This document shows, in pieces, positions 1 through 59,662 of a DNA stretch of 59,662 bases. Every line of letters begins with the position of its first letter. Positions within the stretch are counted from its first letter, which is position 1. The translations under genes and the position numbers were made by a program. The stretch is from contig JAGHUJ010000005.1 in assembly GCA_018064905.1 (NCBI GenBank), positions 1 to 59,662 of the forward strand. Reading direction: 5' to 3'. Source of the DNA: Candidatus Treponema equifaecale (GTDB lineage: Bacteria > Spirochaetota > Spirochaetia > Treponematales > Treponemataceae). The notes beneath the pieces were generated by a model. That model worked only from the letters and a program-made list of their open reading frames with translations, made no database searches and was not told the origin of the DNA.

Positions 1-340
1 AACCCTTTGCTCGAGGTGACAAAAACAATATTTTTTCTGTGCGTTTTGGCGTCAGGCATTGTCGGGCCACGGCGTGCGTCTGGAGCGACGCGGAAGACCG
101 GCCGTAGGTAAGCCCGGAACTGCCGACCCGCAGCGAAGCGGAGGGTAACGCCAATCGTTCACGGCGTTACCTTTGAACGCCAATCGTTTTCGGCGTTACC
201 TTTAAACAATATCAGAACTTTTGATTGGTGGTTTCGACTGGCTCAACCACCGCATTCAACAGGCCCAAATATAACAAAATTTTCTCTTTTATAACAAATT
301 ATTTTTGTAACTTTGCTGCAAATCCGATAATTTTTAATAT
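1..340. repeat. gene-free left end with hairpin repeats
   Basis: No coding region is visible. Positions 144-171 form a hairpin (GGTAACGCC / GGCGTTACC, 10-nt loop). A second, shorter copy follows at 176-197 (AACGCC / GGCGTT, 10-nt loop), so the two repeat with a 29-bp period. A copy of the dispersed GGTGGTT...AACCACC palindrome lies at 227-251. The last 100 bases are AT-rich and probably carry the promoter of the efflux operon: GATAAT at 326-331 is a possible -10 box, with TTGTAA at 305-310 as a weak -35 at only 15 nt spacing. Confidence 0.6.
227..251. repeat. REP-like palindrome, copy 1
   Basis: 25-bp imperfect palindrome: GGTGGTT, then TCGACTGGC, then TCAACCACC. The outer arms GGTGGTT and AACCACC pair. 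Related copies occur at 16083, 33653, 36433, 43688 and, degenerate, 44052. This copy is intergenic, upstream of the efflux operon. Confidence 0.75.
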
Positions 341-1669
341 ATGAAACGAGAGTTAGTTTTTTTGTTTGTTTTGATGAGTTTTGCCAGCGGGTTTTGTGAA
401 AAATATTCGCTTTCTGTGGATGATGCAGTAAATCTGGCTAAAAAAAATAATGTTTCCATTGCAAGAAATCAGATAACTTTGGATGCTTCGCTGCGTTCAA
501 AAAATCATTCCTGGAACAGTGTCAGTCCAACTGGAAGCCTTGGTGTTTCTTCTTCAATTCCTCTGGATGCTTTGACAGGCGGTGACCAGAATTCAAATTA
601 CACTGCCAGCATTGGTGTTTCTGCCAGCCTTTCCCTTTCACTTTCTGCAAACCTTTACACTTCTATGAACAAGGCCAAACTTGATTACGAACAGCAGAAG
701 GTTTCCTTTAATGATGCAGTCCGTTCCATTGAAATGTCGGTTCGCCAGAGCTATTACGGCCTGCTTTACGAACTTGAAAACATCAGGCTTCAGCAGGAAA
801 ACCTGAACATTGCAAAAATTCAGTATGAAAACAATTTTGCAAAGTATAATTCCGGCCGTTTGAGCGAACTGGATGCACTTAGTGCCGAGGTAAATTACAA
901 AAGCAAAATTCCTACCGTTGAAAATGCGGTTACGGTTTATAAAAACGATTTGGCTTCCTTCAAGCAGGTTCTTGGGCTTATGCTTGAGGATGAAATTACC
1001 CTGACTGGAAGCCTTGACGATGTTTTGATTCTTGATGAAATTAAAATCGATGAAAAAAACATAAGGTCTTCCACATTGACGGCACTGGAAAACAGGCTTG
1101 CAATTGCAAAAAATTCCCTTCTGGAAAAAAGGTTTTCTGCCTTTGCACCTTCACTTTCTGCTAGTTTTTCCTGGCGAGACCAGAACTGGTATGTTGGCTG
1201 GTCTGATTATGTTAATTCACAAGGAAAAACAGTAACAAAGGAAGATGCAAAAAAATCTTCTTCACTAACTTTGTCGGCTTCAATTCCTCTGGACGGAGTT
1301 TTGCCCTGGTCAAATAAAAATGATGGGGTTGATTCGGCAAAGGACACTGTGGCAGATCTGGAGCTTCAACTGGACAATTCCAGAAAAGATTTAAAGAGAA
1401 GCGTTGATTCAAGCCTCAGGTCAATTGCACAGAGTCAGGAAGCGATAAAGTACAAGCAGGCTAACGTGGTTCTGGCCCAGAAAACCTATGAGATGACGGA
1501 GGCTGCCTACAATCACGGTACAAAGGATTTGATGACCCTGCAGAATGCAAATACAACCTTGCTGAATGCACAGGTTTCGTTGAAAAATGAAGTTTACACA
1601 CTGGCAAAAGCAATTTTGTCACTTGAAAATACAATTGGAGTTCCCTTTGGAGAATTGGGAAGAAAATAG
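341..1669 (+). CDS. TolC-family outer membrane efflux protein
   Basis: 442 aa. The N-terminus is a signal peptide (hydrophobic VFLFVLMSFASGF, cleavage near residue 19). The body shows the two-fold outer-membrane efflux protein layout: long amphipathic helices (about 100-215 and 330-440) rich in Gln, Asn and Lys, such as RQSYYGLLYELENIRLQQEN and YNHGTKDLMTLQNANTTLL. These are typical of TolC-type channels that form the outer-membrane exit duct of tripartite pumps. It is the first gene of a tight operon (12 bp before the adaptor gene, 3 bp further to the RND pump), so it should be the outer-membrane partner of that pump. The substrate cannot be told. A Treponema would place it in the outer membrane facing the periplasm. 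Confidence 0.88.
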   Translation: MKRELVFLFVLMSFASGFCEKYSLSVDDAVNLAKKNNVSIARNQITLDASLRSKNHSWNSVSPTGSLGVSSSIPLDALTGGDQNSNYTASIGVSASLSLSLSANLYTSMNKAKLDYEQQKVSFNDAVRSIEMSVRQSYYGLLYELENIRLQQENLNIAKIQYENNFAKYNSGRLSELDALSAEVNYKSKIPTVENAVTVYKNDLASFKQVLGLMLEDEITLTGSLDDVLILDEIKIDEKNIRSSTLTALENRLAIAKNSLLEKRFSAFAPSLSASFSWRDQNWYVGWSDYVNSQGKTVTKEDAKKSSSLTLSASIPLDGVLPWSNKNDGVDSAKDTVADLELQLDNSRKDLKRSVDSSLRSIAQSQEAIKYKQANVVLAQKTYEMTEAAYNHGTKDLMTLQNANTTLLNAQVSLKNEVYTLAKAILSLENTIGVPFGELGRK

Positions 1670-1681
1670 GAAGAAATCGGT

Positions 1682-2695
1682 ATGAAAATCAAGAAAAGTT
1701 ATTTCGTCGTTGCTGGTGTTGCTGCACTTATTGCTGTTTGTGGAATCGTTTCACACATTCAAAGAAATCAGAATGCTGCTCCCGTTGCAAAAAAAGGTGG
1801 TCGCGGCGGTTCGGTTGTTTCCGTAAAGACAATGACAACTGAAATTACAACCCTTCACGGTTATGTTACAACAAACGGCGAGGTTGAATCCCAGAATTCA
1901 GTTTCGGTTTTTCCTGACATGGCTGGAAAGGTTATGTCTACTTCGGTTCTGCTTGGTTCATCTGTAAAAAAAGGGGACATAATTGCCTATGTTGACCCAA
2001 GTGCTCCAGGTACAAGCTACCGTTCAAGCCCAGTTTACGCTCCGATTTCTGGAAGCATCATTTCAACTCCTTTGAAAAATGGAACAAAGGTTACCACAAG
2101 CAACGCGATTGCAATTATCGGTGACATTTCAAACCTTCAGATTACTGCAAATGTTCCGGAAAGATATGTTTCGGTTCTGAAAAACGGTTTGAAGGCAAAT
2201 GTTAGCGTTGAGGCATATCCAGATGTTGTTTTTCCTGCAACTGTAAGCCGGGTTTCTCCAGTTGTTGATGCTACAAGCCGAACAAAACAGATAATTCTTC
2301 ACTTTGACAGGCACGATGACAGAATCAATGCCGGAATGTTTGCAAAGGTTGTTCTATATACAGAAGATTATTCTGGAAGCGTTGTAATGCCCGTAGACTC
2401 GCTGGTTCAGAACGGGGACGATTATTTTGCATATGTTGCAAAGGATGACGACACGGTTTCAAAGCGAAAGGTTGAACTTGGAAAGAAGGTTGATGCAATG
2501 GTTCAGATTGTGGACGGAGTTAAGGCTGGTGAAAAGGTGGTAATTCAGGGACAGACAACTCTTGCAGATGGAAGCAAAATTCTGGATCTTTCAAATCCAA
2601 AGAAATCTGAAAAAAATGAAAAGGCAGAAAAAGCAGAAAAGTCAGAAAAATCGGAAAAATCTGGAAAAAACGGTGAAGGCCACGGCCAGAGGTAA
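1682..2695 (+). CDS. RND efflux periplasmic adaptor (membrane fusion protein)
   Basis: 337 aa. One N-terminal membrane anchor (about residues 6-24, FVVAGVAALIAVCGIV) is followed by a barrel-sandwich/lipoyl-like hybrid domain. Its two halves are visible as VESQNSVSVFPDMAGKV (about 60-80) and SPVYAPISGSIISTPLKNG (about 110-130). A beta-barrel domain follows (about 150-225, containing NLQITANVPERYVSVLKNG) and then a membrane-proximal domain. The last ~30 residues are a low-complexity Lys/Glu/Ser tail made from repeats of KAEKSEKSEK, unusual for the family and probably disordered. The long coiled-coil hairpin of AcrA-type adaptors is missing or very short. It couples the RND pump to the TolC-like channel, and lies between those two genes. 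Confidence 0.88.
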   Translation: MKIKKSYFVVAGVAALIAVCGIVSHIQRNQNAAPVAKKGGRGGSVVSVKTMTTEITTLHGYVTTNGEVESQNSVSVFPDMAGKVMSTSVLLGSSVKKGDIIAYVDPSAPGTSYRSSPVYAPISGSIISTPLKNGTKVTTSNAIAIIGDISNLQITANVPERYVSVLKNGLKANVSVEAYPDVVFPATVSRVSPVVDATSRTKQIILHFDRHDDRINAGMFAKVVLYTEDYSGSVVMPVDSLVQNGDDYFAYVAKDDDTVSKRKVELGKKVDAMVQIVDGVKAGEKVVIQGQTTLADGSKILDLSNPKKSEKNEKAEKAEKSEKSEKSGKNGEGHGQR

Positions 2696-2698
2696 TTT

Positions 2699-5600
2699 AT
2701 GAGCATGTCGAAAAAAACTCTGGATCATCCAGTTTTAACCCTGATTGTTTTTGTCCTGCTTTTGATAATGGGACTTTTTACATTGCAGAATGTTGCAATA
2801 AACCTTATGCCAGACGTGGATTCTCCATACATTACGGTCAGGACGACCTATACAAATGCGGGACCTGAATCAGTTGAAAAATCCGTAACAAAGGTTCTGG
2901 AAGGACAGCTGGTGAGTGTTTCTGGTTTGAAGAACATGACTTCAACTTCTTCTTCTGGTTCTTCTTCAATTTCATTGGAATTTAATTACGGTGTGGATCT
3001 TGAATCTGCTACCAATGATATTCGAGACAAAATCAGCAAGGTTCAGAGAAGGCTTCCAGATGATGCCGGAACTCCTGCTATTATGAAAATGGATGCGGAC
3101 TCAATGCCTATTATGCGTGTTGCTGTCCGTGGCAACCGTTCCAACGATGACCTTAAGCTCATTGCAGAAGACCAGATTGTAAGCCTTCTGGAGCAGGTTG
3201 ACGGTGTTGCTGAAGCAAGTGTTTCAGGCGGTAGAACAAAAATTGTCCGGGTTGAAATTTCTCAGAACAGACTTGCAGCATATGGTCTTACAATGGCCCA
3301 GGTTTATTCTGCAATGGCAAAACAGAATCTGGAACTGGGTGGCGGTAAAATTACTGAAGGAACCCATGATTATACTGTCAGGACAATCGGGGAATTTTCT
3401 ACAATTGATGAAATCAATGACACAATAATTACTCGCAGCAACGGTTATGTTGTAAGGCTTTCAGATGTGGGAACTGCCTACATGGGTTACAAGGACAAAA
3501 ACAGTGAAGTTTACATCAACGGAATGGCGGGAATTTATGTAAACGTAACCAAGCAGTCTGGAAAAAATACCGTAACCGTTGCAAAGATGACAAGGGAAAA
3601 GCTGGACCAGATTCAGGAGCTTTTGCCAAGTGACGTAAAACTTGAAGTAATCCGCGATTCTTCAATTCAAATCAACGATACAATCAACACTTTGATAGAT
3701 TCTGCTGTGGAAGGACTTTTGCTGGCGGTTGTGATTCTTTTCCTTTTCTTAAAGTCGGGAAAATCTACCATGATTATTGGAATTTCCATTCCGCTTTCAA
3801 TCGTAATCACCCTTTTGTGCATGAATTTTGCAGGCCTTACCCTGAACATGATGACCTTGACGGGACTTATTCTGGGCGTTGGAATGATTGTAGATGCTTC
3901 CATTGTAATGATTGAAAACATTTACGTTTACCGAAGCCGAGGAGCAAAGCCAAAGGTAGCGGCGGTACTTGGTTCAGGCGAAATGATAATGTCCGTAATT
4001 TCAGGAAACCTTACCACGATTTGTGTATTCATTCCGTTCCTGTTCTTTATGAAGGAATTGGGAATGATGGGACAGATGTTCAAGGGCGTAATCTTTACGG
4101 TTGTAATTGCACTGGTTTCTTCGCTTTTTGTGGCAATTTTCCTTGTACCAGTACTGGCTGGAAAATTCTTCCCCCTTACAAACCGCAATGAAAAGCCTGT
4201 GACCTTTAAGCCATTGAAGAAATTCTATGAAATTCTTGAAATGCCAATGACAGCCCTTACAAATGTTTACAGAAAGGCACTTAAAGTTGCCCTTGAAAAC
4301 AGACTTGTAACCTGCATCGTATGTTTTGGACTTCTCGTAATGGCACTTCTGATTGCACCGACACTTAGAATTCAGCTTATGAGTGGTGGCGGCGACGACA
4401 GCGTAACATTGAACATCAACATGCCGATTGGAACTTCATTGAAAGAAACTTCAAATGTAATCAAGAATTTTGAAAAAATCTGTGAAGAGGAAATCAAGGG
4501 ATACAAGACAATCATTACTACAATTGGTTCCGGTTCTTCTTCTTACCGTGGTTCAATTCAGATTAACCTTCCAGAAGCAAAACAGCAGATTGATACGGCT
4601 GAAGACATTCAGAAAAAGCTTCGCGTTCATTTTGCAGACTTTACGGATGCAAGGTTCAACTTTAGTGCAGGCATGAGAAGGCAGATGACAGGTGCTTCGT
4701 TCCAGATAAAGGTTCATTCTGAAGACTTGAACATGGCCCTGGATACTGCTGCACAAATCAGAAAAGTAATGGAAAAAATCCCGGACATTGGAGAAGTTTC
4801 CATTGATACGGAAGAAGGTTTGCCGGAAATCGAAATTGAAATCGACAGGCAGAGGGCTTACGCATTTGGTGTGGATGTTCAGACTGTGGCAAGGGAAATC
4901 AACTACGCAATCAACGGTGTTACAGCCACAACATATCGTTCAGCGGGAAAAGAATACGACATTGTGCTTCAGTACCAGCCAGGCGACAGACAGACCGTTG
5001 CAAACCTGGAACAGATTTATGTAAAGGGAAACGGCGGTATGGTCAGTGTTGCAAACTTTGCCAGCGTTAAAAAGGGACTTGGACCGGTTTCAATCCGACG
5101 AGCAAATCAGACTCGAGTAGTAAAGGTAAGTGCAAACAACAACGGTGAACGAAATGACTATGATGTTGAACAGGACATTCGCGATGGAATTGCAGAAACC
5201 TTTATTTTGCCTGAAGGGGTAACGGTTCTTTACGAAGGAAACTGGAAGGAAACCCAGAATCAGGCAAAAACCTACGGACTCATTGCAGTAATGGCCATTC
5301 TTCTGGTATTTGGTGTAATGGCGGGAACTTACGAAAGCTTTAAGGCACCTTTCATTAACCTGATGACGATTCCGTTCCTGGCAATTGGTGTCGTATTCAT
5401 CTATAAATTTACGGGGCAGCCGTTCAGCATGACTTCTGCAGTCGGACTGATTATGCTTGTTGGAATCGTAGTAAACAACGGTATCATTCTTGTAGACTAC
5501 ACAAACCTTTTGCTTTCACGAGGAATGAAAATGAAGGAAGCCTGTCTTGAAGCAGGTGCCAGCCGATTGCGACCAGTTTTGATGACAACTCTGACCACAA

Positions 5601-5797
5601 TTTTGGGTATGCTTCCAATGTGCTTTTCAACCAGTGGAAGTGCAGGAATGGTTCAGCCGATTGGAGTTGCAGTTGTTGGAGGTTTGACCAGCTCTACATT
5701 CGTGACCTTGTTCTTCATTCCTGTAATGTATTCAGTTTTGATGAAGGAAAAGAATCAGGAAAAATCAAAAATCGAGGTAAAATATGACTCGCTGTGA
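2699..5797 (+). CDS. RND family efflux transporter, inner-membrane pump
   Basis: 1032 aa, the usual length of HAE-type RND pumps. TM1 is LDHPVLTLIVFVLLLIMGL, followed by the porter domain (YITVRTTYTNAGPESVEKSV). TM2-TM6 lie at about 335-490 with the TM4 motif GLILGVGMIVDASIVMIENI; its Asp is the expected proton-relay residue. A duplicated second half has TMs at about 860-1015 (GIVVNNGIILVDYTNLLLSRG). It is a proton-driven exporter acting with the adaptor and TolC-like protein encoded just upstream. ATG at 2699 and a second ATG at 2705 are both possible starts. The gene overlaps the next one by 14 bp, implying translational coupling. Substrates are unknown. Confidence 0.93.
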   Translation: MSMSKKTLDHPVLTLIVFVLLLIMGLFTLQNVAINLMPDVDSPYITVRTTYTNAGPESVEKSVTKVLEGQLVSVSGLKNMTSTSSSGSSSISLEFNYGVDLESATNDIRDKISKVQRRLPDDAGTPAIMKMDADSMPIMRVAVRGNRSNDDLKLIAEDQIVSLLEQVDGVAEASVSGGRTKIVRVEISQNRLAAYGLTMAQVYSAMAKQNLELGGGKITEGTHDYTVRTIGEFSTIDEINDTIITRSNGYVVRLSDVGTAYMGYKDKNSEVYINGMAGIYVNVTKQSGKNTVTVAKMTREKLDQIQELLPSDVKLEVIRDSSIQINDTINTLIDSAVEGLLLAVVILFLFLKSGKSTMIIGISIPLSIVITLLCMNFAGLTLNMMTLTGLILGVGMIVDASIVMIENIYVYRSRGAKPKVAAVLGSGEMIMSVISGNLTTICVFIPFLFFMKELGMMGQMFKGVIFTVVIALVSSLFVAIFLVPVLAGKFFPLTNRNEKPVTFKPLKKFYEILEMPMTALTNVYRKALKVALENRLVTCIVCFGLLVMALLIAPTLRIQLMSGGGDDSVTLNINMPIGTSLKETSNVIKNFEKICEEEIKGYKTIITTIGSGSSSYRGSIQINLPEAKQQIDTAEDIQKKLRVHFADFTDARFNFSAGMRRQMTGASFQIKVHSEDLNMALDTAAQIRKVMEKIPDIGEVSIDTEEGLPEIEIEIDRQRAYAFGVDVQTVAREINYAINGVTATTYRSAGKEYDIVLQYQPGDRQTVANLEQIYVKGNGGMVSVANFASVKKGLGPVSIRRANQTRVVKVSANNNGERNDYDVEQDIRDGIAETFILPEGVTVLYEGNWKETQNQAKTYGLIAVMAILLVFGVMAGTYESFKAPFINLMTIPFLAIGVVFIYKFTGQPFSMTSAVGLIMLVGIVVNNGIILVDYTNLLLSRGMKMKEACLEAGASRLRPVLMTTLTTILGMLPMCFSTSGSAGMVQPIGVAVVGGLTSSTFVTLFFIPVMYSVLMKEKNQEKSKIEVKYDSL

Positions 5798-6068
5798 AAT
5801 AATTGCAAATCAGTCGGTACAGGAAGAAATAATCAATCTTCTGGAAGAACATATTGAAGGCGTTCTCTACACCGTGATTCCAGTCGTAAACGGCCGCGGA
5901 AAAAACAGCTACAAAATGGGAGACGCAACCTGGCCTGAAACAAATTTTATCCTGATTTCCTACGTGGACGACGAAAAGGTGAAGATTGTAAAGGCAATTA
6001 TCAAGGCTGTGAAGGAAAAATTTGTTGGGGAAGGGATAAAATTGTTTTTGGTGAAGGCGGAGGGGTGA
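5784..6068 (+). CDS. PG0541-type transporter-associated PII-like protein
   Basis: 94 aa. It overlaps the end of the RND pump gene by 14 bp and has no space for its own promoter, so it belongs to the efflux operon. The sequence MTRCEIIANQSVQEEIINLL...GVLYTVIPVVNGRGKNSYKMGD...NFILISYVDDEKVKIVKAIIKAVKEKFVGEGIKLFLV follows the beta-alpha-beta ferredoxin-like pattern of PII-related proteins that often accompany RND operons. A Gly-rich segment, NGRGKNSYKMGD, sits where PII proteins have their T-loop. A soluble regulator of the pump is the likely role, but the effector and target are unknown. Confidence 0.7.
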   Translation: MTRCEIIANQSVQEEIINLLEEHIEGVLYTVIPVVNGRGKNSYKMGDATWPETNFILISYVDDEKVKIVKAIIKAVKEKFVGEGIKLFLVKAEG

Positions 6069-6090
6069 AGATAAACTTTTGAGATTTGTC

Positions 6091-6603
6091 TTATCCTTCC
6101 ATCGCTTTTCTGACAGTCTCAACCAGAATAAAATAAGACAGTTCCTGATCCAGAAATTTCTGAAAGCCGTAATGTTCGTAAAAGGTTTTTGAGGTTTCTT
6201 TTGCATCTACAATTATAAAATACAAGCCTGTTACATCCGCAACCTGAATTACTTTTATAAATGCCTGTGCCAGAAGCCATTTTCCAACACCTGTTCCTTT
6301 AAAATCTTTACTTACTGCAAGTCTTGCAATTCGTAAGGCTGGAATTGGATATTTTGGTAATTTTCCTTTGAAATTTTCTGGAATTTCTTCATAAGCGACC
6401 TGTGCTGTGGCAAGTGTGAAATATCCCGCAATCTGATTTTTTTCATCAAGGGCCACAAAGGTTTTGCCAATACCAAGCTCGTTGTTTTTCAGTGCATAGC
6501 GTGAAAGAAATTCATTCAAGGCTTCTATTTCGCAGTCAAATTTTTTGAGGAATGATTTTGATGGAATCTCTTTTATTGAAACCAGCTTCAAGTCATTTCT
6601 CAT
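6091..6603 (-). CDS. GNAT-family acetyltransferase toxin (TacT-like)
   Basis: 170 aa. A GNAT fold is recognised from the acetyl-CoA pyrophosphate-binding motif [19 protein letters not shown] (about residues 93-112; core KGTGVG) and the C-terminal FYEHYGF motif (about 140-146). TacT-type toxins acetylate aminoacyl-tRNA and block translation. The pairing with a DUF1778 antitoxin whose stop codon overlaps this start (ATGA, 4 bp) is the standard arrangement of that toxin family. That pairing is the main reason to prefer a toxin role over a metabolic acetyltransferase. It converges with the efflux operon 22 bp away. Confidence 0.85.
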
Positions 6604-6854
6604 TTAAACAACCCTTTCAAAGCTTCATTTGGTTCTGGTGGATTATCAAGCAAATCCATAAGCAGGTCCCGGTCCTTGTTTGAAAGCATAAGGGTTTCAT
6701 TTTTTGTAAGATCAAGCTGAGCCTGATTCAATGAAGTTGAAAGAATGTATGAGGATAAAGAAATGTGCTTCAGTTCGGCCGCTCTTTCAAGAAGGGTTTT
6801 CTGATTTGAATTTGCCCTAAGATCAATGCGAACATCTTTTAATGCTACTGCCAT
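6600..6854 (-). CDS. DUF1778 (TacA-like) antitoxin
   Basis: 84 aa. The N-terminal ~45 residues ([31 protein letters not shown]) fit a ribbon-helix-helix DNA-binding domain: a beta strand, then helices with the conserved 'S..Y' turn. The C-terminal part ([27 protein letters not shown]) is the typical DUF1778 toxin-neutralising tail with the NPP/PNEAL signature. It is the first gene of the pair, with a strong GGAGG upstream of the ATG. It should autorepress the operon through the repeats in its promoter. Confidence 0.85.
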
Positions 6855-6873
6855 ACCTATACCTCCATTTGAA

Positions 6874-6902
6874 ATTATAACTTATTGTACGGAAATTGTA
6901 CA
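6874..6902 (-). promoter_or_regulatory. toxin-antitoxin promoter with direct-repeat operator
   Basis: Read on the minus strand, TGTACA (6902-6897) and TATAAT (6879-6874) are separated by exactly 17 nt. Two identical GTACAA half sites (plus-strand TTGTAC at 6885-6890 and 6896-6901) lie 11 bp apart across the -35 box and spacer. One helical turn between direct repeats is what paired ribbon-helix-helix dimers normally occupy, so this is the likely antitoxin operator. Confidence 0.65.
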
Positions 6903-7032
6903 CACAGGGGGGGTGATGCGATTTTGTTCCAAATTTAATCATCTGTATAATAGCTTCGTCTTTTTTCTGGAAAAGGATTGCATCCAAAAGGTTTGTTTCT
7001 CAATTTTTCAAAAGTTGTGATAAAATTGTTTC

Positions 7033-7704
7033 ATGCTTATTTATGTAGTTGATGATGAAGAGACAATTAGAAAGACACTTACAATCGCTTTGAAGCGTGA
7101 ACTTTATGATGTGAAGGCTTTTTCAAACGGAATAGAGGCCTATGATTCTCTGCAGTCGGAACATCCTGATTTGATTGTTCTTGACTGGGACATGCCTGTG
7201 ATGGATGGAATTACTTTTCTTGAAAAAATCCGTGCAGAAGAAAACGAGGTTCCTGTAATTTTTCTTACAATTCATGACAACGAAATGGACAGAATTGATG
7301 CATTGGAGAAGGGGGCCGACGATTATCTGGAAAAACCTTATTCCTTAAAAGAACTGACAACAAGAATCAAGGTTGTTTTGCGCCGTTATCATCGTGCTGT
7401 TGAAGCTGCGGCAAAAGATGAGACTATTTCCAACGGTGAAATTGAATTGAATCTTACTTCCTATACTGCGACTTTGCAGGGCAAACCTGTTGATTTTACT
7501 GTAACGGAATTTCGAATTCTGGAAGCGTTCTTAAGAAATCCTGAAATGGTCTTTTCCCGTGAAAAACTTCTCGAAATTTCCTTTCCAGAAGACAGTTACG
7601 CCTTTGACAGAGCTGTAGACAGCCACATAAAGCGCCTGAGAAAAAAAATCGGCACAGAAAAAATCGAAACAGTTTACGGCGTGGGCTACAAATTCGGAAA
7701 ATGA
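7033..7704 (+). CDS. OmpR-family response regulator
   Basis: 223 aa. The receiver domain (about 1-120) has the acidic pair DDEE at 7-10, the phospho-acceptor Asp in LIVLDWDMPVMDG (about residue 51), the switch Thr in IFLTIHD and the conserved Lys in YLEKPYS. The C-terminal winged-helix domain (about 130-223) shows VTEFRILEAFLRNPEMVFSREKLLE and AVDSHIKRLRKKIG...VYGVGYKF. It is a transcription factor controlled by the kinase encoded 37 bp downstream. No Shine-Dalgarno precedes the ATG; TAAAAT at 7021-7026 lies exactly 6 nt before it, so the transcript may be leaderless. Confidence 0.92.
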   Translation: MLIYVVDDEETIRKTLTIALKRELYDVKAFSNGIEAYDSLQSEHPDLIVLDWDMPVMDGITFLEKIRAEENEVPVIFLTIHDNEMDRIDALEKGADDYLEKPYSLKELTTRIKVVLRRYHRAVEAAAKDETISNGEIELNLTSYTATLQGKPVDFTVTEFRILEAFLRNPEMVFSREKLLEISFPEDSYAFDRAVDSHIKRLRKKIGTEKIETVYGVGYKFGK

Positions 7705-7741
7705 CACAATTTTGACACGATTTTTGGAGAGACTGTAGGGA

Positions 7742-9583
7742 ATGAAAAAAGTTAGATTTACTATTAAAAAACTTGCACTACTGGTTTTAATATCATATAT
7801 ATTTACTTTACTATTTTCTTGGTGGAAACATTATTATCCATTTGTTGATTCTTTGAATAAATGGATTGATAACCAGACTGAGAATACAGAAAAACTTCAA
7901 ATGAGTTTTTCTGTATATGATGAAGAATTGAAGTTTAACAATTCGGATGAAGAAAAAATTAAAATCTATGGTCAAGCAATAATAGAGAACCTGATTAGGC
8001 TGACAAACGAAGTATCTTCTGATGGTGTTTTGTCTAAATTATATCGATATACTTTTTTTTCAAATGATGGTACTGAAATTTTTACTTACAACGATGATTA
8101 TCTGAATGCATATAAAAATTTAGGTTTTGATTCTTTTAAAGAAATTCCTGCCTTCAAAAAAGTAAGTAAGACAACAAAAAAACTTGTATTTTTGAAAAAT
8201 AATGACAAGTGGTTAATAAATTCTGATATTTATTGTCCTATAATATTTGGCAGTAACAAAAGCGGTATCATTTTACTTTCGTTAAATCTAAATACCATTG
8301 CTTCAATGTGTGAAAACTTAACAGAACTCAATTCACGATTAAGGAATTCAATATTGTTTGATACGATGATATATATTCTACTTTTATTGTTTTACCTGTT
8401 TTATATTTGCATCAAGCTAGGTACTTTTTCAAAACAAGTATCGAAGTCAGTTGATAAAGATGGAAGGATATTAAACACGACATTTGTTGAAAGTAAATCT
8501 TCTTCTGAAATCGGTGATCTTTCCCGCTCATTTTCAACTTTGATCAACAAACTTAATGAACAGATGCAGTCTGTGGAGGCGAACACTTCTGATATGGTGC
8601 ACGAATTCAAAAATCCGCTGGCTGCAATTCGGTCTTCCATGGAACTGCTGGATTTTGATGATATTTCGGGCGAGGAGCGAAAGGAAATTCTTGCTTCCGT
8701 ACATTCTGAACTTAAACATCTTGAAATACTTCTGAACGATATTCGCGCTCACTCAAAAATTCAGAATCTGAACAATGAAGCCGACAAGGAAAATGTTCCT
8801 GTTGGGATCCTGACGGAAAATATTGTTTCGAGAATTCAAAAAAACTATCCTGCTGTTGATTTTACCTTTAATTGTGAGAGCAGGGAAGATTCAATTTTCG
8901 CAAAGCCTGAAAATCTGGACAAAATGATCGGAAACCTGATTGAAAATGCCGCAAGTTTTGCAGTAAACAGCGAGAAAAAGCAGGTTCTTGTACGGGTTAA
9001 ATGCATGAAAGACATAAACAGAGTCAAAACAATCATGCACATTACGGTTGAAGATTCAGGACCAGGTGTTCCAGAGTCAGAAACAGAAAAAATCTTTGGC
9101 AGATACTATTCCCACAGAGAAGACAACCAGAGAAAATCCCATTCCGGGCTTGGACTTTCAATGGTAAAAGCCGTGGCAGATTCATTGAACGGTTCAATTA
9201 CAGTCCTTCGCAGCGGAAAACTGGGTGGTGCAAAATTCGTCGTTTCAATCCCATTATTTGAAGATGTGGAAGTGATAGAAGAAAAACATAGTTTTTTATT
9301 TTCGAGAAAGTTGAAGAGAAGAAATTCTGCAATAAAAAAAGAAAAAGCTGAGATAAGGAAATCATTTATAAAATTGTATTCTGAGTATAAAGCACATCCC
9401 GAAGTTTACATTGAAGACATACGAAGTTTTATGCATAGTAAGGACTATCAGCCAGATAAAAATGGAATCGATACAGAGCCTGATTCAAATTTTCCTGTTG
9501 CTGATATTCCTTTGGGTGCAATCGATCAGTATTTCTTATTCAAAGCAAAAGAAGAGGTAAATGTAAATGGAAGCTCGAGTTGA
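7742..9583 (+). CDS. membrane sensor histidine kinase with extra C-terminal domain
   Basis: 613 aa. TM1 is at about 10-25 and TM2 at about 205-227, enclosing a ~175-residue extracytoplasmic sensor region without a recognised fold. A HAMP-like linker (SSSEIGDLSRSFSTLINKL) is followed by the HisKA H-box MVHEFKNPLAAIRSS (phospho-His near residue 283) and an HATPase domain with N-box NLIENAASF, G1 DSGPGVPESE and G2 HSGLGLSMVKAVAD. Unlike ordinary kinases, the ATPase domain is followed by ~110 charged residues (from about 505, KHSFLFSRKLKRRNSAIKKE onward) of no recognised family. The gene ends 17 bp inside the next one, a FliN-like gene, so kinase and motor-like proteins are probably made together. 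Confidence 0.9.
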   Translation: MKKVRFTIKKLALLVLISYIFTLLFSWWKHYYPFVDSLNKWIDNQTENTEKLQMSFSVYDEELKFNNSDEEKIKIYGQAIIENLIRLTNEVSSDGVLSKLYRYTFFSNDGTEIFTYNDDYLNAYKNLGFDSFKEIPAFKKVSKTTKKLVFLKNNDKWLINSDIYCPIIFGSNKSGIILLSLNLNTIASMCENLTELNSRLRNSILFDTMIYILLLLFYLFYICIKLGTFSKQVSKSVDKDGRILNTTFVESKSSSEIGDLSRSFSTLINKLNEQMQSVEANTSDMVHEFKNPLAAIRSSMELLDFDDISGEERKEILASVHSELKHLEILLNDIRAHSKIQNLNNEADKENVPVGILTENIVSRIQKNYPAVDFTFNCESREDSIFAKPENLDKMIGNLIENAASFAVNSEKKQVLVRVKCMKDINRVKTIMHITVEDSGPGVPESETEKIFGRYYSHREDNQRKSHSGLGLSMVKAVADSLNGSITVLRSGKLGGAKFVVSIPLFEDVEVIEEKHSFLFSRKLKRRNSAIKKEKAEIRKSFIKLYSEYKAHPEVYIEDIRSFMHSKDYQPDKNGIDTEPDSNFPVADIPLGAIDQYFLFKAKEEVNVNGSSS

Positions 9584-9785
9584 TTTAGAAGTAATGTTAG
9601 GTAAAACATTCTTAACATTAAGGCATTTGAAAAATCTAAAGGTCGGAAGTCATATAACACTTGATAAATTTGCTGGTGAACCACTTGATGTTAAAGCAAA
9701 TGGAGAAATAGTTGCGCAAGGTGAAGCCGTAGAAATCGATGAAAATCTAGGAGTAAGGATTACTGATGTTTTGGATGAAAAATAA
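9567..9785 (+). CDS. minimal FliN-like SpoA-domain protein
   Basis: 72 aa, essentially a single SpoA (FliM/FliN C-terminal) domain: VDLEVMLGKTFLTLRHLKNLKVGSHITLDKFAG...LDVKANGEIVAQGEAVEIDENLGVRITDV. The canonical pattern of 'lG...l.l..l..l..Gs.i.Ldk..gep..v..ng..va.Gea v.. ..GvrI' is intact, so it should fold and dimerise. Flagellar FliN normally has an extra N-terminal segment, which is absent here. It overlaps the kinase gene by 17 bp and the FliM-like gene by 20 bp, giving a continuously coupled trio. In flagella, FliN with FliM forms the C-ring switch; here the pairing with a sensor kinase suggests an accessory switch complex (inference). Confidence 0.85.
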   Translation: MEARVDLEVMLGKTFLTLRHLKNLKVGSHITLDKFAGEPLDVKANGEIVAQGEAVEIDENLGVRITDVLDEK

Positions 9786-10755
9786 AAAAACGAGGACTAT
9801 TTCAAGCAATGAAGAAATCGATAATCTGTTGCTCAAAACCATAAAAAATGCAAGAAATTCTGATGAATTTAATTCCAATTCTAATACCAGAAAAATTCGC
9901 ATATACGATTTTAAGCATCCAAAGCGGTTTAATGCTTTTGAAATAGAGCAGATTGAGAAAAGTTTTGAAGATTTTTGTAAGGAACTTTCAAAATCTTTTT
10001 CAACACATGTAAGTTTTAAACCTCTTTCGATAAAGCAACAAAGTCATGGTGACTTTATAAAATCCATATCCGAATGGTCATATACAGACCAGAGATGTTT
10101 CTTTTCTAACTTTATAGAAATCAATATCGAAAACAATTTAATCGAAGCTTTATCTGATATTCAGATCCCTGAAGATAACATTTATTCTGATGCAGTTGCA
10201 TCGGCTGTTGAAAATTTGTCAACCATAAACATTTTGCCTGTGTTTTCTAAATTTTATGTGGCAGGACTTATGTCAGCGAAAAAAGACAATGCTTCATTTC
10301 CTCTAAAACGATATAAAATTGAAAATGACAAATCAATGTTAAGTGCTATGAATTATGATGTGGAACCCGTCTTGGGTAATCGAGTGTTTAAAGACCGTGA
10401 TTCAGGCATGTGTTTGACATTGGTAATGCAAACTGTAGTTCAGGACAGTGTCAGGGTCGAAGGAAAAATAGAGATAAACATAAATGCTGATGATTTGAAA
10501 AGCATTATGTCATATCTGAATCTGGAAAAGGATGAACCTGATATCGACTCCATTCCAGTTTTGGTTGAAGTTCGATTAGGTTCTACCAAGCGAACATTGG
10601 ATGAATTAAATTCCATTCAAGAAGGCTCAATAATTGAACTTGAAAAATATGCAGGCGATGAGGTAGAAATCCTTGCTAATGGTGTTGTAGTTGCTTATGG
10701 TGAAATTGATATTGTTGATGAGTTTTTTTCTGTAAGAATTAGCAGATTTGTGTAA
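9766..10755 (+). CDS. divergent FliM-like switch protein
   Basis: 329 aa, similar to flagellar FliM in length and order of parts. Residues ~12-21 (SSNEEIDNLL) resemble the N-terminal FliM peptide that binds phosphorylated CheY. Residues ~46-80 (IRIYDFKHPKRFNAFEIEQIEKSFEDF) match the FliM segment with YDF..P..F. The C-terminal ~75 residues are an intact SpoA domain (VLVEVRLGSTKRTLDELNSIQEGSIIELEKYAGDEVEILANGVVVAYGEI). The middle CheC-like domain is eroded: the Gly-Gly motif FliM uses to contact FliG is not visible. So it may pair with the FliN-like protein but not dock normally on the motor. ATG at 9766 (alternative 9775) overlaps the previous gene. A type III secretion SctQ-like role is an alternative; no other secretion genes are nearby. 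Confidence 0.8.
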   Translation: MFWMKNKKTRTISSNEEIDNLLLKTIKNARNSDEFNSNSNTRKIRIYDFKHPKRFNAFEIEQIEKSFEDFCKELSKSFSTHVSFKPLSIKQQSHGDFIKSISEWSYTDQRCFFSNFIEINIENNLIEALSDIQIPEDNIYSDAVASAVENLSTINILPVFSKFYVAGLMSAKKDNASFPLKRYKIENDKSMLSAMNYDVEPVLGNRVFKDRDSGMCLTLVMQTVVQDSVRVEGKIEININADDLKSIMSYLNLEKDEPDIDSIPVLVEVRLGSTKRTLDELNSIQEGSIIELEKYAGDEVEILANGVVVAYGEIDIVDEFFSVRISRFV

Positions 10756-10828
10756 AGTTCAAAAAACTTAGCCATATTTTTGCCACAATTTTTGTTTAGA
10801 TTTTTTGTGATTTTTGGAGGAAAAAATT

Positions 10829-12121
10829 ATGACAGACGATTTTTCAAAGGAGTATTTTGAACGCATTGAAAAAGGTGAGGAGCATTTTTTGTTCATGCGG
10901 TTTGGAAGCACTTCAGATTATCCTCAACTACAGAGCCTTTTATATGAAGAAGGAATTCCTTCACTTGTTATGAACAAAAGTGGTTTAAATGTGACTGGCG
11001 GCTGGAATGTTTCGAACCCTGTTAAAATTGAATTATATATTCTGAAAACTGATTTTGATAAGGCGATTTCTCTCGTTGAAGATTCTAGTTTCAACTTTTT
11101 TGGAACTTTCAGATTTTATAATCCAGCAGGCAACGAAATCAGTCTGAAAATAAATAATAGTAATGCAGATGAATCTGTTCCTTTGGATGCTGAAAAAGAA
11201 CAGATTTATACTGAAAATGAAAAGGTTGAAGAGATTATTTCGGAAGAATTAAAAAAAATTAAAAAATTATCATCTTTAACTAAAAAGAGGGGATTTTTTT
11301 CGCTTGATGGAACCTGCAGCAGGCGCCTTTTTGGGTTAACTTTTCTTGTTTCTATTGCTCTCAGGATTGCAGATTATATTTGGGTTAATAGTCTTACTTC
11401 CAATACGATTGATATTATCAGAATCGTAATGATGTCAATCATCATGGGTATCTGGCAGTATCATTTCAACTGTCTGCTTGTTCAACGATTCAGAAGTGCA
11501 GATGTACATCCCTGGTTGGTTTTTGTTCCTGTTTTTAACTTTTTAGTCGCTTTCATTAAACCTTCAAGCGCTGATATGACAACTAATGCTTATGTTAACC
11601 GTGAGATTCCACACAGAAAACTTTTTAGGAGTTTGATAGTTCTTCTGGCATTTTTAGTTCCTGTTTATTCTGTTCTAGGATTAGTGTATTCCCCTATTTC
11701 ACAAACTTCATACACAGACCAGAGCGTTGAGTATGTAATTGAAGAAAACAATGTTGAATGTAAAAAAGGCTCTGACCAGGTTGGAGATAAATATTATCTG
11801 AATGTTTACGATTATGACGAAAAGACCATTATAACCTGTGTGTTCAGAGAGAAAAAAACTTTGAATTCCTTTAAGAAACTTATAAAAAAGATGAAAAAGC
11901 AGTATGGCGAAGAGGAATTCTCAAAAAAACTTGAAGATTACATAATGGAAAATTCGACTAGCAATCCTGCTATTGATTTTTATAATTCGGATTGGGAAGT
12001 GATTGCTTCATTTTCATCAAAACAATATGGAACTGTTATATTGGAAAAAATTGACGAACTTAATCCTGCAATGATTCGACTGAATTATTATGACTTTGAT
12101 GAAATATCAATAAATTACTAA
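10829..12121 (+). CDS. DUF2007/DUF805-like membrane protein
   Basis: 430 aa from the ATG at 10829, chosen because GGAGG at 10816-10820 lies 8 nt upstream; an upstream in-frame TTG at 10814 is unlikely. Residues ~1-95 (EEHFLFMRFGSTSDYPQLQSLLYEEGIPSLVMN) resemble the DUF2007 'putative signal transducing' fold. The middle (about 155-290) has four hydrophobic segments with DUF805 traits: FFSLDGTCSRRLFGLTFLVS at entry, the LVQRFRSADVHPW turn and FVPVFNFLVAFIKPS. The C-terminal ~130 residues after the last membrane segment (about 275-293) are soluble and unrecognised. It follows the FliM-like gene by 73 bp and could be part of the same transcription unit. Function unknown. Confidence 0.6.
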   Translation: MTDDFSKEYFERIEKGEEHFLFMRFGSTSDYPQLQSLLYEEGIPSLVMNKSGLNVTGGWNVSNPVKIELYILKTDFDKAISLVEDSSFNFFGTFRFYNPAGNEISLKINNSNADESVPLDAEKEQIYTENEKVEEIISEELKKIKKLSSLTKKRGFFSLDGTCSRRLFGLTFLVSIALRIADYIWVNSLTSNTIDIIRIVMMSIIMGIWQYHFNCLLVQRFRSADVHPWLVFVPVFNFLVAFIKPSSADMTTNAYVNREIPHRKLFRSLIVLLAFLVPVYSVLGLVYSPISQTSYTDQSVEYVIEENNVECKKGSDQVGDKYYLNVYDYDEKTIITCVFREKKTLNSFKKLIKKMKKQYGEEEFSKKLEDYIMENSTSNPAIDFYNSDWEVIASFSSKQYGTVILEKIDELNPAMIRLNYYDFDEISINY

Positions 12122-12185
12122 AAACAATTCTGACTAGAAACATAACTCCTTGTGCAAAATGGTGAAATCTTGCACAAGGACTTGT

Positions 12186-12398
12186 TTAATCTGCAAGTAC
12201 TGCTCTTATTCCATTTCTAAAACAGAAAATTCTTAATTCGTCAATTGTGCTGAATCTGTATAAGTGTCCTTTATTGCTGGTGAGCCAGTAGTAGTCAACA
12301 TCTTTTCGCGAACTCTCAGGCATCAATCTTTTTGTTCTTTCATCTTCAATTACTGCGTGGTAATAGAATTCCAATGGTCGGTCCTTAAAATCTGTCAT
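12186..12398 (-). CDS. small hypothetical protein
   Basis: 70 aa, not recognised. The protein is mixed and soluble, with a central DYYWLTSNKGHLYRFSTIDELRIFCFRNGIRAVLAD segment that looks like an alpha/beta unit. Support for it being real: an AGAGAGG Shine-Dalgarno ten bases before the ATG, and it occupies an otherwise empty gap. It is divergent from the HAD gene and convergent with the DUF805-like gene. Confidence 0.55.
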   Translation of the reverse strand: MTDFKDRPLEFYYHAVIEDERTKRLMPESSRKDVDYYWLTSNKGHLYRFSTIDELRIFCFRNGIRAVLAD

Positions 12399-12550
12399 AG
12401 TAAATACCTCTCTGTTTTGATGAGGTTAATCTACAGACTCCTTATGGCAAAATTATGTTGAATTTCGAAAATATTCGAATTTTATGGACATAATTTTGAC
12501 ACATTGTTTTTCTAGGATTCCTTTGTTAACAAAACAAAAGGAGTCTGGCT

Positions 12551-13186
12551 ATGGAAGAAATTTTAGAAGAATTGGAATGTGTTTCTGATGAAGATCAAAA
12601 AACAGGATTTGACTGGTTTTCTAAATTTGATCATTCAGTTCCTGTCTGGAATGGGAAAAAATCAAAGCCCAGAGTTATTTTTCTTGATATTGATGGTGTT
12701 TTGAATTATGAAAAGTGGAGAAAAAATCAAACCAAATATTTTGAGAAAGGCGGTTTTAAATCAAATATTGAGCCAGTTGATGAAAGGAAGGTGAAACTGA
12801 TTTCTAAAATCATTAGGAAAACAGGGGCAAAAGTTGTTTTGTCTTCTTCCTGGAGATTCATTTTGAACGGCGACAATCCTCTGTACTGGCAAAAAGGCAG
12901 CCGTGTAAATAGGGTGAAACTTTTGTTTTCCAAACATAAAATAAAAATTTCCGACAGAACAGGTTTTGATTTTGTCAGCAGCGACAAGAAAATGTGGGGA
13001 CGTGAATTTGAAATTCACTCATACTTACAAAAGCATCCTGAAATAAAAAAATATGCAATTATTGATGATGCAAAAGAAGAACTGGAAATTTTTCTGAATA
13101 CACCCCAGATGTTTTTAACAAAGTATGATGAAGAAGGCATTACGGGAAAACAGGCTGATGAAATAATAAAATACCTGAATTCTTGA
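12551..13186 (+). CDS. HAD-superfamily phosphatase-like protein
   Basis: 211 aa. HAD motif I is clear (PRVIFLDIDGVLNYEKW, nucleophile and acid Asp near residues 48 and 50). Motif II is KVVLSSSWRF (about 95-104) and a late acidic motif is YAIIDDAKEELE (about 170). The 'SSSWR' and 'DIDGVLN' combination matches HAD domains found in RNA-repair-type proteins and small stand-alone HADs, so nucleotide or RNA phosphate chemistry is possible, but the substrate cannot be read. A strong AAAGGAG lies 9 nt before the ATG. It is followed within 15 bp by the repeat-rich promoter of the AAA-DUF4143 gene. Confidence 0.75.
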   Translation: MEEILEELECVSDEDQKTGFDWFSKFDHSVPVWNGKKSKPRVIFLDIDGVLNYEKWRKNQTKYFEKGGFKSNIEPVDERKVKLISKIIRKTGAKVVLSSSWRFILNGDNPLYWQKGSRVNRVKLLFSKHKIKISDRTGFDFVSSDKKMWGREFEIHSYLQKHPEIKKYAIIDDAKEELEIFLNTPQMFLTKYDEEGITGKQADEIIKYLNS

Positions 13187-13199
13187 AAATCAAGATAAC

Positions 13200-13286
13200 G
13201 GGATTTTGTAGTGTTTTACAGAAAACATTATGGGGATTTTGTAGTATTTTTGTTGAATTTGTATGGGGATTCTGTATAATGAAGTT
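13200..13286 (+). promoter_or_regulatory. 33-bp tandem repeats overlapping the DUF4143 gene promoter
   Basis: The motif GGGATTTTGTAGT(g/a)TTTT occurs at 13200 and 13233, and a third version (GGGATTCTGTATAAT) begins at 13266, each exactly 33 bp from the last. The third copy contains the -10 box TATAAT (13275-13280). A TTGAAT -35 box lies at 13253-13258 with 16 nt between them. The predicted transcription start (about 13287) is the A of the ATG. Repeat positions in phase with the helix suggest binding sites for a repressor, possibly the gene's own product. Confidence 0.6.
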
Positions 13287-14621
13287 ATGGAAGCCTTTAA
13301 AAGAAAGATATACAAAAAATTTCTGGAATGGAAAAATGAATCTGACGGGAGAACTGCACTGCTTGTTGAAGGTTCAAGGCGTATCGGAAAATCAACCATT
13401 GTTGAAGAATTTGGAAAAAATGAATACGACTCCTATATCCTCATTGATTTTGCATTTGCATCTCCTCAGATTAAAGATTTGTTCAATGATTTGTCAGATT
13501 TGGACGCTTTTTTCAGGCTTCTTCAGTTTTATACAAAGACGGAGCTTTATGACAGAAAATCCCTGATAATTTTTGATGAGGTTCAGAAATGTCCGTTGGC
13601 CAGACAGGCCATCAAAGTTCTTGTAAAAGACCATCGTTATGACTACATTGAGACAGGTTCTCTGATCTCCATAAAAGAAAATGTAAAGGATATCCTCATT
13701 CCAAGTGAAGAAAGAAAAATCCAGATGTACCCAATGGATTACGAAGAATTCTGCTGGGCCGTTGGTGAGACTCAAGCCTATGAAATGGGACGAACCATAT
13801 TTGAATCAAAAAAATCTTTTGGAGAGGATATTAATCGGGAGCTGATGCGAAAATTCCGTCTATATATGATAGTAGGTGGAATGCCACAGGCTGTAGCAAC
13901 CTTCCTTGAAACAAATAATTTTTCCAAAGTTGATGCAGTTAAACGAGATATTCTTACACTGTATGAAAATGATTATATGAAATTCGACTCAACTGGAAAA
14001 ATTTCAAAAATGTTTGATTTTATTCCTGCTGAATTGCAAAAAAATGCATCCCGTTATCAAGTTTCGAGTGTCCTGGAAAATGAAAGAGCCAATAGTATGC
14101 TTGAAAAAATAAGTAAGCTGGTAGATTCAAAAACCGTTAATATTGCATATCATGCCAACAAGCCTGAAAGTGGCCTTGCACAATATACAGACCTTGAGAA
14201 ATTTAAGCTTTTTGTTTGTGATACAGGACTTTTTGTAACCCTATGCTTTAAAAACAAGGATTTTACTGAAAATGTTGTTTATGAAAAACTTCTGACTGAC
14301 AAACTTTCTGCAAATCTTGGTTATGTATATGAAAATGTAATTGCCCAGATGCTAAAGGCAAAAGGTGAAGAACTTTTTTATCACACTTTTCCCAGCACAA
14401 CATCAAATCACAACTATGAAATTGATTTCATAATTTCCAGAAAACACAAAATTTGTCCGATTGAAGCAAAATCCAGTGCATTCAACAGACACAAATCTCT
14501 TGATGTATTTACAGAAAAATATTCATCTCAAATTCAGGATAGATATATTGTTTACACGAAAGAATATCGCAAAGATAAGGATATATTTTGCTTACCTGTT
14601 TATTTGGTACCATTTTTGTAG
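13287..14621 (+). CDS. AAA ATPase with DUF4143 C-terminal domain
   Basis: 444 aa from the ATG at 13287. An ATG at 13263 would precede the -10 box TATAAT and so cannot be on the main transcript. Walker A is EGSRRIGKSTI (about 24-34) and Walker B LIIFDEVQKCP (about 93-103), with a sensor-like ETGSLISI. The C-terminal half carries DUF4143 with a PD-(D/E)XK nuclease-like signature: YEIDFII (about 375-381), then PIEAKSS (about 391-397). These proteins are widespread in gut anaerobes and have no settled role; DNA-linked or toxin-like roles have been suggested. The regulatory repeats immediately upstream set it apart from its neighbours. Confidence 0.85.
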   Translation: MEAFKRKIYKKFLEWKNESDGRTALLVEGSRRIGKSTIVEEFGKNEYDSYILIDFAFASPQIKDLFNDLSDLDAFFRLLQFYTKTELYDRKSLIIFDEVQKCPLARQAIKVLVKDHRYDYIETGSLISIKENVKDILIPSEERKIQMYPMDYEEFCWAVGETQAYEMGRTIFESKKSFGEDINRELMRKFRLYMIVGGMPQAVATFLETNNFSKVDAVKRDILTLYENDYMKFDSTGKISKMFDFIPAELQKNASRYQVSSVLENERANSMLEKISKLVDSKTVNIAYHANKPESGLAQYTDLEKFKLFVCDTGLFVTLCFKNKDFTENVVYEKLLTDKLSANLGYVYENVIAQMLKAKGEELFYHTFPSTTSNHNYEIDFIISRKHKICPIEAKSSAFNRHKSLDVFTEKYSSQIQDRYIVYTKEYRKDKDIFCLPVYLVPFL

Positions 14622-14704
14622 AGGTAACTTTCTCAATCCTCAAAAATACCTGAATTCCTGAAACTCAGTTCTCATTCTGCACGTTCTATTGTTAATATAC
14701 ACTT

Positions 14705-15313
14705 ATGTCCCGAAAAAAAACTCCGTCTCCAAAAATCAAACTCTACTTCATGATGAACAAGGCTGCTGGTACGGTCTGTTCCACTGTCAGTGACAGGCGG
14801 CGGACTGTTTATGAGTCTTTTTCTGAGAATGACTTGATTTCTCCTGAAGGGGCTAAACTTCACTCCGTTGGACGGCTGGATGCTGATACTGAGGGCCTTT
14901 TGCTTTTTACAAATGACGGAAAATTCAGCAATTTTTTGACTCGGCCTGAAAGCGGAATTCCAAAGACCTATTATGTTGAATTGAAAAATCCTGTAAGCGA
15001 TGCGGAAAAACTTGATTATGTTCACAAGGCTGGGCTTGGACTTATGCTGCCGGAAGACAAGAAGGCTCAGCCTGAAATGTGCGCTCCTGCAAAAATTGTG
15101 TGGTACGCTGAAAATGCGTGCCAGATAACTGTAACTGAAGGCAAATTCCACGAGGTTAAGCGGATTTTTAAGGCGTTGGGAAATGAGGTGGCCTATCTTA
15201 AGAGACTTGCTTTTGGCGGACTTGCCTTGGACAACGGTTTGAAGGCCGGTGAGTTCAGAAAGCTTACTGAAAATGAAGTGGAATTGCTCAGTTGCGGTGG
15301 GTGGCACGGATAA
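14705..15313 (+). CDS. RsuA/RluB-family pseudouridine synthase without S4 domain
   Basis: 202 aa. The catalytic motif LHSVGRLDADTEGLLLFTNDG (about residues 56-76) includes the nucleophilic Asp in GRLDADT; further family motifs are KTYYVEL and EGKFHEVKRIFKALG. Family members convert U to pseudouridine in 16S or 23S rRNA. The N-terminal S4 RNA-binding domain (~60 residues) of E. coli RsuA is missing; the protein begins directly at the catalytic domain (LYFMMNKAAGTVCS). No Shine-Dalgarno is seen. TAATAT at 14693-14698 lies 6 nt before the ATG. The stop codon falls inside the first hairpin of the array that follows. Confidence 0.85.
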   Translation: MSRKKTPSPKIKLYFMMNKAAGTVCSTVSDRRRTVYESFSENDLISPEGAKLHSVGRLDADTEGLLLFTNDGKFSNFLTRPESGIPKTYYVELKNPVSDAEKLDYVHKAGLGLMLPEDKKAQPEMCAPAKIVWYAENACQITVTEGKFHEVKRIFKALGNEVAYLKRLAFGGLALDNGLKAGEFRKLTENEVELLSCGGWHG

Positions 15314-15716
15314 TTGGCGAGTTGAGCTTGTTTTATCCGTAGTGAAATTTAGGTTGTCGTGAGAAACACATATAAAAGTCGAAAAATTGCTTAATTATAT
15401 GTGCCTGAAGCTAGCAAAAAACTGGAATTTTTCAAAATGTACGGATAATTGTGGGAAAATACTTAAATTATCTGTATGAATTTGCAAAAAAATGCCCAAA
15501 TTCAGCTCAATCTCAGCTTGTTTGCGCTTAAAACTCAAAAATCATACAGATAAAACCTGCAATTCCAACAACTTATATGTAGAATTTTCAAAATTGCGAT
15601 TTTTAGACGCACTGCAACACAGATAAATGGCAGAAAACAGTTAAATTATCTGCAGTCAAAATAAAATCGCTGATTTGCACTAGGATAAAAATCGCAAAAC
15701 CCGCAATTTTATCCTA
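15306..15716. repeat. array of six inverted repeats with fixed 19-nt loops
   Basis: This 400-bp stretch has no gene. It holds six inverted repeats of the form NNNGATAA - 19 nt - TTATCNNN: 15306-15340, 15367-15403, 15440-15476, 15545-15581, 15619-15651 and 15681-15716 (the last with a 20-nt loop). Stem bases differ between copies but usually stay paired (ACGGATAA/TTATCCGT, CACATATAA/TTATATGTG, TAGGATAA/TTATCCTA). The loops share little sequence. An extra hairpin (TGAATTTG / CAAATTCA) lies between the third and fourth. Function unknown. Confidence 0.7.
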
Positions 15717-15748
15717 CAAACGCACAAATCTGCGTCACAACACGGCTT

Positions 15749-16054
15749 CTAAATAAAAAACTCTACTCCAAAAACTACTGCACAGCATACACATGCCACT
15801 GGAAATAGTCCTGCACCAAACCACGCCATTACCATTCCAACTGCAAGAGCTGCAGCCCCTGCCGCCGGTATCTGTGTGGCCTGCACAATGGCTGGAAATG
15901 TCATCACTGAAAGGGTCACATAAGGCACATAATATAAAAATGAACGAATGAACTGATTCTTAATTGGTTTTGTAATCAACGTCAGCGGCAAGACTCGGAT
16001 CAAATAAGAAACCAGCCATGCTGTAAAAATGTAGATGTATGGATTATTACTCAT
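15749..16054 (-). CDS. azlD: AzlD-family amino acid export subunit
   Basis: 101 aa. The start at 16054 was chosen because its ATG overlaps the azlC stop by 8 bp (ATGAGTAA), the normal coupling of this pair; a longer reading from 16123 runs back through repeat sequence. It has three to four hydrophobic segments: IYIFTAWLVSYLIRVLPLTLI, YYVPYVTLSVMTFPAIV, AAALAVGMVMAWFGAGL and FPVACVCCAVVFGVEFF. AzlD is the small partner of AzlC in branched-chain amino acid export. It is the last gene of its operon. Confidence 0.82.
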   Translation of the reverse strand: MSNNPYIYIFTAWLVSYLIRVLPLTLITKPIKNQFIRSFLYYVPYVTLSVMTFPAIVQATQIPAAGAAALAVGMVMAWFGAGLFPVACVCCAVVFGVEFFI

Positions 16055-16868
16055 TTTCGGACTCGCTTTTTGATGAATTATTGGTGGTTTCGACCGGCTC
16101 AACCACCGCAGTTTCTTTCTCAACCACCGCAGAATTTGTTTCGACCACCGCAGAATCTGTTTCTTCTTTGACTGGCTTTATGATGGCACACACTGCGGAA
16201 ATTGCCACTGTCAGAATGATTGTTCTTGTGCCTGATGAAAGTCCGCTGATAACTGGTGCCACTGAACAAATCCAGCTGGCAACAAAACTTACCAGAACTG
16301 CGATTCGGATTACCAGATCTTTTCTTGCTGGCGGTACGATTATAGCTATGAACATTCCGTATAATGCTACAGAAAGTGCGCTCACAACTCTTTCTGGCAG
16401 AATGTTTCCTGCAACAATTCCTAAAGATGTGCCGAGGCTCCACAAAAGGGTTGCGATTATTATTGCGCCATAGTTGTAGGCCGGTTTAATTTTTCCTGGG
16501 CGCGAAATGGCAAGTCCAAAAAGCTCGTCTGTTACAGCAAAACCGATGAAAAATCTGTGAAAAAATGGTGTCTTCGCGTCAAATTTCTGACTCAATGCGC
16601 AGCTCATCAAAAGGTACCTGGCATTTACAACCAGTGTGATGATGGCAATTTCAAAACAGGTTGCCATCTGCTGGATTGATGTGAAAAGCGCATATTCTCC
16701 TGCGCTGGCAAGGTTGAAGAAGCTTGCAATGAATCCCTGAAGCGGTGTTAGTCCTGCGTGTTTTGCTACGATTCCCAGTGAAAATGAAACTGCAAAATAT
16801 CCAAGGCCAATCGGAATTCCGGCTGCAAGTCCGTTCCAGAAAAGTTTTCCGTTGTTTGTGTCATTCAT
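16047..16868 (-). CDS. azlC: AzlC-family branched-chain amino acid exporter
   Basis: 273 aa. AzlC features include GIPIGLGYFAVSFSLGIVAKHAGLTPLQGFIASFFNLASAGEY near the N-terminus (about 17-58) and about seven membrane helices up to residue ~232. With AzlD it exports branched-chain amino acids or analogues. The last ~40 residues are not part of the family. They read as three AVVE-type repeats (SAVVETNSAVVEKETAVVEPVETT) encoded by the REP-like palindrome at 16083-16107 and partial copies of it. The tail is acidic, probably disordered and tolerated. The promoter may be TATACT ten bases before the ATG. Confidence 0.85.
   Translation of the reverse strand: MNDTNNGKLFWNGLAAGIPIGLGYFAVSFSLGIVAKHAGLTPLQGFIASFFNLASAGEYALFTSIQQMATCFEIAIITLVVNARYLLMSCALSQKFDAKTPFFHRFFIGFAVTDELFGLAISRPGKIKPAYNYGAIIIATLLWSLGTSLGIVAGNILPERVVSALSVALYGMFIAIIVPPARKDLVIRIAVLVSFVASWICSVAPVISGLSSGTRTIILTVAISAVCAIIKPVKEETDSAVVETNSAVVEKETAVVEPVETTNNSSKSESENE
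16083..16107. repeat. REP-like palindrome, copy 2 (in azlC reading frame)
   Basis: GGTGGTTTCGACCGGCTC followed by AACCACC. It is followed on the plus strand by two partial copies (CAACCACCGCAG at ~16121 and CGACCACCGCAG at ~16142). Read on the minus strand these give the AVVE repeats at the AzlC C-terminus. Confidence 0.75.
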
Positions 16869-16899
16869 AGTGTACTAAAGTATAATGATTTTCTCTTTC

Positions 16900-18885
16900 T
16901 TAATCATCCAATGCAAGGGAAGCAAGTTTTGATGCATAGCTTGAATCTTCTCCGGAGTTTTCTGCAGTTCCAGTTTTTCCAAGTTGTGCCTGAAAAAGCA
17001 TCTTTTTTGTATCTTTTGTTTCCTTTCGTTGTGAAGCCATTTCTTTTGCATTGTACAAAATTGCTGCGGCCTGTTCTGAATTGACTTTCAAAAGTTCCGA
17101 AATTTCTGATTCAGTTGCTTCTGCCAGTTTTTCCAGAGTCATGTAGGTTTTTATCAGGAGCTTTTCGCGCTTTGGACCAACATTCGGCAGCTGACTGAAG
17201 GCTGAAACTGTGTTTTCCTTTGTTCTGAGCGTCTGGTTTCGGCTTGTGGCAAATCTATGGGTTTCATCTCGCACTCTCTGTAAAAGCCTCAATGCATCGC
17301 TTCGTTTTGGAAGACAGATTGGTTTTGATGTGTGAGGTCTCCAAATTTCTTCGTCCCGTTTTGCCAGTCCTGCAATTGGTATGTCCAGTCCCAGAACTTT
17401 CAGGATTCCGTCAACGGCGTTTACCTGGCCAATGCCACCATCTATGAGAATCAAATCTGGAAGTTCTGCTTTTTCATTTGCCAGTCTTGAATAACGGCGT
17501 GTTGCAGCTTCTCTCATGGATGCAAAATCATCTATTACGCCGTTTGTGGTTTTAAGTCTGAAATATTTGTAATTTTTCTTGTCTGGATTTCCGTCCCAGA
17601 AACTGATGAGGGAGGCAACTGGAAATTTTCCGCCGATGTGGGCAATATCAAAGCCTTCAATTCTGTGAGGAAGACGGTCCAGTCCCAGCAAATCTTTAAG
17701 CTCCTGCAAAGCCGGCATATCACCGCGTTCACGGAGCCGTCTGATTATGTCTTCCTTTGCATTGTGTTCAGCCATTTCAAGTGCGGCTACATCCCTTTTT
17801 GTAAATGAGGAATTAGGAATTGGGAAGGAGGAATTAGGAGTTGATGATGAAGTGATGTTTACCTGGATAATTTCGCATTTTTTCTGGAAGTTTTCGTCCA
17901 GCCATTTTTCCAGAAAATTTGCATTGTCATTTGATGAAATGTACAGTTTTGGTGGAATTGTTTCTGGCTCTGAATAATAGGTTGCTCCAAATTCTTCCAG
18001 CAGTTCTTCGTCTTCTGCCAGGCTTTCTACGCGGAAATTGTCTCTTGCTGTGAGTTTTCCTTCGCGGATTTTAAGCACAGTGAAGCTTACCAGTTCTCCT
18101 TCCCTGTAGTGCGCAATGTAGTCGCGGTCTTCTGAATCAAAATCTTCAACTACATTCTGATTCTGCATTATGGCCAGGGCTTTCAATCCGTCACGCAATC
18201 TGGCGGCCTTCTCAAAGTTCAGCTGTGCTGCTGCGGCCTTCATTTCTGCAGTCATTTTTACTACAGTTTCGTCCCCTTTTCCCTCAAGTAGAGCCTTGAT
18301 TTCTTCGATAAATTCATTATAGGACTGTTCTTGAATTTTACCGCAACAGGGTGCCTTACAACGGCCAATGTGGTAATACATGCAGGGTGCTTCGCGCTTT
18401 TTGAATGTTCGGCAATGTCTTACAGGATAGATTCTGTAGAGAGTGTCGATGAATGTGTCGAGAGCACCGGCATCAGGGAACGGACCAAAATATGTTGAAC
18501 CGTCATGGCGAACCTGTCGGGTTTTGTAGAAGCGGGGAAATTCTTCCTTTGTGATTTTAAGCACTGGATAAGATTTTCCGTCTTTCAACTGAATGTTATA
18601 GCGGGGCGTATATTTCTTGATTAAATTGTTTTCAAGCAAAAACGCTTCGTATTCGTTGCCTGTCGTGATGTATTCAATTGATTTGGCATTTGACACCAGA
18701 AGCTGTGTCTTTACGTGTCTTGTGCCTGAAAAATAAGATGAGAGTCTGTTCTTAAGGCTCTTGGCTTTACCGACATAAATGACGGTTCCTTCAGCGTTCC
18801 GCCACATATATACACCGCTTGAGGAGGGGGCTCTTAACGCAGTTTCGTGAAGTTTTTCATAATCTGGGTTAGTAGTGTTGTTCAT
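16900..18885 (-). CDS. uvrC: UvrABC excinuclease subunit C
   Basis: 661 aa. The N-terminal GIY-YIG nuclease domain reads GVYMWRNAEGTVIYVGKAKSLKNRLSSYF (about 20-50). Four conserved Cys at about 158-180 (CRTFKKREAPC, GRCKAPC) match the Fe-S-type cluster region. A UvrB-binding helix pair (ETVVKMTAEMKAAAAQLNFEKAARLRD) follows, then the RNase H-like nuclease core (EGFDIAHIGGKFPVASLISF and LILIDGGIGQVNA) and the C-terminal helix-hairpin-helix (LPNVGPKREKLLIKTYMTLEKLAEA). It makes the dual incisions of nucleotide excision repair. A Ser/Pro/Asn-rich stretch, SSSTPNSSFPIPNSSF (about 343-360), encoded by GGAATTAGGA repeats, is inserted before the RNase H-like core. Its ATG abuts the divergent gene's ATG. 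Confidence 0.95.
   Translation of the reverse strand: MNNTTNPDYEKLHETALRAPSSSGVYMWRNAEGTVIYVGKAKSLKNRLSSYFSGTRHVKTQLLVSNAKSIEYITTGNEYEAFLLENNLIKKYTPRYNIQLKDGKSYPVLKITKEEFPRFYKTRQVRHDGSTYFGPFPDAGALDTFIDTLYRIYPVRHCRTFKKREAPCMYYHIGRCKAPCCGKIQEQSYNEFIEEIKALLEGKGDETVVKMTAEMKAAAAQLNFEKAARLRDGLKALAIMQNQNVVEDFDSEDRDYIAHYREGELVSFTVLKIREGKLTARDNFRVESLAEDEELLEEFGATYYSEPETIPPKLYISSNDNANFLEKWLDENFQKKCEIIQVNITSSSTPNSSFPIPNSSFTKRDVAALEMAEHNAKEDIIRRLRERGDMPALQELKDLLGLDRLPHRIEGFDIAHIGGKFPVASLISFWDGNPDKKNYKYFRLKTTNGVIDDFASMREAATRRYSRLANEKAELPDLILIDGGIGQVNAVDGILKVLGLDIPIAGLAKRDEEIWRPHTSKPICLPKRSDALRLLQRVRDETHRFATSRNQTLRTKENTVSAFSQLPNVGPKREKLLIKTYMTLEKLAEATESEISELLKVNSEQAAAILYNAKEMASQRKETKDTKKMLFQAQLGKTGTAENSGEDSSYASKLASLALDD
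17807..17842. repeat. GAGGAATTAGGA repeat inside uvrC
   Basis: Two tandem copies of GGAGGAATTAGGA-type sequence lie within the uvrC frame and encode PNSSFPIPNSSF. A similar run of GGAATTAGGA units occurs in the intergenic gap at about 45163-45192, so this is a dispersed simple repeat rather than part of the conserved gene. Confidence 0.6.
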
Positions 18886-20394
18886 ATGGGATTCTTAAAA
18901 AATAGTTTATCACTTTTGAGTGTTTTGCTCATCTCAAATTTTGCATTTGCTGGTCAGAGAAGTCTTGTTTTAGGTGGAGAACAGGGCTGGAAGAACATTG
19001 CGCAGATGCAGGGACTGGCACTTGGAAAAGGTCAGTTCGGTTACGATTCAATTGAACTTTCAACTTTCATTGCTGAAACAACTCCTTCAACAGACATGCT
19101 TCTTTCTTTTGACGGCAGCACTTTTTCTGATCTTGCAGGAAATTACAAGGTTGTTTCGAACAAACTGGTTCCAACATCAGAAGCAATCAAAGGAAATGGT
19201 GCTGCATTGAGCCGTGGTCTTGGTGACGGAATCACTTTGCTTGGCAACAACAACGCACTTTTTGGAAAAGAAGGTCTGGCCGGTTCATTCACAATTGAAT
19301 TCTGGCTTTGTCCTTCAATTGCTGAAAACGGTGAGACAATTCTTTCATGGCGCTCTTCTTTGAATTCAGCAAATTATTCAGAATATCAGATGATTTCTGC
19401 TTCTATTTTCAACAACCATCTTCAGTGGACCTTCAACAACGTGTTTGACCGCTTTAAGGCTGCAAAAGTTGTGCTTGAAGGCTGGAGCACAATGGTTCCA
19501 CAGAAATGGAGCCGTCACACAATTTCATTCAATGACGAAACTGGTCTTCTTGAATATCTGGTTGACGGACGTTCAGAAGCAATTGTTTATGTTACAAGAA
19601 GCGGACACGAAAACGGAACTGTCTGCAACCCGGTTTTGGGCACACGGGCTTCCATTGAACTTTGCGGTGAATATGCCGGAAAAATCGACAACTTCAGAAT
19701 TGAACGAGCCGCATACAGAAGAGATTCAAGAAATGTATTTGCCACAGGTAATGAAAAATATCAGCTGGGCGGCGGAAAATTTGTAACAGAACCTATTCTG
19801 GTTTCTCAGGCTGCCGTTATGAATCAGGTTGATGCTTTGATCAGCGTTCCTGTTCAGTCTGATGTAAAATTCTTTGCACGTTCCGGCGACAACTGCTACG
19901 GCTGGACAGACACTTATCCAGAATGGAAAGAAATCACATTGGGTGAAAAAATTGAAGGAATTTCCGGACTTTATTTCCAGCTTTCCGGTGAACTTTTGCC
20001 AGATGGCGGAGCTTGCAGCACTCCTTCAATTTCTGAACTTACAATCAAATATGAAGAGCAGGACGAACCTTTGCCACCATTTACAGTTCGTGCAGATGCC
20101 GGAGACGGTTCTGTAACTGTAAGCTGGAGCTATTCAGTTGATGAAAGCGCCGGCGGATACATGGTTTACTATGGCAACAGACCTGGCGAATATTTGGGCA
20201 GAGTTGCTTACGAAGGTGCTTCACCTGTAAAAGTTGGCAACCAGACTTCAGTTACATTGACAGGATTGCAGAACGGCACAATCTACTATTTTGCAGTTTC
20301 ATCATATTCAAAAGTTGACGGAAGAATCCGCGGAACCTTGTCAAAGGAAGTCTTCGCAAGACCTTCTTCAAGACTGGCTCAATTGGCGCACTAA
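18886..20394 (+). CDS. secreted LamG-like / fibronectin type III protein
   Basis: 502 aa from the ATG at 18886. This start was chosen because a good signal peptide follows it (FLKNSLSLLSVLLISNFAFAG, cleavage near residue 22). A concanavalin-A/LamG-like domain spans about 65-280 (GSFTIEFWLCPSIAENGETILSWRS and YAGKIDNFRIER). A fibronectin type III domain fills about 400-490 (PPFTVRADAGDGSVTVSWSYS, TLTGLQNGTIYYFAVSSY). It is probably a periplasmic or surface carbohydrate- or protein-binding protein. The next gene, a TPR protein, begins 24 bp downstream and looks co-transcribed. The start codon is back-to-back with uvrC's start (CATATG), leaving no room for a leader. Confidence 0.75.
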   Translation: MGFLKNSLSLLSVLLISNFAFAGQRSLVLGGEQGWKNIAQMQGLALGKGQFGYDSIELSTFIAETTPSTDMLLSFDGSTFSDLAGNYKVVSNKLVPTSEAIKGNGAALSRGLGDGITLLGNNNALFGKEGLAGSFTIEFWLCPSIAENGETILSWRSSLNSANYSEYQMISASIFNNHLQWTFNNVFDRFKAAKVVLEGWSTMVPQKWSRHTISFNDETGLLEYLVDGRSEAIVYVTRSGHENGTVCNPVLGTRASIELCGEYAGKIDNFRIERAAYRRDSRNVFATGNEKYQLGGGKFVTEPILVSQAAVMNQVDALISVPVQSDVKFFARSGDNCYGWTDTYPEWKEITLGEKIEGISGLYFQLSGELLPDGGACSTPSISELTIKYEEQDEPLPPFTVRADAGDGSVTVSWSYSVDESAGGYMVYYGNRPGEYLGRVAYEGASPVKVGNQTSVTLTGLQNGTIYYFAVSSYSKVDGRIRGTLSKEVFARPSSRLAQLAH

Positions 20395-20418
20395 AGACAA
20401 CACTTCAGGAGTTAAAAT

Positions 20419-23142
20419 ATGGCAGACAATGAACTTCTCTTAAAACGAGCTAAAGCAGCTCTTTTGGCCAGGGATTATCAACTGGCTTCTAAGCTTTTTA
20501 AACAGCTCATCACAGAAAATCCTGATGTGGTGGACTACAAAATTCAGCTGGCCAAGCTTTATGTAAAAAGCGGAAACGATGCAAAGGCTCTGGACATTTT
20601 CTCAAAATTACCAAAGGAAGACTTCAACAACCTTACGATTCTTATGGAAATGAGCGGAATTTACCGTCGCCAGAAAAAATACGAGGACTCTGTTGCGGTT
20701 CTTGAACAGGCTCTTATGATTTGTGCTGACAGTTCAGAAGACAGAGCTACAATCAACTATAACCTGGGCTTCACTTACCGTCTTATGGGAAACAACAAGG
20801 AAGCTCTGAGCTGCTTTGAAGAAGTAATTGAGCAGAATCCTGAGGACGTACTTGCCTACAACCACATTGGTGCAATTCACGCACAGACAGGCGCACATGA
20901 CAAGGCAATTGAAGCATATTTACAGGGACTTAAATTTGATCCAAACCATCCGGTTCTTCAGTTCAATATTGCAAAAAGCTACAGTGAAATCGGTAAAGAA
21001 GAAAAGGCCCTTTCTCATTATGAAGCTGCTCTTCGTGCAAGACCGGGCTGGCTTGATGCCATTGAAGAATATGCAAATCTTCTCCTTAAAAATGACAAGG
21101 TTAAGGAAGCTGATGATGTTGTAACTCAGGCACTTAAACTGAATCCGGACGATGTGAAAATGCACACTTCAATGGGTAACGTTTATAACAGAAAGAATAT
21201 TTTTGAGACAGCTGAGCAGGAATTCAAAAAAGCACTCAGTGTTGATGATGAATACAAACTGGCTCTTACTGGTCTGGCTCATTCTCAGGAAAAACAGGGC
21301 AAGCACGAAGAAGCCGCTGAGACAATTCAGAAGGCACAGAAGGTTGCTCCAGATGATGTTGCAGTAATCAAACAGACTGCGCATATTCTCCTTTCCGCAA
21401 ATTATCTTTCTGCCGCTTACGAAAAAATCTCAAAGCTGTGGGAAATAAATCAGAATGATCCTCAGACTGTGAACCTTTTAGGTCAGTATTATATTGCAAA
21501 GGGTGATGAAGGAAAAATTGAAAGCTGCTTCGACAAATTGCAGACAATTGATCCGGATTATAAAGATGTTTACAGGGACTGGGGCGAACGATACTTGCAG
21601 AAGGGTGATGAAAAGAACGCCGAACAGTATCTTCAGGCTGCGGTTCAGGAAAATCCAAAGGATGCTGAATCAATGATTTTCCTGGCTGAGCTTTATGAGA
21701 ATCAGCAGAACCCGGAAAAAGCTCTGGCTATGTACAAACAGGCAAGCAGGGCAGACAACTTCAACCAGCTTTCCCGCCAGGAAACAATGCGTCTTACTGA
21801 TGGTGGAATTGCCAGCGTTAATTTTGATCTTCCAAAGACTCAGATCAGAATTGCTCCAATCGATTCAGATAATGGAAATGCTGATGATTTGCTGGAAAAA
21901 TCAGAAAAGCCTCAGGACAACAAAATTCCAGATTTGCTCAACGACACTTCTTCCAGCCTCAACGATGATTTTGCAGATTCTTCTGAAGAAGAAATTTCCA
22001 TGGCTGAAGATGACAGCAACTTTAATGAGGATTTTCCAGAAACTGCTGAAGAAGAGCCACAGAGCGACGATGACTTCAACTTTGATCAGTTTGGAATGGA
22101 AAAGCTCAGCGTTGAATCTGAAGAAGATATTGTTTCTGTTGAAAGCCTGATGCATCTTGATGAAGATATTTCAACTCAGGGTGAACCTATGGACATTGAC
22201 CAGCTGGTTGATGATGGTTCTCCGGTTGACGAGGACGATGATCCAGAAGTTCAGTTTATTCCAGATGGTTCTGATATTTCTGAGACAGAACCTGAGCCTG
22301 TGGCACCTAAAAAGACAGCTCCAAAACCAGTGGCAGCTGAACCAGAAGAAATGGAAATGCCAGAGCCAATGCCTGAATCAGTTCAGAATGAGCCGGAGCC
22401 AGAACCAGAAATGCAGGAAGAAACAGAGCCTGTTCAGAGTGAAGCTGAAACTCCTTTTGTTTTTGATGAAACTATTCACGATCTTGAAGAGCAGATAAAA
22501 GCCGCTACTGATCTTGCCGCCACAGCCAATGAAACTGCAGAGCGTGCAATTAAGGCTGCTGAAGAAGCCTTTGAAAAATTCTCCGCAGCAAATGAAGCTG
22601 AGGTTTCTGAAGAGGAATCTGAGGAAGAAAGTGTTGAAGAGTTTGCTGAAGAAACAGAGGAAACAGAAAATACAGAAGACCAGCTTGATGAACTTGAAGA
22701 AAGCGATAATGATCTTTCTCCAAACGAACTTATGATCAAGCGTGCAATCGACATGCTTCCACAGATTGTAAGTGCAATTGAAAACCGCACAATGCTGTAC
22801 AAATTCCGCTCTTCTCTGGAAATGTTCAAGAGCTTGCGGGAAATGCTGGATTATCTGCCAGAAATGCAGCGAAAAGAATTCCTTACAAGCAAGAACAGAC
22901 TTTTGCTGGACTACATTATTTCAAAGCTTTCTGGAAAACCGGGACTTTTTGCAACAGCAAAGGCTTTAGTAAATTCAGGAATAATTCACGAAAATCCTGC
23001 TTTGAGCGCCTCTTCAAGTGAAGGTGTGGAGCTTACAAAGGAAGTTGTGGATATTCTCAAAAATCTGAGTGAAAATCTCACAGATGAAACTCTTAAAGAG
23101 GCCCTGAACAGAGAAGGCGATGATTTGAAACTTAAGCTTTAG
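20419..23142 (+). CDS. large TPR-repeat protein with acidic linker
   Basis: 907 aa. Residues ~1-450 are successive tetratricopeptide repeats, for example INYNLGFTYRLMGNNKEALSCFEEVIEQNPEDV and AYNHIGAIHAQTGAHDKAIEAYLQGLKFDPNHP; at least ten units can be counted. Residues ~480-760 are highly acidic and low-complexity (runs such as EEPQSDDDFNFD and EPEPEPEMQEETEPV), with a predicted coiled-coil stretch AATDLAATANETAERAIKAAEEAFEKF. The last ~150 residues form a conserved-looking helical domain (NELMIKRAIDMLPQIVSAIENRTMLYKFRSSLEMF). There is no signal peptide, so it is probably cytoplasmic. A protein-assembly or scaffolding role is likely, with partners unknown. It has an AGGAG Shine-Dalgarno. Confidence 0.8.
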   Translation: MADNELLLKRAKAALLARDYQLASKLFKQLITENPDVVDYKIQLAKLYVKSGNDAKALDIFSKLPKEDFNNLTILMEMSGIYRRQKKYEDSVAVLEQALMICADSSEDRATINYNLGFTYRLMGNNKEALSCFEEVIEQNPEDVLAYNHIGAIHAQTGAHDKAIEAYLQGLKFDPNHPVLQFNIAKSYSEIGKEEKALSHYEAALRARPGWLDAIEEYANLLLKNDKVKEADDVVTQALKLNPDDVKMHTSMGNVYNRKNIFETAEQEFKKALSVDDEYKLALTGLAHSQEKQGKHEEAAETIQKAQKVAPDDVAVIKQTAHILLSANYLSAAYEKISKLWEINQNDPQTVNLLGQYYIAKGDEGKIESCFDKLQTIDPDYKDVYRDWGERYLQKGDEKNAEQYLQAAVQENPKDAESMIFLAELYENQQNPEKALAMYKQASRADNFNQLSRQETMRLTDGGIASVNFDLPKTQIRIAPIDSDNGNADDLLEKSEKPQDNKIPDLLNDTSSSLNDDFADSSEEEISMAEDDSNFNEDFPETAEEEPQSDDDFNFDQFGMEKLSVESEEDIVSVESLMHLDEDISTQGEPMDIDQLVDDGSPVDEDDDPEVQFIPDGSDISETEPEPVAPKKTAPKPVAAEPEEMEMPEPMPESVQNEPEPEPEMQEETEPVQSEAETPFVFDETIHDLEEQIKAATDLAATANETAERAIKAAEEAFEKFSAANEAEVSEEESEEESVEEFAEETEETENTEDQLDELEESDNDLSPNELMIKRAIDMLPQIVSAIENRTMLYKFRSSLEMFKSLREMLDYLPEMQRKEFLTSKNRLLLDYIISKLSGKPGLFATAKALVNSGIIHENPALSASSSEGVELTKEVVDILKNLSENLTDETLKEALNREGDDLKLKL

Positions 23143-23173
23143 CTTTAGATTTTTGCACTATTTTTGAGATTCG

Positions 23174-25351
23174 TTATTTTACTTCAAATTCGATTTCATC
23201 CTTTTCATCCACCAGCTGGACTTTCAGCTGGTGGTTTCCTTTTTCTGCCGGTATGAAGAATTTGAAGGGTCTGTTTATTTTTTCTGATTCAACAGGTTTT
23301 CCGTCAATATAAACTTTCAGTTCTTCATTTTCACTTTTTCCACCTATGATTTCCACCGCAATCTGATTTTCGTCCTTCTCTCTTGTTGAGGCGTAGAAAA
23401 TGCTTTTGTTTTTTGGCGAGATGATTTTTAAGTTTTGTGAAGAATTGTTCAGAATGCTGTTCTTAAAGTCGCCGGAAAGCCACTGCTGGTATTCTGCTGG
23501 ATAGCTTGTGATTAATTTTGCGTTTTTGAGACTGTGCCAGCTGCAGATATTCTTTCTTTCCGTTTCTAAATTTTCGTTTTTTGCAAATTCCAGTAGGGTT
23601 CTGGGACAATATTTTCCGGCTGCCATTCCTGATGTCTGACAAATTTTGATTTTTGTGTAATTTTCAGGCAATTTGAAGGTTTGTGGAATTGTATTTGAAG
23701 CCTTGTCCTTTTTTACCAGATAATCCAGTGTTGATTTTGCTATGCCTGCTGGAAGTGAAGAGCCTGTTTTTCCGATTACAGTGTTTCCGTTGAGATTTCC
23801 CATCCAAACACCAACTGTGTATTCCGTTGTAGCTCCAAGTGCCACAATGCTTTGATACTGATTTGCGGTTCCAGTTTTAAAAATTGAAGGATATTCTGTC
23901 TGAAAACTCTGGGTGAAGCCAAAACCACCAACCCGGGCTGTTTTGTCGCTTAAAATATCACAAATTATTCTTGCTGTATCTGAATCAAAAATCTGGGTTG
24001 CTGTTTTTTCGCCATTTTCTGAAAAAACAATCAAAGCTCCGTCATTGGCAAATACAGTGAAGGCCCGTGCCAGTTCATAAAGGGAAACTTCTCCAGCCCC
24101 CAAAGCCAGTCCCAGATCCGCTTGTCTTCCGTTTTTTTCCAGCGAATAAAAGCCCAGTTTGTTCAGAAGTGAAAGATAATTTTCCACGCCGCATTGTTCC
24201 AGAATATGAACTGCAGGAATGTTCAGACTGGAAGCAAGTGCATTTCTAAAAAGCACAGGTCCATTAAATCTGTTGTTAAAATTGAAGGGAATGTAGACCT
24301 TCTGCTGTCCGAATTCCATGGGAACATCCGCCAGCACCATGTTCGGTTTAAAATTCTGCTCCAGTGCCAGGGCGTACAAAAATGGTTTCATGCTGCTGCC
24401 CGGCTGATTCGGCACAAGCACACCGTCAATTTGTCCTGAATGGGCCTGATCAAACCAGTCGTTGCTTCCAACCCAAGCCAGAATATTTCCGGTTTTGTTG
24501 TGAATTACAATTGCAGCAGCGTTTTCAATTCTGGAGCGTTTTGCCTGATTCAATTTTGCAAAAATTTCTCCCTGAACAAGCTGCTGCAAGTCCAGATCGC
24601 AGTCTAATTTTAGTTTTGTGATTTCTGTTCCGAATCTTTCACCCAGCTGACCTTTTAGAAAATTCACATAATGGGGCATTTCAAAAGGCCACTTGTATTT
24701 TTTTGCTTCAGTAATTTCAGGATTTTTAAAAGGATTGTTCAGGCTTGGATTGCGCGGAATCTGAGCCAGGGATGTCAGCTGATTTTCTGTAAGTTCATCA
24801 AGATTTTTTGAAAAATAATAGCGGCTTGCCGAAGTAACACCTTCCACATTGTTTCCAAAAGGCAGATTGTTCAGATAAAGCTCAAGAATTTCTGTTTTTG
24901 AAAGTTTTGCTTCAATTTTAAGCGCGTTCACCACATCCTTGAATTTTGCAGCCATGTTTCGTTTTGGAGAAGGAGACACCATTTTTGCCAGCTGCATTGT
25001 GATTGTACTGGCACCGCTTACTGTTCTTGCTTCCTTTGTGTTCTGAAAAACAGCCCGGCTTGCCGCCATTAAATCAATTCCAGGGTGCTTGTAGAATCTT
25101 CCGTCCTCTGCATCCAAAATAGAGTGCTGAACTTTTTCTGGGATTTCTGAGATCGGTGTAAATTCCCGTCTGAGTCCATTTTCAACCGGCGTAATTTGAA
25201 TTATGTTTCCATTGCAGTCAAGAATCTGAACAGAATATTTGTGCTTCAAAAACTCCTTCAATGCTGGGAAAGGTGAAAAAATTACAGCGCACAAAACCAG
25301 CACCAAAAGAGAAATCAGAAAAAGTGGAATAAAAACTTTTCGTTTCAGCAA
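23174..25351 (-). CDS. pbpC: penicillin-binding protein 1C
   Basis: 725 aa. A short cytoplasmic tail and one TM (about 6-27) are followed by the GT51 glycosyltransferase domain (LDAEDGRFYKHPGIDLMAASRAVF, with the catalytic Glu in the AEDGRFY motif, and TVSGASTITMQLAKMVSP). Next comes the transpeptidase domain with SxxK in PGSSMKPFLYALALE (about 312-326), SLN in SSLNIPAVH and KTGT in FKTGTANQY. A BiPBP_C-like beta domain sits at the C-terminus. It makes and crosslinks peptidoglycan from the periplasmic side. Its ATG lies 3 bp after the stop of the upstream A2M gene, the pairing known for PBP1C and bacterial alpha-2-macroglobulins. It is convergent with the TPR gene. Confidence 0.93.
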   Translation of the reverse strand: MLKRKVFIPLFLISLLVLVLCAVIFSPFPALKEFLKHKYSVQILDCNGNIIQITPVENGLRREFTPISEIPEKVQHSILDAEDGRFYKHPGIDLMAASRAVFQNTKEARTVSGASTITMQLAKMVSPSPKRNMAAKFKDVVNALKIEAKLSKTEILELYLNNLPFGNNVEGVTSASRYYFSKNLDELTENQLTSLAQIPRNPSLNNPFKNPEITEAKKYKWPFEMPHYVNFLKGQLGERFGTEITKLKLDCDLDLQQLVQGEIFAKLNQAKRSRIENAAAIVIHNKTGNILAWVGSNDWFDQAHSGQIDGVLVPNQPGSSMKPFLYALALEQNFKPNMVLADVPMEFGQQKVYIPFNFNNRFNGPVLFRNALASSLNIPAVHILEQCGVENYLSLLNKLGFYSLEKNGRQADLGLALGAGEVSLYELARAFTVFANDGALIVFSENGEKTATQIFDSDTARIICDILSDKTARVGGFGFTQSFQTEYPSIFKTGTANQYQSIVALGATTEYTVGVWMGNLNGNTVIGKTGSSLPAGIAKSTLDYLVKKDKASNTIPQTFKLPENYTKIKICQTSGMAAGKYCPRTLLEFAKNENLETERKNICSWHSLKNAKLITSYPAEYQQWLSGDFKNSILNNSSQNLKIISPKNKSIFYASTREKDENQIAVEIIGGKSENEELKVYIDGKPVESEKINRPFKFFIPAEKGNHQLKVQLVDEKDEIEFEVK

Positions 25352-25354
25352 GGC

Positions 25355-28300
25355 TTACTCAATCGTAAACAAGTATCCGTCAGTTCTTCCAAAAATTTCC
25401 GGCTCATACATACATTCAGCCTGGACTGGTGTTACAGGATAAACGCCTCTTCTGGCCGCACGGAAGGTGAATTCAATCTCTTTTCTACCTTCAGTGTATG
25501 TGTCCCAGAAATATTGAATTTCATTGTCGTAGATTTCCTTTGAACTGAGATCGTTCCACCACCACCAGTAGCCGTCAGAAGAAACAGTTGAATCTGCGTG
25601 GCTTCCGCTGGTAACAAAGGTTGAATCCAGAATTTCTGCCCCTGAAGGAACAGGAACTCGCAGCGCAAGATAATCTCTGTCGTGGTTTGAATAAACTGTA
25701 AGCTTCACTTTGTAGGTTCTGCCAGCTTTAAGGGCAATTTTTGTGTCCTGTGGTTTGATTTCTTCTTCTGTTTCAAAATCAAAGAGCTGGTATCGCAGCG
25801 GAACTCCAGTGTCGCAGGCTGTGTAAAGTTCATCAGGCAATGCATAACGCATTTCTGCAGTGTAATACAAGGTTCCTTTTCCATTTGCGGCAAAATCCAG
25901 CTTGAGGTTTGCATCTCTTGGTAAGTCCTTCAATATTTCTGAATTAAAATCAGCCTTTGCTTCCACCGGTTTTGCAGCTGCACACTTGAAATTTCCAGAA
26001 ACAAATTCCTTTCCTTCAATTTCTGCCTTTGCCACAAAATCAGTTGTGTCCAGCTTGCGTTCTTTTATCAATGTACAGATTGCTTCCAGAACCCTTGCTG
26101 TAGTTGCTGTGCTCTGCCAGTAGCCCTTTTGCTGTATCTTTAGCAGAGAGTAAAGAAGATTGTCAGCATATTTGTCATCATTTTGAAGCATTACAAGGAA
26201 CTGCAAAAGATTTGCCTTTTCTTCAGCTTCAGAATGGTAGAAACACCATCTGCGGTTTTTGTCCTTGCGCTCAGGCTGCTTTACGTCTGCACTTCTTATT
26301 TCAAGATGAATGTAGTTTTTTAGGAATTCAGCAATGTTTTTTGCATTGTCCCTTCGCTCAAAGTTCAGATAGCTCATTCCAAGGAAACTTGCCACAGATA
26401 AATCTTCCCTGCTTGCTTCTTCAATGTCTGAAATCCATTTGTTCAAAGTTGTGTCCTTCATTATTGAGAAGGTGTACAGCGCAAAGGCTCTTTCATAATC
26501 AGAAGCTTCTTTCATATTTGCAGAAATGTAGCTTTTCAGGGAATCAATGTTGATTGGAAGCTGTTTTTGAGTATAGCCTTGTGAAACTGCCAGAGCGTAA
26601 ATATGTGCAATTCTTAAAGAAACATAGAAACTTTCGTGGTCGGTATCTGTTGGCCAGTAAGGGAATCCGCCGTTTTTGTGCTGAATATCCTTCCACTTCT
26701 TAAAATACTGCTTCACAACCGATTTTGGACTTGAAACTTTGTTGTCCATTCCAAAAACCTTTATGTAGTCGCCGAATGAAACCAATGGAAGAATTCTTGA
26801 AGACTGCTGTTCCATGCACCCATAAGGATAGTCAAAGAGATAGTTCACGGAAGTTCCCAAAAGTCCAAGCTGTGTGGCGTCCAGTGTAACTTTCACTTCT
26901 CCCATTCCGTCCTTTGCAAAACCTGGAATCTGCAAATATTCAGTTTCTGAACCCTTTCCTTCAAAATAACCAGTGTTTCCAGTCATTGCCACGGCTTCAA
27001 AAACATAGGATTTTTCTATTTTTAGTGGTGAATGAAGCTTTTCATTGAGAACATCGGATTTAACAGTGTAGACAATATCAATTTCGCCTGCTTCTTCTGC
27101 CGCAACATCAAAATAAACCACGCTGGTGCTGCCGGATCCAACTTTTACAGTATGAGTGCTTTTTCCGTCAATGCTTGCTTTTCCTTCAACAACTGCAAGT
27201 CCGTCATCATTTTCTTCATTCAGAATTTCTTTGGTTTTTGGAGAAACAATCGCTGCAGAAACTGTAACTTCAACTGTCTTGTTGTCCAGATTTGTAATCA
27301 GAACTCCACATTCAGCCGTATCACGAACTCTAAGTTTTCGTGGTTGAACCGCCTGAACATTCACCGGATTTTGAACTGCGAATTCACTTTCCTTAAGTGC
27401 CACCAGCTGATCTGCAACACCAAAAGCCGTAAGCCTGAATGTAGTCAAATTGTCTGGGACCTGGAATGTGAAGGAAACTTTTCCATCTGAACCAGTAATC
27501 AGAACCGGCTCAAAGAATGCTGTTGATTTGAAATTTTTCCGTTCAGCTTCTTCTCCGTCCTTGTTGTCTTCAGCATCACCGCCCTGCAAATTCTTTATGT
27601 TATAGGTAACTGGATCCATGAGCATTGCACGGCTGTCACCACCCAGAGTGTAGATTGGGAAACGGTATTTTGAATAGAAGAATTCAATTGGATTTGGCAC
27701 ATGATAGTTGACAAGGTCAAGAACGGCCCTATCTGCAGCCATTACTGTAAGTTCAGCATCTGCAATCGGTTTTCCACCCTTTGTTGCTGTGAGAGTTACT
27801 GTGGCCATTTCTCCAGGTCTGTAAACTTTTTTGTCGGTTTCTGCTGTAATAGAAAAAGCTCGAACCATTGGATTTATCATCAGTGGAGTTACGCCAAAAA
27901 AGCCCTTTGGTTTGTTCACATCTGTCTCACCAAAACTGTGTTCCGGCTCTTTTTCTCTCGGCTGATATGAAGAAATGCAGACATAGACGATTGGAACATA
28001 GTTTCTTGCGATTTTTACGTCGATTACCTGTGCTGATTCTTCAAAATGCCTGAATTCTTCTGTGAAAATTCCTTCCCGTTCTACTGTAATCAAATAATCT
28101 CCGGCTGGAACTGGGCTTTCAAGAAGAATGTGGGCTGTGTCTCCGGGATTGTACATTGTCTGGTCTGGTGTAAGGCGCAATGTGGCAGAGTCGTCGTAGC
28201 TGAACCAGCTGGCTCCTTTTCCGGTAACATAGAATTTGTAGTCCGTAATGGCACTGCGGTTCAATTTGTCTTTTCCAGAAATGCGAAGAGTGTAGTAGCC

Positions 28301-30496
28301 TGCATTTTTTGGAGTGACTTTGAGTCTGCCCTTTGTGCCTGCAGAAATTGTACCTTCAGCTTCAGTTTCAACATGCTTAGTATATCGCTCGTAAACGCTG
28401 TCATTTACGCTGTTCTGATAATTGTAGGTCCAGTATTCACGGCTGAGTTCGTATGAAAGTTCGCCTGAAACTGTTTTTGTGTTTTCAAGGAGCTTTTCTG
28501 TAGGTGCGACCAATGCAAATGGAAATGAAAGTTCCTGATTCTGCTTTGGAAAACCTGTAAGATTTTCTGGGCGGGCAATACCAATGTAGTAGCTGGCCGG
28601 GTGAACCATTTTTGAAGAAATTGCCGCAATCTGCTGATTTGAAGAGTCTGTAACATAGGCTTCGTTTCTGTAGATGTATGGAATCGGTTTAAGGTCGCTT
28701 CCAGAAACACAACTAAAACTTGCCTTTCCATCGGGAGTAAGTTTGCCGCTGCTTTCTGAAACAAATTTCCTTGAGTCGTAGTCATCGTACATTCCATAGG
28801 TATAGTTTTTAGCTTCAGGTGAAGATGGAGTGAATGAGGTCGCTTCCGTGTACCATTCTGAACGGTATTCAGCACCGCCCAATGCACCACCAGCAAGATA
28901 GGTGGCAGCTAAATTTGAAGAAATCACATCACCGGCAAATGCAGTTGTTTTAGACATTGTAAGCTCTGCCTGAAATTTTAACGGTTCAAAGTAGGCCACA
29001 GTGAAGTACAATCGTTCAATAATTTCATATCCGTCGTCGCTCAGATAATTTTTTCTGGTGTATTTAAGGTCATAGCTGCCCGGCTCCAGATCTTCAGGAA
29101 TTTCAAAGGCTCCGTTGAACCCGCCTGACGCAGAGGTTTTTCCTTCAATTGTTCCAAAAATTTCAGGACCGTTGTAGCTGTATTTTTCAAATTCCACGGT
29201 ATAATCGCCGGTGAATGCTGAATATTTTCCAAGCAGCAGGTCCCAGTCAATTCCCTTGAATGAAACCTTTTCACCGGGCTTGTAAAGTCCACGATCCGTG
29301 AACATGAATGTGGCATTTCCCTTTTTGCAGGCATTATTCAGACTTGAATCGTAAACTCCTGAACGCCAGGTGCTGTGGGAATTTGGCTTGAATCTGAGTC
29401 TGTCTCCTTCAAAATCCACATTTACAGTAAGTGCGCTGCTGTCAGAATATTCTGTAATCAAATTGCGCTGTTTTTTTGTGATTGGAATGATTGCAATTCC
29501 ATTTGGGTCTGTTCTTACGGTTTTCGTGGAAAGTCCTTTGTTTCCTGTGATTGAAACTTCCGCATTTTGAACTGCCAGATTTTTTTCCATTGTGCGAACC
29601 ATTACCACAGCCTTGTTGATGCCGATTCTGGCAGTTGCGGCCAGGTCCGTTACCTGAATGTTCACATATTCTGAAACATTATTTTTTACAGGATTGTCTT
29701 TCCAGTCGTATCCGGTGTACTCAATGCTTGCTTCAATTTTTACAGAACCCCGGCCATTTTCCAAAAGCGGTTCCAGATCTATTTCCTGATAAAGCGTCTT
29801 GTTCCGCTCCAGATTTTCCAAAAATACAGAACCTTCGTCTCCTGCCTTGAACTTTTTGTTCCAGTTCATCTGCCCCAGTGGATTTTCTGATTTTGTTACA
29901 CGCCAGGCACTTTTTTCAGTGGCATTGCAGTAGCTGAAAAGATATTTGTGGGGAAACTGGGCTTCCATGATTTTGTTTCCATAATCGATGAATTTAACAA
30001 AGCCCTGTCTGTCCTTGCGCTTGTTCTCTTTTTTTTCTGAATCGTTGTGGTAGCTGTAATTGCTGTAGCTTACTGGCTCAGCCTTTACTGGTTCTGGAAT
30101 TTCTGTGGAAGCGGTTTCTGAAAGGGAAACCAACGGAGTTTTTCCATCAGTATTTGGCTCAGTTTGTGCCGCAGTTTTTGCAAAATCGCTTCGCTCCACC
30201 CGTTTTGTGCTGTACTTTGTTTTGTATGAAGAAAGGGAACGAAGCCCCGGTATTACAGAAGTTGAATCTGAATCCCCGCCTGATTTTCCGCTTAAATCAA
30301 CTTTGTCATAGGTTGGTTCAGGTTCGGGCCTTTCTGAAGTGTAGTCCAGCGTAAAAAGATCTTTGAATTCCTGGGATTCGCCCAAAGAAAATTCTTCAAT
30401 TTCAGCTGCAGCAGAAACCGAGGCAGATTTTTTCTCATTGCAGGAAAACAAGAACATTGCCAAACCAGCTGCCAGAACAACTTTGCAAATCTTCAT
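25355..30496 (-). CDS. bacterial alpha-2-macroglobulin lipoprotein
   Basis: 1713 aa from the ATG at 30496, which has a GGGGG Shine-Dalgarno and opens a lipoprotein signal (KICKVVLAAGLAMFLFSC, lipid Cys about residue 18). The long array of macroglobulin-like beta domains includes TDRGLYKPGEKVSFKGI (MG2 region) and TDKKVYRPGEMATVTL. A bait-like segment is followed by FRLTAFGVADQ and the thioester motif YGCMEQQ, with the intact Cys-x-Glu-Gln needed to trap proteases. A terpenoid-cyclase-like helical domain follows (QHKNGGFPYWPTDTDHESFYVSLRIAHIYALAVSQG). It is probably anchored in the periplasm as a protease trap that protects the cell wall together with PBP1C, encoded 3 bp downstream. Confidence 0.93.
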   Translation of the reverse strand: MKICKVVLAAGLAMFLFSCNEKKSASVSAAAEIEEFSLGESQEFKDLFTLDYTSERPEPEPTYDKVDLSGKSGGDSDSTSVIPGLRSLSSYKTKYSTKRVERSDFAKTAAQTEPNTDGKTPLVSLSETASTEIPEPVKAEPVSYSNYSYHNDSEKKENKRKDRQGFVKFIDYGNKIMEAQFPHKYLFSYCNATEKSAWRVTKSENPLGQMNWNKKFKAGDEGSVFLENLERNKTLYQEIDLEPLLENGRGSVKIEASIEYTGYDWKDNPVKNNVSEYVNIQVTDLAATARIGINKAVVMVRTMEKNLAVQNAEVSITGNKGLSTKTVRTDPNGIAIIPITKKQRNLITEYSDSSALTVNVDFEGDRLRFKPNSHSTWRSGVYDSSLNNACKKGNATFMFTDRGLYKPGEKVSFKGIDWDLLLGKYSAFTGDYTVEFEKYSYNGPEIFGTIEGKTSASGGFNGAFEIPEDLEPGSYDLKYTRKNYLSDDGYEIIERLYFTVAYFEPLKFQAELTMSKTTAFAGDVISSNLAATYLAGGALGGAEYRSEWYTEATSFTPSSPEAKNYTYGMYDDYDSRKFVSESSGKLTPDGKASFSCVSGSDLKPIPYIYRNEAYVTDSSNQQIAAISSKMVHPASYYIGIARPENLTGFPKQNQELSFPFALVAPTEKLLENTKTVSGELSYELSREYWTYNYQNSVNDSVYERYTKHVETEAEGTISAGTKGRLKVTPKNAGYYTLRISGKDKLNRSAITDYKFYVTGKGASWFSYDDSATLRLTPDQTMYNPGDTAHILLESPVPAGDYLITVEREGIFTEEFRHFEESAQVIDVKIARNYVPIVYVCISSYQPREKEPEHSFGETDVNKPKGFFGVTPLMINPMVRAFSITAETDKKVYRPGEMATVTLTATKGGKPIADAELTVMAADRAVLDLVNYHVPNPIEFFYSKYRFPIYTLGGDSRAMLMDPVTYNIKNLQGGDAEDNKDGEEAERKNFKSTAFFEPVLITGSDGKVSFTFQVPDNLTTFRLTAFGVADQLVALKESEFAVQNPVNVQAVQPRKLRVRDTAECGVLITNLDNKTVEVTVSAAIVSPKTKEILNEENDDGLAVVEGKASIDGKSTHTVKVGSGSTSVVYFDVAAEEAGEIDIVYTVKSDVLNEKLHSPLKIEKSYVFEAVAMTGNTGYFEGKGSETEYLQIPGFAKDGMGEVKVTLDATQLGLLGTSVNYLFDYPYGCMEQQSSRILPLVSFGDYIKVFGMDNKVSSPKSVVKQYFKKWKDIQHKNGGFPYWPTDTDHESFYVSLRIAHIYALAVSQGYTQKQLPINIDSLKSYISANMKEASDYERAFALYTFSIMKDTTLNKWISDIEEASREDLSVASFLGMSYLNFERRDNAKNIAEFLKNYIHLEIRSADVKQPERKDKNRRWCFYHSEAEEKANLLQFLVMLQNDDKYADNLLYSLLKIQQKGYWQSTATTARVLEAICTLIKERKLDTTDFVAKAEIEGKEFVSGNFKCAAAKPVEAKADFNSEILKDLPRDANLKLDFAANGKGTLYYTAEMRYALPDELYTACDTGVPLRYQLFDFETEEEIKPQDTKIALKAGRTYKVKLTVYSNHDRDYLALRVPVPSGAEILDSTFVTSGSHADSTVSSDGYWWWWNDLSSKEIYDNEIQYFWDTYTEGRKEIEFTFRAARRGVYPVTPVQAECMYEPEIFGRTDGYLFTIE

Positions 30497-30607
30497 AAAA
30501 AGCCCCCTGATTGTCACCGAGTCTATTAAAAAAATATCATTTTTCTCACCTCGACCGAAATCTTTGTCACCTCGACCGGAGTGGAGAGGTCTATACTTAC
30601 GCTCGTG

Positions 30608-31756
30608 TTAAATTCGAATTATTTTAGAGTGTGTTATAACTTCATTTCCGGTTTCTGTAATCAGCACATCGTTTTCCAATCGGACACCGCCCAATTCCGG
30701 ATCGTAAAGGCCCGGTTCAAGAGTCACAATCATTCCAGGCTTGAATAAAAGTTCATCCGGCTGCTTTGGACTTACCCTTGGGAATTCATGAATTTCAAGC
30801 CCAATTCCGTGACCCAATGTGTGAGGCATAACCTTCTTTGCTTTTGAAAAAACTAAATCTGCCGCCTGAGAAGCTTTTTTAATCGGCATTCCCGGAGCAT
30901 ACAATGGAAGTGCCTGCTCAGCAGCTTTTTGAACCAGTGCCAGCAGCTCCTCCTGCTTTTCATTCAACGGGCCTTTTGCAACTGTAAGAGTGGTGTCGCT
31001 GGTGTAACCCTTGTAAACAACACCAAAGTCAAGAATTGAAAGCCCCTGTGCCGGCCAGTCTGCATTTGTGTAGCCAGGGAAAGCGTGAATTGCAAAACTT
31101 CGAGAAGGACCTGCCGCCAAAGTATCAAAACCAGTGCGTTCACAACCGCATTTTCTAAGCTCAGATTCAATCAAAAGCGCCACATCCATTTCTTTGTGAA
31201 GCCAGTTTTCCCTGATACCTCTTTCAATTTCAGAAATAATCCAGTCACCAACCCGGCAGGCTTCCTTTGTACATTCAATTTCGTATTCATCTTTAGTAGA
31301 GCGCATATTCACAACAAATTCGTGAACAGAATGCTCGCGGCAAAGAACATCCCAGCCTTCCAAAGCATCAACATACTGCAAGAAAAGCGGGTAAGGAGTA
31401 ACAGGCGGAATATCCAGCTTAAGTCTGGTTTCCTTCAATTTAAAAGACTTCAGAACTTCAGCAACAGCCTTTGTATTTCTTCTTTCATATTTATTATATG
31501 GAAGAATTTTCACACCAACAGACATTTCCTTTGCAAGATTTTCATCCCAAGGCACCAGAGCACACTGACCATTTGCAGCAGCAATAAAAATCGCATCACT
31601 TGGATGGCCTGTAAAATATCGCACAGCAACATCACGGCGTTCTTCCGTATCTTCAAAAAATACCGCAGTGATTCCGTTTTCCTTCATAAAGTCAAAAAGT
31701 TTCTGTCTGCGAACTTCATAAATCGCATTCAATTCGTCTTTTGTGTATTCTTTCAT
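30608..31756 (-). CDS. pepP: M24-family Xaa-Pro aminopeptidase
   Basis: 382 aa from the ATG at 31756. The frame stays open upstream to 31921, but that part is repeat sequence and gives a nonsensical peptide, so the shorter start is preferred. A creatinase N-terminal domain (about 1-130) is followed by the pita-bread peptidase domain. Metal ligands are visible in LSILDFGVVYKGYTSDTTLTVA (two Asp), MPHTLGHGIGLEIHEFP (His), TLEPGLYD (Glu) and VRLENDVLIT (Glu). It removes N-terminal residues before proline in cytoplasmic peptides. There is 111 bp to the downstream A2M gene. Confidence 0.88.
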   Translation of the reverse strand: MKEYTKDELNAIYEVRRQKLFDFMKENGITAVFFEDTEERRDVAVRYFTGHPSDAIFIAAANGQCALVPWDENLAKEMSVGVKILPYNKYERRNTKAVAEVLKSFKLKETRLKLDIPPVTPYPLFLQYVDALEGWDVLCREHSVHEFVVNMRSTKDEYEIECTKEACRVGDWIISEIERGIRENWLHKEMDVALLIESELRKCGCERTGFDTLAAGPSRSFAIHAFPGYTNADWPAQGLSILDFGVVYKGYTSDTTLTVAKGPLNEKQEELLALVQKAAEQALPLYAPGMPIKKASQAADLVFSKAKKVMPHTLGHGIGLEIHEFPRVSPKQPDELLFKPGMIVTLEPGLYDPELGGVRLENDVLITETGNEVITHSKIIRI

Positions 31757-31969
31757 AATTTTTTCTGGGGCTTCCCGTTTGCAAGCAAACGGTCGGGCTT
31801 TTCGGGGTTCCGCTTCCGCTCCATTCTTCCGTTCTGGAGGTTTCGACATAGGGAGCGTTAAACAAACACCTGAGAGGTGTTTGTAGCGAGTCTCCTGGAG
31901 AGCTATGCTCGTAAGTCTCAACCTCCGCCACTTCAGAACGCTTCGCGCCCCTACAATCCCTAAGCCGTT
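31757..31969. repeat. repeat-filled gap between murJ and the M24 peptidase gene
   Basis: 213 bp without a gene. The minus strand contains GGAGGTTGAG (31927-31918) and TCGAAACCTCC (31845-31835), the two ends of a REP-like palindrome. They are separated by a separate 66-bp hairpin element (31848-31913). Beyond it lies a second palindromic module with AATGGAGCGGAAGCGG (31830-31815) and a perfect stem CCGTTTGC/GCAAACGG (31777-31792). A similar module follows the ABC-F gene at 44090-44150. Repeats appear nested. Confidence 0.6.
31848..31913 (+). repeat. GAG-triloop hairpin element, copy 1
   Basis: Begins with ATAGGGAGC. A perfect 10-bp stem ACAAACACCT / AGGTGTTTGT (31862-31884) is closed by the loop GAG. 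AGCGAGTCTCC follows, then GAGAGCTATGCTCGTA at the end. The same layout occurs at 43564, 55050 and 55184 with different stem sequences. Confidence 0.7.
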
Positions 31970-33697
31970 CTATCTCCTGAATTTTTTTATAATAACTTTA
32001 ACTATTTCATCCTTTGTGAGAATCAGCAAGGCCACGCCCACAAAACCGTAAATAATTGCACAAATAATGAACGGTGCTCCAAATCCAATAATTCGGCCAT
32101 GACCTTCAAAAACTGGAATCAAAGCCCGGCGCACAAAATAGGTTGGAACAGCAGCAATCAAAGAAAAAGCAACCAGCTTAAGCGCATAAAGCACAGTTCC
32201 AATAACCACAGATTTTACATCAAGATTGGGATTTTTTCTCATAAATGCAAAAAGCAGCACAGAATTCGCAAAACTAGCCACAGAAAGAGCCAGAGCAATT
32301 CCGCCGCCCCTCATTGGCTTTATCAGACACAAGGCCAGAAGAATGTTCACCGCAAATCCAAGGATTCCGGCCAGTGTTGGTGACTTTGTGTTGCCCTGAG
32401 CGTAGAAAGCCGGAGAAACAACCCTGTTCAGAGCAATAAAGAAAAGTCCCGCAATGTGCCATCTGAATGCAGAAAGTGTAAGGGCAACAGATTCATCGCT
32501 GAACCGCTTTGATTTGTACACTAAAGAAATAATTTCCTCGCCGCAAATCAGGGAAAGAAAAGTGATTGGAATTGAAATCAGCGCCATGATTTTTGCAGCC
32601 TGACTCAGCATTGCGTTAAAGTCATTCCAAAGCTGTTTTTTTGCAAGACCGCTTAAGTCTGGAAGAATTACGGTTCCAATGGAAACGGCAAAAATTCCAA
32701 GAATCAGCTCCTGAAGCCTCAAAGAATACTGCAATGAAGAAACAATTCCTTCACCGGCGCGACCAGCCAGTGCTGTTGAAACAACATCGTTAAGCTGGTA
32801 GCAGGCCATTCCAATAATCGTAGGAACAATCAGCTTCATAACGCGACGGGTACCAGGATTTGAAAAGGCTTTTTTCAAAGTGGTGAAGTGGCAGCCCCAG
32901 CCGGTTTTAAGCACAAAAGGCAACTGAAACAAAGCCTGAATACATCCGCCAGAAATAACGCCGATTGACATTGCTCGGGCAGCCATCTGTGCCTTAGTTT
33001 CTGGATCTTCAATTTCCCCAGTAAGAATCGGAGTGAGAACATAGGTCGCAGTAATTACTATTGAATTGAAAAGCACGGGAGTAAAACCACTTGGAGAAAA
33101 AATCTTCACGCCGTTCAAAATTCCCTGAAAAAATGCCGCAATTGAAATTACCAGCAGGTAAGGGAACATTATTCGTGTAAGAACAGAAGTTTCAGCAACA
33201 AGAATCGCGTCATCAGCCTTCAAAAAAATCTTCACGATAAATGGTGTGACTAAAATTCCCACACGCACAACGCAGGTCGTATGGAAGGAAATGAGTGTCA
33301 ATGTTGCATTCAAAAATTCTTTGGTAGATTTTCGGCCCTCGTCACTTTCAGAATCTTCCAGATAACCCTTGAAAGTCGGAATAAAAGCCACGGAAATTGA
33401 ATTTTCAGCAAAAAGTCGACGGAGCAAATTTGGAATCATAAAGGCAATTCCAAAGGCATCAGCATATTTTGAAGTTCCCAGAAAAGCTGCCTTGGTCATT
33501 TCCCGAACCAGTCCAAGAATGCGGGAACAAAGCGTAAAAAACGAAAGCGAAAGCCCCGCAGATAAAAGAGATTTAGTTTTAGGTTTAGCGGCAGTTGAAC
33601 TGTCATTTGCGATGGTTGAACTATTACCAGCGGTGACTGAACTGTCATGCGCGGTGGTTGAGCCTGTCGAAACCACCATTTCTTCATTTTTTTCCAT
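31970..33697 (-). CDS. murJ: lipid II flippase MurJ
   Basis: 575 aa from the ATG at 33697. MurJ/MviN family signatures include SLSFFTLCSRILGLVREMTKAAFLGTSKYADAFGIAFMIPNLLRRLFAENSISVAFIPTF (about 50-110), with the conserved Arg, Glu and Pro positions, and fourteen hydrophobic helices up to the C-terminus. It moves lipid II across the inner membrane for peptidoglycan synthesis. The first ~45 residues (VVSTGSTTAHDSSVTAGNSST...) are not family sequence. They are encoded by the REP-like palindrome at 33653-33677 and two decayed partial copies. An upstream extension of the frame to 33796 has no signal for translation. Confidence 0.9.
   Translation of the reverse strand: MEKNEEMVVSTGSTTAHDSSVTAGNSSTIANDSSTAAKPKTKSLLSAGLSLSFFTLCSRILGLVREMTKAAFLGTSKYADAFGIAFMIPNLLRRLFAENSISVAFIPTFKGYLEDSESDEGRKSTKEFLNATLTLISFHTTCVVRVGILVTPFIVKIFLKADDAILVAETSVLTRIMFPYLLVISIAAFFQGILNGVKIFSPSGFTPVLFNSIVITATYVLTPILTGEIEDPETKAQMAARAMSIGVISGGCIQALFQLPFVLKTGWGCHFTTLKKAFSNPGTRRVMKLIVPTIIGMACYQLNDVVSTALAGRAGEGIVSSLQYSLRLQELILGIFAVSIGTVILPDLSGLAKKQLWNDFNAMLSQAAKIMALISIPITFLSLICGEEIISLVYKSKRFSDESVALTLSAFRWHIAGLFFIALNRVVSPAFYAQGNTKSPTLAGILGFAVNILLALCLIKPMRGGGIALALSVASFANSVLLFAFMRKNPNLDVKSVVIGTVLYALKLVAFSLIAAVPTYFVRRALIPVFEGHGRIIGFGAPFIICAIIYGFVGVALLILTKDEIVKVIIKKFRR
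33653..33677. repeat. REP-like palindrome, copy 3 (in murJ reading frame)
   Basis: GGTGGTTGAGCCTGTCGA followed by AACCACC. Read on the minus strand it encodes VVSTGSTTA near the MurJ N-terminus. Two decayed copies (GGTGACTGAACTGTC about 33632 and GATGGTTGAACTATT about 33611) extend the tail. Confidence 0.75.
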
Positions 33698-33841
33698 AAT
33701 ATAAAAGAATAATGAAAAGCGAAGAGTTTTTAAATGGGAAAGATTTTTGAAAAAGCTTGATTGTAAATTGAAAACAAACTTGTAAAAGTGTAACATTTTC
33801 TAGTTAATCAACTTGAAAAACTGTGGTAATTGGTGGGTGCT

Positions 33842-34069
33842 ATGAGAAAAGAATTTTGTGAAAAAGACGGAATCTTAATTACATATACTGCAAATGACGT
33901 ATGTTTTGAAAATGTTCAGACTGCGGAATCCATTTTGCTAAAAAACAACGGCGAAATAATACATTCGAACTTTGACGACGAAAAAAATGCTTTTTTTCAG
34001 GAATATTTAAAATCAATTTATAACGGTATTATTTCCTTTACAAATCTTGATTCTTTGGAGAGTGCATAA
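33842..34069 (+). CDS. hypothetical protein paired with DUF4160
   Basis: 75 aa from the ATG at 33842; an upstream TTG at 33830 has less support. The family is not recognised. It reads as a small soluble alpha/beta protein (ITYTANDVCFENVQTAESILLKNNGEIIHSNFDDEKNAFFQEYLKSIYNGIISF). Its stop overlaps the start of the DUF4160 gene (TAATG, 1 bp), so the two are translationally coupled. DUF4160 genes are usually paired with a small partner such as DUF2442 in toxin-antitoxin-like modules; this partner does not show obvious DUF2442 motifs. Confidence 0.65.
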   Translation: MRKEFCEKDGILITYTANDVCFENVQTAESILLKNNGEIIHSNFDDEKNAFFQEYLKSIYNGIISFTNLDSLESA

Positions 34070-34341
34070 TGCCAGTGTATTTGAGAACAGCTGGATACAA
34101 AATTTATATCTGGTCAAACGAAAAAGATGAACCTGTGCATTTTCATGTAACAAAAGGCGATCCGTCTGAAAACGATAGTAAAATTTGGGTTTTGTCCAAC
34201 GGTTCTTTTCAATTGGCTCATAACAAAGGTTGTATTCCGCAGAAAGATTTAACCAGAATTTTTACGGCAATGGAAAGTTATTATTTAAATTTTCTGGAAT
34301 TTTGGAAAAATTATTTTGGCGAGATAAAATTTTATTCCTAA
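34069..34341 (+). CDS. DUF4160 family protein
   Basis: 90 aa. The DUF4160 pattern is visible as YKIYIWSNEKDEPVHFHVTKGD (about 10-31; the family has 'EH..PHFHV..g') followed by ISK-like strands (SKIWVLSNGSFQLAHNKG) and a C-terminal helix with FLEFWKNYFGEI. The family is small, common on mobile and accessory regions, and usually sits in two-gene modules of unknown, possibly toxin-antitoxin, function. Coupled to the preceding gene by a 1-bp overlap. Confidence 0.8.
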   Translation: MPVYLRTAGYKIYIWSNEKDEPVHFHVTKGDPSENDSKIWVLSNGSFQLAHNKGCIPQKDLTRIFTAMESYYLNFLEFWKNYFGEIKFYS

Positions 34342-34375
34342 TGGGAAATGCTAATATTTTTGCAAAAATTTGCAC

Positions 34376-34404
34376 TTGAAACATTCATTTTTCTTAGTTA
34401 TATT
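34376..34404 (+). promoter_or_regulatory. promoter of a putative small RNA
   Basis: TTGAAA (34376-34381), 17 nt, then TATATT (34399-34404). No open reading frame starts downstream before the terminator at 34473-34512. Confidence 0.6.
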
Positions 34405-34410
34405 TAAAAC

Positions 34411-34513
34411 AGAAACGCACCTGAAACATCAGGTCGTCTCCGATGGGTTAAAAACTCCCACGCGAAGGGGAGAAAACCGCCTCAAAGTTTGCCGACTAGG
34501 GCGGTTTTTTTTA
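34411..34513 (+). ncRNA. putative ~100-nt structured RNA of unknown family
   Basis: A well-formed promoter lies just upstream and an intrinsic terminator at the end, with no plausible reading frame between. Predicted hairpins: ACCTG/CAGGT around 34420-34435, then CTCCC/GGGAG around 34455-34472, then the terminator stem AAAACCGCC (34473-34481) with GGCGGTTTT (34500-34508) and a U-tract. pepF downstream appears to have its own promoter, which favours a free-standing small RNA. A leader or riboswitch for pepF with an attenuator is the alternative. I do not recognise it as SRP RNA, 6S, tmRNA or a known riboswitch. Confidence 0.45.
34473..34512 (+). terminator. intrinsic terminator
   Basis: 9-bp stem AAAACCGCC / GGCGGTTTT with an 18-nt loop containing a small inner CAAA/TTTG pairing, running into a run of eight T. 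It ends the putative small RNA upstream of pepF. Confidence 0.75.
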
Positions 34514-34590
34514 TGCTCGTTCACTATTTTAAATAGCTATTAAAAAAATCCCATTCTTCCCACAAAAAATCCATAAAAATCTCCAATAAT

Positions 34591-34625
34591 TTGAATTTTT
34601 GGAGATTTTGACATACAATGGTTTT
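34591..34625 (+). promoter_or_regulatory. pepF promoter, apparently leaderless
   Basis: TTGAAT (34591-34596), 17 nt, TACAAT (34614-34619), then six bases to the ATG at 34626. No Shine-Dalgarno lies between. The expected start point coincides with the A of the start codon. Confidence 0.65.
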
Positions 34626-36422
34626 ATGTCAAAAAATACAATTCCTACACGCGCTCAGGTTCCTGCTTCGGACAAATGGGACCTTTCCACTTTATATAAA
34701 TCTGACGAAGACTGGGAAAAAGCCCTTGCTTCAATTTCTGAACTTTCACAAAAGGTTGTTTCATTTAAAGGCCACCTTGCAGAATCTTCTCAGCAGCTTC
34801 TTGGCGCATTAAAGGCAAACGAAGACCTTGAAAAAGTTATCGAAACTGTCTACAACTATGCTTCCCTTCAGCACACTGCGGACGAAAGTGATTCAGGTGC
34901 TCAGGACAGGGAAGGCCGTGCAATGATGGCTTATGCAAAGGCAGAAAGCGAAACTTCCTTCTTCACTCCTGAACTCATGGAAATTCCTGACGAAACCGTT
35001 TCAAAATGGCTGGAACTTCCAGAATTTGCTGACTACAAAATTTTCGTTCAGAAATCCCTCCATTACAAGCCATATACGCTTTCAGAAAAAGAAGAAAAGC
35101 TTCTGTCACTTCAATCGGAAAGTGGAAACACTGCAGACAATGCATTCAGTCTCCTTACAAATGTTGACCTGGACTTCAAGCCAGTTCACATCAACGGAGA
35201 AGAAAAGCCTCTTACCCAGAGCACATTCACCCTTCATCTCCATAATGCAGACCGTGAAGTCCGAAAAGAAGCCTACAAAAATTTCTACGAAGGCTTTGTA
35301 AAGCATGAAAATACACTGGCTTCACTTTATGCAGGTTCAGTAAATCAGGACATTTTTATTGCCCGTGCAAGAGGTTACAGTTCTTCACTGGAATCACGGC
35401 TTTACGGAGACAAGGTTCCAGAATCGGTTTACAGAAATTTAATCGACACTGTTCACAAAAATCTTCCAACCCTTCACAAATATTATTCACTTCGCAAAAA
35501 GATTCTTGGTCTTTCAGAACTTCGTCACTATGATGTTTATGTTCCATTGGTAAAGGATGTTAAGGCCAGCACAAGCTATGATGAAGCCGTTGAAATCTGT
35601 CGAAATGCCCTTGCACCACTGGGAAAAGAATACACGGACATTCTCTGCGATGGTCTTAAAAACGGTTGGGTTGACCGCTACGAAAACAAAGGTAAACGTT
35701 CCGGGGCATTTTCTTCCGGGGCTTACACAGGCTATCCATACATTCTTTTAAATTACAAGGACGACTCAATCCGTGACCTTTTCACAATGGCCCACGAAGG
35801 CGGTCACTCAATGCACTCCCATTATTCAAAGACAAACAATCCTTTTATGTGCTACAGCTACACCATTTTTGAAGCTGAAGTTGCATCAACCTTCAATGAA
35901 GAACTGGTTTTTGAATATCTGCTGAAGAATGCAAAATCAGAGGAAATGAAAAAATACCTCCTTGCAATGCGCGCCGACGACATTCTGGCAACCTTGCACC
36001 GTCAGACAATGTTCGCTGAATTTGAGCTTAAGGCCCATGAACTTGTAGAAAATGGAACTCCACTCAGTGCAGAAGTCTTGAGAAAGATTTACCGTGAGCT
36101 TCTGGTTCAGTATTTTGGTCCTGAAATGGTTTTTGAAGAGGAATCAGACATGGAAGGCCTGAGAATTCCGCATTTTTACAGCGCATTCTATGTTTACAAA
36201 TATGCCACAGGAATTTCAGCCAGCCTTGCACTTGCAAAACGGGTAACTCAGGGCGGAGAAAAGGAACGGGAAGACTATTTCAAATTCCTCAAATCAGGTG
36301 GCAGCCGCTATCCAATCGAAAGCCTGAAAATTGCCGGAGTAGACATGTCATCATCCGAACCAGTTCAGAACGCATTGGACGTGTTTGCAGACATAGTTAA
36401 ACAGCTTGAAAAATTGTTTTAG
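34626..36422 (+). CDS. pepF: oligoendopeptidase F
   Basis: 598 aa from the ATG at 34626. An upstream in-frame start at 34599 would lie before the -10 box. M3 zinc peptidase: the HExxH motif is MAHEGGHSMHSHYSK (about 388-402), with the third ligand Glu in FEAEVASTFNEEL (about 416-428). The N-terminal oligopeptidase F domain (about 1-200) and the C-terminal IPHFYSAFYVYKYATGISAS segment are typical. It degrades cytoplasmic oligopeptides. A large REP-like hairpin follows the stop codon by 6 bp. Confidence 0.93.
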   Translation: MSKNTIPTRAQVPASDKWDLSTLYKSDEDWEKALASISELSQKVVSFKGHLAESSQQLLGALKANEDLEKVIETVYNYASLQHTADESDSGAQDREGRAMMAYAKAESETSFFTPELMEIPDETVSKWLELPEFADYKIFVQKSLHYKPYTLSEKEEKLLSLQSESGNTADNAFSLLTNVDLDFKPVHINGEEKPLTQSTFTLHLHNADREVRKEAYKNFYEGFVKHENTLASLYAGSVNQDIFIARARGYSSSLESRLYGDKVPESVYRNLIDTVHKNLPTLHKYYSLRKKILGLSELRHYDVYVPLVKDVKASTSYDEAVEICRNALAPLGKEYTDILCDGLKNGWVDRYENKGKRSGAFSSGAYTGYPYILLNYKDDSIRDLFTMAHEGGHSMHSHYSKTNNPFMCYSYTIFEAEVASTFNEELVFEYLLKNAKSEEMKKYLLAMRADDILATLHRQTMFAEFELKAHELVENGTPLSAEVLRKIYRELLVQYFGPEMVFEEESDMEGLRIPHFYSAFYVYKYATGISASLALAKRVTQGGEKEREDYFKFLKSGGSRYPIESLKIAGVDMSSSEPVQNALDVFADIVKQLEKLF

Positions 36423-36428
36423 CAAAAA

Positions 36429-36461
36429 GCAGGGTGGTTGAGCTTGTCGAAACTACCCTGC
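36429..36461. repeat. REP-like palindrome, copy 4, downstream of pepF
   Basis: GCAGGGTGGTTGAGC then TTGTCGAAACTACCCTGC. The core is at 36433-36457 and the arms are extended by GCAG/CTGC, making a long near-perfect hairpin just past the pepF stop, where it may stabilise the mRNA end. A truncated relative (TTTCGACCGGCTCAATCGGCGC) follows at about 36482. Confidence 0.7.
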
Positions 36462-36591
36462 AAACAATTTTGTTGCTTTGATTTCGACCGGCTCAATCGG
36501 CGCAACAAGATAAGCAAATGCAAAAATTTACTAAAGTTTCAGTCAAATCTGTCGATAATTGAAAGGATAAAATGTAATCTGGAGTTGGAAA

Positions 36592-37605
36592 ATGGAAAAG
36601 TCAGAGTTTTACACATTCTTAAAGGGAATCCCAAAGGCAGAACTTCACATCCACATTGAAGCTGTTATGAGCAAAGACACCATCAAAAAACTGTACCTCA
36701 AGAAAAATGGCGTAGAATTTTCTGATGCTGAAATGACTGAACTTTTCAACTACTCTGACTTAAACGGATTTATTGCAGCCTTCCTTAAGGTTCAGGATTT
36801 GTTCACTTCCGTTGACGACTTTGACCTTATTTTTGAAGACCTTAAAAATTATCTTCTTAGAAACGGCATCGCTTATTGTGAAGCATTTTTTGCGCCATCT
36901 GCATTCATCAAGAAAGGCTTCTCTTATGCTGAAATGACAAAAAATTTCCAGAAGAACCTCAAGAAAATCGAAGAAGAAACTGGAATCAAAGTTCTGCTCA
37001 TGGGCGATGTAAGCCGAACCTTTGGCCTTGAAAATGCAGAAAACAACTTCAAGATGTTCTCGGAAAATCCATTTGAAGGCTTTATTGGAATTGGGCTTGG
37101 CGGTGCAGAAAGCAAAGGTCCTTCCAAAGATTTTGGACCTGTTTTTGAAAAGGCACACAAGGCTGGTTTCCACGCTGTAGCCCATGCAGGCGAAGACTGC
37201 GGTCCTGAATCAATCTGGGATGCCATTAAAATCTGTAAGGCTGAAAGAATCGGTCACGGAATTACAGCTTCACAAGATGAAGAACTCATGAAATATCTTT
37301 CAGAAAATAAAATTGCTCTGGAAGTTTGTCCAACCAGCAATGTTTTCACAAAAAAATATGTTAAGGCAATGAGTGAGCATCCGGTTCGACAGTTCTTTGA
37401 TAAAAAGGTTCCTGTTGTAATCGGCACTGATGATCCGATTTTCTTTGGCGTTGAGCTTTTGGACGAATACTGGAACCTTTACACCGATCTTAAATTTACA
37501 AAGGAAGAATTCAAAGAGCTGATTATGAACAGTTTTGATTATTCATTCCTTTCTCCAAGCGATAAATTTACTTTCAAAAACTCAGTTGAAGACAGCTGGA
37601 AATAA
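36592..37605 (+). CDS. add: adenosine deaminase
   Basis: 337 aa. Metal-dependent deaminase motifs: first ligands in KAELHIHIEA (about 15-24; HxH), VAHAGEDCGPESIW (about 197-210; catalytic HAGE), ERIGHGI (about 221-227) and VVIGTDDPIFFGVEL (about 279-293; ligand Asp). It hydrolyses adenosine (or adenine) to inosine (or hypoxanthine) plus ammonia. The usual HxHLEG is HIHIEA here, a small deviation near the purine pocket, so adenine or another purine is possible. A GGAG Shine-Dalgarno precedes the ATG. A degraded paralogue follows 3 bp downstream. Confidence 0.88.
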   Translation: MEKSEFYTFLKGIPKAELHIHIEAVMSKDTIKKLYLKKNGVEFSDAEMTELFNYSDLNGFIAAFLKVQDLFTSVDDFDLIFEDLKNYLLRNGIAYCEAFFAPSAFIKKGFSYAEMTKNFQKNLKKIEEETGIKVLLMGDVSRTFGLENAENNFKMFSENPFEGFIGIGLGGAESKGPSKDFGPVFEKAHKAGFHAVAHAGEDCGPESIWDAIKICKAERIGHGITASQDEELMKYLSENKIALEVCPTSNVFTKKYVKAMSEHPVRQFFDKKVPVVIGTDDPIFFGVELLDEYWNLYTDLKFTKEEFKELIMNSFDYSFLSPSDKFTFKNSVEDSWK

Positions 37606-37608
37606 AAT

Positions 37609-38481
37609 TTGGCAACCGTAGCAGATTTTCACAGGCTTTCGAAAATTGATTATCTCAACAATCTCCATCTTGGAATGACTTACAGGAATTTTGTCCGCTG
37701 GTCTGATTTTCTTATTCCGGGCTTTCCTGAAAATTCACCTTGTCTTGATTCCAGTCTCAGAGATGAAGTTTCTTTTTACACTGATTTAAAAGTTCAGACA
37801 AAACAGGATTTCTTCAATCTGGTTTATCTTTCGATTTCTGAATCAATGGCGGACAGTGTGAAGGTTCTGAACGGTGCAGTTGCCTTTGATTTTTGCAAAA
37901 AGTTTCAGACCGCTGCGAATTTTATCGAAGTTTTGAAGGAAATTGAAGAAAAATATTCCAACGAAATAAAGATTCGTCCAACTTTGAAAATCAACAGCAA
38001 TATTGAGGAAAATCTTTCACTTGCAGAAGCCTTTGTTGACAACAAAAGCATTTACGGTGTCTATGTTGTAGGAAACAAATTTACTTCAGAGAAAGTTGAG
38101 AATTACAGGAATATTTTAAAAATCGGAAGAAAAAATGGTTTGCGGACTTTGCTTGAATGCAGGTCTCTTTCAAAAACCGAAGATCTTTTGTTTGCTTTGA
38201 AGACATACGAGCCTGAAGCCCTTAAAGATTTGCCCGACGAACTTTACAGCAGTGAAGTTGAGGAGCTTATAAAGCAAATGGATGTGAAAATCGTCCTTAG
38301 TCCTGCAACACAAAATTTGAAATTTATGCGCAAGCTCGCAGATGACGGCCTTAAACTGAATCTTTGCACTGACAGTTTTCTGTTCTACAAAAAATCCCTT
38401 TCTGAATTTGCAGCCGACATTTGCAATTCCGCTCTCTTCACAGTCGAAGAAATGAAAGTGCTATTTGCAACGCTACTTTAA
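37609..38481 (+). CDS. adenosine-deaminase-like pseudoenzyme
   Basis: 290 aa, probably starting at TTG 37609, three bases after the add stop; no clear Shine-Dalgarno, so the start is uncertain. It follows the deaminase fold in outline: [22 protein letters not shown] at the N-terminus resembles the add start, [21 protein letters not shown] matches the add 'GIGLGGAE...F' segment and [24 protein letters not shown] matches 'VVIGTDDPIFFGVELLDEYWNL'. All catalytic signatures are gone: no HxH, LLECRS replaces HAGE, no GHG. It is therefore likely a catalytically dead partner or a protein with a new role, co-expressed with add. It overlaps mnmG by 9 bp on the opposite strand. Confidence 0.7.
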
Positions 38482-40530
38482 ATATACCATCAACAGCATT
38501 ATGTCTGAATTTCTAATTCCTGAGATTCGGCTGGCTTGGCCTAGGGTTAGGGGACGTACGGCTTCTAGTTTGGCCCGGCTTTCGGAACTTAGGGCCGGTA
38601 ATTTTCCGTAATCAAAATCTGCAGGGATGTGGAATTTTTCCATTTTGTGCATTTTTTCTACGCGGGCATCCTGCTTGATTATGTAATACTTGTATTTTGC
38701 GTCTTCCTGGGCAATTTCCCAAACCAATGGAGCAAAGCCCGGATTTTCTGCGTCTGGTTTCTTCAAAAGAATTTCCACTGCTTCATCAACCTGCTGATAC
38801 TTCAGGTTTGTGGCATCCAGCTGAGCCTGAGTTTTTATTCCAACCTTGAATGCTTTTTCAGCAAGTCTGCGGTCTGCCGTATCATGTCGAAGCTTAAGTC
38901 TGTATTCAGCACGGGCTGTGAACATTCTGTAAGGTTCTTTTGTTCCCAATGTAACCAGATCGTCAATGAGAACGCCGATGTAGGCTTCATCACGGCCCAG
39001 AATCATTGGTTCCCATTCTGGAATCTTTCTGAAATTTTCTCTGCCCTGAGCACGCTGACAGGATTCCAGCATTTCGTTTACAAAATGAGTTTCTTTTGCG
39101 CTGATCTCAGCAAACTGTTTGATTTCATCTTCAGAAAAATGTGCTTTTGGCATAAAACAGCCTGCTTCTGCACTGGCCGGAGCCTGACCCATTTCAGGTT
39201 TTGCAGCGCACAGTTCTCCGCAAAGCTCCTTGTGTGCCCTTGCATAAAGACCGGCGTTGATTCCTGCAACCAATCCCTGACCTGCTGCTTCTTCATAGCC
39301 TGATGTTCCGTTGATCTGACCTGCATCAAAAAGTCCTGCAACACGTTTTGTTTCAAGGCTTGGAAAAAGCTGGGTTGGCTCAACATAATCGTATTCAACA
39401 GCATAACCAGGTCTTGAAACATGGCAGTTCTCAAATCCCGGCATTGTTCTTAAAAAAGCATCCTGAACTTCTTCCGGCAAGCTGGAAGAAAGTCCGTTCA
39501 GGTAAATTTCATCAGTTGCAAGGGATTCCGGCTCAACAAAAAGCTGATGTCGTTCCCGTTCTGCAAAACGCATTACCTTGTCTTCGATTGAAGGACAGTA
39601 GCGGGGACCGATTCCGCTGATTTTACCTGAATAAAGTGGGGATCGTCCTATATTTTCACGGATGATTTTATGTGTATCTTCGTTTGTGTAGACAAGATGG
39701 CAAGGAACCATAGGTCTGTCTACAGTTTCATTTTCAAAGGAGAACGGAATTACAACATCATCTCCGCCCTGTTCTTCAAGCTGTGTAAAATCGATGGTGT
39801 GCTTTAGAATTCGTGGAGGAGTTCCAGTCTTAAGACGGCCTGTGGTAAAGCCAAGACGGTTCAGTGACTGTGTGAGACCAAATGCAGCCTGCTCTCCAAT
39901 TCTTCCACATGGAGCATCGTATTCACCAATGAAGATTCTTCCGCCCAAAAATGTACCTGTTGTAAGAACACAGGAACGAACTGGAATTATGCGGCCTCGT
40001 TCTGTTACAACCGCAGTGATTTTTTGTCTTTTTCCGGATTTTGCTGCTTCAGAAAGAACTTTTTCTTCTGTGTATTCACCTGGAATCTGGCCTTTTTGCT
40101 GGCTTTCTGCAGGTGGAAGATCTGTGTCAGATGCAGTTGTGAGAATGTCTACAACTGTGTCCATTAATGTGTAGAGATTTTTTGTAGTTTCAACTGTCTG
40201 GCGTGCCAAAGAAGAGTAGAGCAGTTTGTCTGCCTGTGAGCGAGGTGACTGAACTGCAGGACCACGGCTTTTGTTCAGCATACGGAACTGAATCATTGAT
40301 TTGTCGATGAGTTTTCCCATTTCGCCGCCAAGAGCATCGATTTCTCGGACAATGTTTCCCTTGGCAATTCCACCAATGGAAGGGTTGCAGCTCATTCTTG
40401 AAATGGAGTCGATAGTCTGCGTAATAAGAACTGTCTTGAGTCCCATTCGGGCACAGGCAAGGGCAGCCTCAATACCAGCGTGACCACCGCCAACTACAGC
40501 AACATCATAAAAATCATAAAAACCGGACAT
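38473..40530 (-). CDS. mnmG: tRNA uridine 5-carboxymethylaminomethyl modification enzyme MnmG
   Basis: 685 aa from the ATG at 40530. FAD-binding Rossmann motif [21 protein letters not shown] (about 11-31), then [27 protein letters not shown], the [11 protein letters not shown] motif and the FAD-site [28 protein letters not shown] (about 405-432). With MnmE it installs the cmnm5 group at U34 of several tRNAs. It is ~50 residues longer than E. coli MnmG because of two low-complexity inserts (about 148-182, [11 protein letters not shown]...; about 445-465, [11 protein letters not shown]). A promoter TTGTAC-17-TATAAT ends 7 nt before the ATG. Confidence 0.94.
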
Positions 40531-40537
40531 AACGATA

Positions 40538-40588
40538 ATTATATAGAAAATTGTCAGCGTGTACAAATGACGCTTTTTCCTCTATAAT
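40538..40588. promoter_or_regulatory. divergent, overlapping mnmG / lipoprotein promoters
   Basis: Minus strand: -35 TTGTAC (40566-40561), 17 nt, -10 TATAAT (40543-40538) for mnmG. Plus strand: -35 TGTACA (40560-40565), 17 nt, -10 TATAAT (40583-40588) for the SH3 lipoprotein. Both -35 boxes share the same GTAC palindrome, so polymerase can serve only one direction at a time. Confidence 0.6.
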
Positions 40589-40598
40589 TTCTTCTATT

Positions 40599-41945
40599 AT
40601 GAAAGCAATTTCCAGACTTTTTTGCGCACTTTGTTTTGTTGGTGCTTTTTTATTCACAGGCTGTTCGGGCAAGCTTGGTTACAGCGTTCTTTTGTGGAAC
40701 AATCCTGAGCTTGGAGTTTCAGACGGAACAATTCTCACTGTTTATATCAAATCAAACATTTCACAGGTATATGTTGCCTCATTGCCAGATTCAAAAGAAA
40801 AATTCGAGCTTCCTTTGTGGCAGATTACGGAACCAGAAAGCAAGGGCAAGGCGCTCAAACAGCAGCAGCGTTTTAAGGATTTTGAACATACATACGCTTC
40901 TGTAAAGCTGGACGGTCTTCCAATTCGTGCTGATGCGGTGAACACTGCAAAACAGGTTTATCGTCTTCGTCAGGGTGAAATAATCCGTTGTCTTTACCGT
41001 GGAAAAGGTGCAGCTGTTACAAACGGAAATGGAAACATGAGCGGCGAATGGCTGAGAGTTCTCACTTCAACTGGAACAATCGGCTGGTGCTTCTCCCACA
41101 ATCTGGAGCTGTTTCAGGCCGAAAATGAAGTGGTGTTCAATGGTTCAGCTTCTGCAGAGACTTCAGAAAACACAGGCTCAACTTTGGAAGAAGTGTTCAA
41201 GGCTGCAAATGACAGAAAATGGTATCCTGAAAGCTTCTCAGAAATGATAAAGACTCAGCGAATCCATGTTCAGAAAATGGACCCTTCTTATGGTTTTGAT
41301 TTTGGCCTCAATGTTGATGAGGAAGGAAATGTTTCTTTAAACGGAACTGCAAAAATTGCTGGTGAAGATGGCGTTAAAACCTGGACTTACACAGGAATCA
41401 CAAAGAAAGCAGAACGTGAATATGAATTTACCGGAACATCACTTCAGGCAACATTCCGTGGTCAGAACACATTGGTCATTCAGTACATGGAAAAGGGCAA
41501 GGTGAAGGTTGAAACCTTTGTGGCAACTGGTGTTAATATAGAAGAAATTGTTCAGAAAGAACTTTACCGCAGACAGGACGAACTTAAGAAAATTGCTTCA
41601 GCTGGTCCGGTTTTCAGAAGCTCAAACTACGGTACAATCGAATTCAACAATGAAAACAGCGTAACCTGGAAGGACTACAAGCTTCTGGTTCCTTCTGTAA
41701 TCAGTGAAAGCGCATTGGGTTCAGTTACAGTCACAATAGAATACTTCATTTCAAATTCACTTAAATCTTCTTACGACGGTGTAATTACAATGCACTTTGT
41801 GGGAATGGAAAATGGAATCAACTTCCTCTATAAACTTACAGATACCGGCCTTCGTCTTGAAGATGCAACAAAAGCACCTGTTAAAGAAGGCATAATCACA
41901 GCCCGCAGCGCCTCTCCAATGGTGCTCTTTTTTGAAAAAAACTAG
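40599..41945 (+). CDS. SH3-domain lipoprotein
   Basis: 448 aa from the ATG at 40599, which opens a lipoprotein signal (AISRLFCALCFVGAFLFTGC, lipid Cys about residue 22). A bacterial SH3-like domain lies around 100-175 (LPIRADAVNTAKQVYRLRQGEIIRCLYRGKGAAV...GEWLRVLTSTGTIGWCFSHNLELF). The rest (about 190-448) is a beta-rich C-terminal region of unknown family that repeats the pattern DEEGNVSLNGTAKIAGEDGVKTWTYTG. It is probably an envelope protein binding peptidoglycan or another periplasmic ligand. The ABC-F gene follows after 9 bp. Confidence 0.75.
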   Translation: MKAISRLFCALCFVGAFLFTGCSGKLGYSVLLWNNPELGVSDGTILTVYIKSNISQVYVASLPDSKEKFELPLWQITEPESKGKALKQQQRFKDFEHTYASVKLDGLPIRADAVNTAKQVYRLRQGEIIRCLYRGKGAAVTNGNGNMSGEWLRVLTSTGTIGWCFSHNLELFQAENEVVFNGSASAETSENTGSTLEEVFKAANDRKWYPESFSEMIKTQRIHVQKMDPSYGFDFGLNVDEEGNVSLNGTAKIAGEDGVKTWTYTGITKKAEREYEFTGTSLQATFRGQNTLVIQYMEKGKVKVETFVATGVNIEEIVQKELYRRQDELKKIASAGPVFRSSNYGTIEFNNENSVTWKDYKLLVPSVISESALGSVTVTIEYFISNSLKSSYDGVITMHFVGMENGINFLYKLTDTGLRLEDATKAPVKEGIITARSASPMVLFFEKN

Positions 41946-41954
41946 GAACTGAAT

Positions 41955-44006
41955 ATGGCTTTTGTACAATTTTCACAGGTGTCACTGTCTTTTGGAGATC
42001 GTGACATTCTTAAAAACGTTTCTGTAAATCTTGCATCCGGCTCCAAGGCGGCTCTTACTGGTGCCAACGGAACAGGAAAATCAACCCTCATAAAAGTAAT
42101 GGCTGGTTTGGTTCAGCCTGATGAAGGCCAGCGAATTGCACAGAAGGATTCAAGAATCGCATATCTTCCACAGAGCGGACTTACTCACCACGGCTGCTCA
42201 TTGCGTGAAGAAGCTGACAAGGCTTTTGTTTTTGGATACGAACTGACAGAAGAACTTGAAAAAATCGGAGACCAGCTTAAGGAAGGTAGTGGAAATCAGA
42301 CGGCACTTTTGGAACGCCACGACAAAATCATAAACGAGCTGGAAGATTCCGGCTGGAACAGAAGAAGCGTACTTGCAGAGCAGATTTTGATTGGTCTTGG
42401 CTTTAAGCGAGAAGATTTGGACAGAAACTGCGAGGAATTTTCCGGCGGATGGCAGATGAGAATTGCATTGGCAAAGGCATTGATGGTAAATCCAGACATT
42501 CTTCTTCTTGACGAACCTACAAACTACCTTGATATTGAAGCCCGCCAATGGCTTGAAACCTTTTTGAACAATTTTAAGGGCGGATTTTTGCTGGTCAGCC
42601 ATGACCGTTACTTCCTTGACCACACAATCAACGAAGTTTACGAACTTTTTAACGGCGATTTGCACCGCTATCCTGGAAATTTTTCTCATTATGAAAAGGT
42701 TCGTGAAGTTGAACTTGAAACTTTGATTCACGAATACGAAAAGCAGCAGGATGAAATCAATCACCTTCAGGAATTTATTGACCGATTTAGATACAAGGCA
42801 ACAAAGGCAATTCAGGTTCAGGAAAGAATCAAAATGCTGGATAAAATTCTGGAAAACGAAATCGTAATTCCTGAATCGCTGAAAAAAATCCATTTTAAAT
42901 TTCCGGCAGCCCCACATTCAGGCCGACTTGTGGCAACTTTGACTGGAATTACAAAGTCCTACGACGGCCAGCGCAAGGTTATAGACAATCTGGATTTGCT
43001 TCTTGAAAACGGTGACAGACTTGTGGTTGCTGGCCACAACGGTGCTGGTAAATCTACTTTGCTCAGAATTCTGGCCGGTGTTGATCCAAATTTTGAAGGC
43101 GAAGTTAAGCTTGGTGCAGGTGTTTCAATCGGTTACTTCTCTCAGGATAATGCGGAAACCTTAAAGGGCAGTGCCACAATTCTTGAAACAATCGAAGCCG
43201 ATGCACCACTTGAACTGATTCCAAAAGTTCGAGACATGCTGGGGGCTTTCCTTTTCCGAGGAGATGATGTTTTCAAAAGCCTGGACGTACTTTCCGGCGG
43301 TGAAAAATCTCGTGTGGCTTTGCTCAAACTTCTGCTTCGTCCTGTAAACCTTCTGATTCTTGACGAACCTACAAACCACCTGGACATGCATTCCAAGGAT
43401 GTGCTTTTGAATGCGTTGAAGGATTTTGGCGGAACTGTAATTTTTGTAAGCCATGACCGTGGATTTATCGAAGATCTTTCAACACGGGTTCTGGAACTTA
43501 AGCCAGGCCAGTTCAGAACTTTCCCAGGTGACTACAAATATTACATGCAGAGGTTAACTGATGATAGGGAGCGGCCACAAAGTGGCAAAAACTCACGAGG
43601 TGAGTTTTTAGAGAGTCTGCCGAAGAGCTATGCTCGTAGGGCAAATGGCCTTGTTGGAAATGCAGAGTTGAAATCTGATGGTAATGCGGTAGTTTCGACA
43701 GGCTCAACCACCGCAACATCGAAAACAACCACCGCATCTGCCTCAAAATTGAGTTGGGAAGAAAAAAAGAAACAGGATGCTGAAAAACGCAAGGCCGAAA
43801 AACTGGTAAAGCAGCTGGAAGAAAAAATTGCAGCACTTGAAGCTGAAAAACAGGCAGAAGAAAACAAAATGGCAGATCCTGAAGTCTATTCCAACGGAGA
43901 AAAAGCCAAGGCCGTTCAAAACAAAATAACAGAATTGTCAGAACAGCTGGAAAACCTTAATATGGAATGGATGGAAGCTGCAGAAGCTTTGGAACAGTTT
44001 AGTTAA
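41955..44006 (+). CDS. ABC-F family ATPase
   Basis: 683 aa. Two ABC cassettes and no membrane segments: Walker A GANGTGKSTLIKV (about 36-48) with signature FSGGWQMRIALAKAL and Walker B LLLDEPTNYLD; second Walker A GHNGAGKSTLLRI (about 361-373) with LSGGEKSRVALLKLL and LLILDEPTNHLD. The linker between cassettes (about 250-290) is the helical region that enters the ribosome in this family. It likely acts on translation. Between cassette 2 and a C-terminal coiled coil lies a ~75-residue segment of repeat origin (about 535-600), including VVSTGSTTATSKTTTASASK and a hairpin element that keeps the frame open. Confidence 0.92.
   Translation: MAFVQFSQVSLSFGDRDILKNVSVNLASGSKAALTGANGTGKSTLIKVMAGLVQPDEGQRIAQKDSRIAYLPQSGLTHHGCSLREEADKAFVFGYELTEELEKIGDQLKEGSGNQTALLERHDKIINELEDSGWNRRSVLAEQILIGLGFKREDLDRNCEEFSGGWQMRIALAKALMVNPDILLLDEPTNYLDIEARQWLETFLNNFKGGFLLVSHDRYFLDHTINEVYELFNGDLHRYPGNFSHYEKVREVELETLIHEYEKQQDEINHLQEFIDRFRYKATKAIQVQERIKMLDKILENEIVIPESLKKIHFKFPAAPHSGRLVATLTGITKSYDGQRKVIDNLDLLLENGDRLVVAGHNGAGKSTLLRILAGVDPNFEGEVKLGAGVSIGYFSQDNAETLKGSATILETIEADAPLELIPKVRDMLGAFLFRGDDVFKSLDVLSGGEKSRVALLKLLLRPVNLLILDEPTNHLDMHSKDVLLNALKDFGGTVIFVSHDRGFIEDLSTRVLELKPGQFRTFPGDYKYYMQRLTDDRERPQSGKNSRGEFLESLPKSYARRANGLVGNAELKSDGNAVVSTGSTTATSKTTTASASKLSWEEKKKQDAEKRKAEKLVKQLEEKIAALEAEKQAEENKMADPEVYSNGEKAKAVQNKITELSEQLENLNMEWMEAAEALEQFS
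43564..43638 (+). repeat. GAG-triloop hairpin element, copy 2 (in ABC-F frame)
   Basis: Begins ATAGGGAGC. A 5-bp stem GCCAC/GTGGC with loop AAA is followed by a 10-bp stem AAAAACTCAC / GTGAGTTTTT (43587-43609) with loop GAG. AGAGAGTCTGCC follows, then AAGAGCTATGCTCGTA. Length is 75 bp, a multiple of three, so the ABC-F frame is kept through it (DRERPQSGKNSRGEF...). Confidence 0.7.
43688..43712. repeat. REP-like palindrome, copy 5 (in ABC-F frame)
   Basis: GGTAGTTTCGACAGGCTC followed by AACCACC, in the same frame as in murJ, so it again encodes VVSTGSTTA. It lies 50 bp after the hairpin element. Confidence 0.75.
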
Positions 44007-44177
44007 AGTGAAGTGGTAGCGATGGTAGCCCCGAAGTTCTAAAACTGCGGCGGTGGTTGAGGCTCTCGAAACCTCCAGAGCAGTTTTAGAATGGAGCGAA
44101 AGCGGAAGGGCGGACGTAGCGACGGCAACTTGTTGCCGTACCACCCGTAAAAAATAAAATAAAATGGAGAATGCAAT
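44007..44177. repeat. nested palindromes between the ABC-F gene and galE
   Basis: TTCTAAAACTGC (44038-44049) pairs with GCAGTTTTAGAA (44080-44091) over 12 bp. These arms enclose a degenerate REP-like copy (44052-44076, GGTGGTTGAGG...CGAAACCTCC). AATGGAGCGAAAGCGGAAG follows, with a stem GGCAAC/GTTGCC at about 44125-44138. The arrangement resembles the murJ/pepP gap. GGAG at 44165-44168 is the galE Shine-Dalgarno. Confidence 0.6.
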
Positions 44178-45161
44178 ATGAAAGTTTTGGTTATTGGTGG
44201 AGCAGGTTACATTGGCTCACATGTTGTAAAAGAATTGATGAAAAACGGCCACAAGGTTACAGTTTTTGACAACCTTTCTTCAGGACTCAGACAGAACCTC
44301 TTTGCAGAAAACGAATTTATTTATGGAAATATTTTGATTGAACATGACTTGAATGCGGCATTTGAAAAGGGATTTGATGCATTCATCCATCTGGCAGCAT
44401 TCAAGGCGGCCGGTGAATCAATGATTGACCCTGAAAAATATTCCGTAAACAATCTCACTGGTACAATCAACATCATGAATGCGGCCCTCAAGCACGGCTG
44501 TAAATACATGGTTTTCAGTTCAAGTGCTGCAACTTTTGGTGAACCTCAGTACCTTCCAATCGACGAAAAACATCCGCAGAAACCTGAAAATTACTACGGC
44601 TTCACAAAGCTTGAAATTGAAAAAATCATGGCATGGTATGATCAGCTTCGTGGACTTAAATATGCAGCCCTCCGTTACTTTAATGCGGCTGGTTACGATG
44701 TTGAAGGCTTCCCTTGCGGACTTGAACAGAATCCGGCAAACCTTCTGCCAGTAATTATGGAAACAGCCTGCGGAATGCGTGCAAAAATGAAGGTTTTTGG
44801 AACTGACTATGACACCCGCGACGGAACCTGTATTCGTGATTATGTTCATGTAACAGACCTTGCAACAGCACATGTAAAGGCACTTGATTACATTTCAAAA
44901 AACAACGAAAGCCTTTGCGTAAATCTTGGAAGCGAAACTGGTGTAACAGTAAAAGAAATGCTTGATGAAGCAAGAAAAATCACGGGCAAGGAAATTCCTG
45001 CTGATTTTGTAGAACGCCGTCCCGGTGACCCTGCAACCTTGTACGCAACTTCAGCTTATGCAAGAGAAAAACTCAACTGGACTCCAAAATATTCAGACGT
45101 TCACACTTTGCTCGAATCAACCTGGAACGCATACCTCAAGAATGGAAAACTGGTGAAGTAA
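44178..45161 (+). CDS. galE: UDP-glucose 4-epimerase
   Basis: 327 aa. Short-chain dehydrogenase fold of the extended class: NAD-binding GGAGYIGSHVVKEL (about 7-20), catalytic YYGFTKLEIEK (about 138-148; YxxxK), then ALRYFNAAGYD and the C-terminal GDPATLYATSAYAREKLNW. It interconverts UDP-glucose and UDP-galactose for galactose use and surface polysaccharide precursors. It stands alone between repeat-rich gaps, with GGAG about ten bases upstream of the ATG. Confidence 0.92.
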   Translation: MKVLVIGGAGYIGSHVVKELMKNGHKVTVFDNLSSGLRQNLFAENEFIYGNILIEHDLNAAFEKGFDAFIHLAAFKAAGESMIDPEKYSVNNLTGTINIMNAALKHGCKYMVFSSSAATFGEPQYLPIDEKHPQKPENYYGFTKLEIEKIMAWYDQLRGLKYAALRYFNAAGYDVEGFPCGLEQNPANLLPVIMETACGMRAKMKVFGTDYDTRDGTCIRDYVHVTDLATAHVKALDYISKNNESLCVNLGSETGVTVKEMLDEARKITGKEIPADFVERRPGDPATLYATSAYAREKLNWTPKYSDVHTLLESTWNAYLKNGKLVK

Positions 45162-45356
45162 TTAGGAAGTAGGAATGAGGAATTAGGAGGTGAGGGGAAA
45201 AGCCTTTCCCCTAGTCGCAGCCAGTAAACTGTCTGCATCCATACCCCATTCTCCTAGGGGCTCGCGCCCCTAAGACCCCCAGTAGAAAATTCAACTTGCA
45301 ACCTTGAAATTGCGTAGCAATTTCGAATCCGCGTGGCAATAAAAAAGGAAGAATCT
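45162..45356. other. repeat-rich intergenic gap
   Basis: No gene. GGAATTAGGA-type simple repeats (45163-45192) come first. A hairpin GGGGAAA/TTTCCCC with loop AGCC (45194-45211) is the likely galE end structure. A G/C-rich stem CTAGGGGC/GCCCCTAA around 45254-45273 follows, and TTGCGTAGCAATTTCG near 45311 is a short palindrome. The M20 peptidase Shine-Dalgarno AAAGGAAG lies at about 45344. Confidence 0.5.
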
Positions 45357-46616
45357 ATGTCTTTTGATAAACTTAAAAATTACCTTAACCTGAACGAAAC
45401 CCGATCTTCCATGATTGAACTTCAGACTTTACTTACTTCAATTCCTGCCATGGCTCCTGAAAGCGGTGGTGACGGCGAAATTGAAAAATGTCACGCACTG
45501 GAACAGTGGCTCTTGAAGAATGGATTCATTGTTGAGATGTTCCATAGAATTGATGCACAGGACAAAAGGGTTCATTCTACAATCAGGCCAAATTTAATCG
45601 TAACGATTCCTGGAAAGTCTTACCATTTGGGTGACGAAAACGATTTTTCAGTTTGGGTAATGGCTCACCTTGATGTTGTTCCTCCCGGAGACCTGAAAAT
45701 GTGGGATTCTGATCCGTGGAAAGTTGTTTACGATGAAAAAACTGACAAACTCATCGGCCGCGGTGTGGAAGACAATCAGCAGGGACTGGTCAGCGGTGTT
45801 TTTGCGGCTCTTTCTTTTCTAAAAAATAACGAGACTCCAAAGCATACAATAAAGCTGCTTTTTATGGCAGATGAAGAGTTCGGTTCTGAATATGGAATCA
45901 AGTTCCTTTTGCGTGAGCACCGTGAAATTTTTGGTGAAAAAGACTTGATTCTGATTCCAGACGGCGGCGATCCAAAAGGTGAAACCATTGAGATTGCTGA
46001 AAAGAACATTCTGTGGCTTCGGCTTCATACAAAAGGTTTGCAGAGCCACGGTTCAATGCCGGATAAGGGAAAAAATGCTCATCTTGCTGCAGCTGCACTG
46101 GCTTTGAGCCTGAACAATCTGGAAAATGTTTTTTCAGAAAGGGACGAATTGTTCACTCCAAGCTGGTCCACATTCCAGCCTACAAAATCAGAAAGCAATG
46201 TTCAGACTGTGAACATTATTCCAGGCGACGATGTTTTCTACATGGACTGCCGAATTTTACCAAGATATACGCTGGATCAGGTTCGTGCAGAAGTGAAAAA
46301 ACGGGTTGAAGAAGTTGAAGCAAAATATGGCGTAAAAATTGAAGTAAGTGAACCACAGGCCCAGCAGTCACCTGCAACACCAATGGAAGCTCCAGTTGTT
46401 CAGAAACTTGCCGCAGCAATAAAAAAAGCCCACGGTTTTGAAGCCAAGCCAATCGGAATTGGTGGCGGCACCGTAGGCGCTGAACTCAGAAACTGCGGCT
46501 TTAACGCTGCTATCTGGTCAACAATGGATGAAGTCTGCCATCAGCCAAATGAATACTGCTATGTCCGCAACATCATAGCCGACGCAGAAACATTGTGTGC
46601 GATGCTAAGTGATTAG
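45357..46616 (+). CDS. M20-family dipeptidase
   Basis: 419 aa from the ATG at 45357 (AAGGAAG upstream; the frame is open back to 45333 without a better start). Metal-site motifs: VWVMAHLDVVPPG (about 97-109; His and the Asp two on), LIGRGVEDNQQGLVSG (bridging Asp) and LLFMADEEFGSEYG (general-base Glu-Glu). A dimerisation domain (about 225-340) follows, and IGGGTVGAELR and a C-terminal His (EVCHQP) complete the site. Family members of this length (Sapep/PepV type) cleave dipeptides in the cytoplasm. Confidence 0.88.
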   Translation: MSFDKLKNYLNLNETRSSMIELQTLLTSIPAMAPESGGDGEIEKCHALEQWLLKNGFIVEMFHRIDAQDKRVHSTIRPNLIVTIPGKSYHLGDENDFSVWVMAHLDVVPPGDLKMWDSDPWKVVYDEKTDKLIGRGVEDNQQGLVSGVFAALSFLKNNETPKHTIKLLFMADEEFGSEYGIKFLLREHREIFGEKDLILIPDGGDPKGETIEIAEKNILWLRLHTKGLQSHGSMPDKGKNAHLAAAALALSLNNLENVFSERDELFTPSWSTFQPTKSESNVQTVNIIPGDDVFYMDCRILPRYTLDQVRAEVKKRVEEVEAKYGVKIEVSEPQAQQSPATPMEAPVVQKLAAAIKKAHGFEAKPIGIGGGTVGAELRNCGFNAAIWSTMDEVCHQPNEYCYVRNIIADAETLCAMLSD

Positions 46617-46636
46617 AAGTATAAATCACTAAATAC

Positions 46637-46741
46637 AAAAAAAGCCCTGCGCTCTCGCCGGAAACCTGCCAAAAACATCGCGGTGCAACAAGTTGCAGGC
46701 GATTTTTTGTCAGAACTCCGGCTACGCTCCGGGCTTTTTTT
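46637..46741. terminator. bidirectional terminator with long multi-stem hairpin
   Basis: AAAAAAAGCCC (46637-46647) pairs with GGGCTTTTTTT (46731-46741), with further nested stems GCCGGA/TCCGGC, ATCGC/GCGAT and TGCAAC/GTTGCA inside. The A- and T-tracts on either side make it work in both directions. It lies between the convergent M20 peptidase and mraY genes. Confidence 0.7.
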
Positions 46742-46774
46742 ACTTGCATTAACAAATAATATTTCTAAGCACTT

Positions 46775-47845
46775 CTATCTAACCTTAAACAAAATTCCCA
46801 AAACTGCGACTGTAATCAACAACTGCAGCAGCAAGAACTTGATCAGAACCTGTGTTGGGCTCCAGCCGTGATTTTTTCTCATGTGGTCGTGCAGTGGAAA
46901 ACGAACATTTGTAAAGATTGAAATGTGGCAGAATCTCTTCAGGAAAACCTTCAAAAGTCCCAGGCCGCCGTTCACAAAAATCAGGGAAGAAGTTGCAAGA
47001 ATCATGAATGGATTTCCGCTGATCATAACCATAACACCAATGTAAAATCCCAAAGCACGGCTTCCTGCGTCTCCCATCAGAACCTGACTAGGAAATGCGT
47101 TGTGCCACAAATATCCCATCAAAACACCAGAAAGTGCAAAAGTCATTACAGCCCAGCTGGCACCGTCTTCAATATGTGGAACCAGAAGATATGCAGCAAT
47201 GTCTTTGTGTCCAAGAATAAAGTAAAAAGCAACTCCAAGAGTCAAAAGGGCAACAAGAACCAAAGTTGAACTCAAACCGTCCACACCATCAGTACAGTTT
47301 GTAGTATTGATGGAAGCCCAGATCATTATTGTAGAAATAATGCAGAAAAGCCATGGAGCAACAGCAATTTTGTTTGAAAAAAATGGAAGCCAGAAATAAA
47401 TTTTTCCGTCATTCGAACCGTGAAGCAGATAGAAGCAAATTAAAACAGATGCAACGATGCTGATAAAAAGATCAAGAAGAGCCTTTCTGTATTCGCCCCA
47501 GCTGTTGATACTGTGGTCGTCAAGATAACCTGTAAGCATCATAAGCCAGGTCAGAATCAAAATTGAAGTCTTGATCCAGTCCAGTGGAACAAAAATCAAA
47601 CTTAAAATTACGAAGGTAGAAACCCACACAACTCCGGCACCAGTCGGTTTTCCTTTTGCGGCTTCAGCATTGATTGTGAATTCCCGTCCACGATCATGAG
47701 GAAGCTTGTCATAAAAAGAAGGAAGTGCGTATCTGATGATTAAAAATCCAGAATACATTGCAAGGGCAATAAGCACTGTGTAAGACTGCAGCAATCGTGC
47801 AGGACCAAAATATTGATTTAAAATTCCACCAAGTAAATAAAGCAT
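46775..47845 (-). CDS. mraY: phospho-N-acetylmuramoyl-pentapeptide transferase MraY
   Basis: 356 aa, about ten membrane helices. Family signatures: KGKPTGAGVVWV (about 65-76), the catalytic-site GYLDDHS (about 105-111), TNCTDGVDGLSSTLV (about 186-200), MGDAGSRALGFYIG (about 257-270) and the histidine motif PLHDHMRKNHGW (about 315-326). It transfers phospho-MurNAc-pentapeptide to undecaprenyl phosphate, making lipid I. It is not in a mur cluster here. GATAAT (47857-47852) ends exactly 6 nt before the ATG and no Shine-Dalgarno is seen, suggesting a leaderless mRNA. Confidence 0.92.
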   Translation of the reverse strand: MLYLLGGILNQYFGPARLLQSYTVLIALAMYSGFLIIRYALPSFYDKLPHDRGREFTINAEAAKGKPTGAGVVWVSTFVILSLIFVPLDWIKTSILILTWLMMLTGYLDDHSINSWGEYRKALLDLFISIVASVLICFYLLHGSNDGKIYFWLPFFSNKIAVAPWLFCIISTIMIWASINTTNCTDGVDGLSSTLVLVALLTLGVAFYFILGHKDIAAYLLVPHIEDGASWAVMTFALSGVLMGYLWHNAFPSQVLMGDAGSRALGFYIGVMVMISGNPFMILATSSLIFVNGGLGLLKVFLKRFCHISIFTNVRFPLHDHMRKNHGWSPTQVLIKFLLLQLLITVAVLGILFKVR

Positions 47846-47889
47846 ACTTTCATTATCGGAAGGTAGAACTAAATGTTTATTAAAAGAAA

Positions 47890-49536
47890 CTAAATCACAT
47901 TTGGAACAGATTCTGTTTTATCTTCTTTTATATAGAGATATTTGAATGGATGAATGTCCAAAGCGTTCACGAACCAGCCACCCACATTGTTCAAATTCAC
48001 AGCATGAAGAGAAATTGAGTGGGAAACAGGAAGAATCACGCCTTCATCAAGCAAAAGCTGTTCAGCCTGAGACAGAAGCTTGTAGTGCTCCATGTTGTCC
48101 GTTGTATTTGAGGCTTCTTCCAGCAGCTTGTTGAATTTTTCACTGTTCCATTTTGTCTGGTTCAATGTGGAATTTCCGCGAAAAAGTTCAAGGAATGCCA
48201 GTGGATCTGCAAAGTCCCCAATCCAGGAATAGGTGAACAAATCTGCGTTCCAGCCAGGAATTGAATCTATGTAGCGGTCTTCAGGTGTGGTCTGAATCTT
48301 AAGCTCTACTCCCAGTGGTTCCCAGGCTTCCTTCAACAATTCTGCCTGCTTCTGCTGTCTTTCTGAAGTCATGGAAACACCAAAAGTAATGGAAATTTTT
48401 TCGTTTTCTGTATAGCCCAGAGCCTTTCTTGCATCCTTCATCATTTCCAGAGCATCTTCAGGAGAAGTGTCTGTCAAACCTTCCACTGCAGGATATCCGG
48501 CCAAAGGGTAGATCAGTGTTGTGGCCTGAACCAGCGACTGTTTTCTCAATGCTGACCAAGGCACAGCTGATAAAAGTGCATTTCTGAATTCGGCATTGTT
48601 CCAGGGCCTGTTCTTGCAGCTGAAGAAAAGATATTCAGTTCCAAAAATTGCTGAAATCCGAACTGCATTTTTGTTGATAAGTTTTGCAGTGTCCACCATT
48701 CCAGAAACCCAGTCTGTTCTGCCGGTGTTGAAAATCCAGGCATTTTCTGAAATATCGCTGGAGCTGCTGATTGTGATTTGTGGCAGGTGTACATTTTTTT
48801 CGTCCCAATATTCAGGATTTTTTTCCAAAACAAGGGAAGCTTCTGTTCGTTCCTTGATTTTAAATGCACCGCTGAAGGCTTCTTCTCCGCCTGCTGTTCT
48901 GCATACTGAAAAAGCGTGGTGGCATAGGATTTTTGAAAGGTGTGCTGTTGGTGTTCTCAATGAAACAACAAGGGTTTTGTCATCTCTTGCAGAAATTCCC
49001 ACATCGCTTTCTGAACATTTTCCGTTTCTGAAATCCTCAGCATTTTTGATGCAGTCCAGAAGAGAAGCGTATGGGGCCCCCTGATTTTTCAAAAGTTCAA
49101 TCCAGCAGTTTCTTACAGTAAAGGCGTTGATAGCTTCACCGTTGCTGAATTTTGCATCTTCACGGATTGTAAATGTCCATCTTTTTTTATCTCTGGAAAT
49201 TTTGAATGATTTTGCGATGGCAGGAACTGGATCTAAGGTTTTAGGGTGATATGAAAAAAGTCCTTCGTAAAGGCTGTCTAGAATCTGTGCTTCACTGGAA
49301 TAGGCTGCAGTGTGAGGATCCAGATTCCAGTTCTGGGATGCCATCTGAATATTAAAGTTGCGCTGCAGTGACTGATCCACTCCATTTTCTTTGTTTTCAT
49401 CTGCTTCCAAATCCACAATCTGATCAACGGATTCAGGTGTGTCCAGGTTCAAAGTTTCGTCTTCGCCTTCCATTTCCTGGGCAAAACAGAAATTCAGGAT
49501 AAAAACGGCACCTAGCATCGCAATTATTTTTTTCAT
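47890..49536 (-). CDS. oligopeptide ABC transporter substrate-binding protein
   Basis: 548 aa from the ATG at 49536. The start at TTG 49545 is too close to AAAGGA to use it. Signal peptide KKIIAMLGAVFILNFCFAQ; cleavage after FA or, less surely, lipidation at Cys. Family 5 solute-binding features: NWNLDPHTAAYSSEAQILDSLYEGLFSYHPKTLDPVPAIAKSFKISRDKKRWTFTIREDAKFSNGEAI (about 70-140) and GWNADLFTYSWIGDFADPLAFLELF (about 425-450). It binds oligopeptides or similar ligands in the periplasm. No permease or ATPase genes are adjacent, so it must work with components encoded elsewhere. The next gene on the strand is 19 bp upstream. Confidence 0.88.
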   Translation of the reverse strand: MKKIIAMLGAVFILNFCFAQEMEGEDETLNLDTPESVDQIVDLEADENKENGVDQSLQRNFNIQMASQNWNLDPHTAAYSSEAQILDSLYEGLFSYHPKTLDPVPAIAKSFKISRDKKRWTFTIREDAKFSNGEAINAFTVRNCWIELLKNQGAPYASLLDCIKNAEDFRNGKCSESDVGISARDDKTLVVSLRTPTAHLSKILCHHAFSVCRTAGGEEAFSGAFKIKERTEASLVLEKNPEYWDEKNVHLPQITISSSSDISENAWIFNTGRTDWVSGMVDTAKLINKNAVRISAIFGTEYLFFSCKNRPWNNAEFRNALLSAVPWSALRKQSLVQATTLIYPLAGYPAVEGLTDTSPEDALEMMKDARKALGYTENEKISITFGVSMTSERQQKQAELLKEAWEPLGVELKIQTTPEDRYIDSIPGWNADLFTYSWIGDFADPLAFLELFRGNSTLNQTKWNSEKFNKLLEEASNTTDNMEHYKLLSQAEQLLLDEGVILPVSHSISLHAVNLNNVGGWFVNALDIHPFKYLYIKEDKTESVPNVI

Positions 49537-49555
49537 CTTTAGCAAATGTCCTTTT

Positions 49556-50968
49556 TTACTGGGTGATTCCCAATTTTTTCATCTGGGCTTCTTCCTCAAC
49601 GTATGCAGTGTATTCTGCACGGTGCTGATTTGCCTTTACAATAGAATTTTTCAGCGTTGTAAGGTCGATTTTAAGTCCCTTGATTTTGGATTTGTTTTCC
49701 TGACTTGCTGCAGCTTTAAAGAATTCATCCATTGCATTGAGCAAAGTGAGCATCTTGTTGCATTCAGCAATCTGTGCAGAAACAAATTCAAGAATCTTTT
49801 CTTCAGGAAGCGCATAAACCTTCTGATAGCCGGCTGAATTTTTCTGACCTGCCGCTGTGTATCGTCTTGCTTTTGTTGCAATGTCGTTCACAAACTGATG
49901 ATAATTGATTCTTTCATTTCTCTTTGAGCCGGTGTGTGGATCAACGATTGTGATAGTGTAGAAGAGAGGTTTTTCCTGAATGCCAAATGCCTTTCTGAAA
50001 GCCCTCTTCAATTTGTCCATAAAGGAGTTGTGTTCGCTTTCAAGAACATCATGGTTTTCCTGAAGTTTCTGAGCAATCTGCATAAGCTGAGGTGGAGTTG
50101 CTCCAAGAACCAGAATTGCATCCATCAGCATTGCCTTAGTGTCAACTTTTGTTTCTTTCTTTGACTCTTTCTTTACTTCAATATTGAGCTTCGCAAGAAC
50201 TCCCTGCTGAAGACTTGCTTTGTTGCCGGCGTGGTCTTCCTGAACAATTTCATCGATAAGCTCATTGTAGAAAGGAACCTTTCCCATTCCAGAAGAAAAG
50301 TTTTTTCTGATCATGGCAAGTTCGCTGGCTGGAGATTCTGCAGCTTTTGCAGCGTCATAACCTGGAGCCATGCAGACACATTTTCTTACCTGTCCCTTGT
50401 AGTACTCCTTCTGAAATTCAGAAAAATCTTTAAGCTGGGAAATGATGTCTGTCTGAGCATGTGAAGCCTTTGAAAGACTGTCATTGATCATGCTGGCAGT
50501 GAGGGCATCTGAATTTTGTCTTGCATCAAAGATAATTGTTGCAAGTACACGGGTGTTGATTCGGTTGTTGTTTACAGAAAATGAATTCCACAGAATTGAG
50601 TTTGCAAGATCCACCAGTTTTTTGATGTTTTGCAAGGTGATATGTTCAACAGAAAATTTGTAATAGTTGCAGAGGAAGTCCAGAACGCTCTCATAGTCAG
50701 AAAAACGCTGTCCCATGATAACTGAGCGTTCATTTTCGATGAACTGGGCGCTTTCTGGAGACGTAATATCTGAAATTTTCTTTTCCAGTTTGTACGGATC
50801 CGGCGTAATCACCGATTTTTTGAGAAGAAAGTCATAGAGTGTTTTTACGCAGGTGTGAAGAAGTCTGAAATTATCCAGAATTTCAGGAAGTCCTTCAGAG
50901 TCGTACCATTCTGCCTTTGACTGCAATGCCGGCAAAAGCTGTTCTGTGAAATTGCTATTATTTTCCAT
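49556..50968 (-). CDS. conserved-looking hypothetical protein, helical
   Basis: 470 aa from the ATG at 50968 (MENNSNFTEQLL). Longer readings to 51028 start with a spurious hydrophobic stretch. No family is recognised. The protein is soluble and mostly alpha-helical, rich in Lys, Glu, Asn and Gln, with a Lys-rich segment LNIEVKKESKKETKVDTKAMLMDAILVLG in the middle and helical ends. There are no signal peptide, membrane segments, Walker motifs or catalytic signatures. It probably forms an operon with the substrate-binding protein gene 19 bp downstream. A lineage-specific treponemal protein is the best guess. Confidence 0.7.
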   Translation of the reverse strand: MENNSNFTEQLLPALQSKAEWYDSEGLPEILDNFRLLHTCVKTLYDFLLKKSVITPDPYKLEKKISDITSPESAQFIENERSVIMGQRFSDYESVLDFLCNYYKFSVEHITLQNIKKLVDLANSILWNSFSVNNNRINTRVLATIIFDARQNSDALTASMINDSLSKASHAQTDIISQLKDFSEFQKEYYKGQVRKCVCMAPGYDAAKAAESPASELAMIRKNFSSGMGKVPFYNELIDEIVQEDHAGNKASLQQGVLAKLNIEVKKESKKETKVDTKAMLMDAILVLGATPPQLMQIAQKLQENHDVLESEHNSFMDKLKRAFRKAFGIQEKPLFYTITIVDPHTGSKRNERINYHQFVNDIATKARRYTAAGQKNSAGYQKVYALPEEKILEFVSAQIAECNKMLTLLNAMDEFFKAAASQENKSKIKGLKIDLTTLKNSIVKANQHRAEYTAYVEEEAQMKKLGITQ

Positions 50969-51113
50969 ATCGTTAAGATTATCGGCAAATAAGGCCATTA
51001 AGTTTAATAGAATAATATAGAAGGGCAAACCCCAGTGGGTGACTTCACAATTGAAAACTTCAATAAAATTTTGTATTCTATAAAGACTTATTTATTTTAA
51101 GAAGGGTATTTTT

Positions 51114-52868
51114 ATGGCAGAAAATGAAAAATTACAGATCGTACGCCATTCATGCGCACATGTTATGGCCGAAGCAATCAAAAATCTTTTTCCAGGAACT
51201 AAAATCGCAATCGGTCCTGCTATCGACAACGGTTTTTACTACGATTTTGACTTTCCAACCGACCATAAAATCACCGAAGCTGACTTTCCAGCTGTAGAAA
51301 AGGAAATGCGTAAAATTCTTGCATCTGGCGCTGAATTTGTTCGTAAAGAAGTTTCTAAAGAAGAAGCCCTCAAGATTTTTGCTGATGAACCATACAAGGT
51401 TGAACTTATCAATGACTTGCCTGCTGATGCAGTAATCTCAACATACGAACAGGACGGCTACCTTGATCTTTGCCGTGGTCCACATGTTGCAACTACAAAA
51501 GAAATCAACGGTCAGGCATTTAAATTGGACAAGCTTGCCGGTGCTTACTGGCGCGGCGACTCTGACCGTCCAATGCTTACTCGTGTTTATGCACTTTGTT
51601 TTGAAAAGCCAAATGATCTTAAAGACTATCTTAAAATGATTGAAGAAGCTGAAAAGCGTGACCACCGTAAGCTTGGAATTGAAATGGATCTTTTCCATCT
51701 TGATCCAGAAAACCCTGGTCAGACTTACTGGCATCCAAACGGATGGACTATTTATACAACAATGCAGGATTACATGCGCAAAATGGTTCGCCGCGACGGT
51801 TACCAGGAAGTTAATACTCCTGCAATCATGCCACGCACTCTCTGGGAACGCTCTGGTCACTGGGGACACTATCAGAAAAACATGTTCATTACTGAATCTG
51901 AAAAGCGTCTCTTTGCCATTAAGCCAATGAACTGTCCTGGTGCTTTGGAAATCTTCAAGAGCCGCCAGAGATCTTATAAAGATTTGCCACTTCGTCTTGC
52001 TGAATTTGGTCACGATACCCGCAACGAACCTTCTGGAACTTTGCATGGTGTAATGCGTGTTCGTGGCTTCGTTCAGGATGATGCACATATTCTTTGTACT
52101 GAAGAGCAGGTTTGTTCAGAAGTTGCAAAATTCTGTAAGCTTCTCAAGAATGTTTACCACGCATTCGGTTTTGATGAGCTTGTTGTTAAATTCTCTACAA
52201 TGCCTGAAGATCACGTTGGTGATTTGGCAACTTGGGAAAGAGCTGAAAAGGCTTTGTCTGATGCTTGTCACGAAGCAGGTCTTGAATATGAAATCCAGCC
52301 GGGAGAAGGTGCTTTCTACGGTCCAAAACTTGAATTCAAGCTTTACGACTGTCTTGGCCGTGAATGGCAGTGTGGTACAATTCAGGCTGACTTCCAGCTT
52401 CCATCTGCTGAACGCCTTGATGCAACTTACATTGGTGCAGACAACCAGAAGCATCATCCTGTAATGCTTCACCGCGCAATTCTCGGTTCATTCGAACGCT
52501 TCCTTGGTATTCTCATTGAAAACTTTGCCGGAGCTTTCCCAACATGGCTTGCTTTTGAACAGGCTGCTGTTGTTCCTGTTACAAATGAATTTGATGACTA
52601 TGCAAAAGAAGTTCAGGAAGCTTTGGTTGGAGCTGACATCCGTGCAAATGCTTACCTTTCTTCTGACAACATGCGTACAAAAATCAAGACAATCACAAAG
52701 GAACACAAAACTCCTTATATTTTGATTGTTGGTGAAAACGAAAAGAAAGAAAAAACAGTTTCAGTTCGCTTCCGCCAGAGTTCAGGCCTTGAACAGAAGA
52801 CAATGAAGCTTGAAGAATTCATCGCATACGTTCAGGACAAAGTAAACAACCACGTTGTTGGTATTTAA
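51114..52868 (+). CDS. thrS: threonyl-tRNA synthetase lacking TGS domain
   Basis: 584 aa against 642 in E. coli. The N-terminal TGS domain is missing and the protein starts at the editing domain ([12 protein letters not shown], the HxxxH metal site, about 11-22; LCRGPHV at about 118). The class II catalytic core has motif 2 [33 protein letters not shown] (about 296-328) and motif 3 ([20 protein letters not shown], about 450-469). The C-terminal anticodon-binding domain is at about 485-580. It charges tRNA-Thr; a tRNA-Thr gene lies 2.4 kb downstream. Shine-Dalgarno AAGAAGGG, and the promoter -10 TATAAA is about 40 bp upstream. Confidence 0.95.
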
Positions 52869-52885
52869 GTAAAAAAAAACAATAG

Positions 52886-52917
52886 TGCCTGCCATTTTTT
52901 TGGCAGGCATTTTTTTG
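52886..52917 (+). terminator. thrS intrinsic terminator
   Basis: Perfect 9-bp stem TGCCTGCCA (52886-52894) / TGGCAGGCA (52901-52909) with a T6 loop and a following run of seven T. Confidence 0.9.
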
Positions 52918-52950
52918 TTCATATAGCCTAAAGGTAAAAGAGGTCTGATT

Positions 52951-53505
52951 ATGATTTTACATATCAACTGCTGTACAAGAAAAGAATCCAGGACTAAAAG
53001 ACTTGCGAATGCATTGCTTGAAAAACTTAACGGCGAAGTAGAGGAAGTGAATCTCTATCAGCAGAACTTGTCTCCAATGACAGAGGATAAGCTGTTCAGA
53101 CGCTCTGAACTTTCTCAAAAGAAGGCATTTTCAGATGATATTTTTAAGTTTGCCCGTCAGTTTGCTCAGGCTGATACAATCGTAGTTTCGGTTCCTTTCT
53201 GGGATTTGTCTTTTCCTGCTGTGCTAAAGCTTTATGTTGAAAACATTTATGTGACGGGACTTGTAACTGAATATGACAAAAACGGGAATCCACATGGACT
53301 TTGCAAGGCTAAGAAACTGTATTATGTTGCAACTGCAGGGGGTGCATTTAATCCAAAATACTCGTTTGAATATTTGAAAGACCTTGCCCAGAATTATTTT
53401 GGAATCAAAGACGTTGAGCTTATCGCTGCAGAAAAGCTTGATATTGAGGGAATGGATTCAGAGAAAATTCTGGAAGCGACAATTGCAGAAATAAAAGCCA
53501 ACTAA
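52951..53505 (+). CDS. FMN-dependent NADH azoreductase / quinone reductase-like
   Basis: 184 aa. Flavodoxin-like fold: N-terminal FMN-phosphate loop HINCCTRKESRTKRLANALLEKL (about 4-26), then VVSVPFWDLSFPAVLKLYVENIYVTG (about 70-95), which matches the azoreductase 'P.yn..iPa.LK.wiD.i...g', and LYYVATAGGAFN (about 120). It reduces quinones or azo compounds with NAD(P)H. The last codons (IKAN, stop) lie inside a 35-bp copy of a tRNA-Thr 3' end (53493-53527), so its C-terminus may have been replaced when that sequence arrived. GAGG Shine-Dalgarno seven bases before the ATG. Confidence 0.85.
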   Translation: MILHINCCTRKESRTKRLANALLEKLNGEVEEVNLYQQNLSPMTEDKLFRRSELSQKKAFSDDIFKFARQFAQADTIVVSVPFWDLSFPAVLKLYVENIYVTGLVTEYDKNGNPHGLCKAKKLYYVATAGGAFNPKYSFEYLKDLAQNYFGIKDVELIAAEKLDIEGMDSEKILEATIAEIKAN

Positions 53506-53527
53506 CGGACTTGAACCGTTGACCTGC
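53493..53527 (-). repeat. tRNA-Thr 3'-end copy A
   Basis: 35 bp identical at 34 positions to 54996-55030. It shares the T-arm and acceptor 3' half of the intact tRNA-Thr at 55267. It contains the stop codon of the azoreductase gene. With the copy at 54996 it brackets the AAA-DUF234 gene. Confidence 0.8.
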
Positions 53528-53547
53528 AAGGTCCTTTAAGGTTACAA

Positions 53548-53586
53548 TTTACTCGAATATAACCGACTCGATTTTATCCGAGTAAA
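53548..53586 (+). promoter_or_regulatory. repeat operator upstream of the AAA-DUF234 gene
   Basis: Two 15-bp direct repeats, ACTCGAATATAACCG (53551-53565) and ACTCGATTTTATCCG (53566-53580), abut. TTTACTCG (53548-53555) and CGAGTAAA (53579-53586) form an inverted repeat around them. The gene's AAAGG Shine-Dalgarno and ATG follow directly. The site looks like a regulator-binding region, perhaps autoregulatory. Confidence 0.5.
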
Positions 53587-53598
53587 AAGGCAGTTTTT

Positions 53599-54996
53599 AT
53601 GGTAGGTGAAGAAGTATTTTTAGGCAGAGACGAGCAGATAAAGACAATTGAAAAGTTTTTATCCTCAGACAAAAATAATGCCGCTTTGATTTTTGGCCGT
53701 CGTCGTGTTGGCAAGACTGAATTAATCAGGCACTGTTTAAAACGCTCGAATTATTCTTCAATATACTATGAATGCAAGGAAACGACTGAAGCTAACAATG
53801 TTGAAACTCTGTCTGAAATAGTTGCAGAGGCTTTTGATCTTCCTCCATTGTTTTTTTCATCTTTTGAAGCAATCCTTACTTTTCTTTACAAGCAGGGTTC
53901 TGAAAAAGAATTGGTTCTCGTAATTGATGAATATCCTTATATCAGAAATGTAGTTAAAGGCCTTGATAGTATAATTCAAAATCTAATTGACAATAATAAA
54001 AACAGATCAAAGTTAAAGTTGATAGTTTGTGGTTCCTATGTAGAAACAATGAAATCCCTTCTTTTTGAAGAGAATCCTCTTTTTGGTCGATTCGATTTGG
54101 TAATGAATCTCAAGGCCATGGATTATTTTGAAGCTTCGCTTTTTTATAAAGGTTTCAATAACGAAGATAAAATTCGTTTGTATTCAGTTTTTGGTGGAAT
54201 ACCTTATTACAACAGACTTGTAGACTCTTCAAAGTCTGTTAAGCAGAATATTATTGATTTAATAGCAAGTTCTGGATGTCGCTTTGAAAATGAAGTTCAA
54301 ATGCACTTGAAATCAGAAATTTCAAAAATGGTGAATGCTTATGAAGTTTTTGAAGCTCTTGCAAAGGGGTATGTCAGGTTTAGTGATATTTTGTCTCAGT
54401 CAAAGGTTTCAAGTTCTCCAACTCTTGCGGATGTCCTTGAAAAACTTATTCTAATGGATGTGGTTGCAAAGGAGTCTCCGATAAATGACGAAAACAACAG
54501 AAAAAAAACAGGGTATTATGTTTCTGACCAGATGACTCTGTTTTATTTCAAATACATTTTTAGAAATCTTTCCAGATTGGCTGTTATGGAGTCAGAAAGT
54601 TTTTATGACAAATTCATTGCCCCTGATTTTGAAGGACACTATGTTCCAAAGGCTTTTGAGCAGGTTTGCAGACAGTTTTTGATTAGGAAAAATCGTTCTG
54701 GGGAACTGGAAGAGTCTTTCGAAAAAATAGGGAAGTATTACTATGATGATCCTATAAATCACAAAAATGGTGAATTTGATGTGGTTACTGAAAATGATGG
54801 CGGGTATGTATTCTATGAAGCAAAATTTAGGGATGAAAAAATTGACAAAAGTTTGATTTTGGAAGAAATAAATCAAGTAAATGCAACAGGTTTATTCTGC
54901 AAAAAATATGGATTTTTTTCAAAGACTGGTTATAAGGAAATGGAAGAAGACTTCAAGAAAAATCTGATTCTTTACAGTATGGATGATTTGTTTTAA
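53599..54996 (+). CDS. AAA ATPase with DUF234 nuclease-like domain
   Basis: 465 aa. Walker A ALIFGRRRVGKTELIRH (about 29-45), Walker B LVLVIDEYPYIRN (about 109-121), a sensor LIVCGSYVETMKS, then a winged-helix-like segment and a C-terminal DUF234 domain with PD-(D/E)XK features: NGEFDVVTENDGG (about 393-405) and YVFYEAKFRDEK (about 406-417). Cellular role unknown; the family is frequent in mobile and accessory DNA of gut anaerobes and archaea. It is unusual that the gene lies between two 35-bp copies of a tRNA-Thr 3' end, its stop codon touching the second copy. This suggests it arrived or moves as a unit. Related in design to the AAA-DUF4143 gene at 13287. Confidence 0.85.
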   Translation: MVGEEVFLGRDEQIKTIEKFLSSDKNNAALIFGRRRVGKTELIRHCLKRSNYSSIYYECKETTEANNVETLSEIVAEAFDLPPLFFSSFEAILTFLYKQGSEKELVLVIDEYPYIRNVVKGLDSIIQNLIDNNKNRSKLKLIVCGSYVETMKSLLFEENPLFGRFDLVMNLKAMDYFEASLFYKGFNNEDKIRLYSVFGGIPYYNRLVDSSKSVKQNIIDLIASSGCRFENEVQMHLKSEISKMVNAYEVFEALAKGYVRFSDILSQSKVSSSPTLADVLEKLILMDVVAKESPINDENNRKKTGYYVSDQMTLFYFKYIFRNLSRLAVMESESFYDKFIAPDFEGHYVPKAFEQVCRQFLIRKNRSGELEESFEKIGKYYYDDPINHKNGEFDVVTENDGGYVFYEAKFRDEKIDKSLILEEINQVNATGLFCKKYGFFSKTGYKEMEEDFKKNLILYSMDDLF

Positions 54997-55030
54997 AAAG
55001 CCAACTAACGGACTTGAACCGTTTACCTGC
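54996..55030 (-). repeat. tRNA-Thr 3'-end copy B
   Basis: Begins at the last base of the AAA-DUF234 stop codon. The 35 bp are identical to copy A except for one base, and the first 31 or so match the 3' end of the intact tRNA-Thr (55264 onward). Confidence 0.85.
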
Positions 55031-55049
55031 GTCAAAATCACAGATTTTG

Positions 55050-55110
55050 CCGAGACTCGCTTTTCAACTCATCTCATGAGTTGAATTGCCTTCGGCAACC
55101 AGCTCCCTAT
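55050..55110 (-). repeat. GAG-triloop hairpin element, copy 3
   Basis: 61 bp. On the minus strand: ATAGGGAGC; stem TTGCC/GGCAA with loop GAA; stem TTCAACTCAT/ATGAGTTGAA with loop GAG (55063-55085); GCGAGTCTCGG. It lies in the second 134-bp unit. Confidence 0.75.
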
Positions 55111-55183
55111 CTTTACGAGGGTATTGCAGTTAAGCCGTTTGTCGGACTCGAACCAACTACCTGCGTCAAAATTACAGATTTTG

Positions 55184-55244
55184 CCGAGACTCGCCTACAA
55201 ACTCATCTCATGAGTTTGTTCGTCTTCAACGACCGGCTCCCTAC
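55184..55244 (-). repeat. GAG-triloop hairpin element, copy 4
   Basis: 61 bp. On the minus strand: GTAGGGAGC; stem TCGTT/GACGA with loop GAA; stem ACAAACTCAT/ATGAGTTTGT with loop GAG (55197-55219); GCGAGTCTCGG. Compared with copy 3, several stem positions changed in pairs. Confidence 0.75.
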
Positions 55245-55266
55245 GTTACGAGGGCGTTTTGATAAA

Positions 55267-55338
55267 GCCAACTAACGGACTTGAACCGTTTACCTGTTCT
55301 TTACGAGGGAACTGCTCTACCTGGTGAGCTAAGTTGGC
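55267..55338 (-). tRNA. tRNA-Thr (anticodon CGT)
   Basis: 72 nt with a complete cloverleaf on the minus strand: acceptor GCCAACT/AGTTGGC, D-stem GCTC/GAGC, anticodon arm with loop CTCGTAA (anticodon CGT, reads ACG), variable loop AGGTA, T-stem AACGG/CCGTT with loop TTCAAGT. The bottom anticodon pair is a C-A mismatch. CCA is not encoded and the base after the acceptor strand is T. Promoter on the minus strand: TTGACG (55376-55371), 17 nt, TAATTT (55353-55348). Two tRNA-end/hairpin units and the AAA-DUF234 gene lie directly beyond its 3' end. Confidence 0.93.
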
Positions 55339-55402
55339 ATGTGATTTAAATTATCAAAAAATTTGGAGTGCGTCAAATATTGTTTTTAGCAGGCTTCTTC
55401 AT

Positions 55403-55437
55403 TTGAATTTTTCTTTGCTGATTTTTATAATTTATAT
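55403..55437 (+). promoter_or_regulatory. MATE gene promoter, apparently leaderless
   Basis: TTGAAT (55403-55408), 17 nt, TATAAT (55426-55431), then six bases to an ATG at 55438. That ATG opens MASSNSDTIALMR, a sensible MATE N-terminus, but the frame stops at 55491. Confidence 0.65.
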
Positions 55438-56831
55438 ATGGCTTCTTCAAATTCAGATACAATTGCCTTAATGAGGGCAGACTTATTTTAAAAAACGCAA
55501 TTCCTACTATTATAACCATGATGGTCACCGCAATTTACAACACTGCGGACACTTTCTTTGTTTCACAGCTTGGAACCTCTGCCAGCGGTGCTGTTGGAAT
55601 CATTTTTTCACTTATGGCATTAATTCAGGCTGGCGGCTTTATGATTGGAATGGGTTCTGGAAGCATCACCAGCCGTGCTTTGGGCGCAAAAGACATGAAG
55701 ACTGCCAGCAAATATTGTTCAACGGCTCTGTGTTCTGCCTTCACGCTTGGTCTGATTTTTGCAGTTTTTGGAACAATCTTTAACCGGCAGCTGGTAACCT
55801 GTCTTGGTGCAACTCCTACAATTCTTCCATACGCAATGGATTACGCCCGTTACATAATCCTTGCTTCTCCATTCATGATTACTGCCTTTGTAATGAACAA
55901 TCAGCTTCGCTTTCAGGGAAAGGCCGCTTTTTCAATGATTGGAATGGTTTCTGGTGGAATTCTGAACATGCTGCTGGATCCTCTTTTTATCTTTGTGTTC
56001 AAAATGGGAATTTCAGGTGCTGCAATCGCCACTTTGGTCAGCCAGATTACCTCATTCAGCATTCTGCTTTCTATGTTTATCAGAAAAAAATCCACGGCTG
56101 AACTTTCTTTAAAAAATGTCAGCAGGGAAATCAAAACTTATTTCGACATAATCACCACAGGCCTTCCTTCACTTTTCAGACAGGGAATGGCTTCAGTTTC
56201 AGGAATTGTAATGAATATCAGTGCGGCAAAATATGGTGCAATGCTCACTGGTTTTGCCCTCACCACGGCTCAAACTGCCGATGCTGCCGTTGCAGGAATG
56301 TCCATCACAAACAGAATCTTCATGCTGCTGCTTTCTGTTGCAATTGGTCTTGGTCAGGGATTTCAGCCAGTGTGCGGAATGAATCTTGGCGCTAAAAAAT
56401 ATGACCGCGTAAAGGCTGCAAATAGATTTTTGATTAAAGTTACTTCAGTAATTATGGCTGTATTTGGACTTGGTGTATTTATTTTTGCACCTGAAATTGC
56501 CAGATCCTTCCGTGATGATCCTGCTGTCATTGCTGTTGCCACTGTAGCAATGAGATTTCAGGCCTGTGTTCTGCCATTTCATTCTCTGATTTTTGGAACA
56601 AATATGCTGCTTCAGGTTGCCGGCGTTAAAAAAAGTGCCACAATTCTTTCTTCAATGCGACAGGGAATCATTTTTGTTCCGCTGATTCTGATTTTGCCGC
56701 AGCTTGTACAGCTTTTTGGCGCAGAACCATTGCTGGGTGTTCAGATGACTCAGACTTTCAGCGATCTTCTTTCCTCTTTAATAGCCCTGCCGTTCATGCT
56801 AAGATTCTTCAGAAAACTGGAAAAGGAATAG
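55438..56831 (+). pseudogene. MATE-family efflux transporter with 5' frameshift
   Basis: The main frame (from ATG 55518, 437 aa) has the MATE fold: VTAIYNTADTFFVSQLGTSASGAVGI at the start, twelve hydrophobic segments and the second-half motif GLGQGFQPVCGMNLGAKKYDRV. MATE proteins export cationic drugs using Na+ or H+. The family normally has ~25 more residues including the first half of TM1. These are present upstream but in two frames: ATG 55438 encodes MASSNSDTIALMR, then stops, while the continuing frame reads GRLILKNAIPTIITMM. Adding one G to the GGG run at 55476-55478 would join them. So it is either a recent frameshift, a phase-variable G tract, a sequencing error, or a gene translated from 55518. 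dgt follows 3 bp downstream. Confidence 0.7.
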
Positions 56832-56834
56832 AAA

Positions 56835-58103
56835 ATGAAAGATGCTTTTGTGAAGGTTAAGACCGATGTGCTCAGTTCAAAATATGAGGCAGCTGTTGCC
56901 AGGGAAATTCCTATTTACAGCAGGGGAAACGGTATTCGAAGCGAATTTGAACGAGATTACACACGGCTTCTGCACTGTCAGGCATATTCAAGATTAAAGC
57001 ATAAGACCCAGGTTTTCTTTGCCCCCCACAATGATCATGTTTGTACACGAATGGAACATGTTCTTCACGTGGCTTCCGTTGCTTCAACAATCGCAAAATA
57101 TCTTGGCTTGAATCAGGACTTAACTCAGTCAATTGCAATTGGTCACGACATTGGACACGCACCTTTTGGTCATTCCGGCGAGGAAATTCTGAATGATCTG
57201 CTGGGACGAAAAGAAGGTGCAAATGCTCCAAAAAAATTCTGGCATGAGAGGAATTCACTTTTTTTTGCTGATTATATAGAAACTTTGGATGATCCAAACG
57301 GAATCAAGCGGCCTTTGAATCTTACTTATGCTGTTCGGGATGGACTTATCTGTCATTGTGGTGAAGTTGACCAGCAGGGAATGAAACCCCGTAATGAAAA
57401 CATGAATCTGTATGAAATCAAACGGCCTGGTCTTGTTCAGCCATTTACCTGGGAAGGTTGTGTCGTAAAAATCAGTGATAAAATCGCCTTTCTTGGACGA
57501 GACATTCAGGATGCCCGTGCTTATCATCTTCTGGACATGGGCAGTTACCGTCAGCTTCGGGAAATTGTTACAGAAACCTTGGGAATGACTAAAAACGGTC
57601 AGACACTTTCTCACAGAAGCGGACGAGCAGTTAATCCTTCAGTGCTTATAAATGACATGATTGTGGATCTTTGTGAAAATTCCAATCCTGATGAAGGCCT
57701 GTATTTTTCCGAAAGCTATTTCAGATTTATCCGGGAACTTAAGAAATTCAGCTTCTCCAACATCTACAATCACTGGCGGCTTCAGGAATTTCAGAAGTAT
57801 GCAAGAAATGTGCTGGAAACTGTTTTCAATGCGCTTATGCGTGCTCAGATTTATGTTCAGAAAGGAACTGTGGAAACTCATCTCAAAAATTATCCAAAGC
57901 TGGGTGAAGAATTCACAAAATGGCTGCTGCATTATTCAAATTATGCTTCAGTTTGTGGCCAGAAGAAAAGTCCGATTCACTCAATTCCAGAAGTCTTTGA
58001 TATTAATGACAACGAAAGCTACAAAAAATGCGTAATCGAATTCATTTCCGGCTGCACGGATGATTTTGCCATAGCATGTTTTGAGGAAGTTATAAGTTTT
58101 TAA
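56835..58103 (+). CDS. dgt: deoxyguanosinetriphosphate triphosphohydrolase
   Basis: 422 aa. HD-domain dNTPase: family N-terminus RSEFERDYTRLLHCQAYSRLKHKTQVF (about 34-60), metal ligands in RMEHVLHVASVAST (about 71-84) and IAIGHDIGHAPFGHSGEEIL (about 98-117; the HD pair), and a later Asp in WEGCVVKISDKIAFLGRDIQDA (about 208-229). It hydrolyses dGTP (or dNTPs) to the deoxynucleoside and triphosphate, influencing nucleotide pools and defence. It sits 3 bp after the MATE gene, probably in one transcript. Confidence 0.92.
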   Translation: MKDAFVKVKTDVLSSKYEAAVAREIPIYSRGNGIRSEFERDYTRLLHCQAYSRLKHKTQVFFAPHNDHVCTRMEHVLHVASVASTIAKYLGLNQDLTQSIAIGHDIGHAPFGHSGEEILNDLLGRKEGANAPKKFWHERNSLFFADYIETLDDPNGIKRPLNLTYAVRDGLICHCGEVDQQGMKPRNENMNLYEIKRPGLVQPFTWEGCVVKISDKIAFLGRDIQDARAYHLLDMGSYRQLREIVTETLGMTKNGQTLSHRSGRAVNPSVLINDMIVDLCENSNPDEGLYFSESYFRFIRELKKFSFSNIYNHWRLQEFQKYARNVLETVFNALMRAQIYVQKGTVETHLKNYPKLGEEFTKWLLHYSNYASVCGQKKSPIHSIPEVFDINDNESYKKCVIEFISGCTDDFAIACFEEVISF

Positions 58104-58123
58104 AATTGCAATTTTATTTTTGA

Positions 58124-58372
58124 TTAAGCTCGCTGGGTTACTGCTTTTGCCAGCTGGTCTGCACAGCTTGTACCTTTTGTTCCGCACAGATTTCCAAGAA
58201 GCTTTGCTGAAATTTCTTCTCCTGTCATCCCCTCACAAAGCTTTGAAATTGCTTTTAAGTTTCCATTGCATCCGCCTTCAAAACGAATGTTGTGGATTCT
58301 GTTGTCCTCATCCCGTTCAAAAGTGATTGTGCGGGCACAGGTGCCTCTTGTGTTGAATACTACTGTTTCCAT
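58124..58372 (-). CDS. TSCPD domain protein
   Basis: 82 aa. Matches the small stand-alone TSCPD-domain family related to the C-terminus of vitamin B12-dependent ribonucleotide reductases. Conserved cysteines are at GTCARTITF (about 10-18), FEGGCNGNLKAISKLCEGM (about 31-49) and GNLCGTKGTSCADQLAKAV (about 60-78); the last motif corresponds to 'TSCPDQLA'. Four to five Cys could bind a metal or act in redox. Exact role unknown. A GAGGA Shine-Dalgarno and a TATAAT further upstream support the start. It converges with dgt. Confidence 0.85.
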   Translation of the reverse strand: METVVFNTRGTCARTITFERDEDNRIHNIRFEGGCNGNLKAISKLCEGMTGEEISAKLLGNLCGTKGTSCADQLAKAVTQRA

Positions 58373-58462
58373 TTTTTCCTCATTTTTTTCTGGACATTAT
58401 ATCATCAATTTTATTCTCTGAAAGGGTGAAAATCAAAATTCTCATTAAAATCAAAAAATCAT

Positions 58463-58507
58463 AAAAAAAAGCCCGGACTGCTCCAAAGGGGGTAGAAGCA
58501 ATCCGGG
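58463..58507 (-). terminator. terminator of the pectate lyase gene
   Basis: On the minus strand, CCCGGATTGC (58507-58498) pairs with GCAGTCCGGG (58481-58472) with one wobble, followed by C and a run of eight T. Confidence 0.85.
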
Positions 58508-58585
58508 TAAAATCTCATTCAAAAGACTTTTTTTATTTGCATGGGCGGTAAGGATCCACCCCTTTGCACAATTTTGAACCGCAAA

Positions 58586-59503
58586 TTATTTGTTTGCGAT
58601 ACCTGAAATTCTGTACCACTGGTATTTCTTGTTGTTGTAAGAGTTGCAGTTTGATACGCTGATTTTTCCAGAGTTTCCGTTTCCGTCGAATCCAGAAGCA
58701 AGGTTTCCGTAAGCCTGGTCACCCTGACAAACATGTGCTACAGAGATTCCTGCAGAACCGAGTTTGAATCCGTTTCCGTCACCGTTAGCAGTTGTCTGAT
58801 ATGAGCTGTTGATGTAGCCGTTGTATTTAGCTGTACAGTTCTTGATTGTTACTGGATATGGCTGTCCGTAGAGGTCCCATCCGTCATCTGAGTTGTAAGC
58901 TGCTACACAACCTTCAAATACGTTGTTTTTTCCTGCAGAAAGTTTGCAAGCGTATCCGTCAGCATTTTCACCGCCGTTTGCTTTGTCGTAGTTGTAGTAT
59001 GATTCACACTTGTAGATGTAGTTGTCATGTGAGCCGTTGTAAATCTGGAGACCTGAGTCACCGTTGTATGTTGTCTTTACATAGTATACATAGTTGTTTC
59101 CACCAACCTGGAATACGATACCGCAGTCTGGAGCCTTTGTGATTGTCATGTTGCAGATGTTCCAGTATGAACCGTTCACCTTTACACCCCATCCTGAGCT
59201 GATTCCAGAGCAGTCCAATGTGTAGCCGCAGCCGTTGAAGTTGATCTTAGAAGAAGCAGTTCCGCTGTTGAGAAGCTGAAGCTGTTTTGTAAGCTTGATG
59301 TTTGCACCAAGGTTGATTGTTGAACCTGCAGTTGCATTTTTGATTGCTGTCTGAAGTGCACTTTCTGTTTTTACAGTTGTGTTTACTGCGCGTGAAGCTT
59401 CTCCAGAAGTACCTGATCCGTCTGTAGCAGCAATATTTGAACAAGAAGCGAAGAGAAGTGCAGAAGCGATGGCTGCACCAGCAAGAATTTTTGTAACTTT
59501 CAT
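58586..59503 (-). CDS. pectate lyase-like lipoprotein (PL9-type beta-helix)
   Basis: 305 aa. Lipoprotein signal MKVTKILAGAAIASALLFASC (lipid Cys about residue 21), then a Ser/Thr-rich linker and a right-handed parallel beta-helix. Motifs of the PL9 pectate lyases are visible: GGENADGYACKLSAGKNNVFEGCVAAYNSDDGWDLYG (about 175-212) and GDGNGFKLGSAGISVAHVCQGDQAYGNLASGFDGNGNSGKISVSNC (about 238-282), with the Asp cluster that binds calcium and the Lys in GFKLG as catalytic base. It would cleave pectin/polygalacturonate at the cell surface by beta-elimination. AGAGGAAAAA Shine-Dalgarno. It is short for the family and probably a single-domain enzyme. Confidence 0.8.
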   Translation of the reverse strand: MKVTKILAGAAIASALLFASCSNIAATDGSGTSGEASRAVNTTVKTESALQTAIKNATAGSTINLGANIKLTKQLQLLNSGTASSKINFNGCGYTLDCSGISSGWGVKVNGSYWNICNMTITKAPDCGIVFQVGGNNYVYYVKTTYNGDSGLQIYNGSHDNYIYKCESYYNYDKANGGENADGYACKLSAGKNNVFEGCVAAYNSDDGWDLYGQPYPVTIKNCTAKYNGYINSSYQTTANGDGNGFKLGSAGISVAHVCQGDQAYGNLASGFDGNGNSGKISVSNCNSYNNKKYQWYRISGIANK

Positions 59504-59662
59504 AAAATTTTTCCTCTTTTTTAACTTTGTAAAGCGAAATTCTCTCTCGTAGTTTTTTATAAACGAAGGTCAGAATAATTAAAAATCAGCCTGACTTTGT
59601 ATTAAACCGCGGTGTTTATCGTTTACAGGGATATATTATATATAACATTTACAAAATGCAAG
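59504..59662 (-). promoter_or_regulatory. upstream region of the pectate lyase gene
   Basis: AT-rich, no gene seen. Read on the minus strand it includes the Shine-Dalgarno AGAGGA and a ~110-nt probable leader. TTGTAA with TATAAT-like sequence near 59640-59655 could be the promoter, but several AT-rich boxes are equally possible. Confidence 0.4.

Follow-up and report, generated by a model that had tools for sequence, protein, structure and literature searches.

An array of tRNA 3' ends downstream of tRNA-Thr

The window analysed in this study is the whole stretch from position 1 to 59,662 (59,662 nucleotides) of contig JAGHUJ010000005.1, assembly GCA_018064905.1, from Candidatus Treponema equifaecale. 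On its minus strand, an intact tRNA-Thr gene is followed by two short units and a 1.5-kb unit, each closed by the 3' end of a tRNA, hereafter called a tail. The source genome is a 223-contig draft; the array does not reach the ends of its contig, yet tandem repeats can be misassembled. Reading away from the tRNA, the features are as follows.

55266 to 55338, minus strand: intact tRNA-Thr(CGT), the anchor of the array (ARAGORN; Rfam tRNA, 57.6 bits)
55244 to 55265, minus strand: start of unit 1, a linker and an anticodon-arm-like copy, CCCTCGTAACG (from the sequence)
55164 to 55243, minus strand: body of unit 1, the palindromic dispersed repeat R1 (R1 model, 92 bits)
55132 to 55163, minus strand: tail of unit 1, T-arm and acceptor of a diverged, foreign-type tRNA-Thr (similar T-arms in tRNA-Thr of other species)
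55110 to 55131, minus strand: start of unit 2, an anticodon-arm-like copy, CCCTCGTAAAGA (from the sequence)
55030 to 55109, minus strand: body of unit 2, the palindromic dispersed repeat R1 (R1 model, 99.9 bits)
54998 to 55029, minus strand: tail of unit 2, a copy of the genome's own tRNA-Thr from the variable loop to the 3' end (31/32 against the tRNA)
53599 to 54996, plus strand: AAA ATPase_2 and DUF234 gene, 465 aa, the body of the 1.5-kb unit (Pfam PF01637, PF03008; PADLOC PDC-S27)
53548 to 53587, plus strand: operator-like inverted-repeat block, ACTCGA..CCGACTCGA..CCGAGT (conserved 5' of orthologs in Treponema and other phyla)
53493 to 53527, minus strand: far tail, an own-type tRNA-Thr 3' end (34/35 against the copy at 54996; 30/32 against the tRNA)

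The original prediction held that the 3' strand of the tRNA recurs at distances of 133, 134, and 1503 bp. The repeat analysis of the window recovered exactly these spacings in repeat family D2, with members at 53488, 54991, 55125, and 55258. The predicted near-identity of the far tail and the unit 2 tail was also confirmed (34/35, or 97% over 35 bp, between 53493-53527 and 54996-55030). The last 32 nt of tRNA-Thr were found again downstream with one and two mismatches (31/32 and 30/32), and exact matches to its last 19 nt were present at +249 and +1752. Of 4000 19-mers in a random control, only 4 recurred with <=2 mismatches, over a span of 1200 bp that was shorter than that of the window test. 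Two of the three tails are thus of the own type, but the third, at 55132-55163, is a diverged, foreign-type T-arm: it was 62% identical to the reference copy and resembles the tRNA-Thr T-arms of other species of the genus. No second copy of this tail was present elsewhere in the genome, and the own tRNA was rejected as its source on that ground.

Both short units open with a copy of the anticodon arm (CCCTCGTAA), which indicates that each is the 3' half of a tRNA into which a repeat has inserted. The homology between the two short segments noted earlier was borne out since both hold R1; however, they are not cassettes, but partial tRNA copies with R1 inside. At the other end of the array, the stop codon of the azoreductase gene (TAA, 53503-53505) lies inside the far tail, and that of the ATPase gene (54994-54996) abuts the next tail, as had been noticed. 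The final codons and the stop of the azoreductase gene (52951-53505) are encoded by the tRNA tail, and the insertion may therefore have replaced the original 3' end of this gene. Two genes to the left of the array, the gene at 51114-52868 appears from its translation to encode a threonyl-tRNA synthetase, close to tRNA-Thr. When the other tRNAs of the genome were checked for tails, only tRNA-Asn on contig C107 gave a result, an antisense T-arm followed by R1. A hit at a tRNA-Gly was rejected because the match was the neighboring tRNA-Gly gene.

The hallmark of the tRNA-linked repeats (TLRs) of Escherichia coli is a series of tandem units 3' of a tRNA, each ending in an 18-19 bp copy of the tRNA 3' end (PMC8144298). 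The window array lies directly 3' of a tRNA on the same strand and, like the E. coli TLRs, including the 178-bp repeats of tyrT/tyrV, is made of tandem units with tRNA 3' ends; the match to the end of the tRNA is 19/19 at +249 and +1752, the unit 1 tail being diverged. It differs in that its tails are longer (32-35 bp compared with 18-19 bp), in that its bodies are R1 and a gene, and in that no match to the Rfam family RtT (RF00391) was found in the window. No other Rfam family matched the window units either. As a positive control, our exact-tail test recovered the 178-bp series at E. coli tyrV.

R1 is a dispersed palindromic repeat

R1 is a palindromic repeat of ~80 nt that forms three hairpins with compensatory changes. 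It has 22 copies in its own genome, partly as tandem pairs, and was found in 36 of the 59 genomes of the genus, with a maximum of 76 copies. Most copies are not at tRNAs. Two more were found in the window, at 31849-31916 and 43565-43641, distant from any tRNA. Several R1 copies are housed in another repeated hairpin, of which uninterrupted versions exist (GGTTTCGACA/GGCTCAACC), and no target duplication was evident where R1 had inserted into other palindromes. With both filled and empty hairpin sites and no evident target duplication, R1 behaves as a mobile repeat. It shares these features with REP/PATE-type repeats, which are likewise short, multi-hairpin, and dispersed and lie in other palindromes without evident target duplication; as a dispersed palindrome with precise empty sites, R1 resembles this type. 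Since it is dispersed and located mostly elsewhere than at tRNAs, R1 was rejected as an ordinary TLR body. At tRNAs, R1 follows tRNA-Asn in its own genome and splits the tail of tRNA-Leu in genome G028. Copies of tRNA tails broken up by R1 were found in three species (the window, G051, and G028).

The long unit carries a single, horizontally mobile gene

Between its tails, the 1503-bp unit has DUF234 as its sole plausible gene, in line with the expectation that the long segment is exactly one gene. The encoded ATPase matched the PADLOC candidate defence family PDC-S27 (9e-45), and no relative was found in the PDB by sequence. Relatives with 67-80% identity occur in scattered Treponema, and others with 48-64% identity occur in Lachnospiraceae, Selenomonadales, Collinsella, Succinivibrio, and further groups; this scattered distribution points to horizontal transfer. 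The block at 53548-53587 upstream of the gene is a triple inverted repeat that is conserved in relatives from Firmicutes, Actinobacteria, Proteobacteria, and Chloroflexi. The block looks operator-like and appears to move together with the gene, and the protein may autoregulate its expression through its winged-helix-like middle part. At locus L091 (G091:C23, ~1501-1526), we observed the operator hairpin with no detectable DUF234 gene; its flanks are similar to the ones around the occupied G001 locus, and it is a possible empty site. As a tRNA-bound gene in general, DUF234 was rejected because most of its relatives are away from tRNAs.

A direct repeat of a tRNA 3' end flanking a mobile gene is also a feature of the integrative elements that tyrosine recombinases place at such ends. 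The DUF234 segment could be the remnant of such an element, one that had used the 3' end of tRNA-Thr as its attB and whose attachment-site copies are the tails at 53493 and 54998, the integrase having been lost. This is a serious rival, compatible with a TLR reading of the short units, and we regard it as quite possible, if somewhat doubtful on balance. It would account for the 34/35 direct repeat around the segment. It also agrees with the situation in Treponema berlinense, where the DUF234 ortholog lies beside the 3' half of a tRNA-Met and a tyrosine recombinase gene, with Jet-like and restriction genes nearby (as read from their translations), with a near-identical junction by a tRNA-Gly in CAMDZB, and with the PADLOC assignment as a defence candidate. 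However, the 1.5-kb segment holds one gene only, no integrase gene was found between the attachment-site-like tails or elsewhere in the array, what the other tails delimit is repeats and not an element, and most DUF234 loci are away from tRNAs. Moreover, in T. berlinense the integrase and DUF234 have the tail between them, which may put the gene outside that element. One of the two schemes proposed originally, successive insertion at a tRNA 3' end, is possible for the DUF234 segment only, through a site-specific integrase.

tRNA-Thr loci of other Treponema genomes

In T. berlinense (G018), the order of tRNA-Thr, MATE, and dGTPase-like genes is the same as in the window, and the site is empty: the next gene directly follows tRNA-Thr. 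Among 70 tRNA-Thr loci of the genus, an exact 21/21 copy of the own tRNA 3' end was found downstream at 15 (the window counted), in one to three copies, mostly 150-210 bp away; at the other 55, the exact tail was absent. The array is thus lineage-specific: empty sites, which the original prediction had suggested looking for, exist, and the same repeats in all relatives, which would have spoken against it, were not seen. It had also suggested looking for different genes between the repeats, and the tails do enclose different bodies, genes included. In G120, the space between tRNA-Thr and an exact tail is occupied by a gene pair that is VapBC-like, as named from its translation. In G051, one unit downstream of tRNA-Thr contains an antisense T-arm and then, as in the window, R1 behind an anticodon-arm copy, and the next one is a canonical unit with the class-A element described below; R1 therefore sits in the same slot as the class-A body. 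A second type of body ('class B'), which includes a terminator hairpin as well as a tRNA-like stretch in antisense, was observed between tRNA-Thr tails at L165, L168, and L171 (G045, G104, and G145). Among the genomes compared, no close relative of the window species was found that could polarise the events.

A structured element at tRNA genes across Treponematales

Class A is an element of ~130 nt that opens with an antisense T-arm and closes with the T-arm and acceptor of the adjoining tRNA in sense orientation; in most cases, a hairpin resembling a terminator comes next. Its ends follow the neighboring tRNA. Of the 149 genomes of the order, 96 contained it, as did 42 of the 62 genera. At the 30 class-A loci of the genus (a count that includes some tRNA-Thr loci used in model building), a tRNA on the same strand was located upstream at 25 and a tmRNA at 2 more; the tRNAs were those for Thr, Ala, Glu, Met, Ser, Gly, Pro, and Asn. 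At the order level, 19 of the 27 loci examined had a tRNA upstream. No description of tRNA repeats in spirochaetes was found in the open-access literature, and a search of Rfam, which finds RtT in the E. coli control, gave no match for class A.

Covariation in class A is strong. In an alignment of 74 sequences, 95% of the cells were paired, and 32 of 36 pairs had changed on both sides, counts that lean towards the model because the alignment was fitted to it. The covariation score was 0.70, compared with 0.18 in shuffles. Covariation of the closing helix is expected in any case, as the two ends of the element are copies of the tRNA, and it is the inner helices that are telling. When the cores were compared, pairs at the same tRNA were more alike than expected by chance (0/1000 shuffles), and pairs from the same genome were not (p 0.14). 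For 34 of 52 cores, the nearest neighbor shared neither the tRNA nor the genome. Movement of class A between tRNA genes is suggested, not proved, by these comparisons, which are confounded by close species and functional constraint.

The covariance model of class A (R2/R3) had no match in the window, and a class-A body was therefore rejected there. The window units lack both the antisense T-arm and the terminators of canonical class-A units, and their tails start at the anticodon arm, whereas those of class A start at the T-loop.

Class A resembles CsrA-binding RNAs of E. coli

The two main hairpin loops of class A contained GGA in 54 and 47 of 59 distinct sequences, respectively, and the mean number of GGA motifs per element was 5.7, compared with 3.9 in dinucleotide shuffles. 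The ACA-GGA-type loop is similar to the CsrA consensus. CsrA was encoded in all of the genomes tested (14/14). No GGA was found in the hairpin loops of R1, which read GAA, GAG, and TGT.

The TLRs of E. coli have been known since 1978, but a function came to light only when three of them proved to bind CsrA (PMC8144298). These RNAs, RrA, RrB, and RrF, lie between dual terminators and are produced by read-through (PMC8144298). When the class-A model (74 elements) was run on 220 kb of E. coli sequence, including four 50-kb control stretches, the loci rrA, rrB, and rrF took ranks 1 to 3. Their scores were weak (15.8-17.2 bits, E 0.02-0.05), so common descent with class A is not proved. The agreement in place, structure, and loops is nevertheless striking: both are structured RNAs between two terminators with GGA motifs, although RrA, RrB, and RrF follow 5S rRNA and class A follows a tRNA or tmRNA. 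A body of this kind is present as class A in the relatives, whereas the window array is without one. The fifth and weakest match in the 220 kb was inside csrB (L418, 24400-24420; 8.1 bits, E 6.8), possibly by chance.

A probable derived TLR array

We consider it likely that the window holds a TLR array of derived form, where R1 and a mobile gene have taken the place of the class-A body. This reading is supported by the repeats, by their recurrence across the genus and the order, and by tails that follow the neighboring tRNA, and there is evidence for the mobility of both R1 and the DUF234 gene. The role of the tRNA 3' end as a recurring joint, as originally suggested, is supported as well. We infer an order of events, a mechanism of duplication and recombination, and a function for the RNA as follows. 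The 3' part of the tRNA would be copied partially and in series downstream, with each copy closing a body. In related Treponematales, the usual body is the ~130-nt structured RNA, flanked by two terminators; read-through transcription that begins at the tRNA probably produces it, and it probably titrates CsrA. In the window, R1 would have inserted at the boundary between the variable loop and the T-stem of the tRNA fragments in two units, and the third unit would have been filled by the horizontally mobile DUF234 ATPase gene. As the recurring joint, the tail could allow tandem duplication of units and the entry of new bodies between tails, leaving the tRNA unharmed. The R1 unit next to a class-A unit at tRNA-Thr of G051 may illustrate how the window array arose.

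Alternatively, the tRNA 3' half could have been duplicated in tandem neutrally, with R1 and the gene inserted later at random, so that tails and bodies are unlinked. The dispersal of R1, mostly off tRNAs, fits such a history, as do window units without terminators and antisense T-arms. We find it unlikely, since R1 interrupts tail copies in three species and exact own-tRNA tails are found at Thr, Ala, Glu, Met, Gly, tmRNA, and other genes. An integron-like cassette array with the T-arm as an attC-like joining site, the second scheme of the original prediction, is highly improbable despite ordered units ending in the same joint and genes as bodies in the window and G120, because the units show homology to structured RNAs or dispersed repeats and not to cassettes, the tails, as copies of tRNAs, vary with the tRNA concerned, and the array has no integrase; the closest match is the TLR class.

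Taking the derived TLR array together with the class-A data, we tentatively put forward a broader view, which we hold to be possible though less likely than not: an order-wide family of small RNAs related to RrA, RrB, and RrF might reside at tRNA and tmRNA genes of Treponematales, move between tRNA genes while adopting the 3' end of each host, titrate CsrA in step with tRNA transcription, and offer its tails as docking places for mobile repeats and single genes. A TLR architecture in another phylum, at tRNA genes of many kinds, with a covarying RNA, CsrA-type loops, and ends that follow the tRNA, makes the function and origin of TLRs testable. Genes can occupy the slot too: in the window it contains the gene of an ATPase that is a defence candidate, and in a relative a toxin-antitoxin-like gene pair.

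In the genome of the window species itself, the class-A model gave a single, weak hit (26 bits), a degenerate remnant at 1025-1178 of L257 (G000:C198). There, a tRNA-like tail and a terminator are followed by what seems to be another AAA-family ATPase gene.
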